A stretch of DNA of 64,000 nucleotides from Qipengyuania sp. YIM B01966 (GTDB taxonomy: Bacteria > Pseudomonadota > Alphaproteobacteria > Sphingomonadales > Sphingomonadaceae), in the NCBI RefSeq assembly GCF_016461955.1, contig NZ_JADMNM010000001.1:181598-245597 (forward strand). The letters run 5' to 3'. Numbering within the stretch: the stretch's first letter is position 1; each line of letters starts with the position of its first letter. This document shows, piece after piece, positions 1-64,000 of the stretch. The notes beneath the pieces were generated by a model. The model worked only from the letters and a program-made list of their open reading frames with translations. It was not told the DNA's origin and did no database searches. Both the position numbers and the translations under genes were made by a program.

Positions 1-2235
1 CTGTTGTGCGCGGCGGGCGCGGGCTTCGGCCTGACGCTGCGCTTCGGCGGCAGCGGCGCGGCCGGCCTCGATCGTGCGCGGATCGATCCGCACCCCGCCC
101 TCGCCAAATCCGACATCGACCGGCACCCCATCGACATTGGTGGTGACGGTGACGCCGCCTTCTTCCACCCGCAGGTGCGCCCCGTCACCCAGCGGAATGT
201 CGGCCCCTGATGGCAGGTCGAGCGGGCGGACGGGGCCGGCGGGGTTCTGGCTGACCGTCGGGCGCGGGGCGGCCGGGCGGGTGGCGCCAATGCGCAGCGC
301 CTGAACCATGAAGTCGCGCCAGATCTGCGCCGGCATCCCGCCGCCCGACATCCCGCTGAGCGGGGTGTTGTCATCCTTACCGATCCACACGCCGACCACC
401 AGATCGCCGGCATAGCCGACGAACAACGCATCGCGTGCATCCTGGCTGGTGCCGGTCTTGCCGTAATTGGCGATGCTGAGCGATGCGGCGCGGCCCGTGC
501 CGCGATTGATCGCGGCGCGCAGCATTTGTTCGATCCCCGCATGGACCGAGCCCGCCTCGCGCCCGCCAGCACCTAAATCCCACAATCGCTTGTACCAGGG
601 CTTACCATCTTCGGCGAAGGCGCGCGGGACCACCGGATGGCGGTTGGCGGCGACCCCGGCATAGGCGGCGGTCAGTTCGAGCAGAGTCATGCTGGAGGTG
701 CCAAGCGCGAGGCTCGGATCGCCTTCGGCCAGCGGCGAGCGAACGCCGTAATCGCGCGCGGTTTCGATCACCTTGTCGCTGCCGATTTCGCGCATCAGGC
801 GGACGGCGGCAACATTGCTCGACCGGGCGAAGGCATCCTCCAGCGTCAGGCTGTCGGAATAGGCATCACCGGCATTGCGCGGGCGATAGCTGCCGCTGGT
901 GAACGGGCGGTTGTCGATCCGGTCATCGGGCTGTTTGCCCTCGCGCAACGCGGCGAGCCAGACGAACAGCTTGAAGGTCGAGCCCGGCTGCCGCCGCGCC
1001 TGGGTCGCCCGGTTGAACGGGGTCGCGGCATAGTCGCGCCCGCCGATCATCGCCACCACCTCGCCATTGGGGCGCATCGCCACCAGCGCGACCTGCGCCC
1101 CACCCAGCCCGCGCCGGTTCACCACCGCGCGGGCGATGCCCTGCAACCGCGAATCGAGCGTCGTGGTCAGACGCTGCTGTGAATAACCATTGCCGGCCAT
1201 CTGCCGCGCGGCGGGCAGCGCCCAATCGGCGAAATAGGTGCCTGTCGGCAAATCCTTGCGCGTGCGGCTGTCCACCGCCGGATAGGGCATGGCCCGCGCC
1301 TCGGCCTCGGTCAGATAACCGGCCGCGACCATCGCGCCCTTGACCAGATCCATCCGCCGCTTGGCCCGGTCGTAATGGCGCGTCGGGGCAAAGCGCGAAG
1401 GCGCCTGCACCAGCCCCGCCAGCATCGCCGCCTGTTCGGGGCGCAGCTTTTCCGGCTGGCGATAGAAATAATGCAGGCTCGCCGCGCGCAGGCCATACAC
1501 ATTGTCGCCGAAATAGGCGTTGGAGAGATAGCGTTCGAGGATCTCGTCCTTGGTCAGCCAGCTTTCCAGCCAGAAGGCGATCAGCATCTCGCGCGCCTTG
1601 CGCGTCAGCGTCTGTTCGGGGGTCAGGAAGGTGAATTTGGCGAGCTGCTGGGTGATCGTGCTGCCGCCGCCATAGCCGGTCCACGCCGCCCGGGCGAGGC
1701 CGCGCGGATCGATCCCCCAATGGCTGTAGAACCGCCGGTCCTCGATCGCCAGAAACGGCTCGGTGACATGCGCCGGCAGCTTGGCCACCGTCACCGGGCG
1801 GTCCACCACCGCCCCGTTGCGCGCGATCGGCGTGCCGTCGGCGGCCAGCAGCGTCAGTTGCGGCGGGGCAATCGGTTCGAGCGACTTGCTGAGCGGCGCA
1901 GTAATCACCAGCCACCCGATCAGCAGGATCAGCGCCAGCAGCAATCCCGCCGCGATGCGCCCGATCCACCAGCCCCGGCTGCGCCCCAGCCACCCCAAAC
2001 GCGGCGATGGCGGAGGGAGCGGCGGCGCGCCGGCCCCATACGCCGCGCCCGCAGCGGCGGGTGGCGCCAGCGTTGTACCCGCCGGTGGGCGTGGCTCAAG
2101 GCGGCCGAGCCGCGCGTCCCAATCATCGAACGCATCGTGCAGGGGGTAATAACCGCGATGCGGCGCCGGTTCGCTCTGCGAAGGCGGCGGCGCACCGTCC
2201 TTGCCCTTGCCCTTGCCGAACCCGAACCATGCCAT
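1..2235 (-). CDS. Penicillin-binding protein 1A-type transglycosylase/transpeptidase (3' end beyond window)
   Basis: This is a bifunctional class A PBP that polymerises glycan strands and cross-links peptidoglycan in the periplasm. The frame is open for 745 codons from the ATG at 2235 to the window edge with no stop. A Gly/Pro/Lys-rich cytoplasmic N-terminus precedes one membrane segment (about residues 90-113). The GT51 signature EDRRFYSHWGID follows near residue 165, and GGGSTITQQLAK shortly after. The transpeptidase motifs are all present: GSTFK near 418, SSN near 473 and KTGTS near 591. The C-terminal region is Ala/Gln/Arg-rich and the gene is probably almost complete here. The start ATG-GCA-TGG gives MAWFGFGKGKGK. 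It lies 47 bases downstream of the cobS stop on the same strand, so co-transcription with cobS is possible. Confidence 0.93.
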   Translation of the reverse strand, partial: MAWFGFGKGKGKDGAPPPSQSEPAPHRGYYPLHDAFDDWDARLGRLEPRPPAGTTLAPPAAAGAAYGAGAPPLPPPSPRLGWLGRSRGWWIGRIAAGLLLALILLIGWLVITAPLSKSLEPIAPPQLTLLAADGTPIARNGAVVDRPVTVAKLPAHVTEPFLAIEDRRFYSHWGIDPRGLARAAWTGYGGGSTITQQLAKFTFLTPEQTLTRKAREMLIAFWLESWLTKDEILERYLSNAYFGDNVYGLRAASLHYFYRQPEKLRPEQAAMLAGLVQAPSRFAPTRHYDRAKRRMDLVKGAMVAAGYLTEAEARAMPYPAVDSRTRKDLPTGTYFADWALPAARQMAGNGYSQQRLTTTLDSRLQGIARAVVNRRGLGGAQVALVAMRPNGEVVAMIGGRDYAATPFNRATQARRQPGSTFKLFVWLAALREGKQPDDRIDNRPFTSGSYRPRNAGDAYSDSLTLEDAFARSSNVAAVRLMREIGSDKVIETARDYGVRSPLAEGDPSLALGTSSMTLLELTAAYAGVAANRHPVVPRAFAEDGKPWYKRLWDLGAGGREAGSVHAGIEQMLRAAINRGTGRAASLSIANYGKTGTSQDARDALFVGYAGDLVVGVWIGKDDNTPLSGMSGGGMPAQIWRDFMVQALRIGATRPAAPRPTVSQNPAGPVRPLDLPSGADIPLGDGAHLRVEEGGVTVTTNVDGVPVDVGFGEGGVRIDPRTIEAGRAAAAEAQRQAEARARRAQQ

Positions 2236-2282
2236 CGAACTGTATTAACCGAACAACACAGGGCTGAAAAGTGGCCCGGCGC

Positions 2283-3254
2283 TCACCCGCGGCCGACGAT
2301 GCTTTCCGGCAGGTCGGTGCCGAAGACGCGCTGGTAATATTCCGCCACCAGCACGCGCTCGGCCTCGTCGCACTTGTTGAGGAAGGTGACGCGGAAGGCG
2401 AAACCGACATCGCCCAATATCGCCGCATTCTGCGCCCAGGTGATCACCGTGCGCGGGCTCATCACCGTGGAAATATCGCCATTGATGAAACCCTGGCGGG
2501 TCAGGTCGGCGACCTTGATCATGTCGGCGATGGTCTTCTTGTCCGCTTCGGGCAATTTCGAGCCGACAATCGCCTGTTCGGTTTCGGCCGGCAGATAGTT
2601 GAGCGCGACGACCATGTTCCAGCGGTCCATCTGGCCCTGATTGATCGCCTGGGTGCCGTGATAGAGGCCGCTGGTATCGCCCAGACCGACCGTGTTGGCG
2701 GTGGCGAACAGACGGAAATGCGGATCGGGCCGGATCACGCGGTTCTGGTCGAGCAGGGTCAATTTACCCTGCTGTTCGAGCACCCGCTGGATGACGAACA
2801 TCACGTCGGGCCGGCCGGCATCATATTCGTCGAACACCAGCGCCACCGGGTGCTGCAACGCCCAGGGCAGCAGACCCTCGCGAAATTCGGTTACCTGCAA
2901 CCCATCGCGCAGGACGATCGCGTCGCGGCCGATCAGGTCGATGCGGCTGATATGCGCGTCGAGATTGATGCGGATACAGGGCCAGTTCAGCCGCGCGGCG
3001 ACCTGTTCGATGTGGGTCGATTTGCCGGTGCCGTGATAGCCTTGGACCATCACCCGCCGGTCAAAGGCGAATCCGGCGAGAATCGCCAGCGTGGTTTCCG
3101 GATCGAACACGTAGCTTTCGTCGAGATCGGGCACCCGCTCGTCCGCCTCGCTGAACGCGGGGATCTGCCAGTCTACCTCGAGGCCGAAGACCTCGCGGGC
3201 GCTGATCGTGGTGTCGGGGGCGGCAAGGCGGGTCTTCGCGGTGTCGAGCGTCAT
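2283..3254 (-). CDS. cobS: Cobaltochelatase subunit CobS
   Basis: This is the AAA+ ATPase subunit of the aerobic CobNST cobaltochelatase, which drives cobalt insertion into hydrogenobyrinate diamide. The product is 323 aa from the ATG at 3254 ([11 protein letters not shown]), close to the family length. An upstream in-frame codon at 3341 would add a low-quality Arg-rich tail and is not preferred. Walker A is GYHGTGKST (residues 72-80) and Walker B is LVFDEYD (about 139-145); [15 protein letters not shown] is the sensor 1 region. CobT, which normally accompanies CobS, is not in the window, and neither is any other cobalamin gene. Divergent from the DUF2236 gene at 3359. Confidence 0.93.
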
Positions 3255-3358
3255 AGCGCCCCGGCGCGTGGCACGGCGCGCGCGCGCTCGCAATGCCTTA
3301 TCGCACCGACGCGCACTGTCCGGCCATTTTGCGTCCCCCACGCACTTGCGCTAGTCAT

Positions 3359-4222
3359 ATGCGGGTGGAACGCCCCCGCCCGCTGCACAACCCGGCCGAC
3401 CTGCTGCGCGATCGCCTGGTGCGGCAGGTGCGCGCAGTGTTCAACGATCAGGCTGCGGGCGAACAACCGGTGCCCGTTTCCGACGACGCATTGTTCGCGC
3501 GTGATACGCCGATCCGGCTAGTCCATGCCGATATCGTCGCGATGATGGTCGGCGGCATCCGTTCGCTGCTGCTGCAAATGCTCCACCCCCACGCGCTGCA
3601 GGGCGTCCTCGATCATTCGAATTTCCGCGAGGATATGCAGGGGCGGCTGCGGCGCACGGCGCGCTTCATCGCGGTCACAACCTTCGCCCATCGTGACGAG
3701 GCGCAGGCAGCGATCGCGCGGGTGAACCGGATTCACGAGCAGGTGCGCGGCACGCTGCCCGACGGCACACCCTATTCCGCGCGCGATCCGCGCACGCTGG
3801 CCTTCGTGCATCTGGCCGAAGCGGAGAGCTTCCTCCTCGCCTATCGCCGGTTCGTCCAGCCGGCGATGCCCCGGCGCGATCAGGACGAATATTTCCGCCA
3901 GTTCGCGCAAGTCGCGCGGGCGCTGGGGGCCGACCCGGTTCCCGAGACACGGGCCGAGGCGGAGGCGCTGACGCGCGCCATGCGCGGCGAATTGCGCGGG
4001 TCGGCCGCAGCGCGCGAGATTGCCCGGCTGGTGCTGCAGGACAGCGCCGCCACCGGCGCCGAGGCGGTGCAGCATATCCTCGGCACTGCGGCGGTCGATC
4101 TGCTGCCGCCGTTCGCCCGCGCGCAATTGGGGCTTGCCGCGCCGGGAATTACCGCCTTGCCCGCGCGCCTCGCCACCGGGGCGATGGCCGGCACGCTGCG
4201 CTGGGCCTTCCGCCAGCGCTAG
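3359..4222 (+). CDS. DUF2236 / MpaB-type oxygenase family protein
   Basis: The product is 287 aa and resembles the DUF2236 family, which includes fungal MpaB and latex-clearing oxygenases, mostly heme-dependent. Family features are a conserved core with LQMLHPHALQGVLDHS followed by RRTARFI. The C-terminal third is Ala/Leu-rich and helical. Members act on hydrophobic substrates, but nothing here reveals the substrate. The start at 3359 (MRVERPRP) is preferred over an earlier ATG at 3293 because the extra residues are unlike the family. Its 3' end overlaps by 4 bases the 3' end of the convergent HxlR gene. Confidence 0.8.
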   Translation: MRVERPRPLHNPADLLRDRLVRQVRAVFNDQAAGEQPVPVSDDALFARDTPIRLVHADIVAMMVGGIRSLLLQMLHPHALQGVLDHSNFREDMQGRLRRTARFIAVTTFAHRDEAQAAIARVNRIHEQVRGTLPDGTPYSARDPRTLAFVHLAEAESFLLAYRRFVQPAMPRRDQDEYFRQFAQVARALGADPVPETRAEAEALTRAMRGELRGSAAAREIARLVLQDSAATGAEAVQHILGTAAVDLLPPFARAQLGLAAPGITALPARLATGAMAGTLRWAFRQR

Positions 4223-4914
4223 CCGAATTTATCGGGCAGGCAGAACAGGCCCGTCAGGATGGCTATCAGCGCGCGGTCCCCGGCGATGGTCAGCTGGCCG
4301 GCCTGCTCCAGCTCGGCAGCCGGCACGCCGCCATAGATCAACGCTGCCAGCACCGGCGCTTCGGCCACGGTCAGGCGCAGCGCGGCGTCGACCGCCTCAC
4401 CGCGTGTGATGGCGATGCCGGCGTCCGTTACCTCCAGGCGAAAGCTGTCGGGACCGATTTCGATGGCCGCAACGAGTGAAGCGCACTCGGCCGCGCGGGC
4501 ATCGAACATCGTTCGCAAGCTCATCATCAGCGAGGCGGCGGATAGCGGCAGCGTGATGTCGTGCCCCGGCGCCGAAGCGGCCCAGCGACCGAGCGCGGCG
4601 ATGACCGGTTCGGCCGCCTCGCCCAAGGCCGTCAGCCGGTAGACCCGCATCGCGGCAGGCGGCGCCAGTTGCGCGCGCTCGACCACCCCGGCGCGCTCGA
4701 GCCCGTCGAGCCGCTCGGTCAGCGATTTGGCGCTGATTCCGGGCAGCCCGGCGCGCAGGTCGGAAAAGCGCCGCGGTCCAAACATTAGTTCGCGGACAAT
4801 CAACAGAGCCCACCGCTCGCCCAGCAATTCGAGGCCGAACGCCGTTCCGCAGGCGTCATTATACCAGCGGCCATGCAGCCGCTCGGCTATCTTAGTTTCC
4901 TTTTGTAACTTCAT
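4219..4914 (-). CDS. HxlR-family transcriptional regulator with C-terminal SCP2-like domain
   Basis: The product is 231 aa from the ATG at 4914 (MKLQKETK). The winged-helix HxlR domain spans about residues 18-110: DACGTAFGLELLGERWALLI, then LMFGPRRFSDLRAGLPGISAKSLTERL, with a Cys at 22 typical of redox-sensing members. Residues 130-231 resemble the sterol-carrier-like extension found in some HxlR proteins, so the protein is about twice the minimal HxlR length. It is divergent from the DUF1428/VOC operon with 61 bases between starts. Two copies of an 11-bp direct repeat sit over its start codon, suggesting autoregulation and control of the divergent operon. The ligand is unknown. Confidence 0.88.
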   Translation of the reverse strand: MKLQKETKIAERLHGRWYNDACGTAFGLELLGERWALLIVRELMFGPRRFSDLRAGLPGISAKSLTERLDGLERAGVVERAQLAPPAAMRVYRLTALGEAAEPVIAALGRWAASAPGHDITLPLSAASLMMSLRTMFDARAAECASLVAAIEIGPDSFRLEVTDAGIAITRGEAVDAALRLTVAEAPVLAALIYGGVPAAELEQAGQLTIAGDRALIAILTGLFCLPDKFG

Positions 4915-4930
4915 TGTTGCCTTTAGTAAC
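4899..4930. promoter_or_regulatory. Tandem 11-bp operator repeats between hxlR and the DUF1428 operon
   Basis: CCTTTTGTAAC (4899-4909) and CCTTTAGTAAC (4920-4930) match at 10 of 11 positions and begin exactly 21 bp apart, two helical turns. The first copy lies in the opening codons of the HxlR gene and the second just upstream of its ATG. HxlR proteins are dimers that often bind such repeated sites, so this is a good candidate operator for both divergent transcripts. Confidence 0.6.
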
Positions 4931-4975
4931 TCATAGGCGCAGCAGGGGGCAAGTCGATTCGCAGGAGAACCAACC

Positions 4976-5725
4976 ATGCCCTACATTGACGGATTCATCG
5001 CCGCGGTTCAGCGCGACCGCCGGACCGCATATGAAGGCTTCGCGCAACGATCGTGGACGCTGTTCAACCGTTACGGGGCGCTCCGGCAGGTCGAGACGTG
5101 GGGCGACCGGGTGCCCGATGGCAAGCTGACCGATTTCCGCCGCGCGGTCGCCGCCGTGGAGGGCGAGGAGGTGGTTTTCTCATGGCTCGAATGGCCCGAC
5201 AAGGCGACCCGGGATGCGGGCTTTGCCGGAATGGAGCAGGAGGGCACACAACTTGGCGAAATGCCCTTCGATGGCCAACGGATGATCTTCGGCGGCTTTG
5301 TCCCGCTGCTCGACCTTGGCGAAGCGCGCGCGGCGCCCGGATATGTCGATGGTTTCGTGCTCGCCGTACCGAGCGGCAATCGCGACGCCTTCATCGCCCA
5401 TGCGACCGAGGGCGACGGCGTGTTCATGGATGCCGGCGCCACCCGTGTCGTCGAGGCGTGGGGCGATGATGTCCCCGCCGGCAAGCGCACCGATTTTGCC
5501 CGTTCGGTCAGGGCGGAAGGGAACGAGACGGTGTGCTTCAGCTGGATCGAATGGCCCGACAAAGCCACCCGCGATGCCGCGCACGCGCAAATGCACGAGG
5601 CAATGAGCGATCCGGCGAAAATGGACCCGCGCATGGACCCGGAGAAGAACCCCATGCCATTTGACGGGCAGCGGATGATCTGGGGCGGGTTTGTCCCCAT
5701 GTTCGACAGCAAAGGGTCGGTATGA
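4976..5725 (+). CDS. Tandem-duplicated DUF1428 protein
   Basis: The product is 249 aa and consists of two DUF1428 units (YciI/EthD-like alpha-beta barrels of about 115 aa) fused head to tail. Unit 1 is residues 1-110, from PYIDGF to MIFGGFVPL. Unit 2 is residues 121-243, from GYVDGF to MIWGGFVPM. Each contains a WGDxVPxGKxTDF block, an SWxEWPDKATRDA block and an MPFDGQRMI block. Family members are usually single-domain proteins of unknown function that dimerise, so the fusion probably mimics the dimer. A good ribosome site (AGGAGA) precedes the ATG. The stop overlaps the start of the VOC gene (ATGA), so the two are translationally coupled. Confidence 0.85.
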   Translation: MPYIDGFIAAVQRDRRTAYEGFAQRSWTLFNRYGALRQVETWGDRVPDGKLTDFRRAVAAVEGEEVVFSWLEWPDKATRDAGFAGMEQEGTQLGEMPFDGQRMIFGGFVPLLDLGEARAAPGYVDGFVLAVPSGNRDAFIAHATEGDGVFMDAGATRVVEAWGDDVPAGKRTDFARSVRAEGNETVCFSWIEWPDKATRDAAHAQMHEAMSDPAKMDPRMDPEKNPMPFDGQRMIWGGFVPMFDSKGSV

Positions 5726-6504
5726 TGAGCACGCAGCACGGATCGCATATCTGGTACGAGTTGCTGACTGGCGACGTCGATGGGGCCAGCGCCTTCTATC
5801 GCAAGGTACTGCCGTGGACGGTCGCGCCAGCGGGAATGCCGGACATCGATTACCGCATCGCCACAGCGGCCGATGGCGGCCAGGTGGCCGGCATCATGGC
5901 GCTGACGCCGCAAATGGGCGAGCGGGGGCCGGGCTGGATGGGCTATATCGGGGTTGATGATGTCGACGCGGCCGCTGCCCGCATCGCCGCTGCCGGGGGC
6001 AGCGTGTTGATGCCGCCGGCCGATATTCCCGAGGTGGGGCGGTTCGCGATGGTGGCCGATCCGCAAGGCATCGCCTTCTACATCATGCGTGGTGCCTCGG
6101 ACGCGATGAGCACGGCCTTTGCCTATGACAAACCGCGCCCCGGCCACGGCGCCTGGAACGAACTCGCCACTCCGGACAAGGATGGCGCCGCAGCGTTTTA
6201 TGCCGATATCTTCGGCTGGGCGAAGGATGGCGAGATGGACATGGGGGCGGCCGGCACATACGATTTCATGCGGGACGGCGAGGGTCTGCTCGGCGCGATC
6301 ATGCGCCAGCCGCCCGAAATGCCTGCGCCGGGCTGGTCCTATTACTTCCGCGTGCCTGATCTCGATGCGGCCAAGACGGCGGTCGAGGCCAATGGCGGCA
6401 AGGTGCTGCACGGCCCGCACGAGGTGCCGGGCGGCGACTTCATCATCAATGCGGTCGATCCGCAAGGCGCGCTGTTCTCGCTCGTCGGCGGCCGGACCGA
6501 CTAG
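5722..6504 (+). CDS. VOC family protein with two glyoxalase-like domains
   Basis: The product is 260 aa with two vicinal-oxygen-chelate modules, about residues 5-125 and 140-258. Each begins with a His/Glu motif (GSHIWYELLTGDVDGASAFY and GHGAWNELATPDKDGAAAFY) and ends with a DPQG motif (DPQGIAFY and DPQGALFS). It resembles the bleomycin-resistance/CFP-30-like group often annotated as glyoxalase-like. Metal use and substrate cannot be read from the sequence. It is coupled to the DUF1428 gene by a 4-base overlap and ends the short operon divergent from the HxlR regulator. Confidence 0.85.
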   Translation: MMSTQHGSHIWYELLTGDVDGASAFYRKVLPWTVAPAGMPDIDYRIATAADGGQVAGIMALTPQMGERGPGWMGYIGVDDVDAAAARIAAAGGSVLMPPADIPEVGRFAMVADPQGIAFYIMRGASDAMSTAFAYDKPRPGHGAWNELATPDKDGAAAFYADIFGWAKDGEMDMGAAGTYDFMRDGEGLLGAIMRQPPEMPAPGWSYYFRVPDLDAAKTAVEANGGKVLHGPHEVPGGDFIINAVDPQGALFSLVGGRTD

Positions 6505-6563
6505 GCGCGCAGAAGCCGTCCGAGAGGCAAAACACGAAGCGGAATGATTTTCGGTTATTACCC

Positions 6564-6592
6564 TTGACAAATATAACCGATTTGGTTATAAG
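6564..6592 (+). promoter_or_regulatory. Strong sigma-70-like promoter with a palindromic operator in its spacer
   Basis: TTGACA (6564-6569) and TATAAG (6587-6592) are separated by exactly 17 bp. The spacer and -10 contain a perfect inverted repeat, TATAACC (6572-6578), five bases, then GGTTATA (6584-6590). A further GGTTAT lies at 6553-6558. It reads rightwards, but the next gene on that side (the J-domain gene) is on the opposite strand, so no convincing coding target follows. Confidence 0.6.
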
Positions 6593-6693
6593 GGCACAAG
6601 GCAGAAGGAACGGCGATTCGCCTCGCCCTGCCAGCCATCCATACCGCGCGGGCCTCAACGCGCGGGTGGATCGCTGGCGCGCAGGCGGGGCAG

Positions 6694-7299
6694 TTATTCG
6701 AACGTCGCGCTCTTTCTCAACGTCTGATAGGCTTCAACCACCCGGCCCAGCCGGGCCTCGTGGCGCCGGTCGCCGCCATTGCGGTCGGGGTGATAGCGGC
6801 GGACCAGTTCGGAGTAACGCTGGCGCAGCGCGCGCAGATCGCTGGCATCGCTGAGCCCCAGCACCTCGAGCGCGGCGGCCTCGGCGGCGGTGAAGCGCCC
6901 CGTTGCCGCCACTTTCGCGGCGCGTTCGGTGCGGCTGCGAATACCTGCCGCGCGCGCGCCGATTGCCTCCAGCGGGTCGGCAAAATCGGCCCAGCGCGGC
7001 AGGTCGCCCACGCCGCCATCGCCGCGAAAGGAACGGGTCTCGGTCGCCCACCCCTCTCGCCAGGCAGCGCCCGGCGCCTGTGCGGCGTAGATTTCGTCCG
7101 CGCTCATTCCCGCGAACCAGTCGTAGCCGGCGTTGAATTCGCGCACATGATCAAGGCACAGCCAGCGATATTCGCCCGGCCCGTCGAAGCCGGCTGCGCG
7201 TGGGCCCGGCGCGCGGAACTCGCCCGCCTCGCCGCACCCCGGCGCGGCGCAAACCTGCCCCGCCCCGTCGTGCCTGCCATGAAACCGCGCATTGCCCAT
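6694..7299 (-). CDS. J-domain protein with N-terminal zinc-binding motif
   Basis: The product is 201 aa from the ATG at 7299 (MGNARFHGRHDG); an in-frame ATG at 7317 adds six residues and is an alternative. Near the N-terminus there is a probable zinc site, CAAPGC plus CLDH, a stretch shared by alphaproteobacterial homologues. The C-terminal 65 residues form a DnaJ domain with the HPD tripeptide (RRYHPDRNGG), expected to stimulate DnaK ATPase. Its client is unknown. It is divergent from bolA with 52 bases between starts. In many alphaproteobacteria this gene, bolA and cobS lie together; here a regulator/VOC block separates it from cobS. Confidence 0.85.
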   Translation of the reverse strand: MGNARFHGRHDGAGQVCAAPGCGEAGEFRAPGPRAAGFDGPGEYRWLCLDHVREFNAGYDWFAGMSADEIYAAQAPGAAWREGWATETRSFRGDGGVGDLPRWADFADPLEAIGARAAGIRSRTERAAKVAATGRFTAAEAAALEVLGLSDASDLRALRQRYSELVRRYHPDRNGGDRRHEARLGRVVEAYQTLRKSATFE

Positions 7300-7351
7300 T
7301 CGGGCCCAGATGGTCATGGACAAGCCGCTTGGGAACCCCCAGAACCCCCAT

Positions 7352-7630
7352 ATGAGCAGCCCCCTGGCAGACGAGATGCATGAGCGCCTTGAACGGGCCT
7401 TTGCCCCGCTGGCGCTGGACATCGTCAATGACAGCGCCCGCCACCATGGGCACGCGGGCGACGATGGCAGCGGCGAATCGCATTTCACCATCACCATCGA
7501 AAGCGCCGCCTTTGCCGGGGTCGGCCGGCTCGAACGCCAGCGCATGGTCAACCGCGCACTGGGCGACATTCCCGGCCAGCGGGTCCACGCCCTCGCCATC
7601 CGCGCCCGCGCGCCCGGCGAGCCGGCATGA
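7352..7630 (+). CDS. bolA: BolA family protein
   Basis: The product is 92 aa from the ATG at 7352 (MSSPLADEMHERLERAF). It has the BolA fold features: a short N-terminal helix, a variable loop with HHGHAG, the HFTITIES strand, and a C-terminal helix with RLERQRMVNRAL. BolA proteins partner monothiol glutaredoxins in iron-sulfur cluster handling; His residues in the loop and C-terminal strand are candidate ligands. The stop overlaps the start of the pirin gene by 4 bases, the first link in a coupled run bolA-pirin-SDR-hydrolase. Confidence 0.9.
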   Translation: MSSPLADEMHERLERAFAPLALDIVNDSARHHGHAGDDGSGESHFTITIESAAFAGVGRLERQRMVNRALGDIPGQRVHALAIRARAPGEPA

Positions 7631-8511
7631 GTATCATCCAGACCATAACCCCGGTCACGCACGATCTCGGCGCGTTCGAGGTTCGCCGTGCGATCCCCTC
7701 GCGCGAGCGGACGATGGTCGGCCCGTTCATTTTCGTTGACCAGTTCGGTCCCGCGCAGCTCGATCTGGGGGCGGCGATGGATGTGCGGCCGCATCCGCAC
7801 ATCAACCTCGCCACCGTCACCTGGCTTTTCGACGGGGCGATCGACCACCGCGACAGCCTGGGCAGTTGTGCCACCATTCGCCCCGGCCAGGTCAATCTGA
7901 TGACCGCCGGGCGCGGCATCGTCCATTCCGAACGCAGCCCGGCCAGCGAGCGAACCGGCGAAGGGCGGCTCTACGGAATGCAGACCTGGCTCGCCCTGCC
8001 CGACGGGTGCGAGGAGATCGCCCCTGCCTTCGAAGCGTTGAGCGATCTGCCGCTGGTCGAGGATAGCTGCGCCAAGGCGACCGTAATCATGGGCGAGCTG
8101 TGGGGCGCGCGCGCGCCGACCACCACCTATGCGGCCACCATCTACGCCGAAATCCTGCTGGCGGGCGGCGGAGCGATCCCACTCGACGACGAGGCGGACG
8201 AACGTGCGGTGATGCTGGTCGGCGGCGAGGCGCGGGTCGATGGCCACGCGCTGAAATTGTACGAACTGACCGTGCTGCGCCCCGGCGCCGACATCAACCT
8301 GACCTCGGCAAAAGGCGGGCGGGTGATGCTGCTGGGCGGCGAGGCGTTCGCGACCAAGCGCCATGTGTGGTGGAACTTCGTTTCCTCCAGCCGCGACCGG
8401 ATCCGCCAGGCGGCGGATGACTGGCGCGAAGGCCGCTTTCCGCTGGTGCCGGGTGACAGCGACGAATTCATCCCCCTGCCTGACCAGCCAACCACGGTGA
8501 GTTACCTATGA
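7627..8511 (+). CDS. Pirin family protein
   Basis: The product is 294 aa, a bicupin of the pirin family. The N-terminal cupin carries the metal-binding signature HPHINLATVTWLFDG near residue 57 and GIVHSER near residue 97, giving the usual His-His-His-Glu iron site. The C-terminal cupin is degenerate, as in other pirins. Bacterial pirins include quercetinases and proteins that modulate pyruvate dehydrogenase; the substrate here is unknown. Coupled to bolA upstream and to the SDR gene downstream by 4-base overlaps. Confidence 0.9.
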   Translation: MSIIQTITPVTHDLGAFEVRRAIPSRERTMVGPFIFVDQFGPAQLDLGAAMDVRPHPHINLATVTWLFDGAIDHRDSLGSCATIRPGQVNLMTAGRGIVHSERSPASERTGEGRLYGMQTWLALPDGCEEIAPAFEALSDLPLVEDSCAKATVIMGELWGARAPTTTYAATIYAEILLAGGGAIPLDDEADERAVMLVGGEARVDGHALKLYELTVLRPGADINLTSAKGGRVMLLGGEAFATKRHVWWNFVSSSRDRIRQAADDWREGRFPLVPGDSDEFIPLPDQPTTVSYL

Positions 8512-9326
8512 GCCAAACCGCCACGCCGATTATCTGGATCACCGGGGCATCCTCGGGCATCGGCCGGGCGCTGGCGGCGGAATGGTCGCGGCGCGGTGCA
8601 ACGATCATCCTGTCGGGCCGCGACGAGCGACGCTTGGCCGAGACCGCCGCCGAATGCGCGGGCGAAACGCTGGTCCTGCCCTTCGAAACCACCGATGATG
8701 CAGCGCTCGCCCGCGCGGCCGAACAGGCGCATGGCTGGCGCGGGCAGATCGATGTGCTGGTCAACAATGCCGGCATCTCGCAGCGGTCGCGCGCGCTTGA
8801 AACCGACATGGCGGTGTATCGCCGGATCCTTGAGGTTGATCTCCTGGCGCCGATTGCGCTGACGCAGGCGGTGATCGGCCCGATGGCGGCGCGGGGGAAC
8901 GGCCGGCTGGTGTTCATCTCTTCGGTCGCCGGCAAGGTCGGGGTGCCGCTGCGCACAGCCTATTGCGCGGCGAAGTTCGGGCTGATTGGTTATGCCGATG
9001 CGCTGCGCGCGGAATTGTCGCTCAACGGCGTCAGCGTTCATGTGATCGTGCCGGGTTCGGTCGCCACCGATGTGTCGCGCAACGCGCTGACCCGCGACGG
9101 GTCCGAGCGCGGCCGCAGCGACGAGGCGATCGACAATGGGATCCTGCCGGCCGACGCCGCCATCACCATGATCGATGCGATCGAAGCCGGAGAGCGCGAG
9201 ATCGTCGTCGCTCGCGGGATCGAAACACAGATGGCCGAAATGCGCCGCACGCCCGATGCGCTGTTCGATCAGATCGCAGCGATGGTCGCGGGTGGTTACA
9301 TGGACCGGATGGAGCAGGAGGGATGA
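8508..9326 (+). CDS. Short-chain dehydrogenase/reductase
   Basis: The product is 272 aa, a classical SDR. It has the cofactor motif TGASSGIGRA (about residues 13-22), NNAG near 86, a catalytic Ser in the SSVAG segment, and YCAAK giving the Tyr-x-x-x-Lys pair. The order and length fit the DHRS7-like group of NAD(P)-dependent alcohol or ketone reductases. Substrate cannot be assigned. Its stop overlaps the hydrolase start (ATGATG), so both are likely made from one transcript with bolA and pirin. Confidence 0.88.
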   Translation: MSQTATPIIWITGASSGIGRALAAEWSRRGATIILSGRDERRLAETAAECAGETLVLPFETTDDAALARAAEQAHGWRGQIDVLVNNAGISQRSRALETDMAVYRRILEVDLLAPIALTQAVIGPMAARGNGRLVFISSVAGKVGVPLRTAYCAAKFGLIGYADALRAELSLNGVSVHVIVPGSVATDVSRNALTRDGSERGRSDEAIDNGILPADAAITMIDAIEAGEREIVVARGIETQMAEMRRTPDALFDQIAAMVAGGYMDRMEQEG

Positions 9327-10222
9327 TGGATCAGCAGCGCGTCACGCTCGCCAACGGGATCGAACTCGATGTGGTGGATACCGGCCCGCGCAATGCGCCG
9401 GCGCTGATCTTCCTTCACGGCTTTCCCGAAAGCCACCGCACCTGGCGCCACCAGATCGCGCATCTATCAGACCGTTATCGCTGCATCGCGCCCGATCAGC
9501 GCGGTTATCGCGGCTCGTCAAAACCGCAGGAGGTGGCGGCCTACACACCGGACAAGCTGATCGGCGATATCTTCCTCCTGGCCGATGCACTGGGCGTCGG
9601 CAGCTTCACCATCATCGGCCATGATTGGGGCGGCGCGATCGCCTGGGGCATCGCGCTCGGCGGGCAGACCAATGGCCGCGTGACCCGCGCGGTGATCGCC
9701 AATGCGCCCCATCCCGCGCTGTTCCAGAAACTGCTTTATACCAACGAGACCCAGCGCCGCTCCAGCCAGTATATGCGCGGCTTCCGCGATCCGGCGAACG
9801 ATGCGCTGGTGCGCGAACACGGCCTGGCCGGCATTCTGCTGCAAGAGGTCAAGTGGGACCGGCCGAGCCAGATGGAAAGCGCCGAGCGCGATGCGCTGCT
9901 GGCCGACTGGCAGGACCGGGAAGCCGCCTTCGGGATGCTCAACTGGTATCGCGCCAGCCCGGTCGACGTGCCGCCGCTCGATGCGCCCTATGCCCTGCCA
10001 AATGGCTGGACCGAGCCGCCGCTGCCACGCCTCGCCATCCCGACGCTGGTGATCTGGGCGATGGACGATCTGGCCCTGCCGCCCGAGAACCTTGCGGGGC
10101 TGGACGCGGCGATTGACGATTTGACCGTGGTCGAGGTGCGCGATTGCGGTCACTTCGTGCCCTGGGAAGCGCCCGAGGCCGTCAATGCCGCGCTGGACGA
10201 GTTTCTTACCCGGACGGGCTAG
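9323..10222 (+). CDS. Alpha/beta hydrolase, epoxide-hydrolase-like
   Basis: The product is about 299 aa from the ATG at 9323 (9326 is an equivalent ATG). HGFPESHRTW supplies the oxyanion motif. The nucleophile elbow is GHDWGG, with Asp as nucleophile as in epoxide hydrolases and haloalkane dehalogenases. The acid is probably in WAMDDLALP and the catalytic His in CGHFVPWEAPE. A cap region lies between. Last member of the bolA-pirin-SDR chain; it meets the convergent DUF2332 gene with overlapping stops (CTAG). The ring-opened substrate is unknown. Confidence 0.87.
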   Translation: MMDQQRVTLANGIELDVVDTGPRNAPALIFLHGFPESHRTWRHQIAHLSDRYRCIAPDQRGYRGSSKPQEVAAYTPDKLIGDIFLLADALGVGSFTIIGHDWGGAIAWGIALGGQTNGRVTRAVIANAPHPALFQKLLYTNETQRRSSQYMRGFRDPANDALVREHGLAGILLQEVKWDRPSQMESAERDALLADWQDREAAFGMLNWYRASPVDVPPLDAPYALPNGWTEPPLPRLAIPTLVIWAMDDLALPPENLAGLDAAIDDLTVVEVRDCGHFVPWEAPEAVNAALDEFLTRTG

Positions 10223-11313
10223 ACCAGCCGGTCGAATTCGCCCCAGCCGATCCACGCGCCATGCGGGTGTGCGCGCGCCAGCCGGTGCGGCGTGCCGTCG
10301 CCGGGCCAGTGGCGGCCGACCAGCTCGTGATGGTGCACCACGCGGTTCGCCTCCAGCGCGACCCAGGCGAGCGCATTGCCCGCGGTGGCCGCTGCACCTG
10401 CCGCGGCCATGACCTGCTCGATCCGCGCCTGCTGATCGTCCGGCACATATTGCCAGACGATCGAATGCATCAGCACCCGGGTCGTCCCTTCCGCCTGCGG
10501 GCGGGCGAGTTGCTGCGCGACGAAATCGGCGGCGTTCATCTGCACCAGATCAGGCGGGCTGCGGGTTGCTTCGGCGATCGCGGCATCGATCCGTGCGAAG
10601 CGCTCGCGATGTTCGGGCCAGACATAGGCCTTCAGCCGGAGCGCCTGTGCGGGATCGGTCAGATCGACCGGAGCGATGTCGCAGCCGGCGGTGGAGACAA
10701 TTTCGATTGAGCAATCCGGCGGCGGCGCGCCTTGCCATTCGGGCGTCAGCTGGATCGCGGCCTTGTCCGGCCCGACCACCACCCCGCCCAGATCGTAGCG
10801 ATAGCGCGAGAGCATCAGATTGATCCCCGCGCTCGACCCGATCTCGAGCAATTCGAAACGCGGAGGCAGGCCCTGATCGGCGAGCCAGAGCAGCGCAGCG
10901 ATTAAACCGGCGGAACGGCCGACCTCGTTGGTCTGCGGTGGACCGTCGAGCCAGGGCAGGATATCCGCCTCGCGCCGGAGCAGCAGATCGCCGAGCACGC
11001 CCGCATCGTCAGCAGGTTCGTCGGCATAGATGGGGGTAAGCGCCGGCTCCTCGCCCGCCAGATGCAGCGCGCGGATCGCGCCTGCCAGCCGCAGCGGCAG
11101 CGCGTCGGCGAGCGGTGCGCCGGGCCAATCGCGCACGCGGGTCAGCACAGCGCCGCCGGCGTCGCCTGCAACCAGCGCGCCTAGCGCCGCGACGACCCGC
11201 GCCGTGATCGGTGCCCCGGCCGCGCGGCAATATTCCACCTGGTTGCCGAATGCGCGCGCGACCATCTCCGGGCCGCGCGCCTGGATATCGACAAACTCGT
11301 AGGGTGCGCTCAT
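10219..11313 (-). CDS. DUF2332 family protein
   Basis: The product is 364 aa from the ATG at 11313, preceded by AAGGAG at good spacing. The sequence fits DUF2332, a family of unknown function. The FELLEIGSSAGINLMLSRYRYD segment has the flavour of a nucleotide- or SAM-binding glycine loop, and a C-terminal part contains EANRVVHHHELVG. A methyltransferase-like fold is plausible but not demonstrated. It is a single-gene unit, divergent from hisG. Confidence 0.8.
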   Translation of the reverse strand: MSAPYEFVDIQARGPEMVARAFGNQVEYCRAAGAPITARVVAALGALVAGDAGGAVLTRVRDWPGAPLADALPLRLAGAIRALHLAGEEPALTPIYADEPADDAGVLGDLLLRREADILPWLDGPPQTNEVGRSAGLIAALLWLADQGLPPRFELLEIGSSAGINLMLSRYRYDLGGVVVGPDKAAIQLTPEWQGAPPPDCSIEIVSTAGCDIAPVDLTDPAQALRLKAYVWPEHRERFARIDAAIAEATRSPPDLVQMNAADFVAQQLARPQAEGTTRVLMHSIVWQYVPDDQQARIEQVMAAAGAAATAGNALAWVALEANRVVHHHELVGRHWPGDGTPHRLARAHPHGAWIGWGEFDRLV

Positions 11314-11410
11314 CGGCGTGCTCCTTGCCGCTGGCTCGGGTCTGCGCCCCTTTTGTGCAGCGCACAAGAGCCGCCTTGCCCTTGCCCGCCCTGCGCCCTA
11401 GATCGGCGGC

Positions 11411-12067
11411 GTGACGCGTGCTGTCCCCCTGACCTTTGCCGTGCCCAAGGGGCGCATTCTCGACGAGGCGCTGCCCGTCATGGCGAAGGCCGGCATCGTG
11501 CCGGAAAGCGCCTTTTCCGAACCGGCGAGCCGCAGCCTCACCTTCCCCACAACACGCGTCGATATGCGCCTGATACGCGTGCGGGCGTTCGACGTCGCAA
11601 CCTTCGTCGCCCATGGCGCGGCGCAGGCGGGCATTGTCGGTTCGGACGTGATCGAGGAATTCGACTATTCCGACCTCTATGCCCCGGTCGATCTCGGCAT
11701 TGGCCGGTGCCGCCTGTCGGTCGCCGAACAGGAGGCGGGCGCGGCCAGCATCGACCGGGCCAGCCATGTGCGCGTGGCGACCAAATATCCTGCCATCACC
11801 CGCCGCCATTTCGCCGCGCGCGGGATTCAGGCCGAATGCGTCAAGCTGAACGGGGCGATGGAAATCGCCCCCGCGCTCGGCCTTGCCGGGCGGATTGTCG
11901 ATCTCGTCTCGAGCGGGCGGACACTGGCCGAAAACGGGCTGGTGGAGACTGATCGGGTGCTCGACGTGACGGCGCGGCTGGTGGTCAACCGCGCCGCGCT
12001 CAAGACCGACCCCCGCGTCGGCGCGATTGTCGAGGCGTTCCGCGCCGCCACGGCAGAGCCGGCCTGA
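11411..12067 (+). CDS. hisG: ATP phosphoribosyltransferase, short form
   Basis: This enzyme catalyses the first step of histidine synthesis, joining ATP and PRPP. The product is 218 aa from a GTG start (the only sensible start), which is the HisG-short type that lacks the C-terminal regulatory domain. Motifs seen are [13 protein letters not shown] at the N-terminus, the [10 protein letters not shown] segment, and [14 protein letters not shown] for PRPP binding. Short HisG needs the HisRS-like partner HisZ, which is not in this window. It overlaps hisD by one base (TGATG). Confidence 0.95.
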
Positions 12068-13374
12068 TGCAACTGCTGCGCGCCAGCGATGCGGGGTTCG
12101 AGCAGGCTTTCGCCAGGCTGGTCACAGACCGGCGGGAAAGCGGCACCGATGTCGCGCGCGGCGTGGCCGACATCCTGCGCCAGGTGCGCGACCTGCGCGA
12201 TGAAGCCCTCGTCGAGCTGACCACGCAACTGGACGATCACAGCCTCGGCACAGATGGCAGTGGCTGGCGCTTCACGGCAGAAGATTGCGCCGCCGCCCAT
12301 GCCGCGCTGGCGCCAGAACTGGCGGCGGCGCTGGCGCTCGCGGCGGAGCGGATTACCGCCTATCACCGCGATCAATTGCCGGCCGACCGCGATTTCACCG
12401 ATGCGGCGGGGGCGCGGCTGGGGGCGCGCTGGCGGCCGGTCGATGCGGCTGGGCTCTATGTGCCCGGCGGGCGGGCGGCTTATCCCTCATCGCTGTTGAT
12501 GAACGCCATTCCGGCGAAGGTTGCCGGGGTGGAGCGACTGGTCGTCACCACCCCCACGCCGGGTGGCCAGGTCAATCCGCTGGTGCTCGCCGCGGCGCAT
12601 ATCGCCGGAGTGGACGAAATCTGGCGGATCGGCGGGGCGCAGGCGATTGCCGCGCTCGCCTACGGCACCGAGAACATCGCCCCGGTCAATGTCATCACCG
12701 GCCCGGGCAATGCCTGGGTCGCCGAGGCCAAGCGCCAGCTTTACGGCATGGTCGGGATCGACATGGTTGCCGGGCCGAGCGAAATCCTCGTCATTGCTGA
12801 CGCGCGGAACGATCCGGCGATCATTGCCGCCGATCTGCTCAGCCAGGCCGAGCATGACCCCGCCGCGCAGGCGATCCTGATCACCGACGATGCCGGTTTC
12901 GCCGCGCAGGTCGAGGATGCGGTCGATGTCGCCGCCGTCCAGCTCGTCACGCACGCCGTCGCCCGCGCGAGCTGGGATGCGCACGGCGCGATCATCGTGG
13001 TCGATGCGCTGGCCGATGCGGTCCCGCTCGCCAACCGGCTGGCGGCGGAACACGTTGAGCTCGCGGTTGACGATCCCGAAGCGCTGTTTGCGGGTCTGCG
13101 CCATGCCGGCAGCGTGTTCTTGGGGCGGCAGACGCCCGAGGCGATCGGCGATTATGTCGCCGGGCCCAACCACGTCCTGCCCACCGGCCGCCGCGCCGCC
13201 TTTGCCAGCGGGCTGTCGGTGCTCGATTTCATGAAGCGCACCAGCTTCATCGCGCTTGATAACCGGGCGCTGGCCGCAATCGGCCCGGCCGCCATCACGC
13301 TGGCCCATGCCGAGGGATTGCCCGCACACGCCCGCTCGGTCGAATTGCGCCTGCAAGGAATGCCTAACCCATGA
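12067..13374 (+). CDS. hisD: Histidinol dehydrogenase
   Basis: This enzyme catalyses the last two steps of histidine synthesis, oxidising L-histidinol to histidine with NAD+ and zinc. The product is 435 aa, typical length. Family signatures include GLYVPGGRAAYPSS, GGAQAIAALAYGT, ITGPGNAWVAEAKR and GPSEILVIAD. The C-terminal NHVLPTGRRAAFASG segment carries metal and substrate residues. Start immediately follows hisG and the stop overlaps nusB by 4 bases, so all three are likely co-translated. Confidence 0.96.
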   Translation: MQLLRASDAGFEQAFARLVTDRRESGTDVARGVADILRQVRDLRDEALVELTTQLDDHSLGTDGSGWRFTAEDCAAAHAALAPELAAALALAAERITAYHRDQLPADRDFTDAAGARLGARWRPVDAAGLYVPGGRAAYPSSLLMNAIPAKVAGVERLVVTTPTPGGQVNPLVLAAAHIAGVDEIWRIGGAQAIAALAYGTENIAPVNVITGPGNAWVAEAKRQLYGMVGIDMVAGPSEILVIADARNDPAIIAADLLSQAEHDPAAQAILITDDAGFAAQVEDAVDVAAVQLVTHAVARASWDAHGAIIVVDALADAVPLANRLAAEHVELAVDDPEALFAGLRHAGSVFLGRQTPEAIGDYVAGPNHVLPTGRRAAFASGLSVLDFMKRTSFIALDNRALAAIGPAAITLAHAEGLPAHARSVELRLQGMPNP

Positions 13375-13820
13375 CCTCCCCCGCCCAGGCCCGCTCGGCC
13401 GCCCGCTTGGCCGCCGTGCAGGCGCTGTATCAGCAGCATATGGAGCGTACCGCCCTGCCGCGGCTGCTCGACGAATTTCACCAGCACCGCCTGGGCGCCG
13501 AGATCGAGGACGCGCAATTTGCCGCCGCCGACGTGGCGTTGTTCGACGATATCGTGCGCGGCGTCGATGCGCGGCGGGACGAGATCGACGCGCTGATCGC
13601 CGGGCGCCTCGCTGCCGGGTGGACGGTCGCGCGGATGGACAAGACCATGCTGCAGATCCTGCGCGCCGGCAGCTACGAACTGCTCGCCCGCGCCGACGTG
13701 CCGCTGGGCGCGGTGATCAGCGAATATGTCGATGTCGCCAAGGCGTTCTTCGACGACCGCGAGGCGAAATTCGCCAACGGCGTGCTGGATGCGGTCGGCA
13801 AACAGGTCCGGCCCGGTTGA
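13371..13820 (+). CDS. nusB: Transcription antitermination factor NusB
   Basis: The product is 149 aa and binds boxA RNA with NusE (S10) to promote rRNA antitermination. It has the NusB helical fold: RSAARLAAVQALYQ at the N-terminus, and the conserved C-terminal segment VPLGAVISEYVDVAKAF followed by FANGVLDAVGK. Overlaps hisD and thiL. The hisGD-nusB-thiL arrangement links amino acid, rRNA and cofactor functions in one operon. Confidence 0.96.
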   Translation: MTSPAQARSAARLAAVQALYQQHMERTALPRLLDEFHQHRLGAEIEDAQFAAADVALFDDIVRGVDARRDEIDALIAGRLAAGWTVARMDKTMLQILRAGSYELLARADVPLGAVISEYVDVAKAFFDDREAKFANGVLDAVGKQVRPG

Positions 13821-14707
13821 TGCCGGAACCCGGCGAGTGCGCCTTTCTCGAGCGGCTGCGACGCCTGCCCCTCCATCCCGGTGCGCGCGGGCTGGCGGAT
13901 GATTGCGCGGTGGTCCCGCTGGGCAGCGAGACGCTGGTCGTGACACACGACATGATGGCCGAGAGCGTTCATTGGCTGCCCGGCCAAGACCCGGTCGACA
14001 TTGCCTGGAAGCTGGTGGCGGTGAACCTGTCCGACCTGGCCGCCAAGGGCGCAGAGCCGGTGGGCGTGCTGCTTGGCTACAGCCTGCAAGGAGGGGATGC
14101 GGACGATGCCTTCCAGATTGGCCTCAGCGAGGCGCTCAGCGCCTTTTCGGCGCCGCTGCTGGGTGGGGACACAATCTGTTGGAAAGGCGCTGTGCATGGC
14201 CTGACGGCGCTTGGACGGGCAACCCATCTTCCCGTGCCCTCGCGCGGGGGCGCGCAGCCGGGCGATACGCTGTGGGTCACGGGCACGATCGGCGCCGCGC
14301 TCGCCGGGTTCGAGGCGCTCAAGGCGGGCGATACCGGGCCCGCCAGCGCGCCCTATCGCCGGCCGGTGCCGCTGCTGGCAGAGGGGCGCGCGCTCGCCCC
14401 GCTGGTCAGCGCGATGATGGATGCGTCGGACGGGCTGCTGCTCGATGCCTGGCGGATCGCGCAGGCGAGCGGCGCGCGGCTGGTGATTGACAGGAACGCC
14501 GTGCCGATTGCCCTGCCCAACACTCGCCGCGACGAGGCCTTGCGCTGGGGCGACGATTATCAATTGCTGTTCACGCTCCCCGCCGGAGCAGCGCTGCCGC
14601 CGGTGCCGGCCACCTGCATCGGCCAGGTGGAGCGCGGCGCGCCAGCGCTGGTGCTGGACGGCGCGGTGCTGGACGATCCCGCAACGCTCGGTTTCCTGCA
14701 CGGCTAG
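13820..14707 (+). CDS. thiL: Thiamine-monophosphate kinase
   Basis: This enzyme phosphorylates thiamine monophosphate to the active diphosphate. The product is 295 aa from the ATG at 13820, which overlaps the nusB stop by one base. PurM-like fold motifs are present: [20 protein letters not shown] (Asp-rich metal site), [24 protein letters not shown] near residue 115, [16 protein letters not shown], and a C-terminal WGDDYQLLF. The last gene of the his-nusB operon; a probable promoter for hppA follows. Confidence 0.95.
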
Positions 14708-14709
14708 GC

Positions 14710-14737
14710 TTGCCAGTACCGCCTTGCCGATTATAGC
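14710..14737 (+). promoter_or_regulatory. Candidate promoter for hppA
   Basis: TTGCCA (14710-14715) and TATAGC (14732-14737) are 16 bp apart, about 55 bases before the hppA start and just after the thiL stop. The match to the sigma-70 consensus is fair, not strong. Confidence 0.4.
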
Positions 14738-14792
14738 AGGCGGCCAAGAAGCCCGTAACAGGGGCCGTTTTCACCGCAGGGAGGGACCAAAG

Positions 14793-16964
14793 GTGGATCT
14801 CGTTACCATATCCATTGTGCTGGGCTTGCTGGCCGTCGTGTACGGCTTTGTCACCAGCCGCCAGGTGCTGGGTTCCAGCGCCGGCAATGCAAAGATGCAG
14901 GAAATCGCCGGCGCCATTCAGGAAGGCGCGCAGGCCTATCTGCGGCGGCAATATACCACCATCGGCATCGTCGGGGTGATCGTGGCGGTGCTGGTGTTCG
15001 TGTTTCTCGGGACCATTCCAGCTGTCGGCTTCGTGATTGGCGCGGTCCTGTCAGGCGTCGCCGGCTTCATCGGCATGAACATCTCGGTCCGGGCCAATGT
15101 CCGCACTGCGCAGGCCGCATCGACCGGGCTGCAGCAAGGGCTGACCATGGCCTTCCGTGCGGGCGCGATCACCGGGATGCTGGTGGCGGGCCTCGCTCTG
15201 CTCGCGATAGCGGTATTCTTCTGGCATCTCACGTCGAATGGCGCGCTTGGCCATGGCCTCGCGCCCAATGACCGGCGGGTGATCGATGGCCTCGTCGGCC
15301 TTGCCTTCGGCGCCTCGCTTATTTCGATCTTCGCCCGCCTTGGCGGCGGCATCTTCACCAAGGCGGCTGACGTCGGCGCCGACCTCGTCGGCAAAGTCGA
15401 AGCCGGTATCCCCGAAGACGATCCACGCAACCCGGCGGTGATCGCCGACAATGTCGGCGACAATGTTGGCGACTGCGCCGGCATGGCCGCCGATCTGTTC
15501 GAAACCTATGTCGTCACCGTCGGCGCCACCATGGTGCTGACCGCGCTCTTGATGAAAGGTCTCGGCGATCTGCTGATGCCGATGATGGCGCTGCCGCTAC
15601 TGATCGGCGGGGCGTGCATCGTCACCTCGATCATCGGCACCTATTTCGTCCGCCTGGGCGGCGGGAAGAACGTCATGGGCGCGATGTACAAGGGCTTCCT
15701 TGTCACCGCGGTGCTGTCCGTGCCGCTGATCTGGCTGTGCATCGACCAAGCGATCGGCCTCAACACGGTCATCGGCGGCAGCCTGACCGATGTCGCGGCC
15801 GGCCAGCCGGTGGCGGAAGAGGGTCTGGCCGAACAGGTCGTCGGCTTCAGCGGCTGGGATCTGTTCTGGTGTTCGCTGCTCGGGCTCGTCATCACCGGGC
15901 TGATCATCTGGATCACCGAATACTACACCGGGACGAATTACCGCCCGGTCCGCTCGATCGCCAAGGCGTCGGAAACGGGCCACGGCACCAACGTCATCCA
16001 GGGCCTCGCCATCAGCCTCGAGGCGACGGCGCTGCCGACGCTGGTGATCGTCGGCGGGATCGTCATCGCCTACCAGCTCGCCGGGCTGATCGGGATTGCC
16101 TATGCGGCAACCGCGATGCTGGCGCTGGCCGGGATGGTCGTGGCGCTCGACGCCTATGGCCCCGTCACCGACAATGCCGGCGGCATTGCCGAAATGGCCG
16201 GGCTGGACGACAGCGTGCGCGAAAAGACTGACCTGCTCGACGCGGTGGGCAACACCACCAAGGCGGTGACCAAGGGGTATGCGATCGGTTCGGCCGGCCT
16301 TGCCGCGCTGGTGCTGTTTGCCGCCTACACCACCGACCTTGGCGAATTCTTCCCCAATGTCGACGTCGATTTCAGCCTCGAAAACCCATACGTCATCGTC
16401 GGGCTGCTGCTGGGGGCGCTGCTGCCCTATCTGTTCGGCGCGATGGGGATGACCGCCGTCGGCCGTGCGGCGGGTGACGTGGTCAAGGACGTGCGTGAAC
16501 AGTTCCGCGCCGATGCCGGGATCATGGCCGGGACCAGCCGGCCGAACTATGCGCGTACGGTCGATCTCGTCACGAAGGCAGCGATCAAGGAGATGATCAT
16601 CCCCTCGCTGCTGCCGGTGCTGGCGCCGATCGTGGTCTATTTCGTCATCACAGCGATTGCCGGCCAGCAGAATGGCTTCGCCGCGCTCGGCGCGCTGCTG
16701 CTGGGCGTGATTGTCGGAGGGCTGTTCGTGGCGCTGTCGATGACGGCGGGCGGCGGCGCGTGGGACAATGCCAAGAAGTATATCGAGGACGGCAATCACG
16801 GTGGCAAGGGCAGCGATGCCCACAAGGCGGCCGTGACCGGCGATACGGTCGGCGATCCGTACAAGGATACGGCCGGCCCGGCGGTCAACCCGATGATCAA
16901 GATTACCAACATCGTCGCGCTGCTGCTGCTGGCCGCGCTGGCCGGCGGTCATTCGGTGATGTAA
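14793..16964 (+). CDS. hppA: Membrane-bound proton-translocating pyrophosphatase (K+-independent type)
   Basis: This integral membrane enzyme couples PPi hydrolysis to H+ pumping. The product is 723 aa from a GTG start ([11 protein letters not shown] after processing), preceded by GGGAGG. It has about 16 hydrophobic segments. The substrate loop [20 protein letters not shown] is followed by [20 protein letters not shown], and a second acidic motif [13 protein letters not shown] lies further on. The [10 protein letters not shown] motif carries Lys where K+-dependent enzymes have Ala (GNTTAA), indicating the K+-independent, H+-pumping class. Followed by a strong terminator. Confidence 0.96.
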
Positions 16965-16993
16965 TCGCGCCGCGCGCCGCGCGGTGAACAATC

Positions 16994-17028
16994 AGCCCCG
17001 CCCGGCCCTACGCCCGGCGGGGCTTTTT
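16994..17028 (+). terminator. Rho-independent terminator of hppA
   Basis: AGCCCCGCC (16994-17002) pairs perfectly with GGCGGGGCT (17016-17024), with a further GG/CC inside, followed by a run of five T. It lies 30 bases past the hppA stop. Confidence 0.85.
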
Positions 17029-17077
17029 GCGCGGACCACCGGTTGACGCGCGCGCCCGCCACGCGCAAGCGGGGGCG

Positions 17078-18037
17078 ATGGGATCACGTGACACGCAGGG
17101 CGGCGAACCCGCCGACCCGCCGCCGCAGGAACTGGTCGATGCGCTGGTCGCGCTGTTGACAGTCGAACAGACCGGCCCCGATCATTGGCGCGGGCGCCCG
17201 CAGCCCGGTGGCAAGGGCCGGGTGTTCGGCGGCCAGGTCATCGCGCAAGCGCTACAGGCGGCGCAGGCCTCGGCCCCCGAGGGCAAGGTCGCCCATTCGC
17301 TGCATGCCTATTTCCTGCGCGGCGGGGAGGAGGGCCCACCGACCGACTACACCATCGCCCGCGATTTCGACGGTCGAAGCTTCGCCAATCGCCGCGTGGT
17401 CGCCAGCCAGGGCGAAGGCGCCGCGGCGCGGCCGATCCTCAACCTCACGGCCAGTTTCCAGACCCCGGAAAGCGGGCTTCACCATCAGGCCGCCCCGATG
17501 CCCGATGTGCCCGATCCCGATACCCTGCGCCCCGATATGGAGCAGCGGCACGCGGTTGTCGAACGGCTCGGCGACAAGCTCAGCGAAGGGCAGCGGGCGA
17601 TGATCCTGCGCCCGCGCCCGATCGAAATGCGGACCAGCGACAAGCTGCACTGGATGAACAGCGAACCGCGCGAGCCCACCGCGCATAGCTGGTTCCGCAC
17701 CGTCGCGCCGCTGCCCGACGATCCGGCGATCCACCGCGCGGTTATCGCCTATGCCAGCGACTACACGCTGCTCGGCACCGCCGCGCTCCCGCACGGGGTC
17801 AGCTGGATGCGCGGCGAGACGGTCGGCGCCAGCCTCGACCATGCGATCTGGTTCCACGAGGAGGCGCGGGCCGATGAATGGCTGCTCTATGCGACTGACA
17901 GCCCCTGGTCGGGCGGCGGGCGCGGCTATAATCGCGGGCAGATCTTCACTCGCGATGGGCGGCTGGTCGCCAGCGTGGCACAGGAAGGGATGATCCGCCT
18001 CGCCAAGCGAAAACCCGGCGAGGGCGATGGCGACTAG
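17078..18037 (+). CDS. tesB: Acyl-CoA thioesterase II
   Basis: The product is 319 aa with the double-hotdog architecture of TesB, which hydrolyses acyl-CoA to free acid and CoA. N-terminal hotdog: [13 protein letters not shown] and [12 protein letters not shown]-terminal hotdog: [20 protein letters not shown], ending with [12 protein letters not shown]. The Asp in SLDHA and the Gln in AQEG are the expected active-site residues. The ATG at 17078 is chosen; an earlier TTG lies inside the hppA terminator. Ends in a CTAG stop overlap with the convergent PLP gene. Confidence 0.93.
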
Positions 18038-19095
18038 GCGCCGAGGAACGCGGCCGCGCGCGCGCGATGGGGCGCGATGTCCAGCCCGCGCCCGGCGAGC
18101 CAGGCATCGTCGTAATAGGTGCCGGCATAGCGCAAGCCCGCATCGCACAGGATCGTCACCACCGAACCGGTCTGCCCGGCGGCGGCCATCTCCTCGATCA
18201 GGGTCATGCAGCCGAACAGGTTGGTCCCGGTCGAACCGCCGACCCGCCGGCCCAGCCGTTCGCTGAGCGCGCGCATCGCGCCAATGCTGGCGGCGTCGGG
18301 CACGGCGATCATCCGGTCAACCAGCTCGGGAATGAAGCTCGGCTCCACCCGCGGGCGGCCGATTCCTTCGATCAGGCAGCATTCCCCCGGCGGCGGCGCG
18401 GTGACGCTGCGATCGGCGAAATGGCGATGGAACACGGACCCTTCGGGGTCCGCCACGCACAGTCGGGTGGCGAACCGGCCATAGCGGATGAACCGGCCCA
18501 GCGTGGCCGAAGTGCCGCCGGTGCCCGCCCCGCAGGCAATCCAGCGCGGCACCGGGTGCTCTTCCAGCGCCATCTGGTCGAAGATGCTTTCGGCGATATT
18601 GTTATTGCCGCGCCAGTCGGTCGCCCGCTCGGCATAGGTGAACTGGTCGAGGAAATGCCCACCGCGCTGCTGCGCCAGTTCGTGCGCTACATGATAGACC
18701 TGTGCCGGGTCGGCTACCTCGTGGACATCGCCGCCATAAAAGCGGATCGCCTCGATCTTCACCGCCGATGTGCCCGCCGGCACCACCGCGACAAAGGGCA
18801 GGCCGAGCAGCCGGGCGAAATAGGCTTCGGACACGGCCGTCGATCCGCTGGTCGCATCGACCAGCAGCGTGTCGGGGCCGATCCACTGGTTGCACAGGCC
18901 ATAGAGGATCAGCGATCGCGCCAGCCGATGCTTGAGACTGCCGGTCGGGTGGACCGATTCGTCCTTGAGGTACAGCGCGATGCCCGGAAAGCGCGGCAGG
19001 TCGAGGCGGATCAGATGGGTATCGGCCGACCGGTTGAAGTCTGCCTCGATGCGGCGCACCGCCTCGTTCGTCCAGTCGCGCAGATCCTGTGCCAT
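18034..19095 (-). CDS. PLP-dependent cysteine synthase family protein
   Basis: The product is 353 aa of the fold-type II PLP family (cysteine synthase, cystathionine beta-synthase, and the Cds1-type cysteine desulfhydrase). The PLP lysine is in [28 protein letters not shown] is the substrate loop, [17 protein letters not shown] the phosphate-binding loop, and [10 protein letters not shown] lies near the C-terminus. It is longer than typical CysK (about 310 aa) and the sequence is closer to the Cds1-like subgroup, so desulfhydrase rather than synthase activity is possible. No cys genes are adjacent. Downstream of uvrC on the same strand; its start (19095) lies only 10 bases past the uvrC stop. 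Confidence 0.87.
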
Positions 19096-19105
19096 GCCGC
19101 TTCCC

Positions 19106-21181
19106 TTAGCCGCCGGCGTGGTAGAAATCATAGACCTTCTGCGCCACGCCCGCGCTGATACCCGGCGCGCGCTGCAAATCCTCGAGACTGGCCGCGCGCA
19201 CCCGCCCGGCCGTGCCGAAATGGAGCAGCAGCGCCCGCTTGCGCGACGGGCCGACGCCGGGGATTTCGTCGAGCGGGCTGGCAGTGATCGCCCGGCTGCG
19301 CTTCGCCCGGTGCGCGCCGATGGCGAAGCGGTGAACCTCGTCGCGCAGAGTTTGCAGATAGAACAGTAGCGGCGAGTTCACCGGCAGGGTCTTTTCCCGC
19401 CCGTCGGGGAAATGGAACACCTCGCGCCCTTCGCGCCCGTGATGCGGGCCTTTGGCGATGCCGATCACCGGCACGTCCTCGATCCCGAGTTCCTCCAGCA
19501 CGGCCATCACGCTGGAGACTTGCCCCTTGCCGCCGTCGATCAGCACCAGGTCAGGCCAGGTGGTCTCGTGGCCGGCGGGTTTGCTGGCCGAGGGCTGGGC
19601 TGTGCTTCGAGACGGTTCGGACTGTGTCCGCACCTCCTCAGGACGAACGGATGTTGTGTCACCCCGTTCGTCCTGAGGAGCGGGTGAAGCCGCAGGCTGA
19701 AGCCCCGTCTCGAAGGACGCCAACCCCCGGAACCGCCGGCCGATGACCTCGCGCATCATGGCGAAATCGTCGTTGGTCTGCGCCGAGCGGATGTTGAACT
19801 TGCGATACTGGCCTTTCACGAACCCGGCGGCGTCGGCCACCACCATCGCGCCCAGCGCCTTGTCGCCCTGAATATGGCTGTTGTCGTAAATCTCGATCCG
19901 GCCGGGCGGTTCGTCGAGTTCGAGGAAATCGGCGAGTTCGCGCATCCGGGCGGCCTTGGTGCCGGTTTCGGCCAATCGCCGGTCGAGCGCGTCGGCGGCG
20001 TTGCGCTGCGCCTGTTGCATCAGCCGTCGCCGGTCGCCGCGCTGGGGGACCGAAATCTCGACGCGGTGACCGGATGCTTCGCCAAGTGCCTCGGCCAGCA
20101 CCGCGGCCTCGGGCAATTCCCGATCGACCAGAATGGTCCGCGGCGGCGGCACCTCTTCGTAGAATTGCGCCAATACGTCCGTCATTACCTCGTCCTCGCC
20201 CACCTCGGCGGTGTGGCGGGGGAAAAAAGCACGGTGGCCCCAATTCTGTCCGCCGCGGACGAAGAAGGCCTGGATACCCATCTGCCCGCCCTTGGCGGCG
20301 AGCGCGAAGATATCGGCATCGCCAACCGCCGCCGCGTTGATCGCCTGGCTGCCCTGGATGAAGGTCGCCGCGCGCAGCCGGTCGCGCAGCAGCGCTGCGC
20401 GTTCGAAATCGAGATCGGCTGCCGCTTCGGCCATCTGTCGTTCCATCCGCGCCTGCACTGCACCCGACTTGCCGCCGAGAAATTCCTTGGCCTCGCGCAC
20501 GAGTTCGGCATAGCCTGCCTGATCGATCCGCCCGACGCAGGGTGCGGAGCAGCGCTTGATCTGGTAGAGCAGGCAGGGCCGGTCGCGGCGGGCGAAGAAG
20601 CTGTCGGTGCAGCTTCTCAGCAGGAACAGCTTTTGCAGCGCATTGATGGTCGTATTGACTGATCCGGCGCTGGCGAACGGCCCGTAATAATTGCCTTTCG
20701 CCCGCCGCGCGCCGCGATGTTTCGTCAACCGCGGAAAGCTGTGATCGGCGCGGAGCAGAATGAACGGGAAGCTCTTATCGTCGCGCAAAAGCACGTTGTA
20801 AGGCGGGCGAAACCGCTTGATCAGCTGGGCTTCGAGTAGCAGCGCCTCGGCTTCCGAATTGGTGGTGACAATTTCCATCGCGCGGGTCTGGCTGACCATG
20901 CGCCGCAGCCGGTTGGAAAGGTTCGTGACCTGCGTGTAATTGGCGACGCGGTTCTTCAGCGCGCGCGCCTTGCCAACATAGAGCACATCGCCCTTGGCAT
21001 CGACCATCCGGTAGACGCCGGGCTTGGGCTTCAGCGTCCGCACCGTCTCCCGGATCGCGGCCACGCCGGCCTCGATATCGGGCTGCGAGCCCTTGACGGT
21101 GGCAGCAGCCTGCGTCTCGTCGAACCGCGCCTTGCCGCGCGGATCGTGCGGCGTGCCGGCAGAGGAAGGGATGCGAACCAT
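19106..21181 (-). CDS. uvrC: Excinuclease ABC subunit C, with an in-frame palindromic insert
   Basis: UvrC makes both incisions in nucleotide excision repair. The product is 691 aa from the ATG at 21181 (MVRIPSSAG), longer than the usual 600-620. The GIY-YIG nuclease is near residues 65-140 ([26 protein letters not shown]). The UVR/UvrB-binding segment [14 protein letters not shown], the RNase H-like nuclease ([16 protein letters not shown] and [10 protein letters not shown]) and the C-terminal HhH pair ([16 protein letters not shown]) are all intact. Residues about 489-526 are encoded by a nested palindromic repeat (19605-19715) that reads through without a stop and lies between the two halves of the second nuclease domain. 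Confidence 0.95.
19605..19715. repeat. Nested palindromic repeat inserted in frame in uvrC
   Basis: The inner arms CTCCTCAGGACGAACGG (19634-19650) and CCGTTCGTCCTGAGGAG (19664-19680) form a perfect 17-bp inverted repeat around a 13-base loop. The outer arms CTTCGAGACGG (19605-19615) and CCGTCTCGAAG (19705-19715) form a perfect 11-bp one. The sequence resembles the TTCGTCCTGAG.../...CGAAGGACG intergenic palindromes common in sphingomonad genomes, here inside a coding region and translated. Confidence 0.8.
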
Positions 21182-21253
21182 GCGCGGCCACAGATAGGTG
21201 GCGCGGCGAAAAAGGGAAGTTGCCCGCGCGCGGCAATAGCATAGAGCGCGCGC

Positions 21254-22450
21254 ATGGACGGGCAGCATTTCGACGCGATCGTGCTGGGCGCCGGGGCGGC
21301 CGGCCTGATGTGCGCCGCGCGCGGCGGGCAGCGCGGCCTCAGCGTGCTGGTACTCGAAGGCGCGGCTGAACCGGGGCGCAAGATCCTGATTTCCGGCGGC
21401 GGGCGCTGCAATTTCACCAATCTCGGCGCCGGGCCAGCCAACTACCTGTCGGCCAATCCGCATTTCGCGAAGTCGGCGCTGGCCCGCTACACTCCGCGTG
21501 ATTTTCTGTCGCTGGTCGAGGCGCATGGCATCGCTTGGCACGAAAAGACGCTGGGCCAGCTATTCTGCGACGGCTCCGCGCGGCAAGTGGTCGCGATGCT
21601 GCTGGAAGAATGTGCGCGCGGCAATGTGACCCTCCGCTGCGGAGAGACGGTCCGCGCCGTCGATGCGGGCTATGCGGTGACGACCGACACCGGCCGTTAC
21701 ACCGCGCCGCAACTGGTCATCGCCACCGGCGGCCCATCGATCCCGAAGATGGGCGCGAGCGATTTCGCCTATCGCCTTGCACGCCAGTTCGGCCTCAAGA
21801 TCGCCGAGCCGCGTCCGGCGCTAGTCCCCCTGACACTGGGAGGCGAGGAACTGCTGTTTCGGGAATTGTCGGGCGTAGCCACCCCCGTGATCGCCCGAGC
21901 GACACGCGGCCCCGCTTTCCGCGAGGCGGCTTTGTTCACCCATCGCGGGCTCAGCGGGCCGGCAATCCTGCAAGTCTCGTCATTTTGGCGGCGGGGTGAA
22001 GCGGTCGTGCTCAACCTGCTCCCCGATGCCGCAGCAGGGTGGTTAGCGGGGGCCAAACGGCACACACCGCGCACAAACCTGCCCACCGCCTTGCGCGAAC
22101 ATCTGCCGCAGCGGCTGGCCGAGGCATTGGCGGCGCGGCTGGAGGCGGACGGGTTGCCCAACCGCGAGCTGGGCAACTGGCCCGACAAGGCGCTGGCAAC
22201 GGCCGAACTGCGCCTTGCCAGCTGGGCCTTCACACCCACTGGCAGCGAGGGCTTCGCCAAGGCCGAGGTGACCGCCGGCGGCATCGCCACTGACGACTTG
22301 TCGCAGCAGACGATGGAGGCGCGGCGTGTGCCCGGCCTGTATGCCATTGGCGAGGCAGTCGATGTGACCGGCTGGCTCGGCGGCTATAACTTCCAGTGGG
22401 CCTGGGCGAGCGCGGTCGCGGCCGGCGATGCGCTGCGCCGCGCGCCCTAG
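21254..22450 (+). CDS. HI0933/BaiN-like NAD(P)/FAD-dependent oxidoreductase
   Basis: The product is 398 aa. The N-terminal Rossmann motif AIVLGAGAAGLMCAARGGQRG binds FAD. GRKILISGGGRCNFTN is diagnostic of the HI0933/YhiN/BaiN flavoprotein family. The C-terminus has GEAVDVTGWLGGYNFQWAWASA, the second FAD contact. Family members reduce C=C bonds in some gut bacteria, but the role in environmental bacteria is unclear. Divergent from uvrC with 72 bases between starts; ends in a 4-base overlap with the convergent TonB receptor gene. Confidence 0.9.
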   Translation: MDGQHFDAIVLGAGAAGLMCAARGGQRGLSVLVLEGAAEPGRKILISGGGRCNFTNLGAGPANYLSANPHFAKSALARYTPRDFLSLVEAHGIAWHEKTLGQLFCDGSARQVVAMLLEECARGNVTLRCGETVRAVDAGYAVTTDTGRYTAPQLVIATGGPSIPKMGASDFAYRLARQFGLKIAEPRPALVPLTLGGEELLFRELSGVATPVIARATRGPAFREAALFTHRGLSGPAILQVSSFWRRGEAVVLNLLPDAAAGWLAGAKRHTPRTNLPTALREHLPQRLAEALAARLEADGLPNRELGNWPDKALATAELRLASWAFTPTGSEGFAKAEVTAGGIATDDLSQQTMEARRVPGLYAIGEAVDVTGWLGGYNFQWAWASAVAAGDALRRAP

Positions 22451-25428
22451 AACAGCTTACGCAATTCGAGCTCGATGAACCGCCCCCGCGGGTCGATCAG
22501 GCCGGGTTGATAGGATAGTGGGACCGTGCCACTCCCGTCGGTCACCCGCTGATAGCTGTCGAACAGATTATCGACCCGCAGCGACAGTCGTGTGCCCTTG
22601 AGCCAACCGGCCTCCTCGCCCACCAGCCAGCGTTGCTGTTCGAGATTGGCAAACAGGCGCAGGTTGATTGTCGCCAGCCCGCCAAAGCGCAGATCGCTCG
22701 ATCCGGGCAGCCCGCTGCCGCGCAGGCGCGTGGGCGAGGCATAGGCGCCCGACAGCCGCGCGCCGAGCCCGTCGCGGAACGCGCCGCCTTCCAGTTCGAC
22801 CCGGTGGCGCGAGACCCCGCCGCTGCCGACCGCATCGCCCGCCAGCAGATCGAGTTCGGGCAGACCAGGCGCAATCAGCACGCGGTTGCCCAGTTCGACC
22901 GTATGATAGAGCGAGACATTGAACCGCCCCTGCCCGTCACCAGGTCCGCCGAACATACCGCCCATCATCCCGCCGCGCGGGGCCCCGCTACCGCCTTGCG
23001 TCGGAGCTGGGGCGGGTGTCGGCACCGCCGCCATCCGCGCCGGGTCCGCCGCACAGACCCGTTCGCGTAGCGCCGCCAGACGGGCGGGATCCACTTGGCC
23101 ATCGGGCCCCTTGACCCGATCCGCCACCGCCGCCGGTAGCGAAGCGATATCGGGCACCCCGCCCTCGATTCCGCAGGCGAGTGTGCGGCGCAAGGCGGCA
23201 AAGGCGGCCGGATCGAAGGCGCGCGGCGCGCCGTCGCCGGTACAGAAACGCTGACGCAAGATGGCTACGCGCGCGGGGTCGATCTGCCCGTCCGCCCCCC
23301 GCAGGCGGGCCACCATCTCTTCGGGCACGCCGGTCAGATCGGGCATCTGCCCCTCTGGAGTGGCGCAGAAACGCGCGCGCAATTCGGCAAAGCGCACGGG
23401 GTCAAAGCGCATTCCGGCTCCCGGTGCCGCCACCGTCCCCGGTCCCGCTTGTTCTGGAGCGGGTGTGGCATTCGTCAGGCTGCCCGGCCCCCTTCCCTCG
23501 CCCCGCGCGGCCGACGGCGCGCTCGCCGTGCCAAACCGGCCGAACAGGTTGAAGCCATAGCGAAGGCGCGATGCGCGGCGCTCGGCAAAGGTTACTGGCC
23601 GGCGATCGAGCGCCAGCAAGGTGCCATCGCCTGCGCGCGTCACGCGGCCGGGAAACGCCGCCTCGATCGCAGGGGTCAGCACCGGGAAGCTCTCGGTCGT
23701 GTCGTCCGAGCTGTTGTGATAATATTCGACGATCACATTGGCCCGGTCGAACAGGTCGATATCGTAGCTGGCCGCGAGTTTCCAGTCGCGCTGGGTTTCG
23801 GCCAGCAGCGCCGGGTTGCCCCCGCTGGTGACGCTTGCAAGCACGGTTTCGCCGCGCACGAAATCGTAGAGCGGCAGGTTGAACTGGGTGATCGCCGGCG
23901 CGCCCAGATTGGTCAGGCTGGGCGCGATTTCACGCACACGATAGCTGGCCTGAAGCGAAAGCCGTTCGGCCGGGCGCCAGGTCAGCCCGCCATTCCAGCC
24001 GATCAGCGTGCCGAAATCCGAGAGGTTCTCGACCCCGCCGCCAAGGTCGAGCGATAGCTCGCCCAGCGCGCCGAGAAACCCTTCGCGCGCGCTCGCCAAC
24101 GGGATCGCCAGGTTGGCCGACCCCTCGACCCGCCGCCGGTCGAGCTTCGTTTCGCCGAGGCTGTTGCGGCTGTCGCGGCTGTTGATCCCGTTCAGCCGCA
24201 GCCCAGCCGCCAGCGTCAGGCCCATAGGGCCGGCAGGCAAGGTGAGCGGCTGGCCGACCAGCGTGGTGAGCGCGTCGACCGTATAGGTGCGGCTGCGCGC
24301 ATCGTCGTAACCGGCCGGCTCGAGCGCCGGCAGCGGGCCATCGATGGCCAGCAGGCCATTTGCTGCGGCAGCCACCAGCGCGCCACTATCGCGCCGCCGA
24401 TCGGAGCGCGTTTCAGACCAGCTCATTGCCGTATCGAGTGTGCTCGACAATTGCCATGTGCCCAGCCGCGTGTTGAGACCCGCACCGAAGGCGGCATTAT
24501 CCGTATTGGTCCGCCGCGCCAGCGGGTCGGTGTCGAGCGTGCGGAGCAGTGCGGCGCCGCCCGGCGCGGTCAGCACGATCTGCTCGAGACCCGAAAGGCC
24601 GCGGGTGACCTCGTGCGACAGGTTGCCGTTCAGAGTGAGCTGGCCGCCCATGCCCTCGTCGCCGAGCCCTTGGGTAACCGTCAGATTGCCTTCGACCTGC
24701 TCGCTACGCGAGATCAGCGTGCGATATTCTGCCGTGTCTGGCGAATCGGGCAGCGCAGGCGCGCGCGGGGCCGGCTGGATAATCGCGCGCTCCGCCTCCG
24801 TCAGCGGCGAGGTGCGGGCGTATTCCAGCGCCGCATTGAACCGGCGGGGTCCGGCAATTCGCAGCAGCGACGCCTCGGCCTCAAGCGCGGAATAGCCGCC
24901 ACCTGTCGGCATCCCGACATCGAGTTCCAATTCGCGGCTGGCGAAATTGTCCTTGAGGATGATGTTCACCACCCGCGCATCGGGCGGATAGCCGAACCGC
25001 ACCGCGACCTCTTCGGGGAGCACTTCGACCTTGCGGATCGCCTCGGGCGGGAAACGTCCCATCTCGCGGAAATTTGCGATCCGCTGGCCATTCAGCAGGA
25101 TCACCGGCCGCCCGCCGCGCCCTCGGCCCGACCCGGTCTGCGGGGTGAGCTGGGCCAGCAGATCGGCAATGGAGGTCGCCCCGTAAGCGGCAATGTCGCG
25201 CTCTTCCAGCTCCACAATCGGGGGGACATTGGTATCGACCTCACCGCGCAGCCGGGTGGCAGTGACGACGATTTCGGCGCCATCCTCATCCCCGCTTTCC
25301 GCATTCTCGCCAGCTGGTGCGGTATTGGCCGCACCCTCTTGCGCGCGGGCCGCGCCGACTGGCAGCAATGCACAGGCAAGCGCGGCGGCGGAAATGCCGT
25401 GGAACCGGGAATAAGCAGCGAAACGCAA
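22447..25428 (-). CDS. TonB-dependent outer-membrane receptor with cysteine-repeat loop module
   Basis: The product is 993 aa from a TTG start at 25428, chosen because AGGAAG sits 6 bases upstream and the next residues form a signal peptide ending AARAQE. No in-frame ATG gives a signal peptide; the nearest is at 25602. The plug domain is about residues 50-170 (EIVVTATR, then GRPVILLNGQRIANF and FPPEAIRKVEVLPEEVAVRFGY). The C-terminal barrel ends in Phe, as expected. Residues about 673-793 contain four FDPxxxAxLRxxxC-type repeats flanked by Gly/Pro-rich linkers, an insertion in a predicted extracellular loop. Substrate unknown; no transport partners adjacent. Confidence 0.9.
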   Translation of the reverse strand: MRFAAYSRFHGISAAALACALLPVGAARAQEGAANTAPAGENAESGDEDGAEIVVTATRLRGEVDTNVPPIVELEERDIAAYGATSIADLLAQLTPQTGSGRGRGGRPVILLNGQRIANFREMGRFPPEAIRKVEVLPEEVAVRFGYPPDARVVNIILKDNFASRELELDVGMPTGGGYSALEAEASLLRIAGPRRFNAALEYARTSPLTEAERAIIQPAPRAPALPDSPDTAEYRTLISRSEQVEGNLTVTQGLGDEGMGGQLTLNGNLSHEVTRGLSGLEQIVLTAPGGAALLRTLDTDPLARRTNTDNAAFGAGLNTRLGTWQLSSTLDTAMSWSETRSDRRRDSGALVAAAANGLLAIDGPLPALEPAGYDDARSRTYTVDALTTLVGQPLTLPAGPMGLTLAAGLRLNGINSRDSRNSLGETKLDRRRVEGSANLAIPLASAREGFLGALGELSLDLGGGVENLSDFGTLIGWNGGLTWRPAERLSLQASYRVREIAPSLTNLGAPAITQFNLPLYDFVRGETVLASVTSGGNPALLAETQRDWKLAASYDIDLFDRANVIVEYYHNSSDDTTESFPVLTPAIEAAFPGRVTRAGDGTLLALDRRPVTFAERRASRLRYGFNLFGRFGTASAPSAARGEGRGPGSLTNATPAPEQAGPGTVAAPGAGMRFDPVRFAELRARFCATPEGQMPDLTGVPEEMVARLRGADGQIDPARVAILRQRFCTGDGAPRAFDPAAFAALRRTLACGIEGGVPDIASLPAAVADRVKGPDGQVDPARLAALRERVCAADPARMAAVPTPAPAPTQGGSGAPRGGMMGGMFGGPGDGQGRFNVSLYHTVELGNRVLIAPGLPELDLLAGDAVGSGGVSRHRVELEGGAFRDGLGARLSGAYASPTRLRGSGLPGSSDLRFGGLATINLRLFANLEQQRWLVGEEAGWLKGTRLSLRVDNLFDSYQRVTDGSGTVPLSYQPGLIDPRGRFIELELRKLF

Positions 25429-25512
25429 CGTAAACTTCCTTCTGGCCAGCCCGCTTCGGGTCGCAGGCGTTATCGCCCCCCAAACGCATAACCAACGCAC
25501 AGGGGCGCGTGT

Positions 25513-25546
25513 GTCGCCGCGTCTCTCGGGGGGCGGACGCGGCGAC
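25513..25546. repeat. Perfect 11-bp inverted repeat upstream of infA
   Basis: GTCGCCGCGTC (25513-25523) and GACGCGGCGAC (25536-25546) with a 12-base loop lie 70 bases before infA, in the gap shared with the divergent TonB receptor. It would form a strong RNA hairpin on either strand; no clear T run follows, so terminator function is uncertain. Confidence 0.5.
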
Positions 25547-25562
25547 GCTTCCCTTTTGGCCG

Positions 25563-25576
25563 CCTTACGCGTAAGG
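25563..25576. promoter_or_regulatory. 14-bp perfect palindrome before infA
   Basis: CCTTACGCGTAAGG is a perfect palindrome 41 bases upstream of the infA ATG, at a position where an operator or core-promoter element would sit. No regulator is identified. Confidence 0.35.
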
Positions 25577-25616
25577 GCCCGCCCATGTTCGACGAACGAC
25601 ACGGAAAATTCGCCTG

Positions 25617-25862
25617 ATGGCCAAGGAAGAACTCCTCGAAATGCGCGGCAAGGTGGTGGAACTGCTGCCTAACGCCATGTTCCGGGTAGAGCTTGAAAAC
25701 GGCCATGAAGTGCTCGGCCACACGGCGGGCAAGATGCGCAAGAACCGCATTCGCGTGCTGGTGGGCGACGAGGTATTGTGCGAATTGACGCCATACGACC
25801 TCACCAAGGCGCGCATTACCTATCGCTTCATGCCGGGCCGCGGCGGTCCCGGCCCGCAATAA
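25617..25862 (+). CDS. infA: Translation initiation factor IF-1
   Basis: The product is 81 aa, an S1-like OB fold that binds the ribosomal A site during initiation. The sequence is highly conserved ([38 protein letters not shown]). It has a short Gly/Pro extension ([10 protein letters not shown]) after the usual end near RITYRF. First gene of a run infA-maf-RNase-yacG. Confidence 0.97.
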
Positions 25863-25882
25863 TCCGGCCGGTTTACCGGGCG

Positions 25883-26461
25883 GTGACCGAACCCGTGCTC
25901 GTCCTCGCCTCGGCCAGCCCGCGGCGGCGCGAATTACTCGGCCGGCTCGGTATCGCACCGTCAGCCGTGGTGGCGGCCGATATTGACGAGACCCCGAGAA
26001 GGGACGAGCTGCCGCGCCCCTATGCACTGCGTATGGCGCGGGAGAAGGCACGTGACGCCGCGGCGCCGGAGGGCGCGCACGTGCTGGCGGGCGATACGGT
26101 GGTGGCGCTGGGACGGCGCATCCTGCCCAAGGCCGAGGATGAGGCAACCGCCCGTCGCTGCCTGGTGCTGCTGTCCGGCCGCCGGCACAGCGTGCTGTCC
26201 GCCATCGCGCTGCGGGCGCCTGACGGCACTATGCGCGAGCGGCTGAGCACCACCGTGGTCCGGTTCAAACGGCTGTCGGACGAGGAACTGGCGGCCTATC
26301 TCGCCAGCGGCGAATGGCACGGCAAGGCCGGCGGCTATGCCATCCAGGGCATGGCGGAGGCCCTGGTCGTGTCGCTATCGGGCAGCCATTCGGGGGTGGT
26401 CGGTTTGCCGCTCTATGAGACCCGAACGCTGCTGAAAGCGGCCGGCTTTGCCCTTGGCTGA
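25883..26461 (+). CDS. maf: Maf family nucleotide pyrophosphatase
   Basis: The product is 192 aa from a GTG start (MTEPVLVLASASPRR). Maf proteins hydrolyse non-canonical or canonical nucleoside triphosphates and are linked to septum control. Motifs: LASASPRRRELLGRLG at the N-terminus, DIDETPRRDELP, VLAGDTVVALGRRILPK (catalytic Asp in GDT) and EWHGKAGGYAIQG. The start follows infA by 20 bases, and the stop overlaps the next gene. Confidence 0.93.
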   Translation: MTEPVLVLASASPRRRELLGRLGIAPSAVVAADIDETPRRDELPRPYALRMAREKARDAAAPEGAHVLAGDTVVALGRRILPKAEDEATARRCLVLLSGRRHSVLSAIALRAPDGTMRERLSTTVVRFKRLSDEELAAYLASGEWHGKAGGYAIQGMAEALVVSLSGSHSGVVGLPLYETRTLLKAAGFALG

Positions 26462-27434
26462 GCGCGCCCCCGCCGATGGCTGGCTGGTCGAACAGGGCAT
26501 CGGCGAGGAACGCGCGCTGCTTTATCGCGCAGGCCACGCAGTCGCCACGCAGATACGCTGGCCGGGTGGGCTCGAACCGGGGCTGGTCGCGGACGCTATC
26601 CTGACGGAGCGAGCGCGGGGGGCGGCGCGCGGCGTGGCGCGGTTTGCCGACGGGTCCGAGGCGCTGGTCAGCCAGCTCCCGCGCGAGGCGAGCGAAGGTG
26701 CGCCGCTGCGCCTGCGGATCACGCGCGCCGCGATGGGCGAAATCGGCCGGACCAAGCGGGCCCAGGCGCGGCCCTGTGACGAGGTGGAGCGGCCAGCGCC
26801 GACCCTCGCCGAAAGCTTGCCCTCCGCCCGCTGCGTGCGCGGCTTTCCGGCGGGCGATTGGGAGGAAGCGCACGCATTGGCGACCAGCGGCATTGCCGTA
26901 TTCCCGGGCGGCACCCTGCATTTCGCGCCCACCCCTGCGATGACCGTTGTCGATGTGGACGGTCACTTGCCGCCCCGCGAACTGGCACTGGCGGCGGTGC
27001 CGGTGTTGGCTCGCGGCATCGGTCTGCTTGGTCTGGGCGGCAATATCGCGGTGGATTTCCCGACGCTTGCGGCAAAAACCGACCGCAAGCTGCTCGATAC
27101 CGCGCTGGATCAAGCGATGACCGACATTGACCATGAACGCACCGCGATGAACGGGTTCGGATTGGTGCAGATCGTTCGGCGTTCACAGCGCCCCTCTCTG
27201 CTGCATCTTGTGCAGCTCTACCCGTCCGGCGCCGCGGCGCGCCTGTTGCTGCGCCAGGCCGAGCGGCTGGATGGGCATGGTGCGATTGCGATCGACGCGC
27301 ATCCGGACATTGCCGCGCGGTTGACCGGCGACTGGCTGGCCGAGTTGCGACGCCGCACCGGCCGGGCCGTCATGCTGCGTCCCGACCCGGCCCTTGCGCC
27401 TGGCGCCGGCCATGCCCAGATTGTCGCCCCATGA
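26448..27434 (+). CDS. Short ribonuclease E/G-like protein
   Basis: The product is 328 aa, probably starting at the TTG at 26448 (26454 is an alternative). The N-terminal S1-like part is followed by a reduced RNase E/G catalytic core. The two catalytic Asp motifs are recognisable as MTVVDVDGHLP and LGGNIAVDFPTL. The family's Zn-link cysteines (CPxC) and C-terminal scaffold are missing, so it is about a third of full RNase E size. It sits between maf and yacG in a coupled run, overlapping both. Activity is likely but unproven; a dedicated RNase E elsewhere is expected. Confidence 0.78.
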   Translation: MPLAERAPADGWLVEQGIGEERALLYRAGHAVATQIRWPGGLEPGLVADAILTERARGAARGVARFADGSEALVSQLPREASEGAPLRLRITRAAMGEIGRTKRAQARPCDEVERPAPTLAESLPSARCVRGFPAGDWEEAHALATSGIAVFPGGTLHFAPTPAMTVVDVDGHLPPRELALAAVPVLARGIGLLGLGGNIAVDFPTLAAKTDRKLLDTALDQAMTDIDHERTAMNGFGLVQIVRRSQRPSLLHLVQLYPSGAAARLLLRQAERLDGHGAIAIDAHPDIAARLTGDWLAELRRRTGRAVMLRPDPALAPGAGHAQIVAP

Positions 27435-27604
27435 GCCAGCGCCCCTGCCCGATCTGCAAGAAGCCGCGTAGCGCCGAGTATGCACCCTTCTGTTCCCCGC
27501 GCTGCCGCGACCGCGATCTCGCGCAATGGTTCAACGATGGTTATGCGGTCCCCGGCCGCCCGGCCCAGACGGAAGACCTCGCCGCGACCCCGCATGAGGA
27601 ATAG
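27431..27604 (+). CDS. yacG: DNA gyrase inhibitor YacG (zinc-binding)
   Basis: The product is 57 aa. It has the YacG zinc site: CPICKK near the N-terminus and CSPRCRDRDLAQW further on, four Cys. YacG binds GyrB and blocks DNA binding by gyrase. The start overlaps the RNase-like gene by 4 bases. The C-terminal Glu-rich tail is normal for the family. Confidence 0.92.
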   Translation: MSQRPCPICKKPRSAEYAPFCSPRCRDRDLAQWFNDGYAVPGRPAQTEDLAATPHEE

Positions 27605-27692
27605 ACGCAATCCCCCTTGCCAAGCTGCGGTGCCTTCGCCATAGGCGCGCACTCAATCGCTTGGCGGTGCCCGATGCTCCGCGGCCGGCGAT

Positions 27693-27768
27693 GCCCAAGT
27701 AGCTCAGTTGGTAGAGCATACGACTGAAAATCGTAGTGTCGGTGGTTCGATCCCGCCCTTGGGCACCA
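27693..27768 (+). tRNA. tRNA-Phe (GAA)
   Basis: This is a 76-base cloverleaf. Acceptor arm GCCCAAG pairs with CTTGGGC and the CCA end is encoded. The D-loop is GCTCAGTTGGTAGAGC; anticodon stem TACGA/TCGTA encloses the loop CTGAAAA with anticodon GAA (27726-27728). GGTTCGATCC is the T-arm. It lies between yacG and purC. Confidence 0.97.
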
Positions 27769-27830
27769 CGCCTTCCCGCTTCCCCAGCCGGTCGGTGGCG
27801 TATGTCTCCCCGCAGTTTTAGGATGTGACT

Positions 27831-28625
27831 ATGTCCCGTCGTCGCCAAATCTACGAAGGCAAGGCCAAGATTCTTTACGAGGGTCCTGAGCCGGGCACGA
27901 TCATCCAGTATTTCAAGGATGATGCCACCGCCTTCAACGCGCAGAAGCGCGGCACCATCAACGGCAAGGGCGTAATCAATAACCGCATCAGCGAGTATGT
28001 GTTCACGCGCCTCAGCCATATCGGCATTCCGACGCATTTCATTCGCCGGCTCAATATGCGCGAGCAATTGGTCCGGCAGGTCGAGATCATCCCGATCGAG
28101 GTGGTGGTCCGCAATGTCGCTGCCGGCTCGATCTCGAAGCGCCTCGGCATCGAGGAAGGCGAGCCGCTGCCGCACACGCTGATCGAGTATTACTACAAGG
28201 ATGACGCGCTCGGCGACCCGCTGGTGGCCGAAGAGCACATCGCCTGCTTCAACTGGGCCAGCCACGAGGAGATGCATGACATTTCTGCGATGGCGATCCG
28301 GATCAACGATTTCCTCTGCGGGATGTTCGCCGCGATCGATATCCGGCTGGTCGATTTCAAGCTCGAATTCGGGCGCATCTGGGACGGCGATTTCAGCCGC
28401 GTGATCCTGGCCGACGAAATCAGCCCCGATGGCTGCCGGCTGTGGGACATGGCGACCGGCGAGAAGCTCGACAAGGACCGCTTCCGCCGCGATCTCGGCG
28501 GCGAGGAAGAGGCCTATCAAGAGGTCGCGAGGCGGCTCGGCCTGCTGAACGAGGATAATGGCGCGGGCGAGGTGCTCGACCTGTCGCTTCATCGCGGTAA
28601 GTTGCGGACAAAGCCCCGCAAATAG
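27831..28625 (+). CDS. purC: Phosphoribosylaminoimidazole-succinocarboxamide synthase
   Basis: The product is 264 aa (ATG 27831; a GTG two codons upstream is unlikely). It condenses CAIR with aspartate in purine synthesis. Motifs: [15 protein letters not shown] (ATP lid), [48 protein letters not shown] and [14 protein letters not shown]. Separated from purS/purQ by the M16 peptidase gene. Confidence 0.97.
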
Positions 28626-28663
28626 GATAGGCGGCCCCCTGTTTTCACGAAAGGGACGCCCTT

Positions 28664-31576
28664 ATGTCGCTGATTCGTCGTACCGCTCCATTGGCGGGCC
28701 TGTCTGCCATCGCCCTGCTGATGGCCGGGTGCGCGACTGTCCCTGCTGCTTCGTCACAGCCACCGGCGACGCAGGCCGCCGCCCTGCCTCAGCCCACCGG
28801 CACCACCGGGTGGAACTTCCCGGTCTATGACATCCCGGCCGATCCCGCCGTCCGCTACGGCGTGCTCGATAACGGGATGCGCTATGCAATCATGCGCAAC
28901 ACCACCCCGCAGGGGACTGCGGCGATCCGGATGGGCTTCGATGTCGGCTTCATGGACGAGGCGGAGGGCGAATACGGCCTGGCGCATTTTATCGAGCACA
29001 TGGCCTTCAACGGTTCGACCAATGTGCCCGAAGGCGAGATGATCAAGCTGCTCGAGCGCGAGGGGCTGGCCTTCGGGGCCGATACAAATGCCAGCACCAG
29101 TTTCGAGGAGACGATTTACAAGCTCGACCTGCCGCGCGCGGATGACCGGCTGCTGGGTATCGGGCTGATGCTGATGCGCGAAACGGCCTCCGAATTGCTG
29201 CTCGACCCGGCCGCGATCGACCGCGAGCGCGGCATCCTGCTGTCCGAAACGCGCACGCGCAATACGCCGCAACTGCGCCAGTTCAGCAATTATTTCGACT
29301 TCGTGTCGCCCGGCACCCGCTATGCCGAACGCTTCCCCGGGCCGCGCGCCTCGGATACTGTTACCGGAGCCTCGGCCGAAACGCTGCGGACGATGTATCG
29401 CCGGTTCTATCGCCCGGACAATGCAACGCTGGTGGTGGTCGGCGATTTCGACCCCGCCACGGTCGAGGGCCAGATCCGCCAGCGTTTTGCCGATTGGCGC
29501 GCCGCTGGCGGGCCGTTGACGCAAACAGACGCCGGGAAGATCGCCTTCGATCGGCCACGCGCGGCGACGATTCATGTCGATCCGGCTGTCAACTGGCAGG
29601 TTACCATCGACCGTTTCGCCCCCTATCAGCGCCGCCCGGTGACAATGGACGAAATGCGCCGCAGCCTGCTGCTCTCGCTCGGCACCGGGGCGCTCAATCG
29701 CCGGTTCTCGCGCATCGCCAATCAGCCCGACGCGCCGATCCTCGGCGGCAGCACCGGGGTCAGCGATTTCTTTGAGCTCGCCCGTCAGACCTCGATCGGC
29801 GTGGTCGCGAAGGATGGCGACTGGCAGAAGGCCATCCAGGTGGGCGAACAGGAAACCCGCCGCGCGCTCGAACACGGCTTCACCGATGCCGAGATTGCCG
29901 AGCAACTCGCCAATATGGAAACCGCCTTCCGCACCGCGGCCGAACAGGCGGCCACGCGGCGCAATCCGGCATTGGCCGAAGCGATCCTGTCAACGGTGGC
30001 CCAGCAGCGCATCTTTGCCACGCCGGCGGCACGCTATGCCGCGTTCCAGTCATTGAAGCCCGAACTGACCCGCGCCGCTGCCGAGGCCGTGTTCCGGGAC
30101 GAGATCGGTGGCTCCGAGCCGCTGATCCACCTGGCTGCCAAGACCGCGATCGAAGGTGGCGAGGCCGCCGTGCTGGCCGCCTATGACGCCTCCCGCGCCG
30201 CGGCGGTTACCCCGCCCGCGCAGGTGGCAGATGCGCCCTTCGGCTATAGCAATTTCGGCCCGGCGGGCACGGTCGCCAGCGACAGCCAGATCGCCGATCT
30301 GGGCCTGCGAACGGTGCGTTTTGCCAATAATGTCATGCTGACCATGAAGCGGACCGATTTCGAGGCGGGCCGCGTGCGCTTTGCCGTCCGCATCGGCGAA
30401 GGCGAACTGGCGCTGCCGCAGGATCGCCCCGGCCTCGCGCTGCTGATGAATTCAACCTATGCGACCGCCGGGCTGGGCAAGCATTCGGTCGATGAATTGC
30501 GCCGTCTGCTGGCGGGCAAGCAGGTTACCACCGGGCTTGCCGCCAACAGCGATCATTTCGGTGTCGGCGGGGCGACGACGATGGCCGATTTCCCGCTGCA
30601 GATGCAGGTCAGCGCCGCCTATCTGACCGATCCCGGCTACCGCGCCGAAGCCGAGGCGCAATGGCGCGCCAGCATCCCCTTGTTCCACGACCGGCTGGAC
30701 GCCACACCGCAAGGGGTGGCGGGCCGCGATGCCGGGCGGATTGTCGCCAATGGCGATCCGCGCTTCGGCATTCCGGCCAAGGACGAACTGCTCGCGCTCG
30801 ACCTGGCTGCTCTGCGTGGGGCGCTGACCCCGGCTCTCGCCAACGCGCCGATCGAGATCGCTGTGGTCGGCGACATCGACGAAGCAGCGGTGATCGCGGC
30901 GGTAGCGAACAGCTTCGGCGCGCTGCCGCAGCGCGCGGCAGTGGCCGATCCGCGCGAGGCGTCGCGTCAGGCGCGCTTTGCTGCGCAGCCACGCCCGACC
31001 ACGCTCTATCACAGCGGTGCACCCGATCAGGCTTTGGCGCAGATTTTCTGGCCGACCACCGACGACCGCGACCAGCAGCAGGAGGTGACGCTGGCCATGC
31101 TGGCAGGGGTGATGGACCTGCTGCTGACCGAAAAGATCCGCGAGGAACTGGGCGCGACCTATTCGCCCAGCTCGGGTTCGTCGATGTCCGATGTCTATCG
31201 CGATTTCGGCACCTTCAGCGCTTCGATCGTGGTCAAGCCGGAGCAGGCCGACGAGGTGTTCGCCGCGGTCGAGGAGATCGTCGCCGGGCTCAAGGCCGCG
31301 CCGGTGAGCGCCGACACACTGGCACGCGCCCGGACGCCCGTGCTGGAACAGATCAGCCGCAACCGGCGCGAGAACGGCTATTGGCTCGGTGTCGCGGACG
31401 AGGCGCAATTGCGCCCTGACCGGCTTGCCCGCGTGCGCGCCTATGAGGGGCTGGTCCGCGCGGTCACCCCGGCCGAGCTGCAGGCGGCGGCCCGGCGCTA
31501 CCTCGACCCTTCGCGCAAGCTCGAACTGCGCGTCGTCCACACCTCGCTGCGGCCGGGGGCGGCTGCGGCCAATTGA
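28664..31576 (+). CDS. M16 family zinc peptidase, lipoprotein
   Basis: The product is 970 aa with an N-terminal lipoprotein signal (LLMAGC lipobox at residues about 19-24), so it is expected in the periplasm attached to a membrane. The active M16 half has the inverse zinc motif HFIEH near residue 107. The second half (about 550-970) is the M16_C-like partner without a zinc motif, as in processing-peptidase-type proteins. Substrate unknown. It is inserted between purC and purS, and its start has an AAAGGG site upstream. Confidence 0.9.
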   Translation: MSLIRRTAPLAGLSAIALLMAGCATVPAASSQPPATQAAALPQPTGTTGWNFPVYDIPADPAVRYGVLDNGMRYAIMRNTTPQGTAAIRMGFDVGFMDEAEGEYGLAHFIEHMAFNGSTNVPEGEMIKLLEREGLAFGADTNASTSFEETIYKLDLPRADDRLLGIGLMLMRETASELLLDPAAIDRERGILLSETRTRNTPQLRQFSNYFDFVSPGTRYAERFPGPRASDTVTGASAETLRTMYRRFYRPDNATLVVVGDFDPATVEGQIRQRFADWRAAGGPLTQTDAGKIAFDRPRAATIHVDPAVNWQVTIDRFAPYQRRPVTMDEMRRSLLLSLGTGALNRRFSRIANQPDAPILGGSTGVSDFFELARQTSIGVVAKDGDWQKAIQVGEQETRRALEHGFTDAEIAEQLANMETAFRTAAEQAATRRNPALAEAILSTVAQQRIFATPAARYAAFQSLKPELTRAAAEAVFRDEIGGSEPLIHLAAKTAIEGGEAAVLAAYDASRAAAVTPPAQVADAPFGYSNFGPAGTVASDSQIADLGLRTVRFANNVMLTMKRTDFEAGRVRFAVRIGEGELALPQDRPGLALLMNSTYATAGLGKHSVDELRRLLAGKQVTTGLAANSDHFGVGGATTMADFPLQMQVSAAYLTDPGYRAEAEAQWRASIPLFHDRLDATPQGVAGRDAGRIVANGDPRFGIPAKDELLALDLAALRGALTPALANAPIEIAVVGDIDEAAVIAAVANSFGALPQRAAVADPREASRQARFAAQPRPTTLYHSGAPDQALAQIFWPTTDDRDQQQEVTLAMLAGVMDLLLTEKIREELGATYSPSSGSSMSDVYRDFGTFSASIVVKPEQADEVFAAVEEIVAGLKAAPVSADTLARARTPVLEQISRNRRENGYWLGVADEAQLRPDRLARVRAYEGLVRAVTPAELQAAARRYLDPSRKLELRVVHTSLRPGAAAAN

Positions 31577-31657
31577 AGTCGGCGGGCAAGGCGGCTAGGG
31601 GCGCAGCCATTGGCGGCGCGCCCCGGCCGTCTGCTTCCGCTGCGCAAAGGAAATGCC

Positions 31658-31891
31658 ATGAAGGTCCGCGTCCATGTCAGCCTCAAACCCGGCGTGCTCG
31701 ACCCGCAGGGCCGGGCGATCCAGCACGCGCTGGAGGGGCTGGGCTTTGACGGGGTGCGCGATGTCCGCGCCGGGCGGATGATCGAGCTCGACGTGGCCGA
31801 CGAAACCACCGACGCGGCGCTCGACAGCATGTGCCGGCAGTTGCTGGCCAACATGGTGATCGAGAACTACCGGATCGAGAAGGTCGGCTGA
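31658..31891 (+). CDS. purS: FGAM synthase subunit PurS
   Basis: The product is 77 aa, the small structural subunit of the PurLQS formylglycinamidine ribonucleotide synthase. [18 protein letters not shown] at the N-terminus and [15 protein letters not shown] at the C-terminus are characteristic. The start codon follows AAAGG; the stop overlaps purQ (TGATG). Confidence 0.95.
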
Positions 31892-32568
31892 TGGCTGTGC
31901 GCGCCGCAGTCATCACCTTTCCCGGCTCCAATTGCGACCGCGACATGGCGGTGGCGATCGAGCAGGTCGTCGGCGCTCCGGCCCTGAGAGTCTGGCATGG
32001 CGACACCGCGTTGCCTGACCGGGTCGATTTCATCGCCCTGCCCGGCGGCTTTTCCTATGGCGACTATCTGCGTTCAGGCGCGATGGCGGCGCGCAGCCCG
32101 ATCATGCGCGCGGTGGTCGATGCGGCGGGCCGTGGGGTGCCGGTGCTGGGCGTGTGCAACGGCTTCCAGGTGCTGACCGAGGCGGGCCTTTTGCCGGGCG
32201 CGCTGATGCGTAATGCGGGGATGAATTTCATCTGCCGCACCGCCGCGCTCAAGGTCGAGAATGCCGGCTCGCTGTTCACCTCGGCCTATCGCGCGGGCGA
32301 GGACATCCGCATCCCGGTCGCCCATCATGACGGCAATTATTTCGCTGACGCCGAAACGCTCGACCGGTTGGAGGGGGAGGGGCGCGTGGCCTTCCGTTAC
32401 ATCGAGGCGTGCAACGGATCGCAGCGCAACATTGCCGGCGTGCTGAGCGAGAATGGCCGGGTGCTCGGCATGATGCCGCATCCCGAACGCGCGATCGACG
32501 CGGCACATGGCGGGGTCGATGGACGCCGCTTGTTCGAAAGCGTCGTCGCAAGCGTCGTCGCTGCCTGA
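31891..32568 (+). CDS. purQ: FGAM synthase glutaminase subunit PurQ
   Basis: The product is 225 aa, a class I glutamine amidotransferase that supplies ammonia to PurL. The catalytic Cys is in [12 protein letters not shown], the oxyanion/GGFSYGDY motif lies near residue 50, and the His-x-Glu pair is in MMPHPERA. Immediately follows purS, with one-base overlap. purL is not in the window. Confidence 0.96.
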
Positions 32569-32579
32569 GCGGCCAGCGC

Positions 32580-34937
32580 TTACGCGGTCAACCGGCGGGG
32601 CTTCTTGAACAGCGCCGCAGCATCTTCGGCACCGACCGGGCGGCTGTAATAGTAGCCCTGAATCTTGCTGCACCCGAGCGCGCGGATAAGCGCGGCTTCC
32701 TGAGCGGTTTCCACACCCTCGGCGGTGGTCTGCATGTCGAGGGCATCGGCCATGGCCACAACCGCGCGGATGATCGCCAGGCTTTCGGGCGACCCGTGCG
32801 CGGCGCCCTGCACGAATGACCGGTCAACCTTGATCGTCGCAAAACGCAATTTGCGCAGATAGCCGAGCGACGAATAGCCGGTGCCGAAATCATCGAGCGC
32901 CACGCTGACGCCCAGCGCGATAACCTCTTCGAGCGCCGCGCGGGCGATGTTGGCATCGCGCAGGAAGATGCTTTCCGTCACTTCCAGTTCCAGCCTGGCA
33001 GGCTGCAAGCCGCTGGCCGCGAGCGCGGTCGCCACTGTTTCGGCAAATCCGGGTTCGATAAGCTGTTCGGGCGATACATTGACCGCCACCTTGATGTCCG
33101 GCGGCCAGTTGCCCGCCTCGCGGCACGCCTGTTCGAGCACCCAGGCACCGATCGGAACGATCAGCCTTGTTTCTTCAGCGAGCGGCACGAACTTGGCCGG
33201 GCTAACCGGGCCATGGCCGGCACGAGTCCAGCGCAGCAGAGCCTCGAAGCTGACCACCCGCTCGCTCGCCGCGTCAACCACGGGCTGATATTGCAGAGAG
33301 AATTCGTCCGCCGCCAAGGCTCCGCGCAGGGCAAACTCCAACTGTCGACGCTCCTCGGCCGAGGCGTGGAATTGCGGCTGGAAGGCATGGTGTGCGTTGC
33401 CGCCCTCGCCCTTCGCCCGATACAGCGCCAGATCGGCACTACGCATCAGTTCCTCGACCGTGCTGCCGTCACGCGGGCCGATTGCCGAACCCACACTGGC
33501 GCCGACATAGAGCGGATGGCCATCCACAGTATATGGCTGGGACAGCGTTTCGATAACCTGACCGGCCAGTTCGTCCAAACGCCGGCGGTCGGATCCGTCG
33601 CGCAGCACGATGCCGAATTCATCGCCGCCCAGCCTGCCGCAGACCTCGCCCGGTGCCATCAACCCGTTCAGCCGCCCGGCGACCTGCGCCAGCAAGTGAT
33701 CGCCGATATGATGGCCCAGCGAATCGTTGACCGCCTTGAACCGGTCGAGATCGATCATCATGAATGCACAGCGGCTGCGCCATTGCTGGGAATGCTGGAT
33801 CGCCTCACACAGTGTCTCGTTGAGGAGTAGCCGGTTGGGCAGACCCGTCAGCGCGTCGTAGCGCGCCATATAGGCGATCTTCTCCGAAGATTCGCGCTGG
33901 TCGGTGACGTCCGATCCAACCCCGCGGAAGCCGAGGAAGTCGCCGTCATCGCTGAGCAGCGGGGCGCCGGACAATTCCCACCAGCGCGTCTTGCTGCCGA
34001 TCGAAACCTTGACCAGGAGATCGGTAAATCTTTCGCGGCGTTGCAGCCGGTCGGCAAGGTCGTGCAGGCTACGGCTGAAATTACCGCTGTCCCAGTCGTC
34101 GCCCGCCATCAGCCTGACGAAAGCTTCGCCTTCCACCTCCCCACGTTCCCGGCCCAGCGCATAGGCAAAGCGCGCCGACGGATTGCGTACCCGCCGCTGG
34201 CTGTCGAGCTGCCACAGCCAGTCGGCACGCTCGTCCTCGTCTTCGTTGAGAAGCAGCGAGACCACCTGCTGCTTGTCGCCAGCGGCGACCTCGGCCTGCC
34301 AGGCTTCATAATGGACCAGCGCGATGGCGATAATCAACGATGCGACATTGACCAGCATCCACAAGGAGCCGATCGCAACACCGTAACGGCCAGTAACCGC
34401 CAGTCCGATAGCCGCGCCGAGCGCCACCGGCGTCGCCAGCGCTATTCCGGCAAGCGGCAATCTGGCGAGCATACGGGCAGCAGCCAGCACCACGCAGATC
34501 GCCATGATGCCGAGCATCGACAGTTCCACGCGCGGGTTCGACAAGGCGAACAGAACGAACCCCGCGCCCCACGCGCTGCCAGTCGCGGCCCCCGTGAGCG
34601 CCTGCCACCACAAGATTCCGCGATAATCGTTGGCTGCGAGCAACTGCTGCACCCTGACATGGCTGATACCTGCCGCGACAACGGCCAGCCCGATCAGCCC
34701 TGCCCAGCCGACCAATATCCAATCCGCAACGAAAGGGCGGTAAAGCCAGGCGGTGAGGCCCGCAGCCCCGAAATGGATGAGCGCGTGATACCAGCGGAAG
34801 TTTTCGGGCCGGGCAAAGCGCGTCGAACAGCGTTGCAGCCATTCGCCCGTATCCTGCTGGCGCAGGCCCAGAAGGACAGCCAGCGGCGGTTCGTCACGCG
34901 CTGGCGCGTCAGTCGGAATAGGTGCGACCCTGCTCAT
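32580..34937 (-). CDS. Membrane-bound PAS-GGDEF-EAL cyclic-di-GMP protein
   Basis: The product is 785 aa. The N-terminal half has several membrane segments (residues about 50-210), then a PAS-like region (about 250-370). GGDEF is RLGGDEFGIVL near residue 435 and looks catalytically intact. The EAL domain starts near 560; FEALLRW, NVSPEQL, LEVTES, DDFGTG and EGVET are all present, so phosphodiesterase activity is possible. Both domains intact make a bifunctional or regulated enzyme likely. Signal sensed unknown. Downstream of glmS on the same strand. Confidence 0.92.
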   Translation of the reverse strand: MSRVAPIPTDAPARDEPPLAVLLGLRQQDTGEWLQRCSTRFARPENFRWYHALIHFGAAGLTAWLYRPFVADWILVGWAGLIGLAVVAAGISHVRVQQLLAANDYRGILWWQALTGAATGSAWGAGFVLFALSNPRVELSMLGIMAICVVLAAARMLARLPLAGIALATPVALGAAIGLAVTGRYGVAIGSLWMLVNVASLIIAIALVHYEAWQAEVAAGDKQQVVSLLLNEDEDERADWLWQLDSQRRVRNPSARFAYALGRERGEVEGEAFVRLMAGDDWDSGNFSRSLHDLADRLQRRERFTDLLVKVSIGSKTRWWELSGAPLLSDDGDFLGFRGVGSDVTDQRESSEKIAYMARYDALTGLPNRLLLNETLCEAIQHSQQWRSRCAFMMIDLDRFKAVNDSLGHHIGDHLLAQVAGRLNGLMAPGEVCGRLGGDEFGIVLRDGSDRRRLDELAGQVIETLSQPYTVDGHPLYVGASVGSAIGPRDGSTVEELMRSADLALYRAKGEGGNAHHAFQPQFHASAEERRQLEFALRGALAADEFSLQYQPVVDAASERVVSFEALLRWTRAGHGPVSPAKFVPLAEETRLIVPIGAWVLEQACREAGNWPPDIKVAVNVSPEQLIEPGFAETVATALAASGLQPARLELEVTESIFLRDANIARAALEEVIALGVSVALDDFGTGYSSLGYLRKLRFATIKVDRSFVQGAAHGSPESLAIIRAVVAMADALDMQTTAEGVETAQEAALIRALGCSKIQGYYYSRPVGAEDAAALFKKPRRLTA

Positions 34938-34995
34938 CGGGGTTGCTCTAGCCGCAGAAGGTTATCTGCGCGTAAAGGCTGCCCCCGGGTCGCCA

Positions 34996-36819
34996 TTATT
35001 CGACGGTCACGGACTTCGCCAGATTGCGCGGCTGATCGACATCGGTCCCCTTGACCACGGCGACGTGGTACGCGAGCAATTGCACGGGCACGGCATAGAC
35101 CAGCGGCGCGATCAGTGGATGCACCGCCGGCATCTCGATCGTCGCCAGGCAGCCGTCGCCCGCCTCGGCAAGGCCCTCGCGGTCGGAGATGAGGACGATC
35201 TGCCCGCCCCGCGCGCGCACCTCCTGCATGTTCGAAACGGTCTTTTCGAACAGCGGACCCGAGGGCGCTATCACCACCACCGGCACGTGGTCGTCGATCA
35301 GCGCGATCGGCCCATGCTTCATTTCGCCCGAAGCATAGCCTTCGGCATGGATGTAGCTGATTTCCTTGAGTTTAAGCGCGCCCTCCAGCGCCAGCGGATA
35401 ATCCTGCCCCCGCCCAAGATAGAGCACGTCACGCGCCGGCGCGATCAGCGGCGCGATGGCGGCGATATCATCGTCATGATCGAGCGCGGCGTTGAGCGCG
35501 GCGGGCACTTCGAGCAGATGGCGGACGATATCCTGTTCTTCAGCCCGGTCCATCCGCCCCTTACGCACCGCCATGTTCGCGGCGAGCGCCGCCAGCACGG
35601 CAAGCTGGCAGGTGAACGCCTTGGTGCTGGCCACGCCGATTTCAGGGCCGGCATGGGTCGGCAGCAGCAGATCGGCCTCGCGCGCCATCGAACTGGTCGG
35701 GACGTTGACCACCACGGCGATCGTCTGGCCGTGCTGCTTGCAATGGCGCAGCGCCGCCAGCGTGTCGGCGGTTTCGCCGCTCTGCGAGATGAACAGCGCC
35801 AGCCCGCCTTCTTCCAGCACCGGGTCGCGGTAGCGGAACTCGCTTGCCACATCGATGTCGACCGGAACGCGGGCAAAATGCTCGAACCAGTATTTCGCCA
35901 CCAGCCCGGCATAGTAAGACGTGCCGCAGGCGACGATCGTTACCCGCCGGATGGCCGACAGGTCGAAGTCGAATTGTGGCAGGGCAACGCGCGCTTCGGC
36001 CTGGTGGATGTACGAGCCCAGCGTCTGCGCGACCACGGTCGGCTGCTCGTAGATCTCCTTCAGCATATAATGCCGATAATTGCCCTTCTCGACCGCGGCG
36101 GCCGAGGCGCCCGAATGGGTGATCTCGCGCGAAACGGGGGCGTTTTCCTCGTCATAAATCTGCGCCTCGCCCCGGCGTACGACGACCCAGTCCCCTTCGT
36201 CGAGATAGGCGATCCGCTGCGTCAGCGGCGCCAGCGCCAGCGCGTCCGAGCCGAGGAACATCTCGCCCTCGCCATAGCCCAGTACCAGCGGCGAGCCGAG
36301 CCGCGCACCGATCAGCAGATCGGGATACGCGCGAAAGGCAATCGCCAGCGCGAACGCGCCGCGCAGCGTCGGCAGCACCGCTTTTACCGCGTCCTCGGGC
36401 GGGGCGCCCGCTTCGACCTGCTCGGAAATCAGGTGCGCGACGACCTCGCTGTCGGTTTCGCTTTCGAGCACGCGGCCGCGCTCGACGAGTCCGTCGCGCA
36501 GCGGCTTGAAATTCTCGATGATGCCATTGTGCACCAGCGCCACTTCGCCGGTGGCGTGCGGGTGCGCGTTGTTTTCGGTCGGCGCGCCATGCGTCGCCCA
36601 CCGCGTATGCGCGATGCCGATGGTGCCGGGTGCCGGGTTGTCGGCAAGTTCGGCGACCAGATTGGCCAGCTTGCCCCGCGCGCGCCGGCGCACCAGCGCG
36701 TCATCGTGGATGGTGCAGATACCGGCACTGTCATAGCCGCGATATTCCATCCGCTTGAGGCCATCGACCAACCGGTCGGCCACGGCGCTATCCGACACAA
36801 TTCCGATAATTCCGCACAT
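34996..36819 (-). CDS. glmS: Glucosamine-6-phosphate synthase (isomerising)
   Basis: This enzyme makes glucosamine-6-phosphate from fructose-6-phosphate and glutamine for cell wall synthesis. The product is 607 aa, starting MCGIIGIVSDS with the catalytic Cys directly after Met. The glutaminase domain has EYRGYDSAGI and HTRWATHG. Two SIS domains follow, with ACGTSYYAGLVAKYW and SQSGETADTLAAL, and the C-terminus ends NLAKSVTVE, as in the family. Divergent from cpaF across 227 bases. No glmS ribozyme is apparent, as expected outside Firmicutes. Confidence 0.97.
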   Translation of the reverse strand: MCGIIGIVSDSAVADRLVDGLKRMEYRGYDSAGICTIHDDALVRRRARGKLANLVAELADNPAPGTIGIAHTRWATHGAPTENNAHPHATGEVALVHNGIIENFKPLRDGLVERGRVLESETDSEVVAHLISEQVEAGAPPEDAVKAVLPTLRGAFALAIAFRAYPDLLIGARLGSPLVLGYGEGEMFLGSDALALAPLTQRIAYLDEGDWVVVRRGEAQIYDEENAPVSREITHSGASAAAVEKGNYRHYMLKEIYEQPTVVAQTLGSYIHQAEARVALPQFDFDLSAIRRVTIVACGTSYYAGLVAKYWFEHFARVPVDIDVASEFRYRDPVLEEGGLALFISQSGETADTLAALRHCKQHGQTIAVVVNVPTSSMAREADLLLPTHAGPEIGVASTKAFTCQLAVLAALAANMAVRKGRMDRAEEQDIVRHLLEVPAALNAALDHDDDIAAIAPLIAPARDVLYLGRGQDYPLALEGALKLKEISYIHAEGYASGEMKHGPIALIDDHVPVVVIAPSGPLFEKTVSNMQEVRARGGQIVLISDREGLAEAGDGCLATIEMPAVHPLIAPLVYAVPVQLLAYHVAVVKGTDVDQPRNLAKSVTVE

Positions 36820-36899
36820 ACAGGCTTCAATCCCTACGCCATTAACGGCTGCGTGGGCGCACATAGCATATCGTGCGGCGCGCACCACCATTGCCGAAC

Positions 36900-36917
36900 G
36901 CATCCGTATCCGGATGC
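36900..36917. repeat. Perfect inverted repeat in the glmS/cpaF gap
   Basis: GCATCCG (36900-36906), TATC, CGGATGC (36911-36917). It sits roughly midway in the 227-base divergent gap, 81 bases upstream of glmS. Nothing else in the gap is clearly structured; the cpaF start has GAGGAGG upstream. Confidence 0.35.
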
Positions 36918-37046
36918 CGGCAAGCGCGGTGATTAGGGAAAAATCAAGGTTTCCAAAATATTCACCAGTGCCTGAAAACAGCGCGGATTTCCGCATCGGG
37001 CAACGGCAATTTTGCCGACCGATGAGGAGGTGACGAGGGACACGGC

Positions 37047-38573
37047 ATGAGTGCATTCGGACGCAAGAACGGGCCGGGGGGGATGGCGCCCGGGGCACGG
37101 CCGTCGTTCGGGGTTGCGCGCCCGATGTCCGGACCGAGCCGGGCCGCGCCCGCGCCGCAGGGGGGCGAGCAGTTCCCGCCACTACCCAGCGAAGGGCTGG
37201 CGATCGACGCTGACCCGCTGGCAGGCGCACCGCAGAACCGCACCGCCGACGCGATGAGCCGGCTGGCCGACCGGGCCAACAACGTCCACGAGCAGGCCGA
37301 GATCGGCGGGTTCGAAATCAGCGTCCACAAGATCAAGGAGCAGGTGCTGCCGCGCCTGCTCGAACGGATCGACCCCGAGGCGGCCGCCACCTTGTCGAAG
37401 GACGAGTTGGCCGAGGAATTCCGCCCAATCATCATGGAGGTGCTGGCCGAGCTCAAGATCAATCTCAACCGGCGCGAACAGTTCGCGCTGGAAAAGGTGC
37501 TGATCGACGAATTGCTCGGCTTCGGCCCGCTGGAGGAGCTGCTGGGCGATCCCGATGTCAGCGACATCATGGTCAACGGCCCCGACCAGACCTACATCGA
37601 AAAGAAGGGCAAACTGCAGATCGCGCCGATCAAATTCCGCGACGAACAGCATCTGTTCCAGATTGCCCAGCGCATCGTCAACCAGGTCGGCCGCCGGGTC
37701 GACCAGACTACGCCGCTGGCCGACGCCCGCCTCAAGGATGGCAGCCGCGTCAACGTGATCGTCCCGCCGCTCAGTCTGCGCGGTACCGCCATCTCCATCC
37801 GTAAGTTTTCCGAAAAGCCGATCACCATCGATATGCTGCGCGATTTCGGCAGCATGAGCGACAAGATGGCGACCGCATTGAAGATCGCCGGCGCCTGCCG
37901 CATGAACGTGGTCATTTCCGGCGGTACGGGTTCGGGCAAGACGACCATGCTCAACGCCCTGTCGAAGATGATCGACCCGGGCGAACGCGTGCTGACGATC
38001 GAGGACGCGGCCGAGCTGCGCCTGCAGCAGCCGCACTGGCTGCCGCTCGAAACGCGCCCGCCAAACCTTGAAGGTCAGGGCGCAATTACCATTGGCGACC
38101 TCGTCAAGAACGCGCTGCGTATGCGGCCGGACCGGATCATCCTGGGCGAAATTCGCGGCGCCGAATGCTTCGACCTGCTCGCCGCGATGAATACCGGTCA
38201 CGACGGGTCGATGTGCACGCTGCACGCCAATTCCCCGCGCGAATGCCTGGGCCGTATGGAAAACATGATCCTAATGGGCGACATCAAGATCCCAAAGGAG
38301 GCGATTTCGCGCCAGATCGCGGAATCGGTCGATCTGATCGTTCAGGTCAAGCGCCTGCGCGATGGTTCACGCCGCACCACCAACATCACCGAGGTGATCG
38401 GGATGGAAGGCGACGTGATCGTTACCCAGGAATTGTTCAAGTTCGAATATCTCGACGAAACCGATGACGGCAAGATCATCGGTGATTTCCGCGCCTCGGG
38501 CCTCAGGCCCTATACGCTCGAAAAAGCGCGCCAGTTCGGCTTCGATCAGGCCTATCTCGAGGCCTGCCTCTAG
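37047..38573 (+). CDS. cpaF: CpaF-type secretion ATPase (orphan Tad ATPase)
   Basis: The product is 508 aa, the hexameric ATPase that powers Flp/Tad pilus assembly. A disordered Gly/Pro-rich N-terminus (about 60 aa) is followed by the CpaF N-domain, then Walker A GGTGSGKTT near residue 291, the Asp box (TIEDAAELRL), Walker B (RIILGEIRGAE) and the His box (GSMCTLHANSPRECLGR). None of cpaB, cpaC, cpaE or tadBC is adjacent, so the rest of the system must lie elsewhere. Its stop overlaps the convergent small membrane protein gene (CTAG). Confidence 0.92.
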   Translation: MSAFGRKNGPGGMAPGARPSFGVARPMSGPSRAAPAPQGGEQFPPLPSEGLAIDADPLAGAPQNRTADAMSRLADRANNVHEQAEIGGFEISVHKIKEQVLPRLLERIDPEAAATLSKDELAEEFRPIIMEVLAELKINLNRREQFALEKVLIDELLGFGPLEELLGDPDVSDIMVNGPDQTYIEKKGKLQIAPIKFRDEQHLFQIAQRIVNQVGRRVDQTTPLADARLKDGSRVNVIVPPLSLRGTAISIRKFSEKPITIDMLRDFGSMSDKMATALKIAGACRMNVVISGGTGSGKTTMLNALSKMIDPGERVLTIEDAAELRLQQPHWLPLETRPPNLEGQGAITIGDLVKNALRMRPDRIILGEIRGAECFDLLAAMNTGHDGSMCTLHANSPRECLGRMENMILMGDIKIPKEAISRQIAESVDLIVQVKRLRDGSRRTTNITEVIGMEGDVIVTQELFKFEYLDETDDGKIIGDFRASGLRPYTLEKARQFGFDQAYLEACL

Positions 38574-38806
38574 GCTGGAGCGGCAAACCCCGCGATCGCC
38601 AGCGCGAGCAGCGCGGCGCCGATCACTGCCGAGGTCAGGAAGATGCCGGTCCACGGCACCATTCCCACCCGGTCGATGGCCGCGCGGCGGGTGCGCCGGC
38701 GTTCCGCCCACGACGCGAAACCGGCGATGAGAAACATCGCGCCGGCCGTTATGGCCGCCCATTCGGCATCGCTCGCAAAGCGGAAATGATCGGCCAAAAC
38801 CTCCAT
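38570..38806 (-). CDS. Small two-helix membrane protein of unknown function
   Basis: The product is 78 aa from the ATG at 38806 (MEVLADHFRFASD). Two membrane segments, AAITAGAMFLIAGFASW and FLTSAVIGAALLALAIAG, flank an Arg-rich linker (RRRTRRAAIDR). I do not recognise the family. It is convergent with cpaF and divergent from the transporter gene. A longer reading with an upstream start at 38905 is less likely. Confidence 0.6.
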   Translation of the reverse strand: MEVLADHFRFASDAEWAAITAGAMFLIAGFASWAERRRTRRAAIDRVGMVPWTGIFLTSAVIGAALLALAIAGFAAPA

Positions 38807-38910
38807 CGCGGAGCGCGATATGGGGCGTTGGCGCAAGGCCGCAAGTGCCCCCTGTCGCGCTCGGGCGTGCGGAGCTAGACGCGGCTGATGGCCTTCACCC
38901 TCCACGGCGA

Positions 38911-39822
38911 ATGATGGACGGATCGGTCGCCCGCCCCCGGCCGCTGCTGGCGCTGTTCGTGCGCCTGCTGGCGGCGGGCGCGCTGTCGACCATGGCGATG
39001 CTGGTCAAGCTCGCCGGCGAACACGGGGTGCATTTGGCCGAACTGATCTTCTGGCGGCAGGCGCTGACCGCCCTCGCCATGGGCGCCGGCCTAGCCGCCG
39101 CCGGCCGGCTGGCGGTGCTGCGGACCCAGCGCATCCGCGCGCATACGGTGCGCGCGCTATCGGGCGTGTTCAGCATGGGCTTCGTCTATGGCGCGGTGTT
39201 GTTGCTGCCACTGGCCGAAGCGACCGCGATCAGCTTCACCACGCCCGCCTTTGCCGTGCTGCTGGCGATGGTTCTGTTCCGCGAACGGATCGGGCGGTGG
39301 CGCTGGGTGGCGGTGGCGCTCGGATTTGCCGGGGTGCTCGTGGCGACCCGCCCGGGGAGCGGCGCGATCGACCCGCTGGGCCTCGGCGTCGGCCTGGTCG
39401 CGGCGTTCATGGTCGCGCTGATCTCATACCAGATCCAGGACTTGAACCGCACCGAGCATCCGCTGGCGATCGTGTTCTGGTTCGCCGCGCTGTCGGCGCC
39501 AGTGGCCGCCCTGGCGCTGCCGTTCTTCTGGCGGGCGCATGATCCGACCGGCTGGGCGCTGATCGGCGGCGCGGCCCTGGCTGGTGCGGTTGCGCAGGTG
39601 CTGCTGACCTCGAGCCTGCGCTTCGGCTCGGCGGCGACAATCATCATCATGGACTATACCTCGGTCCTCTGGGCGGTGCTTTATGGCTATGAAGTGTTTG
39701 GGGATTTGCCGCCGGCAAGCCTGTGGCTGGGCGCGCCGCTGATCATCGCCTCGGGCGCGATCGTCACCTGGCGCGAGCGGCTGCGCGTCCGCAAGCCGCC
39801 CCTGCCGGGGCAGGGAACATGA
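38911..39822 (+). CDS. DMT superfamily (EamA) transporter
   Basis: The product is 303 aa with about ten hydrophobic helices in two EamA halves. Internal similarity is seen in the FTTPAFAVLLAMVLFRERIG segment of the first half and SVLWAVLYGYEVFGDLPPAS in the second. Family members export metabolites or take up sugars and amino acids; the substrate is not evident. Start at 38911 (MMDGSVARP); 38914 is equivalent. Confidence 0.88.
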   Translation: MMDGSVARPRPLLALFVRLLAAGALSTMAMLVKLAGEHGVHLAELIFWRQALTALAMGAGLAAAGRLAVLRTQRIRAHTVRALSGVFSMGFVYGAVLLLPLAEATAISFTTPAFAVLLAMVLFRERIGRWRWVAVALGFAGVLVATRPGSGAIDPLGLGVGLVAAFMVALISYQIQDLNRTEHPLAIVFWFAALSAPVAALALPFFWRAHDPTGWALIGGAALAGAVAQVLLTSSLRFGSAATIIIMDYTSVLWAVLYGYEVFGDLPPASLWLGAPLIIASGAIVTWRERLRVRKPPLPGQGT

Positions 39823-39866
39823 GGTCGCAGGCAGCGTTCAGGTGCGATAGACAGGAGCCAACTGCC

Positions 39867-39995
39867 ATGATCCGCAAACTTGCCCTTGCCGCCGGCCTTG
39901 CTGCCCTCTCCCTTTCGGCGACCGCCTGCAACACCGTGCGCGGGGTTGGTCAGGACATCGAATCCGCCGCCAATTCGGTCGATCGCGCTACCTGA
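39867..39995 (+). CDS. Entericidin-like small lipoprotein
   Basis: The product is 42 aa: an N-terminal signal (IRKLALAAGLAALSLSATAC) with a lipobox-like Cys, then NTVRGVGQDIESAANSV. This matches the entericidin A/B family of tiny lipoproteins. In enterics they form a toxin-antidote pair linked to stationary phase; here there is one copy and no pair nearby, so the function is open. A good site (ACAGGAG) precedes the ATG. Convergent with dgt, 3 bases apart. Confidence 0.82.
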   Translation: MIRKLALAAGLAALSLSATACNTVRGVGQDIESAANSVDRAT

Positions 39996-39998
39996 TCG

Positions 39999-41159
39999 TC
40001 AGACGTTGGTGAGGCCGTCGGGCACCTTGCCGAAGATCGCCCGGTACTGATCGATCGCGTAGCGGTCGGTCATGCCGGCAATGAAGTCGGCGATATGGCG
40101 CGCCCTCTCGGGTTGCTCACCGGGAACCATACCCGCCCAGCCCGCCCCCATCAGGGCCGGTTCCTGGTCATAGGCGGCGTACAGCCGGGCGACCACACCG
40201 CCGGCAACGCGCGCGACGGCCAATTGTTCGGGGTGATGATAAAGCCGTTCGTACATGAACCGCTTGAGGTGCGCTTCACGCGCCGCCATCGCGGGGGAGA
40301 AGCCGGCCAACGCACCCTCGGTCGAGCGGACCTCGCTCGCTGAGCCAACACCTTCCAACCGCGCGCGGGTGGCGGCGATCAGATCGTTGACCATCAAGCC
40401 GATCTGACTGCGGACCAGTTCGCGCAAACGCCGCTCGCGCGCGGCGTGCGGGAAACGCCGTTCGAGCGCGCGCCATTCCTCGGCCAGGAAGTCCAGCGTC
40501 AGCAACTCGTCGAGCGACAGGAAGCCGGCCCGCAACCCGTCATCGATATCGTGATTGTCATAGGCGATATCGTCAGCCAGCGCGGCGACCTGCGCCTCCA
40601 GCGACGGCCAGCGGCCGAGTTCCAGCGGAAAGGCTGCGTCGAGTTCGGCCAGCGCCCAGCCCGGTGACGCAACCGGGCCATTATGCTTCGCCAGTCCCTC
40701 CAGCGTTTCCCACGACAGGTTCAGCCCGTCATGCTCGCAATAAGGGCTTTCGAGCCGCATCAGCGTGCGCAGCGTCTGGGCATTGTGGTCGAACCCGCCA
40801 TGCCGCTCCATCGCGGCGGACAATGCCTCCTCGCCCGCATGGCCGAAAGGCGGGTGTCCGATATCGTGCGCGAGACACAGCGCCTCGGTGAGATCCTCGT
40901 CCAGCCGCAGCGCGCGGGCGACCACCCGTCCGATCTGCGCTACCTCGAGGCTGTGCGTCAGGCGGGTGCGGTAATGGTCGCCATCGGGCGCGACGAACAC
41001 CTGCGTCTTGCCGCGCAGCCGGCGAAAGGCGATCGAATGGATGATGCGGTCGCGGTCCCGCTGGAAGGCGGTGCGCGGGCCACGCGCTCCGTCAGCGCCG
41101 GTGGCGAATTCGCGGCCGCGAGAGCGCGCGGGATCGGCGGCGTAGGGGGCGCGGTCCAT
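39999..41159 (-). CDS. dgt: Deoxyguanosinetriphosphate triphosphohydrolase-like protein
   Basis: The product is 386 aa of the HD superfamily. The metal ligands are H69 (RLTHSLEVA) and the H98-D99 pair (CLAHDIGHPPFGHAGEEAL), plus a downstream Asp in ADDIAYDNHDIDDGL. The family cleaves dNTPs to nucleoside and triphosphate, and this shorter type is widespread in alphaproteobacteria. A single gene, following the racemase-like gene on the same strand. Confidence 0.92.
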   Translation of the reverse strand: MDRAPYAADPARSRGREFATGADGARGPRTAFQRDRDRIIHSIAFRRLRGKTQVFVAPDGDHYRTRLTHSLEVAQIGRVVARALRLDEDLTEALCLAHDIGHPPFGHAGEEALSAAMERHGGFDHNAQTLRTLMRLESPYCEHDGLNLSWETLEGLAKHNGPVASPGWALAELDAAFPLELGRWPSLEAQVAALADDIAYDNHDIDDGLRAGFLSLDELLTLDFLAEEWRALERRFPHAARERRLRELVRSQIGLMVNDLIAATRARLEGVGSASEVRSTEGALAGFSPAMAAREAHLKRFMYERLYHHPEQLAVARVAGGVVARLYAAYDQEPALMGAGWAGMVPGEQPERARHIADFIAGMTDRYAIDQYRAIFGKVPDGLTNV

Positions 41160-41219
41160 GTCCGCGGCGCTTAGGGCGGCGCCCCGAACGCGGCAACGGG
41201 AACAGTGCGTGAACCTGGC

Positions 41220-41915
41220 TCAGCCCGCGCCCAAAATCCATTCGGCCGCTGCCTCGGCATGAATGCGGGTTGAATCGAAGATCGGCAGCACATTGGCATC
41301 GACATCGACCACCAGCTCAAGCTCGGTACAGGCCAGCACCACGGATTTGACGCCCTGCTGTTCCTTGCGCGTCAGGATGGTCTTCATCGCCCGCTCGGCA
41401 TCGCGGGTCACCTTGCCGACCATCAGCTCGTCATAGATGATGTCGTCCACCTGTTCGACCACCGCCATATCGGGCGGTGCCAGATCGACCCCGTGCGCCA
41501 CCAGCCGTTCGCGATAGAAGCTTTCGGTCATCACGTTCGCGGTGCCGATCAGCGCGGCATTGGTGACGCCCGCCGCCTGCATCCGCGCGCCGACGCAATC
41601 GGCGATGTGGAGGATCGGCACGGATACCGCCGCGGCCACTTCGTCATAAACCTTGTGCATCGAATTGGCGCCGATGATCAGCGCGCCCGCGCCTGCCTGT
41701 TCGAGCCGCCGCGCGCTGTCCGCCAGCACGCCCGCGGCGCGCTGCCAGTCATCGGCCTCGGTCAGCCGGTGGAGGGCGGAAAAATCGAGGCTCTCGATCA
41801 GCATCGGCGCGCTCGCCATCGGCGCGCCGCGAGCCTGCACGATGCGATTGATATGCTCGTAATAGGTGCGGGTCGAAACCCAGCTCATCCCACCGATCAA
41901 GCCCAGCTTGCGCAC
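41220..41915 (-). CDS. Aspartate/glutamate racemase family protein
   Basis: The product is 231 aa. MRKLGLIGGMSWVSTRTYY and LACTELELVV fit the Asp/Glu racemase fold. The position of the first catalytic Cys (ANTMH type) reads GANSMHKVYDE, with Ala in place of Cys, while the second Cys (ACTE) is kept. E. coli YgeA, an L-preferring racemase, also lacks the first Cys, so the activity may differ from classical aspartate racemase. Isolated gene between dgt and the cytochrome gene. Confidence 0.85.
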   Translation of the reverse strand: MRKLGLIGGMSWVSTRTYYEHINRIVQARGAPMASAPMLIESLDFSALHRLTEADDWQRAAGVLADSARRLEQAGAGALIIGANSMHKVYDEVAAAVSVPILHIADCVGARMQAAGVTNAALIGTANVMTESFYRERLVAHGVDLAPPDMAVVEQVDDIIYDELMVGKVTRDAERAMKTILTRKEQQGVKSVVLACTELELVVDVDANVLPIFDSTRIHAEAAAEWILGAG

Positions 41916-41975
41916 TGCGTTCTCCGTCCGTCGCCGGCCTTGCGCTTGGCCAAGCCGCCCTGGCGATGCAAGCGG

Positions 41976-42980
41976 TCAGAGCGCGCTTATCCAGCGTTCG
42001 ATCAGCGCGGTGCCCTCCGCGTCGGCGGTCGCCTTGCCCAGCTCGGGCATCGCCACGCCCGGCTCCTCGCTACGCATCCGGTGGACCAGGATGGACCGTT
42101 CGGGATGACCCGGCACGATGTCGAATTCGAACGCCCCCGCCCCGCGCCCGGCCGCAACGGGGCGCTTCATCACGCCCAGCGCGTGGAGGTCCTGCTGCTC
42201 CCAGCGCAGATCGAGCCCCGAATTCGACGCCGCCGCGCCGGGGCGATGGCAATGCGCGCAATTGACGTCGAGATAGGCCCGCGCCGCCGCCGCCACCGGA
42301 GCGGTGGCGCGATCCTCCCAGCGCGGCAGAGTGTCGGCGCCGGCGGGCACAGTGTTGACCTTGCCCGCGGCGACCAACGGCGCCAGCCACGCAGCCGACA
42401 GATTGCGCGCCTTGGGCCCGATTGGCACCACCGCGCCATTGAGGCCGTGGCATTCCTTGCACTGGTTGCGGTTGGGCACGCGGTACGAAATCGCCCGGCC
42501 CTCGGGCGTGGTAACCGGCACCCGTGCCCCGGCGAGCGCCAGCCGCGCCTCGCTCTGCCCCTCGTCCCAGACATAGGGCAGCGCCACCCAGCCTTCCGCC
42601 CGGTGCAGCAGCACGCGCGTTTCGACCAGCCGGCGCGCGGCGCCCTCGCCAAAGGCAAAGGTCTTGATCAGAGCCGTCCCGACCGGCAGCGCGGGCAAGC
42701 CGTCATCGGCAAAGCGGGCCTCGGTGCCGGGCGGCAGGTAAAGGAACCGCAGCTTTTCCGCCCCGTCGGAATACAGCGGGGTGTTGAGCCGATACGGGAT
42801 GACGCCGGCGGCCGGCAGCTGCGCGCGCGGATCGGCGAAGAAGCCGAACTCGGCCAGCGTGGCGGGCATGGCGGGGCCGGTAATTGCCGACACCACCGGG
42901 ACAGGCGGCGGCGCGCCCCCCGCGCTGGCAGCTGCGCCGAGCGCCAGCAGCCCGGCCAACAGGAGCCCGCGCGCAATCAC
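41976..42980 (-). CDS. Di-heme c-type cytochrome, SO2930/HNE_0200-like
   Basis: The product is 334 aa with a cleavable signal (LLLAGLLALGAAASAGG), so it is exported. Two heme-binding motifs, CKECH (about residue 173) and CAHCH (about 242), each followed by a Gly/Pro-rich segment, make it a di-heme cytochrome. In other genomes this family is paired with a parallel beta-helix protein, exactly as here: it overlaps that gene by 4 bases. Its physiological partner and electron route are unknown. Confidence 0.82.
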   Translation of the reverse strand: MIARGLLLAGLLALGAAASAGGAPPPVPVVSAITGPAMPATLAEFGFFADPRAQLPAAGVIPYRLNTPLYSDGAEKLRFLYLPPGTEARFADDGLPALPVGTALIKTFAFGEGAARRLVETRVLLHRAEGWVALPYVWDEGQSEARLALAGARVPVTTPEGRAISYRVPNRNQCKECHGLNGAVVPIGPKARNLSAAWLAPLVAAGKVNTVPAGADTLPRWEDRATAPVAAAARAYLDVNCAHCHRPGAAASNSGLDLRWEQQDLHALGVMKRPVAAGRGAGAFEFDIVPGHPERSILVHRMRSEEPGVAMPELGKATADAEGTALIERWISAL

Positions 42981-44182
42981 GGGTGGAGCCGCGCCTCCAG
43001 CGCCGCCGGTGCGCCTACGCCCGTCAGCATCGCTGTCCGGTCAGGCGTGGGCACGTTCAGCGGGCCGGGATTACCCCCGCCAAGGCCCTTGCCCTGTTCG
43101 GTCAGATTGAGCGACCAACCGGCCAGCCCCGGCTCTACCCGCAGCGCGGTGGCACCCGGTTGGGCCAGTCCGTCCCACAGCACCGGCGGCAGCGCCCCGC
43201 CAAAGGCGGCCAGCAATTGCGCCGCGCCGTCCAGTTGCGGATCGGTGCCGCCGCGATCCACCCGATTGGCGCCAATGGTCACGTTGCGCGGGTAGGGATT
43301 GTAGCGCGCATCGTCGAACCCTTGGGTATAAGCGACGACCATGATCGGCGCGGTCGGGTTGTCGTAGAGCGTGTTGTGCTCCACCCAGACACCGTCATTG
43401 GCCATCACCAGAATCCCCGTCCCGCGCCGCACCCCGGCAACGATATTGCCCGGCGGGGCGAAATTGGGGGTGGTGTTGGCGACCACCAGATTGTCGCGTA
43501 CCAGCACATTGCCGCCGCCCATGACCGGCAGGCCGGGCAGGTCGAACACCAGGATGCCGCCGGTATTGCGGGTGACGAAATTGCGCTCGACCAGCGCGCC
43601 GCGGCTGTTCTCGATCTCGATCCCGGCGACGTTCGCCTCGGCCACTGAATTGCGCACGGTAATCGCGCGCGACTGCCCCACATAGATGCCGGCATCCGAC
43701 GCGCCCGAGACCGTGACCGCATCGATCAGCACGCCAGCGCTTTCGACCGGATAGATGCCATAGGCGCCATTGCTCGCGGCGGGTCCATTGGTCCAGGTAA
43801 CGCGGATGCGATGGTAGACGATGTCGTCAGCGCCCTTGGACTTGATCCCGTCACCCTTGGGGTTTTCGACCGCGAAATCGCGCAGCGTCACGCCGTCGGA
43901 CGTCACGCGGAACCCTTCGCCCGCATCGCGCTGGCCGGTGAAGTCGAGCACGGTCGCGTCCATCCCCGCGCCGCGCACGGTAACCCGGTCCACATCCAGC
44001 GAAATCCCGTCGATCAGCACGAAGCGCCCGGCGCCCAGCACCACCTCGTCGCCCGGTTCGGCGAGGATCAGCGCCTCCTGCAACCGGGTCTGCGCGTCCG
44101 GCCCGGCAGCGACGTTCAGGGTCTTGGCCGATGCCGGCAGGGCAAGGGCCAGCAATGGTGCGGCCAGCAGATAATGTTTCAT
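42977..44182 (-). CDS. Exported right-handed parallel beta-helix protein
   Basis: The product is 401 aa from the ATG at 44182 (MKHYLLAAPLLALALPASA signal). It has repeating short beta-strands with Asn-rich and Gly/Val/Ile motifs (GSGIEIENSRGALV-type coils), the pattern of a pectate-lyase-like parallel beta helix. The C-terminal 60 aa are less repetitive. It is coupled by ATGA overlap to the di-heme cytochrome gene downstream, a conserved pair. Whether it binds a carbohydrate or a metal is not visible here. Confidence 0.82.
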   Translation of the reverse strand: MKHYLLAAPLLALALPASAKTLNVAAGPDAQTRLQEALILAEPGDEVVLGAGRFVLIDGISLDVDRVTVRGAGMDATVLDFTGQRDAGEGFRVTSDGVTLRDFAVENPKGDGIKSKGADDIVYHRIRVTWTNGPAASNGAYGIYPVESAGVLIDAVTVSGASDAGIYVGQSRAITVRNSVAEANVAGIEIENSRGALVERNFVTRNTGGILVFDLPGLPVMGGGNVLVRDNLVVANTTPNFAPPGNIVAGVRRGTGILVMANDGVWVEHNTLYDNPTAPIMVVAYTQGFDDARYNPYPRNVTIGANRVDRGGTDPQLDGAAQLLAAFGGALPPVLWDGLAQPGATALRVEPGLAGWSLNLTEQGKGLGGGNPGPLNVPTPDRTAMLTGVGAPAALEARLHP

Positions 44183-44235
44183 CGCGCTCTCCCTTGCCGG
44201 GATAGTGCCAAGGGCGCGCGCGATTGCAAGCGCGG

Positions 44236-44574
44236 TCAGCGCGGGCGCGCCTCGTCGGCAAGGCCGGCGGCGCACAGAGCGGCCGAGGTGGTGGTCACCG
44301 CGATCACTTCGGCATCGCCCACGCGCCGCACCCGCGCGAGATAGCCGCTCATGGTTTCGGGCCGGCGCGGTTCGCCCGCCCGCGGCTTCAACCCTTCGAG
44401 CTTGCGCAGCTGGTCGATGGTCAGCCGGTCCACCATCCGCTCGGCCATGCAGGCCGATTGCGTGTCGGACAGCCCCGCATCGACAAAGGCGGAGCGGACG
44501 CGGCTTTCGGCGATGGTCTGCGCGCAGCCGGCCAGCAGCAGACCGGCAGCGGAAAATATGACCCATTTGTTCAT
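44236..44574 (-). CDS. Small lipoprotein of unknown function
   Basis: The product is 112 aa from the ATG at 44574. MNKWVIFSAAGLLLAGCAQT is a lipoprotein signal with lipobox LAGC. The rest contains an ERMVDRLTIDQLRKLEGL helix and four Cys. The start is two bases past the pntB stop, so it may be the last gene of the pnt operon. No family recognised with confidence. Confidence 0.6.
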   Translation of the reverse strand: MNKWVIFSAAGLLLAGCAQTIAESRVRSAFVDAGLSDTQSACMAERMVDRLTIDQLRKLEGLKPRAGEPRRPETMSGYLARVRRVGDAEVIAVTTTSAALCAAGLADEARPR

Positions 44575-44576
44575 CG

Positions 44577-45983
44577 TCACAGCGCCTTTACGATATCTTC
44601 GACCATCTTCTTGGCATCAGCCAGCAGCATCATCGTCTGGTCCATGTAGAACACGTCATTGTCCACCCCGGCATAGCCGACGCCGCCCATCGACCGCTTG
44701 ATGAACATCACGGTCTTGGCCTTGTCCACGTCGAATACCGGCATCCCGTAGATCGGGCTGGATTTGTCGGTCTTCGCGGCAGGGTTCACGACATCGTTCG
44801 CCCCGATGATGAAGGCGACATCGGCCTGGGCGAATTCGCTGTTGATGTCCTCCAGCTCGAACACTTCGTCATAGGGGACATTGGCCTCTGCCAGCAGCAC
44901 GTTCATGTGCCCCGGCATCCGTCCGGCGACGGGGTGGATGGCGTATTTCACCTCCACCCCTTCCTTCTTCAGCGTGTCGGCCATCTCGCGCAAGGCGTGC
45001 TGCGCCTGCGCCACGGCCATGCCGTAGCCGGGGATGATGATGACCTTTTCCGCCTGCTTGAGCATGAAGGCCGCATCATCGGCGCTGCCCTGCTTGTACG
45101 GCCGCTGCTCGCGCGCCGCGCCGCCGCCTGCGCTGTCCGCCGCGCCGAAGCCCCCGGCGATGACCGACAGGAAGCTGCGGTTCATCGCCCGGCACATGAT
45201 GTAGCTCAGGATCGCGCCCGATGCGCCGACCAGCGCGCCGGTGATGACCATTGCCGTGTTGTGCAGCGTGAACCCCATCGCCGCCGCCGCCCAGCCCGAA
45301 TAGGAGTTCAGCATCGACACCACCACCGGCATATCCGCCCCGCCGATGGGGATGATCAGCAGGAAGCCAATAGCGAAAGCGAGCAGGGTGACGAGCGCGA
45401 TCACCCACAGGCTCTGGTCAAGCATGAAATACGCGGTCAGCGCGAGGATCGCGAGCAACGTGCCGAGATTGATCACATGCCGCATCGGCAGCAGGATCGG
45501 CGCGCCGCTCATCTTGCCGGCAAGCTTGAGAAAGGCGATTACGCTGCCCGAAAAGGTGATCGCACCGATAGCGATGCCCAAGCCCATTTCGAGGCGCGAG
45601 ACAGGATTGATCGCGCCCGCCGCGTCGGCAATCCCGAAGGCCTGCGGGTTGAGATACGCCGCCCAGCCGACCAGCACCGCGGCGAGGCCGACCAGGCTGT
45701 GAAACGCCGCGACCAGTTGCGGCATATCGGTCATCGCGATCTTGCGCGCGATGATCCAGCCGATGCCGCCGCCGATAGCGATGGCGCCGAGGATCTCGGG
45801 CAACGTCGCCAGGCTGTGCGTCAGCAGCGTGGTGACAACGGCAATCAGCATCCCCGCCATGCCGAAGCGGTTGCCGCGCCGGGAACTCGCCGGGCTCGAC
45901 AACCCGCGCAACGCGAGGATGAACAGCACGCCGGCGGCGAGATAGGCGATCATCGCCCAGACGGGGGTGGCCGCGTGCTCCAT
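44577..45983 (-). CDS. pntB: NAD(P) transhydrogenase subunit beta
   Basis: The product is 468 aa: about nine membrane helices, then a C-terminal NADP(H)-binding domain. GYGMAVAQAQHAL and VGYAGVDNDVFY mark the nucleotide-binding dIII. It couples proton translocation to NADPH formation from NADH. Start overlaps the pntAB stop (ATGA). Confidence 0.95.
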   Translation of the reverse strand: MEHAATPVWAMIAYLAAGVLFILALRGLSSPASSRRGNRFGMAGMLIAVVTTLLTHSLATLPEILGAIAIGGGIGWIIARKIAMTDMPQLVAAFHSLVGLAAVLVGWAAYLNPQAFGIADAAGAINPVSRLEMGLGIAIGAITFSGSVIAFLKLAGKMSGAPILLPMRHVINLGTLLAILALTAYFMLDQSLWVIALVTLLAFAIGFLLIIPIGGADMPVVVSMLNSYSGWAAAAMGFTLHNTAMVITGALVGASGAILSYIMCRAMNRSFLSVIAGGFGAADSAGGGAAREQRPYKQGSADDAAFMLKQAEKVIIIPGYGMAVAQAQHALREMADTLKKEGVEVKYAIHPVAGRMPGHMNVLLAEANVPYDEVFELEDINSEFAQADVAFIIGANDVVNPAAKTDKSSPIYGMPVFDVDKAKTVMFIKRSMGGVGYAGVDNDVFYMDQTMMLLADAKKMVEDIVKAL

Positions 45984-46291
45984 CAGGCGCGGCCCTCACC
46001 CTTGGGTGCGGGGCGGTCCTTCTTCTTGTACATCGCGAGCATCCGTTCGGTGACCGCAAACCCGCCAAAAATGTTAATGCTGGCGAGCACGATGCCGATG
46101 AGCCCCAGCCACTTGGCCCCCGGCACCTCGGCCGCAGCCGCCGCGATCAACGCGCCGACGATGATCACGCTGGAGATCGCATTGGTCACCGCCATCAGCG
46201 GTGTGTGCAGCGCCGGCGTCACCGACCAGACGACGAAATAGCCGACGAAACAGGCCAGCACGAAAATCGACAAGATGGCGATAAAGTCCAT
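45983..46291 (-). CDS. pntAB: NAD(P) transhydrogenase alpha-2 (membrane) subunit
   Basis: The product is 102 aa with three or four hydrophobic helices, from MDFIAILSIFVLACFVGY. It is the separate C-terminal half of PntA in alphaproteobacteria. Lies between pntAA and pntB, completing the three-subunit form. Start at 46291; a longer frame upstream is not coding. Confidence 0.92.
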   Translation of the reverse strand: MDFIAILSIFVLACFVGYFVVWSVTPALHTPLMAVTNAISSVIIVGALIAAAAAEVPGAKWLGLIGIVLASINIFGGFAVTERMLAMYKKKDRPAPKGEGRA

Positions 46292-46337
46292 TAGCGAAAA
46301 GCCTTCCCGGTACGGGGAGGATCGGGGAGACGCACCC

Positions 46338-47465
46338 TCATCCCCGCAGCCTTTCATGCACCACCGCACCGCCCTGCGTCAGCCTGACGGCGTTGCCGAT
46401 TTCCTCGTCCAGCACCGGGCGGCCCTGGTCCTTGTCCCAGAAGGCGGCGAGGAAGTTGTAGAGGTTGCGGGCATAGAGCGCGCTGGCATCGGCGGCGAGG
46501 TGGGTCGCGGTGTTAGCGTAACCGATAATCTTGACCCCGTGGCGCTCGATCACCTCGTCGGATACCGCGCCTTCGACATTGCCGCCCTGCGCCACGGCCA
46601 GATCGAAGATGACGCTCCCCGGCTTCATGCTGGCGATCTGCGCGTCGCTGACCAGCCTTGGGGCCGGCTTGCCTGGAATCAGTGCGGTGGTGATGACGAT
46701 GTCCTGCTTGGCAATATGGGCGGACACGAGCTCGGCCTGCGCCTTCTGGTATTCCTCGCTCATCTCGCTGGCATAGCCGCCGCTGCCCTCCCCCTCGATC
46801 CCGGCGACATTCTCGACAAACACCGGCTTGGCACCCAGCGACAGGATCTGCTCCCTGGTGGCGGAGCGAACATCGGTCGCGCTGACCTGCGCGCCCAGCC
46901 GCCGGGCCGTGGCAATGGCCTGCAGCCCGGCTACGCCTACGCCCATCACGAACACCTTGGCCGCGCTGACCGTGCCGGCCGCCGTCATCATCATAGGGAA
47001 GGCCCGGCCATAGGCGTCGGCCGCGGCGATCACCGCCTTGTACCCGGCGAGGTTGGCCTGGCTGGAGAGCACGTCCATGCTCTGCGCGCGGGTGATGCGC
47101 GGCATCCACTCCATCGCCAGCGCCTCGAAGCCCGCTGCGCCATAGGCGGCCACGCGCTCAGTTTCCCGCCAGGGATCGAACATTGCTGCAACCATTGCGC
47201 CCGGCTTCGCGCCGGCCAACAGCGACAGATCGGGTGCCTGTACGCCCAGCACGATGTCAGCGCCAGCAATCGTCGCGGCGGCGTCGCCAAGCGTTGCGCC
47301 GGCTTCGGCAAAATCATCGTCCGGCACCGCCGCGCCAAGCCCGGCGCGGTGTTCGACCGCAACCTCGGCACCCAGCGCGAGATATTTGCGCACCGTTTCC
47401 GGAGACAGCGCGACCCGCCGCTCACCCGGCGCGCGCTCCTTCAGAACGGCGATGCGCAAGCTCAC
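46338..47465 (-). CDS. pntAA: NAD(P) transhydrogenase alpha-1 subunit
   Basis: The product is 375 aa from a GTG start (MSLRIAVLKERAPGERRVAL). This is the soluble NAD(H)-binding dI domain. GVGVAGLQAIATARRLGAQV is its Rossmann motif; it is related to alanine dehydrogenase. The GTG overlaps the stop of the oxidase subunit IV gene by 4 bases, so the two are coupled. Confidence 0.95.
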   Translation of the reverse strand: MSLRIAVLKERAPGERRVALSPETVRKYLALGAEVAVEHRAGLGAAVPDDDFAEAGATLGDAAATIAGADIVLGVQAPDLSLLAGAKPGAMVAAMFDPWRETERVAAYGAAGFEALAMEWMPRITRAQSMDVLSSQANLAGYKAVIAAADAYGRAFPMMMTAAGTVSAAKVFVMGVGVAGLQAIATARRLGAQVSATDVRSATREQILSLGAKPVFVENVAGIEGEGSGGYASEMSEEYQKAQAELVSAHIAKQDIVITTALIPGKPAPRLVSDAQIASMKPGSVIFDLAVAQGGNVEGAVSDEVIERHGVKIIGYANTATHLAADASALYARNLYNFLAAFWDKDQGRPVLDEEIGNAVRLTQGGAVVHERLRG

Positions 47466-47584
47466 GGGGCGATGATCACCACGACCAGCAAGGTCACGAT
47501 CACGGCCAGCGGCACGGCCCATTTCAGCAGGACGGTGAAGCCCGAATAGGTTTTCTTGAACTGGTTGAGCTGATCGGCAGCCAT
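47462..47584 (-). CDS. aa3-type cytochrome c oxidase subunit IV
   Basis: The product is 40 aa: a short amphipathic N-terminus (MAADQLNQFKKTYSGF) followed by one membrane helix of about 24 aa. This matches the small bacterial COX4 family that stabilises aa3 oxidase in alphaproteobacteria. Its placement as first gene of the pnt operon, with AGGAG at the start, is the odd point; no other cox genes are near. Confidence 0.8.
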   Translation of the reverse strand: MAADQLNQFKKTYSGFTVLLKWAVPLAVIVTLLVVVIIAP

Positions 47585-47637
47585 GCGGCGCTCTCCTGAA
47601 AGGTCGGTTCGCGCCGAGTGTTAGCTTGCCCGCGGCG

Positions 47638-47681
47638 CAGGCTCAAGCCGCTCGCGCACTGGCTGCACAGGCTTAAGCGGC
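47638..47681. promoter_or_regulatory. Tandem 14-bp repeats in the pnt/regulator divergent promoter
   Basis: CAGGCTCAAGCCGC (47638-47651) and CAGGCTTAAGCGGC (47668-47681) match at 12 of 14 positions and begin 30 bp apart. The second overlaps the -35 region of a fair -10 (TCTAAT, 47697-47702) for the regulator gene. Confidence 0.45.
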
Positions 47682-47746
47682 TCTTTACTGTTGTCCTCTA
47701 ATCGCAAACTGTACCGCGGCGGGACGGTTTTGAGGAATGACACGCA

Positions 47747-49165
47747 ATGGCGAGTGCTGAGGATCGCCTGTTGATGCTGATCGATGATGAGCCCGCGCAA
47801 AGCCGGCTGATCACTGCGCTCGCCGCGCGCGATGGCTGGCGGACACTGGTCGTCCGCGATTCCGAAGCGGCTATCGCGACGCTCGGAACGCGCCAGGGTA
47901 TGCAACTGGCCGCCATCATCCTCGACCAATGGGTGCCGGGCGATGAAGCGGGCGATCTTATCCGCGAATTGAAGGATCGCCGGCCCGCGCTGCCGATCCT
48001 GATGCTGACCGCCAGCGCCAGCCCGCGCCAGGCGGTCGAAGCGATGCGCGCTGGCGCAACCGATTATCTCGTCAAACCCGTGGCGCCTGACCGGCTGATG
48101 CGGGCACTGACCAGCGCAACCCGGCTCGAAGCGCCGCGCGACGAATTGCAGCCGCTGACCGAGAAGATGGACGGCGCGGTCGATTTCGACGCGATGATCG
48201 GCACCGATAGCGCGTTTCGCGCCGCACTCGCCCGCGCGGCCAAGGCGGCTCGCGGGCACGGGGCGGTGCTGATCGAGGGTGAAAGCGGCACCGGCAAGGA
48301 GATGATCGTCCGTGCGATGCAGGCCGCCAGCCCGCGCGCCAAGCTGGTGACGCGCACGCTGAATGTCGGCGCAATCCCCGGCAGCGCGCTGGAATCGGCA
48401 TTGTTCGGGCACGAGCCCGGCGCCTTTCCCGGCGCATTCGAGCGGCAGATGGGCGCGCTCCAGGCTTGCGATGGCGGGACGCTGGTGCTGGACGAGATCG
48501 ACCGGCTGGGCCCGGCGCTGCAGGAAAAGCTGGCCGAGACGCTGCGCACCGGGATCGTGCGTCCGATCGGCGCCGCGCATGGTTACAAGATCGATGTGCG
48601 GATCCTCAGCGCGAGCAACATCCCGCTGGCCGATTTGGTAGCGGCGGGCCATTTCCGTGCCGATCTTTACACCGCGCTGGCGCAGACCATCATCATCCTG
48701 CCGCCGCTCCGCGCGCGGCCGGGCGACATACCCGCGCTGGCCCGCCATTTTCTCCACCGGATCGGCCAGCAGCCGGGCCTGCGCGCGCTGTCGATCACGG
48801 ATAGCGCGCTGGCGCTGCTGGCCGCCTATGACTGGCCGGGCAATGTGCGCCAGTTGCAGGCGGTCCTGTTTCGCGCCGCGGTGTTCTGCGATGACGAAGC
48901 GCTCACCGCCGACAGCTTCCCCCAATTGTCGCAGCTTCTCGGCGATCATCTCGCGCCCAGTGCTCAGGTGCAGGACGGCGCGGGGGTTACGCTCTACACA
49001 GCCGACGGCAACCTGCGGCCGCTCGAGGAAATCGAGGCCGATATCATCCGCTTGGCGATCGGCCATTATCGCGGTCGGATGACCGAAGTGGCGCGCCGGC
49101 TGGGCATCGGCCGCTCGACCCTCTATCGAAAACTGACCGATCTCGGCATCGACAACGCCGCCTAA
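47747..49165 (+). CDS. NtrC-type response regulator with altered sigma-54 loop
   Basis: The product is 472 aa: receiver (residues 1-125; phospho-Asp D60 and K110), AAA+ domain (150-380; Walker A GESGTGKE 178-185, Walker B GGTLVLDE 243-250) and a Fis-type helix-turn-helix at the end (MTEVARRLGIGRSTLYRKL). The sigma-54 contact loop, normally GAFTGA, is GAFPGA (225-230), with Pro replacing Thr. Such changes can stop sigma-54 activation while leaving phosphorylation-dependent DNA binding. No histidine kinase is adjacent. Divergent from the pnt operon. Confidence 0.9.
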   Translation: MASAEDRLLMLIDDEPAQSRLITALAARDGWRTLVVRDSEAAIATLGTRQGMQLAAIILDQWVPGDEAGDLIRELKDRRPALPILMLTASASPRQAVEAMRAGATDYLVKPVAPDRLMRALTSATRLEAPRDELQPLTEKMDGAVDFDAMIGTDSAFRAALARAAKAARGHGAVLIEGESGTGKEMIVRAMQAASPRAKLVTRTLNVGAIPGSALESALFGHEPGAFPGAFERQMGALQACDGGTLVLDEIDRLGPALQEKLAETLRTGIVRPIGAAHGYKIDVRILSASNIPLADLVAAGHFRADLYTALAQTIIILPPLRARPGDIPALARHFLHRIGQQPGLRALSITDSALALLAAYDWPGNVRQLQAVLFRAAVFCDDEALTADSFPQLSQLLGDHLAPSAQVQDGAGVTLYTADGNLRPLEEIEADIIRLAIGHYRGRMTEVARRLGIGRSTLYRKLTDLGIDNAA

Positions 49166-50256
49166 TTGGGCGGTAGCAGGCTGAAATCCGTCAATGCCGC
49201 GTCGCGCAGGCCGCGCCAGACATTGCGCGCCTGCACGGTTTCGGCGACGTCATGCACGCGCAGCAACTGAACGCCGGCATCCATCCCCTTCATCGCCAGC
49301 GCCACGCTGCCGCCCAACCGCTGATGCGCCGGCGCCTCGTGCGACAGCGCGCCGATCATCCGTTTGCGGCTAACCCCCAGCATCAGCGGCTGGCCCAGCG
49401 CATGGAACAGCGGCAGCGCGTTCAGCAGGGTGAGATTATCAGCCACGCTCTTGCCGAAGCCAATGCCGGGATCGAGCACGATCCGCTCGCGCGCAATCCC
49501 GGCCCCTACTGCCCGATCGCGCGCTGCCGCAAGCCAGTCGAACACGTCAAGCGCGACCTGAGCATAAGTGGCCCCGCTGTGCAGATCCTCGCCCTCGCCC
49601 GGTGCGTGCATCAGCACCACCGGCGCGCCGCGCGAGGCCACCAGGCCAAGGCTGCGCGGATCGTGCCGCAGGGCCGACACGTCGTTGACGAGATGGGCCC
49701 CGGCATTGAGCGCCGCCTCCATCACCGCGGGCCGGCGCGTATCGACGCTGATCGCCGCGCCCATCCCGGCGCAGAATTCGACTGCGGGGATCACCCGCTT
49801 CAGCTCGTCGCCCTCCCACACCGCGGCCGCGCCGGGGCGCGTGCTTTCGCCGCCAATATCGACGATCGCCGCGCCCGCTTCGAGCATTGCGGCGGCATGG
49901 GCGCGGGCGACTTCGGGATCGTCGAGAAACTGGCCGCCATCGGAAAAGCTGTCAGGCGTGACGTTGAGGATGCCCATCACCTGCGGCTGGTCGAGCCGGA
50001 TGGTCCGCGCGCCGAGCTGGAGCGACGCGTGGCTACGCTGAAGATCGGCCAGCTGGGTTTGCACCGCATCGGGCAGATCGGCCGTGAGCAATTCCGGGGC
50101 CGAGAAATGCTCGCACGCGGTGACTTGCCCGCCCTGGCGGGTGATCACGGCGAAACGGCTGGCATAGACCAGCCCGCCCGCCAGCCTGATAGCCGCGCCT
50201 TCGGCCTGCGGACTTGACGCCAGGCCCGTGGGCCACAGGTAATGGCGTGCGCTCAT
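49162..50256 (-). CDS. folP: Dihydropteroate synthase
   Basis: The product is 364 aa, longer than the 270-290 of many FolP, with about 105 residues before the TIM barrel. QVMGILNVTPDSFSDGG and GGESTRPGA are the pterin and pABA sites, and ISVDTRRPAVM and LDPGIGFGKSVADNL complete the core. Start at 50256 (MSARHYLWPTG). The extra N-terminus has no recognised motif. Convergent with the NtrC-type gene (overlapping stops) and downstream of ccrM. Confidence 0.93.
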   Translation of the reverse strand: MSARHYLWPTGLASSPQAEGAAIRLAGGLVYASRFAVITRQGGQVTACEHFSAPELLTADLPDAVQTQLADLQRSHASLQLGARTIRLDQPQVMGILNVTPDSFSDGGQFLDDPEVARAHAAAMLEAGAAIVDIGGESTRPGAAAVWEGDELKRVIPAVEFCAGMGAAISVDTRRPAVMEAALNAGAHLVNDVSALRHDPRSLGLVASRGAPVVLMHAPGEGEDLHSGATYAQVALDVFDWLAAARDRAVGAGIARERIVLDPGIGFGKSVADNLTLLNALPLFHALGQPLMLGVSRKRMIGALSHEAPAHQRLGGSVALAMKGMDAGVQLLRVHDVAETVQARNVWRGLRDAALTDFSLLPPN

Positions 50257-50278
50257 CTCTGGCTGACCGCGATCCCGG

Positions 50279-51451
<1,173 letters not shown>

Positions 51452-51460
51452 TTATCCACA
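51452..51460. promoter_or_regulatory. DnaA box in the ccrM leader
   Basis: TTATCCACA is a perfect match to the high-affinity DnaA consensus (TTATNCACA). It lies 22 bases upstream of the ccrM ATG, in the presumed 5' leader. Confidence 0.6.
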
Positions 51461-51464
51461 GGGT

Positions 51465-51617
51465 GAGTCCATTGCGCGGCAACGTCAAGCGGCGAGTGCG
51501 GCGACGCTCGATTTGTCGGCATCCAGTTGTGGCGGAACACAAGGAGTCCGCCACAAGATGTTGCGAAACCACAGACATTGCTGGCGCGAGGTCTTGGGGG
51601 TGTGGCGCGAAAGACTC
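51465..51617. promoter_or_regulatory. GANTC site cluster upstream of ccrM
   Basis: Three GANTC sites: GAGTC at 51465-51469, GAGTC at 51544-51548 and GACTC at 51613-51617, in about 150 bases. In Caulobacter such sites make the ccrM promoter sensitive to its own methylation; the same logic is likely here. Confidence 0.6.
51527..51556. repeat. 10-bp inverted repeat in the ccrM leader
   Basis: TTGTGGCGGA (51527-51536) and TCCGCCACAA (51547-51556) with a 10-base loop; the GAGTC at 51544 straddles the loop and right arm. Could be an operator or an RNA hairpin. Confidence 0.55.
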
Positions 51618-51635
51618 GCCCCGACCACCAGTTCT

Positions 51636-52265
51636 TCAGAACATTTCGAGCTGGGCGACCGGGGCGAAGCTGCGACGGTGCAGCGGGCTGGGGCCGTGTT
51701 CGTGCAGCGCGGCGAGATGGTCGGGCGTGCCATAGCCCTTGTTGCGGTCCCACCCGTAATGCGGGTGCGTGCACGCCGCATCGCGCATCAGCCGATCGCG
51801 CCATTCCTTGGCGATGATCGAGGCGGCCGAGATTGCCGGTTCGCGAGCGTCACCGCCAACGATGGCGCGCGCCGGCCAGCGCCATCCGGGGGTGCGCCCG
51901 GCGGGGGTGAGATTACCATCGACCAGCACCGCATCGGCTTCGCGCTGCAGCACGGCGCATAACCGGCTGACAGCGAGCGTCATCGCCAGCATCGTTGCGC
52001 CAAAGATGTTCAGCCGGTCGATCTCGTCCACCTCGACCACCCCGACACCCCAGGCACAGCGGCGGCGGACGGCGAGATCGAGCCCCGCGCGGCGCGGCGC
52101 GGTCAGTTTCTTGGAATCGTCCAGCCCGCCTGGCCGGGGCTTGCACAGGACGACCGCAGCGGCGACAACCGGGCCCGCCAGCGGCCCGCGCCCGGCCTCG
52201 TCCACGCCGACTTTCACCGGGCCGCAATCGGCGCCGAAATCGCAATGAGGGGTTCCTGCCAGCAT
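51636..52265 (-). CDS. rnhB: Ribonuclease HII
   Basis: The product is 209 aa, which removes RNA from RNA-DNA hybrids. [12 protein letters not shown] (D22, E23) is the first catalytic motif; the downstream Asp in LVDGN and [15 protein letters not shown] are also present. The C-terminus reads VAQLEMF. Starts at the ATG at 52265, which overlaps the divergent gene's ATG (CATG); a GTG 16 codons in is an alternative. Confidence 0.93.
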
Positions 52266-53448
52266 GACCCGTAATCGTCTCGTCCGTCCCGCGCTCACCA
52301 TAGCCGCGGCACTGCTTGCTGCAAGTTGCGGCACCGCCGCGACCGGGGATAGCGGGCGCACCAACGCCGCGGCCGAACCGGCAACGACCACCCTCCGCAC
52401 CCAGGAGGTGGCGACACTGGCGCAGCCTTGGGCGGCGACGTTCATTCCCGGCACCAGCCTGCTGTTCGTGACCGAGCAGGCCGGCACCGCGCGGATCATC
52501 GACACGTCCAGCGATGCGCCACGGCTGGTGACGATCAGCGGGCTCCCGGCAGTGGATGCCGGCGGCCAGGGCGGCCTGGGGGATGCGCTGTTCCTGCCGA
52601 GCGAGGCCGCGCCGAAGCTCGACCGGCGGACCATCTATCTGAGCTGGGTGGAGGCGGGAGCGGGCGACACACGCGGCGCGGTGGTGGGGCGCGGCACGCT
52701 GCGCTGCTGGGTGGCGAATGAGTGCGCGGTAGAAGATTTGCAGGTGATCTGGCGTCAGACCCCCAAGACCAGCGGGCGCGGGCATTATTCGCAACGGCTC
52801 GCTTTGTCGCCCGACGGCCAATTCCTGTTCATCGCCAGCGGCGACCGGCAGAAGATGGCCCCGGCGCAGGACATGGCCGGCAATCTCGGCAAGATCGTTC
52901 GCCTGACGCTCGATGGCCGGCCCGCGCCGGGCAACCCCTTTGCCGGCCAGCCAGCGCCGGCCGATCAGGTCTGGTCGCTCGGCCATCGCAATATCCTTGG
53001 CCTCGCCTTCGACGAGGGCGGCCGCCTGTGGGGGCTGGAGCATGGCCCGGCGGGCGGCGACGAGCTCAATCTGATCCGCGCGGGCGCCAATTATGGCTGG
53101 CCGGTAGTGTCGGAAGGGGAGCATTATGGCGGCGCGAAAATCCCGCCGCATTCCTCGCGCCCCGATCTGGCCGCGCCGGCGCTGAGCTGGACCCCGGTGA
53201 TCGCGCCGGGCGGGATGATCTTCTATCGCGGCAGCCTGTTTCCGGGCTGGCGCGGGCAGGCGCTGATTGCCGGCTTGGCGACCGAGGCGCTGATCCGCGT
53301 CGGCTTTGACGGCGAACGGCCGCGCGAACTCGCCCGCCACCCGCTCGGCCAGCGTATCCGCGCGGTGGCCGAGGGGCCGGACGGCGCGGTCTATCTGCTC
53401 GAGGATGGTGCGCGCGGGCGGCTGCTGCGGCTGACGCCCGCCCCCTGA
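52264..53448 (+). CDS. PQQ-dependent sugar dehydrogenase-like lipoprotein
   Basis: The product is 394 aa with a lipoprotein signal (LAASCG). The core is a six-bladed propeller of the soluble aldose sugar dehydrogenase type (YliI-like), with [30 protein letters not shown] and [12 protein letters not shown]. Members bind PQQ and Ca2+ and oxidise aldoses; no PQQ genes are in the window. The start overlaps that of divergent rnhB. Confidence 0.85.
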
Positions 53449-53499
53449 CCTCGCGACCGGCCTCGACAGCGGCGCGCGCGGCCCCTAAGCGCGCGCGCC

Positions 53500-54030
53500 A
53501 TGCCGACGCTTGTCCCCCTTGCCGCGATCGACCCTGCGCTGGTCGACGAGCTGCTCGACGCGGCGTTCGGGCCGGACCGTTTTGCCCGCACCGCCTATCG
53601 CATCCGGCAGGGGACGGACTGGCTGCCCGCACTCAGTTTTGCCGCGCTCGATGACGAGGATTACCTCGCCGGGACGATCCAGCTCTGGCCGGTGGCGCTG
53701 ACCGATCCGGCGGGCCGCGCGCATCCGCTGATCATGGTGGGCCCGGTCGCGGTGATGCCCGCACGGCAGGGTGAAGGCTATGGCAAGGCGCTGATGGCCG
53801 CCGCGCTGGGGGCGATGGCGCCCGATGCCGCGCTGCCACAGATGATGATCGGCGACGCGGACTATTACCGCCGCTGGGATTTTACCGCCGCGCCAACCGC
53901 CGGCTGGCGCTGCCCCGGCCCGTGGGAGCCGGCCCGGCTGCTGGTGCGCTGCGCCAATCCGGCAGTGCTGCCCGCGGCCGGGATGCTCGGCCCCTGGCCG
54001 GGCGCTGCGGGCGAAGGCTTGGCGGATTAA
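53500..54030 (+). CDS. GNAT family N-acetyltransferase
   Basis: The product is 176 aa. Acetyl-CoA loop signature VMPARQGEGYGKALM lies at about residue 85-100, preceded by the strand HPLIMVGPVAV. YhbS-like subgroup, with substrate unknown. Starts 51 bases after the sugar-dehydrogenase gene and ends 26 bases before the DUF1285 gene. Confidence 0.83.
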   Translation: MPTLVPLAAIDPALVDELLDAAFGPDRFARTAYRIRQGTDWLPALSFAALDDEDYLAGTIQLWPVALTDPAGRAHPLIMVGPVAVMPARQGEGYGKALMAAALGAMAPDAALPQMMIGDADYYRRWDFTAAPTAGWRCPGPWEPARLLVRCANPAVLPAAGMLGPWPGAAGEGLAD

Positions 54031-54056
54031 GCCGCATCTGGCATCGCCCCGCTGCG

Positions 54057-54599
54057 ATGCCTTACGAACCCCCTGCCGAACTCGCCGCCCTGTCGCTGGC
54101 GCAGATCGCTGAAGCGGTCGCCGCGCGTCGCCTGCCGCCGCTAGCCGATTGGTCGCCCGGGCAGCAGGGCGACAGCCTGATGCGGATCGCCGCCGACGGG
54201 CGCTGGTATCACGAGGGAAGCGAAATCACCCGCCCGGCAATGATCCGCGCCTTTTCCGCCCTGCTGGTGCGTGAGGGTGCGGAACATTTCCTGCTGACGC
54301 CGGTGCAGAAGCTGTCCATCGCGGTGGAGGATGCACCGTTCATCGCGGTCGATGTCGCGCGCAAGGGGGCCGATCTGGCGTTCCGCCTCAACACCGACGA
54401 GCTGGTCGTGGCCGGCTCCGAGCACCCGTTGCGCGCTGCGGGCAGCGAAGATGCGCCGGCGCTCTATCTCGGCGTGCGCGATGGGCTGGAGGCGCGGCTG
54501 GACCGGTCGACCTGGCTGCAACTGGCCGAGATCGCGCTGGCCGAAGGCGATGGCTGGCATGTGGCGAGCGGCGGCGCCCGCTTTGCCCTCAGCCCATGA
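54057..54599 (+). CDS. DUF1285 family protein
   Basis: The product is 180 aa from the ATG at 54057. It matches DUF1285 (GRWYHEGSEITRPAMIRAFS, EDAPFIAVDV, and a C-terminal ARFALSP). Function unknown. It is followed by NUDIX and cca genes, a common alphaproteobacterial order; overlaps the NUDIX start by 4 bases. Confidence 0.82.
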   Translation: MPYEPPAELAALSLAQIAEAVAARRLPPLADWSPGQQGDSLMRIAADGRWYHEGSEITRPAMIRAFSALLVREGAEHFLLTPVQKLSIAVEDAPFIAVDVARKGADLAFRLNTDELVVAGSEHPLRAAGSEDAPALYLGVRDGLEARLDRSTWLQLAEIALAEGDGWHVASGGARFALSP

Positions 54600-55201
54600 G
54601 CGCGCTGTTCGACCGCCTGACGACCCTGTTCGACGAGGGGCACCGCGACGCAATCGTCGATCTCTTGTCCGACGAACGGTTCGAAACCGCGCCCCGTGCC
54701 CGCGCGGCGGCAGTGCTAATCGCGGTGACCGACCGCCCACGCCCCGGCGTGATCCTGACCCGTCGCCGCGCCGATCTGCGCGATCATCCCGGCCAGGTCG
54801 CCTTCCCCGGCGGCAAGATCGATGCCGGCGAAGACGCGATCACCGCCGCCCTGCGCGAGGCGGAGGAGGAGCTGGCCCTGCCGCCTGCCGCAGTGAGGGT
54901 CATCGGCGATACCGACCGCTACCGCACCGGCAGCGGGTTCGAGATTACCCCGGTCCTCGCGCTTGTCCCACCCGATCTGCCGCTGGTGGCGAACCCGGCC
55001 GAAGTCGATAGCTGGTTCGAGGCCCCGCTGGACGTCCTGCTCGACCGGGCCAGCTGGACCCAGCACGAAGTCGATTGGGACGGGCGTAAGCGGCATTATC
55101 TCGAATATACGCACGAAGGCTTCCGCATCTGGGGGGTGACGGCGGCGATCATCGCCAATCTCGCCCGCCGCATCGCGTGGGAGGCACCGGATCATGGCTG
55201 A
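54596..55201 (+). CDS. NUDIX hydrolase, CoA pyrophosphatase type
   Basis: The product is 201 aa. NUDIX box is GGKIDAGEDAITAALREAEE near residue 75, preceded by LTRRRADLRDHPGQVAFPGG, the feature of CoA pyrophosphatases. Cleaves CoA or its derivatives to 4'-phosphopantetheine and ADP. Overlaps DUF1285 and cca. Confidence 0.9.
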   Translation: MSALFDRLTTLFDEGHRDAIVDLLSDERFETAPRARAAAVLIAVTDRPRPGVILTRRRADLRDHPGQVAFPGGKIDAGEDAITAALREAEEELALPPAAVRVIGDTDRYRTGSGFEITPVLALVPPDLPLVANPAEVDSWFEAPLDVLLDRASWTQHEVDWDGRKRHYLEYTHEGFRIWGVTAAIIANLARRIAWEAPDHG

Positions 55202-56366
55202 TCATTTGCCCGCAGCGCCGTGGACCCGGCGCGCCGATCTGGCGCGGCTCGTCGCGGCGCTGGGTGCGGACAATATCCGCTGGGTCGGCGGCGCGGTGCG
55301 CGATACGCTGCTCGGCGTCGATGTGCACGATATCGATGCCGCAACCCCGCTGGTGCCGGACGAGGTGATCCGCCGTCTGGAAGCGGCCGGGCTGCGCCAC
55401 GCGCCAACCGGGCTGGCGCATGGCACGATCACCGCGATCCTGCCCGCCGGTACGGTCGAGGTGACGACGCTGCGCCGCGATGTCGCCACCGATGGCCGCC
55501 GCGCCACGATCGCCTTTGCCAACGACTGGGCCGAGGATGCGGCACGCCGCGATTTCACCATCAACGCGCTCTATGCCCATCCCGAAACCCTGGAAATCAG
55601 CGATTATTTCGGCGGGCTGGCCGATCTTGCCGCGCGCCGCGTGCGCTTCATCGGCCTTGCCGAACAGCGCATTGCCGAAGATCATCTGCGGATCCTGCGC
55701 TATTACCGCTTTCAGGCCCGCTTCGGCGCGGACCTCGACGCGGCGGCGGAGCGGGCCTGTGCCGCACTTGCCCCGACGCTGAAAGGGCTGAGCCGCGAAC
55801 GGGTTGGCTGGGAAGTGCTCGCGCTGCTGGCGCTGCCCGATCCAGCGCCCACGGCCGCGCGGATGCACGCGGCGGGCGTGTTGCCGGTGGTGTTACCCGA
55901 AACGCATGGGACGGAACTGGCGGCGCTCGCCGCTCTGGTCGCAGCAGAGCAGGCGGCCGGCGCCGCGCCCGATCCGATCCGCCGCCTCGCGGCCTTGCTG
56001 CCGCCCGTGCCCGCGCTGGCCGAGACGATCGCCGCGCGCCTGCGCCTGTCGAAGGCCCAGCGCGAAGGGCTGACCTGCCTCGCCGCGCGCACGCCGGCTG
56101 ATGCCGACAATCCGCGTATCCTCGCTTACCGCACCAGCGTGGCCTGCGCGCGCGGGCGTTTGCTGCTCGCAGGGGCGGACATCGCCGCCCTCGATGGCTG
56201 GGCCGTGCCCGAACTGCCGCTCAAAGGCGGCGAGATCGTCGCCCTCACCGGCGCCGCCGGCCCGGCCGTCGCCCGCACCCTGCGCGCCGTCGAGGAACGC
56301 TGGCTCGCCGAGGGTTTCCCCGCGCGCGAGCGGGTGCTGCAAATCCTTCGCGACGTTCACGACTGA
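55194..56366 (+). CDS. cca: CCA tRNA nucleotidyltransferase
   Basis: The product is 390 aa. NRWVGGAVRD-type start (IRWVGGAVRDTLLG), catalytic DxD in VHDIDAAT, and ARRDFTINALYAHP are the class II nucleotidyltransferase signatures. The C-terminal HEAT-like part is normal. It adds or repairs the CCA end; the tRNA-Phe in this window already encodes CCA. Last gene of the coupled run; overlaps the convergent glycosyltransferase. Confidence 0.95.
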   Translation: MADHLPAAPWTRRADLARLVAALGADNIRWVGGAVRDTLLGVDVHDIDAATPLVPDEVIRRLEAAGLRHAPTGLAHGTITAILPAGTVEVTTLRRDVATDGRRATIAFANDWAEDAARRDFTINALYAHPETLEISDYFGGLADLAARRVRFIGLAEQRIAEDHLRILRYYRFQARFGADLDAAAERACAALAPTLKGLSRERVGWEVLALLALPDPAPTAARMHAAGVLPVVLPETHGTELAALAALVAAEQAAGAAPDPIRRLAALLPPVPALAETIAARLRLSKAQREGLTCLAARTPADADNPRILAYRTSVACARGRLLLAGADIAALDGWAVPELPLKGGEIVALTGAAGPAVARTLRAVEERWLAEGFPARERVLQILRDVHD

Positions 56367-57343
56367 GCGGGCCGTATCGACCAATAGAGCGCGCGGGGCA
56401 GGGAGCGCGGGTCCGCTGTCAGGTGGCGCAGCGGCGAGGCGACCCGCGCCGCCTCGGGCGATCGGAGCGCCTGCCGGTAGGCGCGCAGCCCCTGTCGCGA
56501 TGAATGATAACGCAGCCCCGCCATCTGCCGGTTGACCTCCCGTTCCAGCCGGGCAAGCTGCGCCGCGTCGGGCTTGAAATAACGGCCGTCGCGGACATCG
56601 AGCAACGCGCGCAGTTGCAGCGTGGCATTGCGCAGATTGTAGGCCGCGCCGGTTTCATTATCGCCCGCGCGGTGGACCAGCGCGGCATCAGCCAGCGTCG
56701 CCACGAATGCGCCTTCGCTCGCTAATTTGAGCCAGAACAGCCAATCCTCGCCAAAGCGCCATTCGGGCATGAACCCGACATGGCGCGCCGCGTCCGCGCG
56801 AAACAGGGTCGCGCAGGTCGGGATCATGCTCGTCGCCAGCAGCGCGTCGTGAGGATTGGCCAGCAGCGCGGTTGGCGGCGGGCCGTCATGTAGCGGGAGC
56901 AGGCGCGCCTCTGGCGGGAGTGCGGGCTGCATCAGTCGCCGCGGCGGCTGGGTTCCGGCGACCAATGCGTCGGCAAAGCTGAGCGCAATCTGCGGATCGC
57001 GCAGAAACGGCGCGCGGAGCATTTCGAGCGCACCCGGCAGATATTCATCATCCGAATCGAGGATGGCCAGCAGGGGCTGGCGCGTCGCCCGCATGGCGAG
57101 ATTGCGCGCGGCCCCCGCGCCGCTATTGGCCGGGCTGCGGATAAAGTGCAACGGCACGCTCGAGCTCGCGGCGCAGGCGTCGACCACCGCTTGCGGGTTG
57201 TCGTCCGAGGCATCATCGACGATCCAGATCTCCGCCGGCCGCACGCTCTGGCGAAGCGCGCTGGCGATCGCGCGCGGGAGCGTGGCGCTGCGATTATACG
57301 CCGCGATAATTACGCTGATGCCGTGCGGCTCCGGCCCGGTCAC
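56357..57343 (-). CDS. Family 2 glycosyltransferase
   Basis: The product is 328 aa from a GTG start (MTGPEPHGISVIIAAYNR). GT-A fold: VIIAAYNRSATLPRAI, IVDDASDDNPQAV and LAILDSDDEYLPGAL with the DxD motif. The acceptor is unknown and no capsule or LPS genes adjoin. Divergent from the helicase gene across 226 bases. Confidence 0.88.
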   Translation of the reverse strand: MTGPEPHGISVIIAAYNRSATLPRAIASALRQSVRPAEIWIVDDASDDNPQAVVDACAASSSVPLHFIRSPANSGAGAARNLAMRATRQPLLAILDSDDEYLPGALEMLRAPFLRDPQIALSFADALVAGTQPPRRLMQPALPPEARLLPLHDGPPPTALLANPHDALLATSMIPTCATLFRADAARHVGFMPEWRFGEDWLFWLKLASEGAFVATLADAALVHRAGDNETGAAYNLRNATLQLRALLDVRDGRYFKPDAAQLARLEREVNRQMAGLRYHSSRQGLRAYRQALRSPEAARVASPLRHLTADPRSLPRALYWSIRPAQS

Positions 57344-57506
57344 GCGCCGCTCCTCGTGCCGATCCTGAGCGCCGGCCTTGTCATTTCGTGCCGCCTCCCC
57401 TATCTGCCCCTCACCCCGGCGCTGTGTAGCGTGGCCGGTTGCGAGCGTGAACCCATCGTGGTCCCGCGCCGGCGCAGCGGGGTTCGTAGCTTCCCCTTTC
57501 ACGCAT

Positions 57507-57532
57507 GGGTCGCCAATCGACCCTTTTGGCGA
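57507..57532 (+). promoter_or_regulatory. Overlapping alternative hairpins in the helicase leader
   Basis: GGGTCG (57507-57512) and CGACCC (57518-57523) form a hairpin followed by TTTT, terminator-like. TCGCCAA (57510-57516) and TTGGCGA (57526-57532) form a second one. The two share bases and cannot coexist. Candidate attenuator or RNA switch about 40 bases before the helicase ATG. Confidence 0.45.
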
Positions 57533-57578
57533 TGCGGCCAGTGATGCCGCACGCCATGCATGAAAGTGAATGACTACA

Positions 57579-59045
57579 ATGTCTTATTTTACCGAACTCG
57601 GCCTGGCCGAACCGCTGGTGCGGGCGCTGGCCGAACGTGACTATGCCGAACCGACCCCGATCCAGCGCCAGGCCATCCCGGCGCTGCTCGAAGGGCGTGA
57701 CCTGCTGGGCATCGCCCAGACCGGCACCGGCAAGACGGCGGCGTTCTCGCTGCCCTCGCTGCACCGTCTGGCGGCCAATCCCAAGGCGCGCAGCAATGCG
57801 AGCTGCCGGATGCTGGTGCTCAGCCCGACGCGCGAGCTGGCGGCACAGATTGCCGACAATATGCGCCATTACGCCAAGTTCCTGAACCTGTCGGTGCAGG
57901 TAATCTTCGGCGGCGTGCCCGCGCATCAGCAGGCCCGCAAGCTGGCCGGCGGGTGCGACGTGCTGGTGGCGACGCCCGGCCGGCTGCTCGACCTCGTAGA
58001 TCAGCGCGCGCTGACGCTGCGCAATGTCGAAATCTTCGTGCTCGACGAAGCCGACCAGATGATGGATCTCGGCTTCATCAAGCCGTTGACCCGGATTGCC
58101 GCGCTGCTGCCCGAAGACCGGCAGAGCCTGTTCTTTTCGGCCACCATGCCGCAGGCGATCACCGATCTGGGCAAGCGGTTCATCCGCAACCCGGTCCGCG
58201 CCGAAGTCGCCCCGCAGGCGACCACGGCGGAGCGCGTTGATCAATATGCGACTTTCGTGACGCAGGCGGAAAAGCAGGCGCTGCTGACGCTGTCGTTGCA
58301 GCGTGGGCTCGCCAACGGCGATATCGAAAGCTGCCTGGTGTTCACCCGGACCAAGCATGGCGCTGACCGGGTGGTCAAACATCTGGTCGCGGCTGGCATC
58401 AATGCCGCGGCGATCCACGGCAACAAGACGCAGGCCCAGCGCACCCGTGCGCTCGACGGTTTCCGCGCCGGCCGCGTGCCGGTGCTGGTGGCGACCGACA
58501 TCGCCGCGCGCGGGATCGACGTGCCGGGCGTGTCGGCGGTGTTCAATTTCGAGCTGCCCAATGTCGCCGAACAATATGTCCACCGGATCGGCCGCACCGC
58601 GCGGGCGGGCCGCAGCGGGCTGGCGGTAAGCTATGTCGCGCCCGACGAGAAAGCCTATCTGCGCGACATCGAGAAGCTGACCGGTGTCAAGCTCAGCCCG
58701 GTGCCGCTGCCGGAAAACTTCCTCAAGGCGGCCGCCGCACTGCCCAAGCCGAGCCGCGCGCCGGCCGGGGCCGAGCGCGCGCCCAGCGATGGCGAGGACC
58801 AGTACAGCCGCAACCGCCGCGCCCGCGCCAGCGAAGCGCGCGCCCGTCCGCCGAAGAAGGACGCCCGCGCGCGGGTCACGCCGGCGGGCGGCAAGCCGCG
58901 CCGTGAGGGCGGCGCCGGTGGCGGTAACGCCAGTGGTGGCGGCAAGGCCTTTGGCGCGCCCCGCCAGGCCCAGGGTCAGGGTCGCGGACCCGGCCAGGGG
59001 CAGGGCCGGGGCGCATCGCCGCGCGGCCCGCGCCCGGCGCGCTAA
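57579..59045 (+). CDS. DEAD-box RNA helicase (RhlE-like)
   Basis: The product is 488 aa from the ATG at 57579 (57570 is the alternative). Q-motif EPTPIQRQ, Walker A AQTGTGKT, DEAD (VLDEADQMMD), SAT (FFSATMP), and HRIGRTARAG. An Arg/Gly/Pro-rich C-terminal tail of about 110 aa likely binds RNA. Cold-shock or mRNA-decay roles are common in the family. A switch-like leader precedes it. Confidence 0.94.
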   Translation: MSYFTELGLAEPLVRALAERDYAEPTPIQRQAIPALLEGRDLLGIAQTGTGKTAAFSLPSLHRLAANPKARSNASCRMLVLSPTRELAAQIADNMRHYAKFLNLSVQVIFGGVPAHQQARKLAGGCDVLVATPGRLLDLVDQRALTLRNVEIFVLDEADQMMDLGFIKPLTRIAALLPEDRQSLFFSATMPQAITDLGKRFIRNPVRAEVAPQATTAERVDQYATFVTQAEKQALLTLSLQRGLANGDIESCLVFTRTKHGADRVVKHLVAAGINAAAIHGNKTQAQRTRALDGFRAGRVPVLVATDIAARGIDVPGVSAVFNFELPNVAEQYVHRIGRTARAGRSGLAVSYVAPDEKAYLRDIEKLTGVKLSPVPLPENFLKAAAALPKPSRAPAGAERAPSDGEDQYSRNRRARASEARARPPKKDARARVTPAGGKPRREGGAGGGNASGGGKAFGAPRQAQGQGRGPGQGQGRGASPRGPRPAR

Positions 59046-59063
59046 GCGTGCCGGCGGCGGGGT

Positions 59064-61367
59064 CTAGCCGAAGCGGTTGTTGCGCGGGAAACCCTGCGGC
59101 GGCAACCGCCCGGCGGCCCCGCGCGCGACCTTCCACTGCCACATATCCGCCTCGGTCCGGGTGCGACCGCTCTCGCCACCCATCGCCCAGCTGAGACCGC
59201 CCGCCAGCGTGAAGCTGATCGCATCGGCCAGCCCGCCATCGCGGTAACGCTGCAACTGCACCCCCTGCCCGCGTGCCAGCACCGGCACTTCTTCCAGATG
59301 GAACACGACCAGCTTGCGATTGTCACCGACGACCGCGACATGATCGTGTTCGGGCGCGATCTGGCGCACCACCGTCAATCTTGAACCGGGTTTGAGATTG
59401 ACCACCTGCCGCCCTTTGCGGGTTTCGGCCAGCAGCTCGCCCATCTGTGCGGCGAACCCCTTGCCGGTGTCGGCGGCGAGCAGCAACTGCCCGTCAGCCC
59501 GGTGAACGAGCACCGCCACCACCTGCGCCTCAGCCTCGATGTCGAGCATGGTCCGCAATGGCTCGCCAAAGCCGCGAGCCCCCGGCAGCTTGTCGGCGCC
59601 GAGCGTGTAGAACCGGCCATTATCGGCCGCAATCAACAGTTTATCGGTGGTCTGCGCGTGGAGGGCGAAGGCAGGGCCGTCGCCTTCCTTGAACTTCCAT
59701 TCGCTGGCGAGATCGACATGGCCGCGCGCCCCGCGCACCCAGCCCTTTTGCGACAGGATGACGGTGACCGGCTCCTTCTCGATCATCGCATCCATGCTGA
59801 ACACCGCCGTGGGCGCCGCCTCGGCCACGGTCGTGCGGCGCCGGCCAAGCGGCGTTTCAGGCCCATATTCCTCGCGCACCCGCGCCAGATCGCGCTTCAG
59901 CCGCGTGCGCTGGCCCGCCGGGCTGTCGAGCAGGCGGTTGAGTTCGTCCTGCTCCTTCAGCAGATCGGCCTGTTCCTGCCGCAGCTCCATCTCCTCGAGC
60001 TTGCGTAAGGATCGCAGCCGCATGTTGAGGATCGCCTCGGCCTGTCGGTCGGTCAGGCTGAATTCGGCCATCATCACGGCCTTGGGCTCGTCCTCGGTAC
60101 GGATGATCTCGATCACGCGGTCGAGATTGAGGAAGGCGGCGATATAGCCTTCGACCAATTCCAGCCGCCGGGCGATCTGGTCCAGCCGGTGACGGCTGCG
60201 GCGCTGAAGGATGTCGATCTGGCTGGCGATCCAGTGCAGCAACACTTCGCGCAGGCCCATGACCATCGGCGTGCGACCAACCCCCGGCTGCACGTCGAGC
60301 ACATTCATGTTGAGGCTGTAGCGCGTCTCCAGATCGGTCAGCTTGTAGAGGCTTTCCTTGAGCAGATCGGGGTCCACATTGCGGCTGCGCGGGACCAGCA
60401 CGATGCGCAAGGTTTCGTCGCTTTCGTCGCGGACATCTTCGAGGATCGGCAGTTTCTTGTCGGCAATTGCCTGCGCGATCTGTTCGATCAGGCGGCCCTT
60501 CTGCACCTGATAAGGGATCTCCGAGATGACGAGCTGCCATTGCCCGCCGCCCAGCCGTTCGATCCCGGCGGCGCGATCCTCCTCGCGCTCGGCCTCGGCG
60601 GCGTGGAACCTTCCGCGCACGCGGAAGGCGCCGCGCCCGGTTTCATAGGCCGCCGAAATCGCCGCCGCGCTGTCGACCACCAGCCCGCCGGTGGCGAAAT
60701 CCGGGCCGTGAAACAGCTCCATCAGGCGCGCATGATCGGCCTGAGGATTGTCGATCAGTTCGAGCGCGGCATCCAGCACCTCGGCGACATTGTGGCTGGG
60801 GATCGACGTCGCCATGCCGACCGCAATCCCGCTTGCGCCATTGGCCAGCAGATTGGGGAACAGGCCGGGGAAGATCTCGGGCTCTTCCTCCTCGCCATTA
60901 TAGGTCGGAATAAAATCGACCGTGCCGTCTTCCAGCCCGGCCATCAGCAGCATCGCGGTGCGCGTCAGCCGCGCTTCGGTATAGCGGTAGGCGGCGGCGT
61001 TGTCCCCGTCGATATTGCCAAAATTGCCCTGCCCCTCGACCAAAGGATAGCGCAGCGCGAAATCCTGCGCGAGGCGCACCATCGCATCATAGACCGAAGC
61101 ATCCCCATGCGGGTGATATTTGCCGATCACATCGCCAACCACGCGGGCCGATTTCTTGAACGCGTTCGTCGGATCGAGCTTCAGCTGGCGCATTGCCCAC
61201 AGCAGCCGGCGATGCACCGGCTTCAGCCCGTCGCGCAGATCGGGCAGCGAGCGCGCGGTAATCGTCGACAGCGCATAGACCAGATAGCGCTCCGACAGGG
61301 CGCTATCGAACGGGGCATCGACAATAGCGTCAAACGGGTCGCGGTCAGCTTCTATCAGGTCGGCCAT
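59064..61367 (-). CDS. parC: DNA topoisomerase IV subunit A
   Basis: The product is 767 aa. The active-site Tyr is in AAYRYTEARLT near residue 128, and GKYHPHGDASVYDAM is the quinolone-determining region. The position of ParC Ser80 is Ala here (GDAS), a natural variant. The C-terminal beta-propeller region starts near 500. Decatenates daughter chromosomes with ParE (not in window). Divergent from the PfpI-like gene. Confidence 0.95.
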   Translation of the reverse strand: MADLIEADRDPFDAIVDAPFDSALSERYLVYALSTITARSLPDLRDGLKPVHRRLLWAMRQLKLDPTNAFKKSARVVGDVIGKYHPHGDASVYDAMVRLAQDFALRYPLVEGQGNFGNIDGDNAAAYRYTEARLTRTAMLLMAGLEDGTVDFIPTYNGEEEEPEIFPGLFPNLLANGASGIAVGMATSIPSHNVAEVLDAALELIDNPQADHARLMELFHGPDFATGGLVVDSAAAISAAYETGRGAFRVRGRFHAAEAEREEDRAAGIERLGGGQWQLVISEIPYQVQKGRLIEQIAQAIADKKLPILEDVRDESDETLRIVLVPRSRNVDPDLLKESLYKLTDLETRYSLNMNVLDVQPGVGRTPMVMGLREVLLHWIASQIDILQRRSRHRLDQIARRLELVEGYIAAFLNLDRVIEIIRTEDEPKAVMMAEFSLTDRQAEAILNMRLRSLRKLEEMELRQEQADLLKEQDELNRLLDSPAGQRTRLKRDLARVREEYGPETPLGRRRTTVAEAAPTAVFSMDAMIEKEPVTVILSQKGWVRGARGHVDLASEWKFKEGDGPAFALHAQTTDKLLIAADNGRFYTLGADKLPGARGFGEPLRTMLDIEAEAQVVAVLVHRADGQLLLAADTGKGFAAQMGELLAETRKGRQVVNLKPGSRLTVVRQIAPEHDHVAVVGDNRKLVVFHLEEVPVLARGQGVQLQRYRDGGLADAISFTLAGGLSWAMGGESGRTRTEADMWQWKVARGAAGRLPPQGFPRNNRFG

Positions 61368-61461
61368 CGCGCGCCCCTAGCAGCGCGCGACGTGTGCGAG
61401 AAAGAGTGGAACGCAGAGCTATCCCCACACGTTGGGCGGATAACGAACGGAGATTTCAACA

Positions 61462-61998
61462 ATGGCCCATATCCTTATCCTGTCCGCCGACGGGTTCGAG
61501 CAATCCGAACTGATGGAACCGCGCAAGGCGCTTGACGCGGCGGGACACAAAACCACCGTCGCTAGCCTCAAGAGCGGCGAGATCAAGGGTTGGAAGGACA
61601 AGGATTGGGGGGACAGCGTGCCGGTCGATCTGACCGTCAGCAATGTCGCAGCCGACGATTACGACGCGCTGCTGCTGCCGGGCGGGCAGATGAACCCCGA
61701 TATCCTGCGGATGGACGAGGGCGCGGTCGCGCTGGTGAAGGCGTTTGGCGCTGCGGGCAAGCCGATCGCGGCCATCTGCCATGCGCCCTGGTTGCTGGTC
61801 GAGGCTGATCTGGTGCGCGGGAAGACAGTCACTAGCTGGCCCTCGATCCGCACCGACCTGAGCAATGCGGGCGCCAATGTGGTGGACGAGGAGGTCGTCA
61901 CCGACGGCAACCTCATCACCAGCCGCAAGCCGGAGGATATTCCCGCATTCAACAAGGCGTTGCTCGGCGCACTGGCGGACCAGACGGTCCCCGCCTGA
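61462..61998 (+). CDS. DJ-1/PfpI family protein
   Basis: The product is 178 aa. Nucleophile elbow AAICHAPWLL with Cys, and LLLPGG near residue 72. Related to PfpI/YajL/YhbO deglycase-like and general stress proteins. Function in this strain unknown. Divergent from parC; convergent with the ferredoxin gene. Confidence 0.9.
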   Translation: MAHILILSADGFEQSELMEPRKALDAAGHKTTVASLKSGEIKGWKDKDWGDSVPVDLTVSNVAADDYDALLLPGGQMNPDILRMDEGAVALVKAFGAAGKPIAAICHAPWLLVEADLVRGKTVTSWPSIRTDLSNAGANVVDEEVVTDGNLITSRKPEDIPAFNKALLGALADQTVPA

Positions 61999-62055
61999 GG
62001 CACACGCAAGGTTAGCCGGTGGATTTCAACCAGCATTGAACCGCCGGCCCTCCGG

Positions 62056-62083
62056 GGTCCCGTCACCGCGAGGTGGCGGGGCC
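62056..62083. terminator. Stem-loop between convergent PfpI-like and fdx genes
   Basis: GGTCCCGTCACC (62056-62067) pairs with GGTGGCGGGGCC (62072-62083), with two G-T pairs, around a GCGA tetraloop. No T tract, so it may act as a bidirectional stem or processing site. Confidence 0.5.
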
Positions 62084-62100
62084 TTGGCTTGCCAGCGCCC

Positions 62101-62463
62101 CTAGAGCGCGCGGCGCATGTCGCGGCTCTCGGCCGGCACGCGGGCTTCGAGGCCTGAAAGTTGGGGCGTCAGCACGATCTGACACGAGAGCCGGCTGGTG
62201 ACATCGATGCCTGCGGCAAGGTCGAGCATATCCTCTTCCTCATCGCTGGCGCGCGGGAGGCGCTCGAACCAATCGGGCGCGACGATGACGTGGCAGGTCG
62301 AACAGGCCATCGCCCCCTCGCATGTCCCCTCGAGCGGGACGCCTGCCGCCTGCCCCGCGCTGAGCAGCGTATCACCCACAGCGCTCCTCGCCAGCGTGAT
62401 CGTGCCATCGGGCGCGATGAAGCGCACTTCGACGGGCTGACCGGCGTCCTGCGCTTCGTTCAC
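62101..62463 (-). CDS. [2Fe-2S] ferredoxin, adrenodoxin/ISC type
   Basis: The product is 120 aa from a GTG start overlapping the desulfurase stop by 4 bases. Cluster Cys are C48, C54, C57 and C94 (TCEGAMACSTCH, then SCQIV). The spacing is the ISC/adrenodoxin pattern. Probably transfers electrons to the adjacent cysteine desulfurase-linked assembly machinery. Confidence 0.9.
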   Translation of the reverse strand: MNEAQDAGQPVEVRFIAPDGTITLARSAVGDTLLSAGQAAGVPLEGTCEGAMACSTCHVIVAPDWFERLPRASDEEEDMLDLAAGIDVTSRLSCQIVLTPQLSGLEARVPAESRDMRRAL

Positions 62464-63530
62464 AGGCCCTGCGCCTCGGCGGCTGCTGCGATCATTTCCA
62501 CACCCTCCTCCAGTTCGGCCATGCTGGTATAGCGTCCGAAGCCCAGCCGTAAGGAGTTTTTCGCAGCGGCGGGCGACAGGCCCAACGCGGCAAGCACATG
62601 ACTGGGCCGGCCCGAGCCGCTGGCACAGGCCGAGCCGGCGGAAAGCATCACCTGCCGGCACTCGCTCATCAGGCGGGCGACGTCGAGCCCGTCGCGGCGG
62701 ACATTGAGATTGCCCGGCCAGCGTTGTGCCGCGCTGCCGTTGAGCGTCCAGCCGCCGAGCAGGTCGCGCGCGCGCAGCCACAATGCCCGGCAATGCGCCG
62801 CGTCCTCTTCGCCCCGTTCCAGCGCCAGTGTCGCCGCCGCGCCGAAACCGGCACACAGGGCCGGGCTGAGCGTGCCAGAACGCAAGCCCCCTTCCTGCCC
62901 GCCGCCGGGGCTGGCGGGGGATAGCTCCAGACCGTCGCGGACCCACAAGGCGCCGATCCCCTTGGGCCCGTGCAGCTTGTGCGCGGAAATGGCGATCAAA
63001 TCGGCCTCTGCCAGCGGCAGCTTGCCCGCGGCCTGCACGGCATCGACCAGCAGCGGAATGCCCATGGCGCGCGCCCGCTCGTGCCAGGCGGCGATGGGCT
63101 GTACGGTGCCGATCTCGTTATTGACCTGCATCACCGCGATGGCGCGCAAGCCCTCTGGCAGCGGCGTGGCGGGATCGGTCAGCCCCTCGGCATCGACGGG
63201 GATGAGGTGCGGTGCCCCCAGCGCGCGCGCAGTATCCAGCACTGCGGCATGCTCGATCGCCGAGGTGGCCACCGGCCCGCCCACCCCGCGCAGCGCCAGT
63301 TGCACCGCTTCGGTCGCGCCGCTGGTGAAAATCACCTGGCCACTGGGCGGGAACAGGGCGGCGACCTCCTCGCGCGCGTGCTCGACTGCGGCGGCGGCCA
63401 TCCGGCCCATTCGGTGCGGGCTGTGGGGATTGCCGAAAGTGTCGCTGTCCGGCCCGCCCAGCCAACGCAGCATCGCCTCGCGCGTTTCGGGCGCCAACGG
63501 TGTCGTCGCCTGATAATCGAGATAGATCAT
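62460..63530 (-). CDS. Cysteine desulfurase (NifS/IscS class)
   Basis: The product is 356 aa, PLP-dependent, mobilising sulfur from cysteine for Fe-S clusters. PLP lysine in SAHKLHGPKG near residue 194; active-site Cys in GSACASGSGRPSHVL near 312. Slightly shorter than typical IscS. Downstream of a second desulfurase; a repeat lies between them. Confidence 0.92.
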   Translation of the reverse strand: MIYLDYQATTPLAPETREAMLRWLGGPDSDTFGNPHSPHRMGRMAAAAVEHAREEVAALFPPSGQVIFTSGATEAVQLALRGVGGPVATSAIEHAAVLDTARALGAPHLIPVDAEGLTDPATPLPEGLRAIAVMQVNNEIGTVQPIAAWHERARAMGIPLLVDAVQAAGKLPLAEADLIAISAHKLHGPKGIGALWVRDGLELSPASPGGGQEGGLRSGTLSPALCAGFGAAATLALERGEEDAAHCRALWLRARDLLGGWTLNGSAAQRWPGNLNVRRDGLDVARLMSECRQVMLSAGSACASGSGRPSHVLAALGLSPAAAKNSLRLGFGRYTSMAELEEGVEMIAAAAEAQGL

Positions 63531-63547
63531 CGGCCCCTGACCCCCCT

Positions 63548-63633
63548 GTCATCCCGGACCTGATCCGGGATCCCGCTATTTTTCGTCCGCGCGCGAGGAA
63601 GGAAGCGGGGCACCGGATCACGTCCGGGGCGAC
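63548..63633. repeat. Imperfect palindromic intergenic repeat
   Basis: Outer arms 63548-63567 and 63614-63633 match at 17 of 20 positions. Inside the left arm, ATCCCGGA (63551-63558) and TCCGGGAT (63564-63571) form a perfect hairpin. It is the well-known CCGGACCTGATCCGG-type repeat of alphaproteobacterial spacers, sitting between the desulfurase genes. Confidence 0.75.
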
Positions 63634-63651
63634 GAAGGAGGGGCCCGCGCA

Positions 63652-64000
63652 TCACCGCCCCGCCAGATCCAGCCAGACCTCGGCGAAGCGGTCGATATCG
63701 GCCCCGGTGCTGTCCCACCCGAGGCTGACGCGGATGGTGCGCGCGGCGATGCCGTCCGGCACGCCCATTGCGGTCAGCACATGGCTGCGGCGCATGGTGC
63801 CGGAGGAACACGCGCTGCCCTGGCTGACGGCGATGCCGGCCATATCGAACCGCATCAATTGCGCCTCGGCGCTCATGCCGGGCATGGCAACCGCCGCGAT
63901 ATGCCCCGAAATAGCCCGCAGACGCCCGCTCAGCCACTCTCCGCCCGATTGGCTGGCGGTGTAGCCAAATTGTTCGAAACGCTCTGTAACCTGCCTTTCC
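63652..64000 (-). CDS. Second cysteine desulfurase, C-terminal part (5' end beyond window)
   Basis: The visible 115 codons read through the right edge, giving MPGMSAEAQLMRFDMAGIAV and the active-site loop GSACSSGTMRRSHVL, typical of the IscS C-terminal half. Start and N-terminus lie beyond the window. The tandem pair and the ferredoxin suggest an Fe-S cluster assembly locus continuing to the right. Confidence 0.88.
   Translation of the reverse strand, partial: ERQVTERFEQFGYTASQSGGEWLSGRLRAISGHIAAVAMPGMSAEAQLMRFDMAGIAVSQGSACSSGTMRRSHVLTAMGVPDGIAARTIRVSLGWDSTGADIDRFAEVWLDLAGR

Follow-up and report, generated by a model that had tools for sequence, protein, structure and literature searches.

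A REP-like palindromic dimer lies in frame in uvrC of Qipengyuania sp. YIM B01966, in a UvrC loop filled by different palindromes in related genomes

The 64,000-nucleotide stretch of the Qipengyuania sp. YIM B01966 genome analyzed here (the window) includes a uvrC gene whose reading frame runs through a large palindrome, raising the question of how such an element comes to be coding and whether it is a passenger or is favored in a repair gene. The gene assignment is secure, with a TIGR00194 score far above the cut-off of 285 bits and GIY-YIG, UVR, UvrC RNase H and HHH Pfam domains in the product, and the frame is open throughout in spite of the palindrome. The positions of the gene, the element and its parts are listed in Table 1.

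Table 1. Features of uvrC and its palindromic insert; positions are those of the window.
Feature	Position	Strand	Basis and remarks
uvrC	19106..21181	(-)	691 codons, ATG at 21181; TIGR00194, 535 bits; Pfam domains
Whole element, REP-like head-to-head dimer	19601..19719	(-)	Encodes UvrC residues 489-527; repeat and family match
Well-preserved REP unit, CCGTTCGTCCTGAGGAG-core-CGTCTCGAAGGACG	19664..19719	(+)	Exact family-pattern match; unit anatomy
Second REP unit, more worn, opposite orientation	19601..19650	(-)	Outer arm has 1 mismatch to its partner and 2 mismatches to the consensus end
Inner arm 1, 17 bp	19634..19650	.	Inverted-repeat search
Inner arm 2, 17 bp, perfect complement to arm 1	19664..19680	.	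Inverted-repeat search
Outer arm 1	19602..19615	.	13/14 paired, 11 perfect
Outer arm 2	19705..19718	.	Pairs with outer arm 1
Remaining loop, outside the palindrome	19559..19600	(-)	Residues 528-541, 14 residues; translation

The element is 119 bp long and contributes 39 of the 691 residues of UvrC. The first-pass annotation had reported nested perfect inverted repeats of 17 bp and 11 bp, and both are present: the inner arms are 100% complementary, and the outer arms pair around a perfect 11-bp core (19605-19615 and 19705-19715). Folded as RNA, the coding (minus) strand from 19595 to 19725 reaches -75.9 kcal/mol (z = -7.7), which none of 200 shuffles equals, and folded as DNA it has z = -6.6, again with 0 of 200 shuffles equally good. 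In related UvrC genes all 13 long loops tested have fold z-scores of -2.0 to -7.8, compared with -1.1 to +1.3 for eight loops of normal length; every folded loop of 52 residues or more is strongly structured, and none of the shorter ones tested is. The UvrC loop spans 26-42 residues even without palindromes, and an ordinary hypervariable linker could in principle have grown by slippage and acquired a palindrome by chance; the fold relative to shuffles, the structured long loops and the exact match to a multi-copy repeat family described below in effect rule this out.

Within the RNase H domain, the insert separates the second acidic motif from the third, with D471/D472 preceding it and D549 following. 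The loop from DDF(A/G)MM to DGG has 70 residues here and 26-42 in 116 of 130 UvrC loci, so that some 35-40 residues have been added, in agreement with the approximately 37 estimated previously. The catalytic motifs on both sides, also previously described as retained, are among the columns that are invariant in an alignment of 42 relatives (Y57/Y68, E117, D433, D471/D472, D549 and H617). In relatives, GHET or SHET stands directly ahead of a 10-residue stretch. The corresponding gap in the alignment is a short loop in the solved UvrC structures 3c65 (residues 74 to 82) and 8b0q (residues 80 to 86). An AlphaFold2 model, of which we use local confidence alone (pTM 0.43), places residues 494-539 below a pLDDT of 50, with a helix (472-492) on one side and the catalytic strand (545-549) on the other; the inserted segment is thus probably disordered, and an example of the predicted peptide, from this species or Parerythrobacter lacustris, is SFETPQTASSPPQDER.

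The position of the insert within a nuclease domain is what might be seen if uvrC were a decaying pseudogene that tolerates junk, but the 691 codons have no stop, the catalytic residues are kept, identity to relatives is 76-82%, and the inserts of fifteen species are all in frame; a pseudogene is very improbable. The mRNA hairpin is very stable, and ribosome bypass or RNA processing could conceivably leave the insert out of the mature product. Because the insert has no stop and keeps the frame, no bypass is needed, and we give such a mechanism very little credence.

Comparison with relatives shows that the extra segment is clean and that nearly all other UvrC proteins lack it, as the first-pass annotation had anticipated. 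Most of the first 30 genomes have a short loop; two (G016 and G034) have a long one, in each case with another palindrome. In a survey of 398 genomes of the family, 391 of them with UvrC, at least 17 have broken or split matches and at least 11 have truly long loops, these counts being lower bounds as a split-match screen may miss smaller inserts. Together with 80 named loci, the survey yields at least 15 distinct insert-bearing UvrCs, all in frame and all in the same loop, and at least five different palindromes, with types assigned by eye from the sequence. Type A is present in Qipengyuania and P. lacustris, type A' in G232, type B in G034, G140, G200, G159 and at three further loci (L059, L068 and L125), the B-like variant type C in G016, type D in G182 and G307, type E in Erythrobacter colymbi (L073), and type F in G320.

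On a quick UvrC tree, built with the loop left out, insert presence needs 12 changes, at least nine of them forced by well-supported branches; most must be separate gains rather than losses because the palindromes differ. By its placement on this tree of sequences, the Qipengyuania insert is young. One genus (g3) has empty alleles in three genomes (G002, G120 and G271), type D in G182 and type A' in G232. The left junction, LA followed by SFET, is common to the Qipengyuania and P. lacustris inserts, and may reflect common ancestry, transfer or two events. We also note that the type-B insert has the hairpin CCATGCGCAGCATGG in G034 (L008/L132) and CCACCCGCAGGGTGG in G200 (L129), with both sides changed, pairing kept and the segment still coding; these paired changes might stem from gene conversion by other copies or from selection acting on the hairpin.

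The units themselves form a recognizable repeat family. The 37 units collected from several genomes have fixed ends, CCGYTCRTCCTGAGGAG and CGTCTCGAAGGAC, and a variable, mostly self-complementary core with recurring GA..GA mismatches; they are 47-68 nt long, form a nested hairpin, and are arranged as head-to-head dimers. The genome of P. lacustris (G128) has 25 exact units, 40 arms and approximately 18 dimers, with 0 arms in the control read, and two of its copies are intragenic, one in uvrC and one, a second type-A dimer, in a gene for a PccA-like carboxylase, both in the same frame. The exact unit is absent from the two congeners searched (G015 and G190). A pattern search of the Qipengyuania genome (G000) finds one exact unit, that inside uvrC, and the sole further copy of the exact type found is a degenerate intergenic dimer on contig C39 (L003:1460-1620), between pccA- and pccB-like genes. 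A simpler hairpin (stem-TGAG-loop-CGAA-stem) occurs at 23 places in 856 kb of this genome, some of them by chance, compared with 3 in reversed text, and there are about nine intergenic REP loci in the approximately 1.25 Mb of 2.44 Mb covered, window included. A separate palindrome of another repeat type, CCCCGGACTTGATCCGGGG...CCCCGGATCAAGTCCGGGG, is also present on contig C39 (L337:6414-6490) and is apparently intergenic.

These comparisons support membership of the element in a short repeat family of the Erythrobacteraceae, mobile or once-mobile and otherwise mostly intergenic. The earlier suggestion that a normally intergenic palindrome had become coding is supported by the distribution of the family, including the 40 arms in P. 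lacustris. The prediction of many intergenic copies elsewhere in the genome succeeds in part: P. lacustris has its many dimers, but in Qipengyuania the exact arms recur just once, in the degenerate C39 dimer, alongside related simple REPs. Profile searches find no Y1 transposase (PF01797) in Qipengyuania or in P. lacustris, and we reject a RAYT as the present mobilizer in both. In G034 a gene for a Y1 transposase contains a single in-frame TAG (L282).

Other genes also carry in-frame palindromes, extending the first-pass annotation as does the repeated filling of the UvrC loop. In Qipengyuania, glyS (L306; C12:19801-39800), an 895-residue ORF including an N-terminal overrun, contains two in-frame REPs, a single unit at 1612-1634 and a head-to-head dimer at about 2662-2760, and uvrA (L320; C12:297001-317000), on the minus strand, has an in-frame REP dimer, GPSTGSGRADAATFRDPAHPEHVEGR, around 14758-14834; no uvrB was found within the approximately 1.25 Mb covered. 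In peptide searches of other genomes, which are biased towards the frame searched, type A is in frame in DnaE2 of G256, and type B is in frame in UvrA of G373, ValS, BchB, GlyS, an acyl-CoA carboxylase beta-like protein, GcvPB at the same loop in two genomes (L290 and L300), methylmalonyl-CoA mutase at the same site in two genera (L295 and L296), and PccA of G223 (names follow NCBIfam for proteins that were scanned, and recognizable motifs for GlyS and the beta-like protein). The type-B insert in PccA is in the same region as the type-A insert of P. lacustris, and this loop is filled by two different repeat families in different genomes (L223 and L289). The Qipengyuania uvrA dimer likewise occupies the same loop as the type-B palindrome of G373. 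As a control, a GlyS segment was run against the same 398 genomes; split matches came from roughly 150 of 381, Qipengyuania included, counted by eye with two inspected. By this measure glyS appears to be interrupted more often than uvrC and may rank first among hotspots for translated palindromes, and UvrC is ruled out as a unique hotspot (at least 11 long loops in 391).

The prominence of repair genes raises the alternative that the inserts are selected, with palindromes in excision-repair genes tuning repair through hairpin-dependent expression or altered UvrC activity (mutator alleles). Both uvrC and uvrA are tagged in Qipengyuania, the UvrC loop has been filled at least nine times on the tree, the UvrA loop used in Qipengyuania holds a different palindrome in G373, and a 2013 study (PMC3733652) argues in its text that repair genes are filled more than chance allows. 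The glyS control gives roughly 150 genomes with split matches, however, compared with about 11 true long loops for uvrC; carboxylases, a mutase, a glycine decarboxylase subunit and a chlorophyll enzyme carry inserts too, and the palindromes differ both in sequence and in the peptide inserted. Both the glyS result and the metabolic targets tend to argue against repair having a special role, and we consider selection unlikely. A related proposal is that unrelated sphingomonad palindromes land preferentially, or are kept by selection, in fixed loops of the genome-maintenance proteins UvrC and UvrA, where the palindrome or its peptide would modulate excision repair; this is similarly doubtful.

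We favor, with good though not full confidence, a near-neutral passenger: a mobile REP-like dimer that inserted in a tolerant uvrC loop, is translated as a disordered peptide and has been retained. The palindrome entered as DNA, downstream of the helix after the DD motif and ahead of the strand bearing the catalytic DGG aspartate, with a length that preserved the uvrC frame and a sequence that by chance reads open in a hydrophilic frame, and UvrC would tolerate the resulting 39 or so probably disordered residues. The data show the insertion itself, its frame, its family, its recurrence and its predicted disorder; that it is translated, nearly neutral and retained is inferred, as is the route by which the DNA moved. 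Such insertions would arise genome-wide, with those in tolerant loops surviving. Copies in needed genes would then persist because precise in-frame removal is rare, and intergenic copies would be free to decay; intergenic decay together with retention in genes would explain the in-frame copies in uvrC, uvrA and glyS of a genome that is otherwise sparse in repeats. Some observations sit less well with tolerance: there is just one other exact-type dimer in Qipengyuania, no Y1 transposase was found there or in P. lacustris, and excision-repair subunits are the products of two of the three genes found filled in Qipengyuania, an outcome that tolerance by itself would not lead one to expect.

The uvrC locus provides one gene with many natural replicates showing how selfish palindromes become protein. 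Whether they are neutral passengers or are favored in repair genes is now directly testable, and genus g3 offers natural empty and filled alleles.

The in-frame position of the element resembles that of the Rickettsia palindromic elements (RPEs), in-frame palindromes in protein genes (PMC3733652), a parallel that the first-pass annotation had drawn and that stands. In both systems palindromic repeats are in frame in unrelated protein genes, add an extra peptide and have intergenic copies too, but the lineages differ. RPE-4 and RPE-6 are CGTC-REPs according to the text of PMC3733652, and the Qipengyuania unit is unlike the CGTC-REP tag, stem and loop described there. The text gives CGTC-REP families 1-4 an unpaired CGTC end, an 8-9 bp stem starting with AT, a 4-5 nt loop and a CCA-like tail; the unit differs from this description in sequence and fold, and we reject assignment to these families.

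Head-to-head REP dimers spread through a genome are also typical of REPINs and BIMEs mobilized by RAYTs, but no Y1_Tnp gene, and hence no Y1 tyrosine transposase flanked by repeats, was found in Qipengyuania or P. lacustris. The closest relatives are the intragenic REPs that Di Nocera et al. (2013; PMC3733652) describe in many free-living bacteria, including Erythrobacter litoralis and Sphingopyxis alaskensis, and a literature search on UvrC inserts and sphingomonad REPs found nothing closer. Translated REPs outside Rickettsia, in excision-repair genes and in sphingomonads among others, are thus already known as a kind from the text of that study, which names excinuclease ABC genes, writing 'UvrABCD' and giving uvrA and uvrB examples. 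Like these repeats, the present family is multi-copy and mostly intergenic with dimers common (in P. lacustris, 2 are in genes), and the uvrC copy is in a known gene, in frame and absent from homologues. GTAG/CGTC intragenic REPs, as described in the text, share with it the occurrence of REPs or dimers in excinuclease, DnaE2 and tRNA synthetase genes and the head-to-head arrangement, and CGTC-REPs are described there as having no dedicated or linked transposase, matching the lack of a Y1 transposase in both genomes searched here. The Qipengyuania unit differs in its fixed ends, nested hairpin and greater length. Our search found no published description of a single protein loop that has repeatedly taken up palindromes, at least five different ones in all; the one UvrC loop filled in this way sets the present system apart from the GTAG/CGTC REPs, for which the text of PMC3733652 gives recB of two Xanthomonas species as the sole case filled at about the same site, a weaker parallel.
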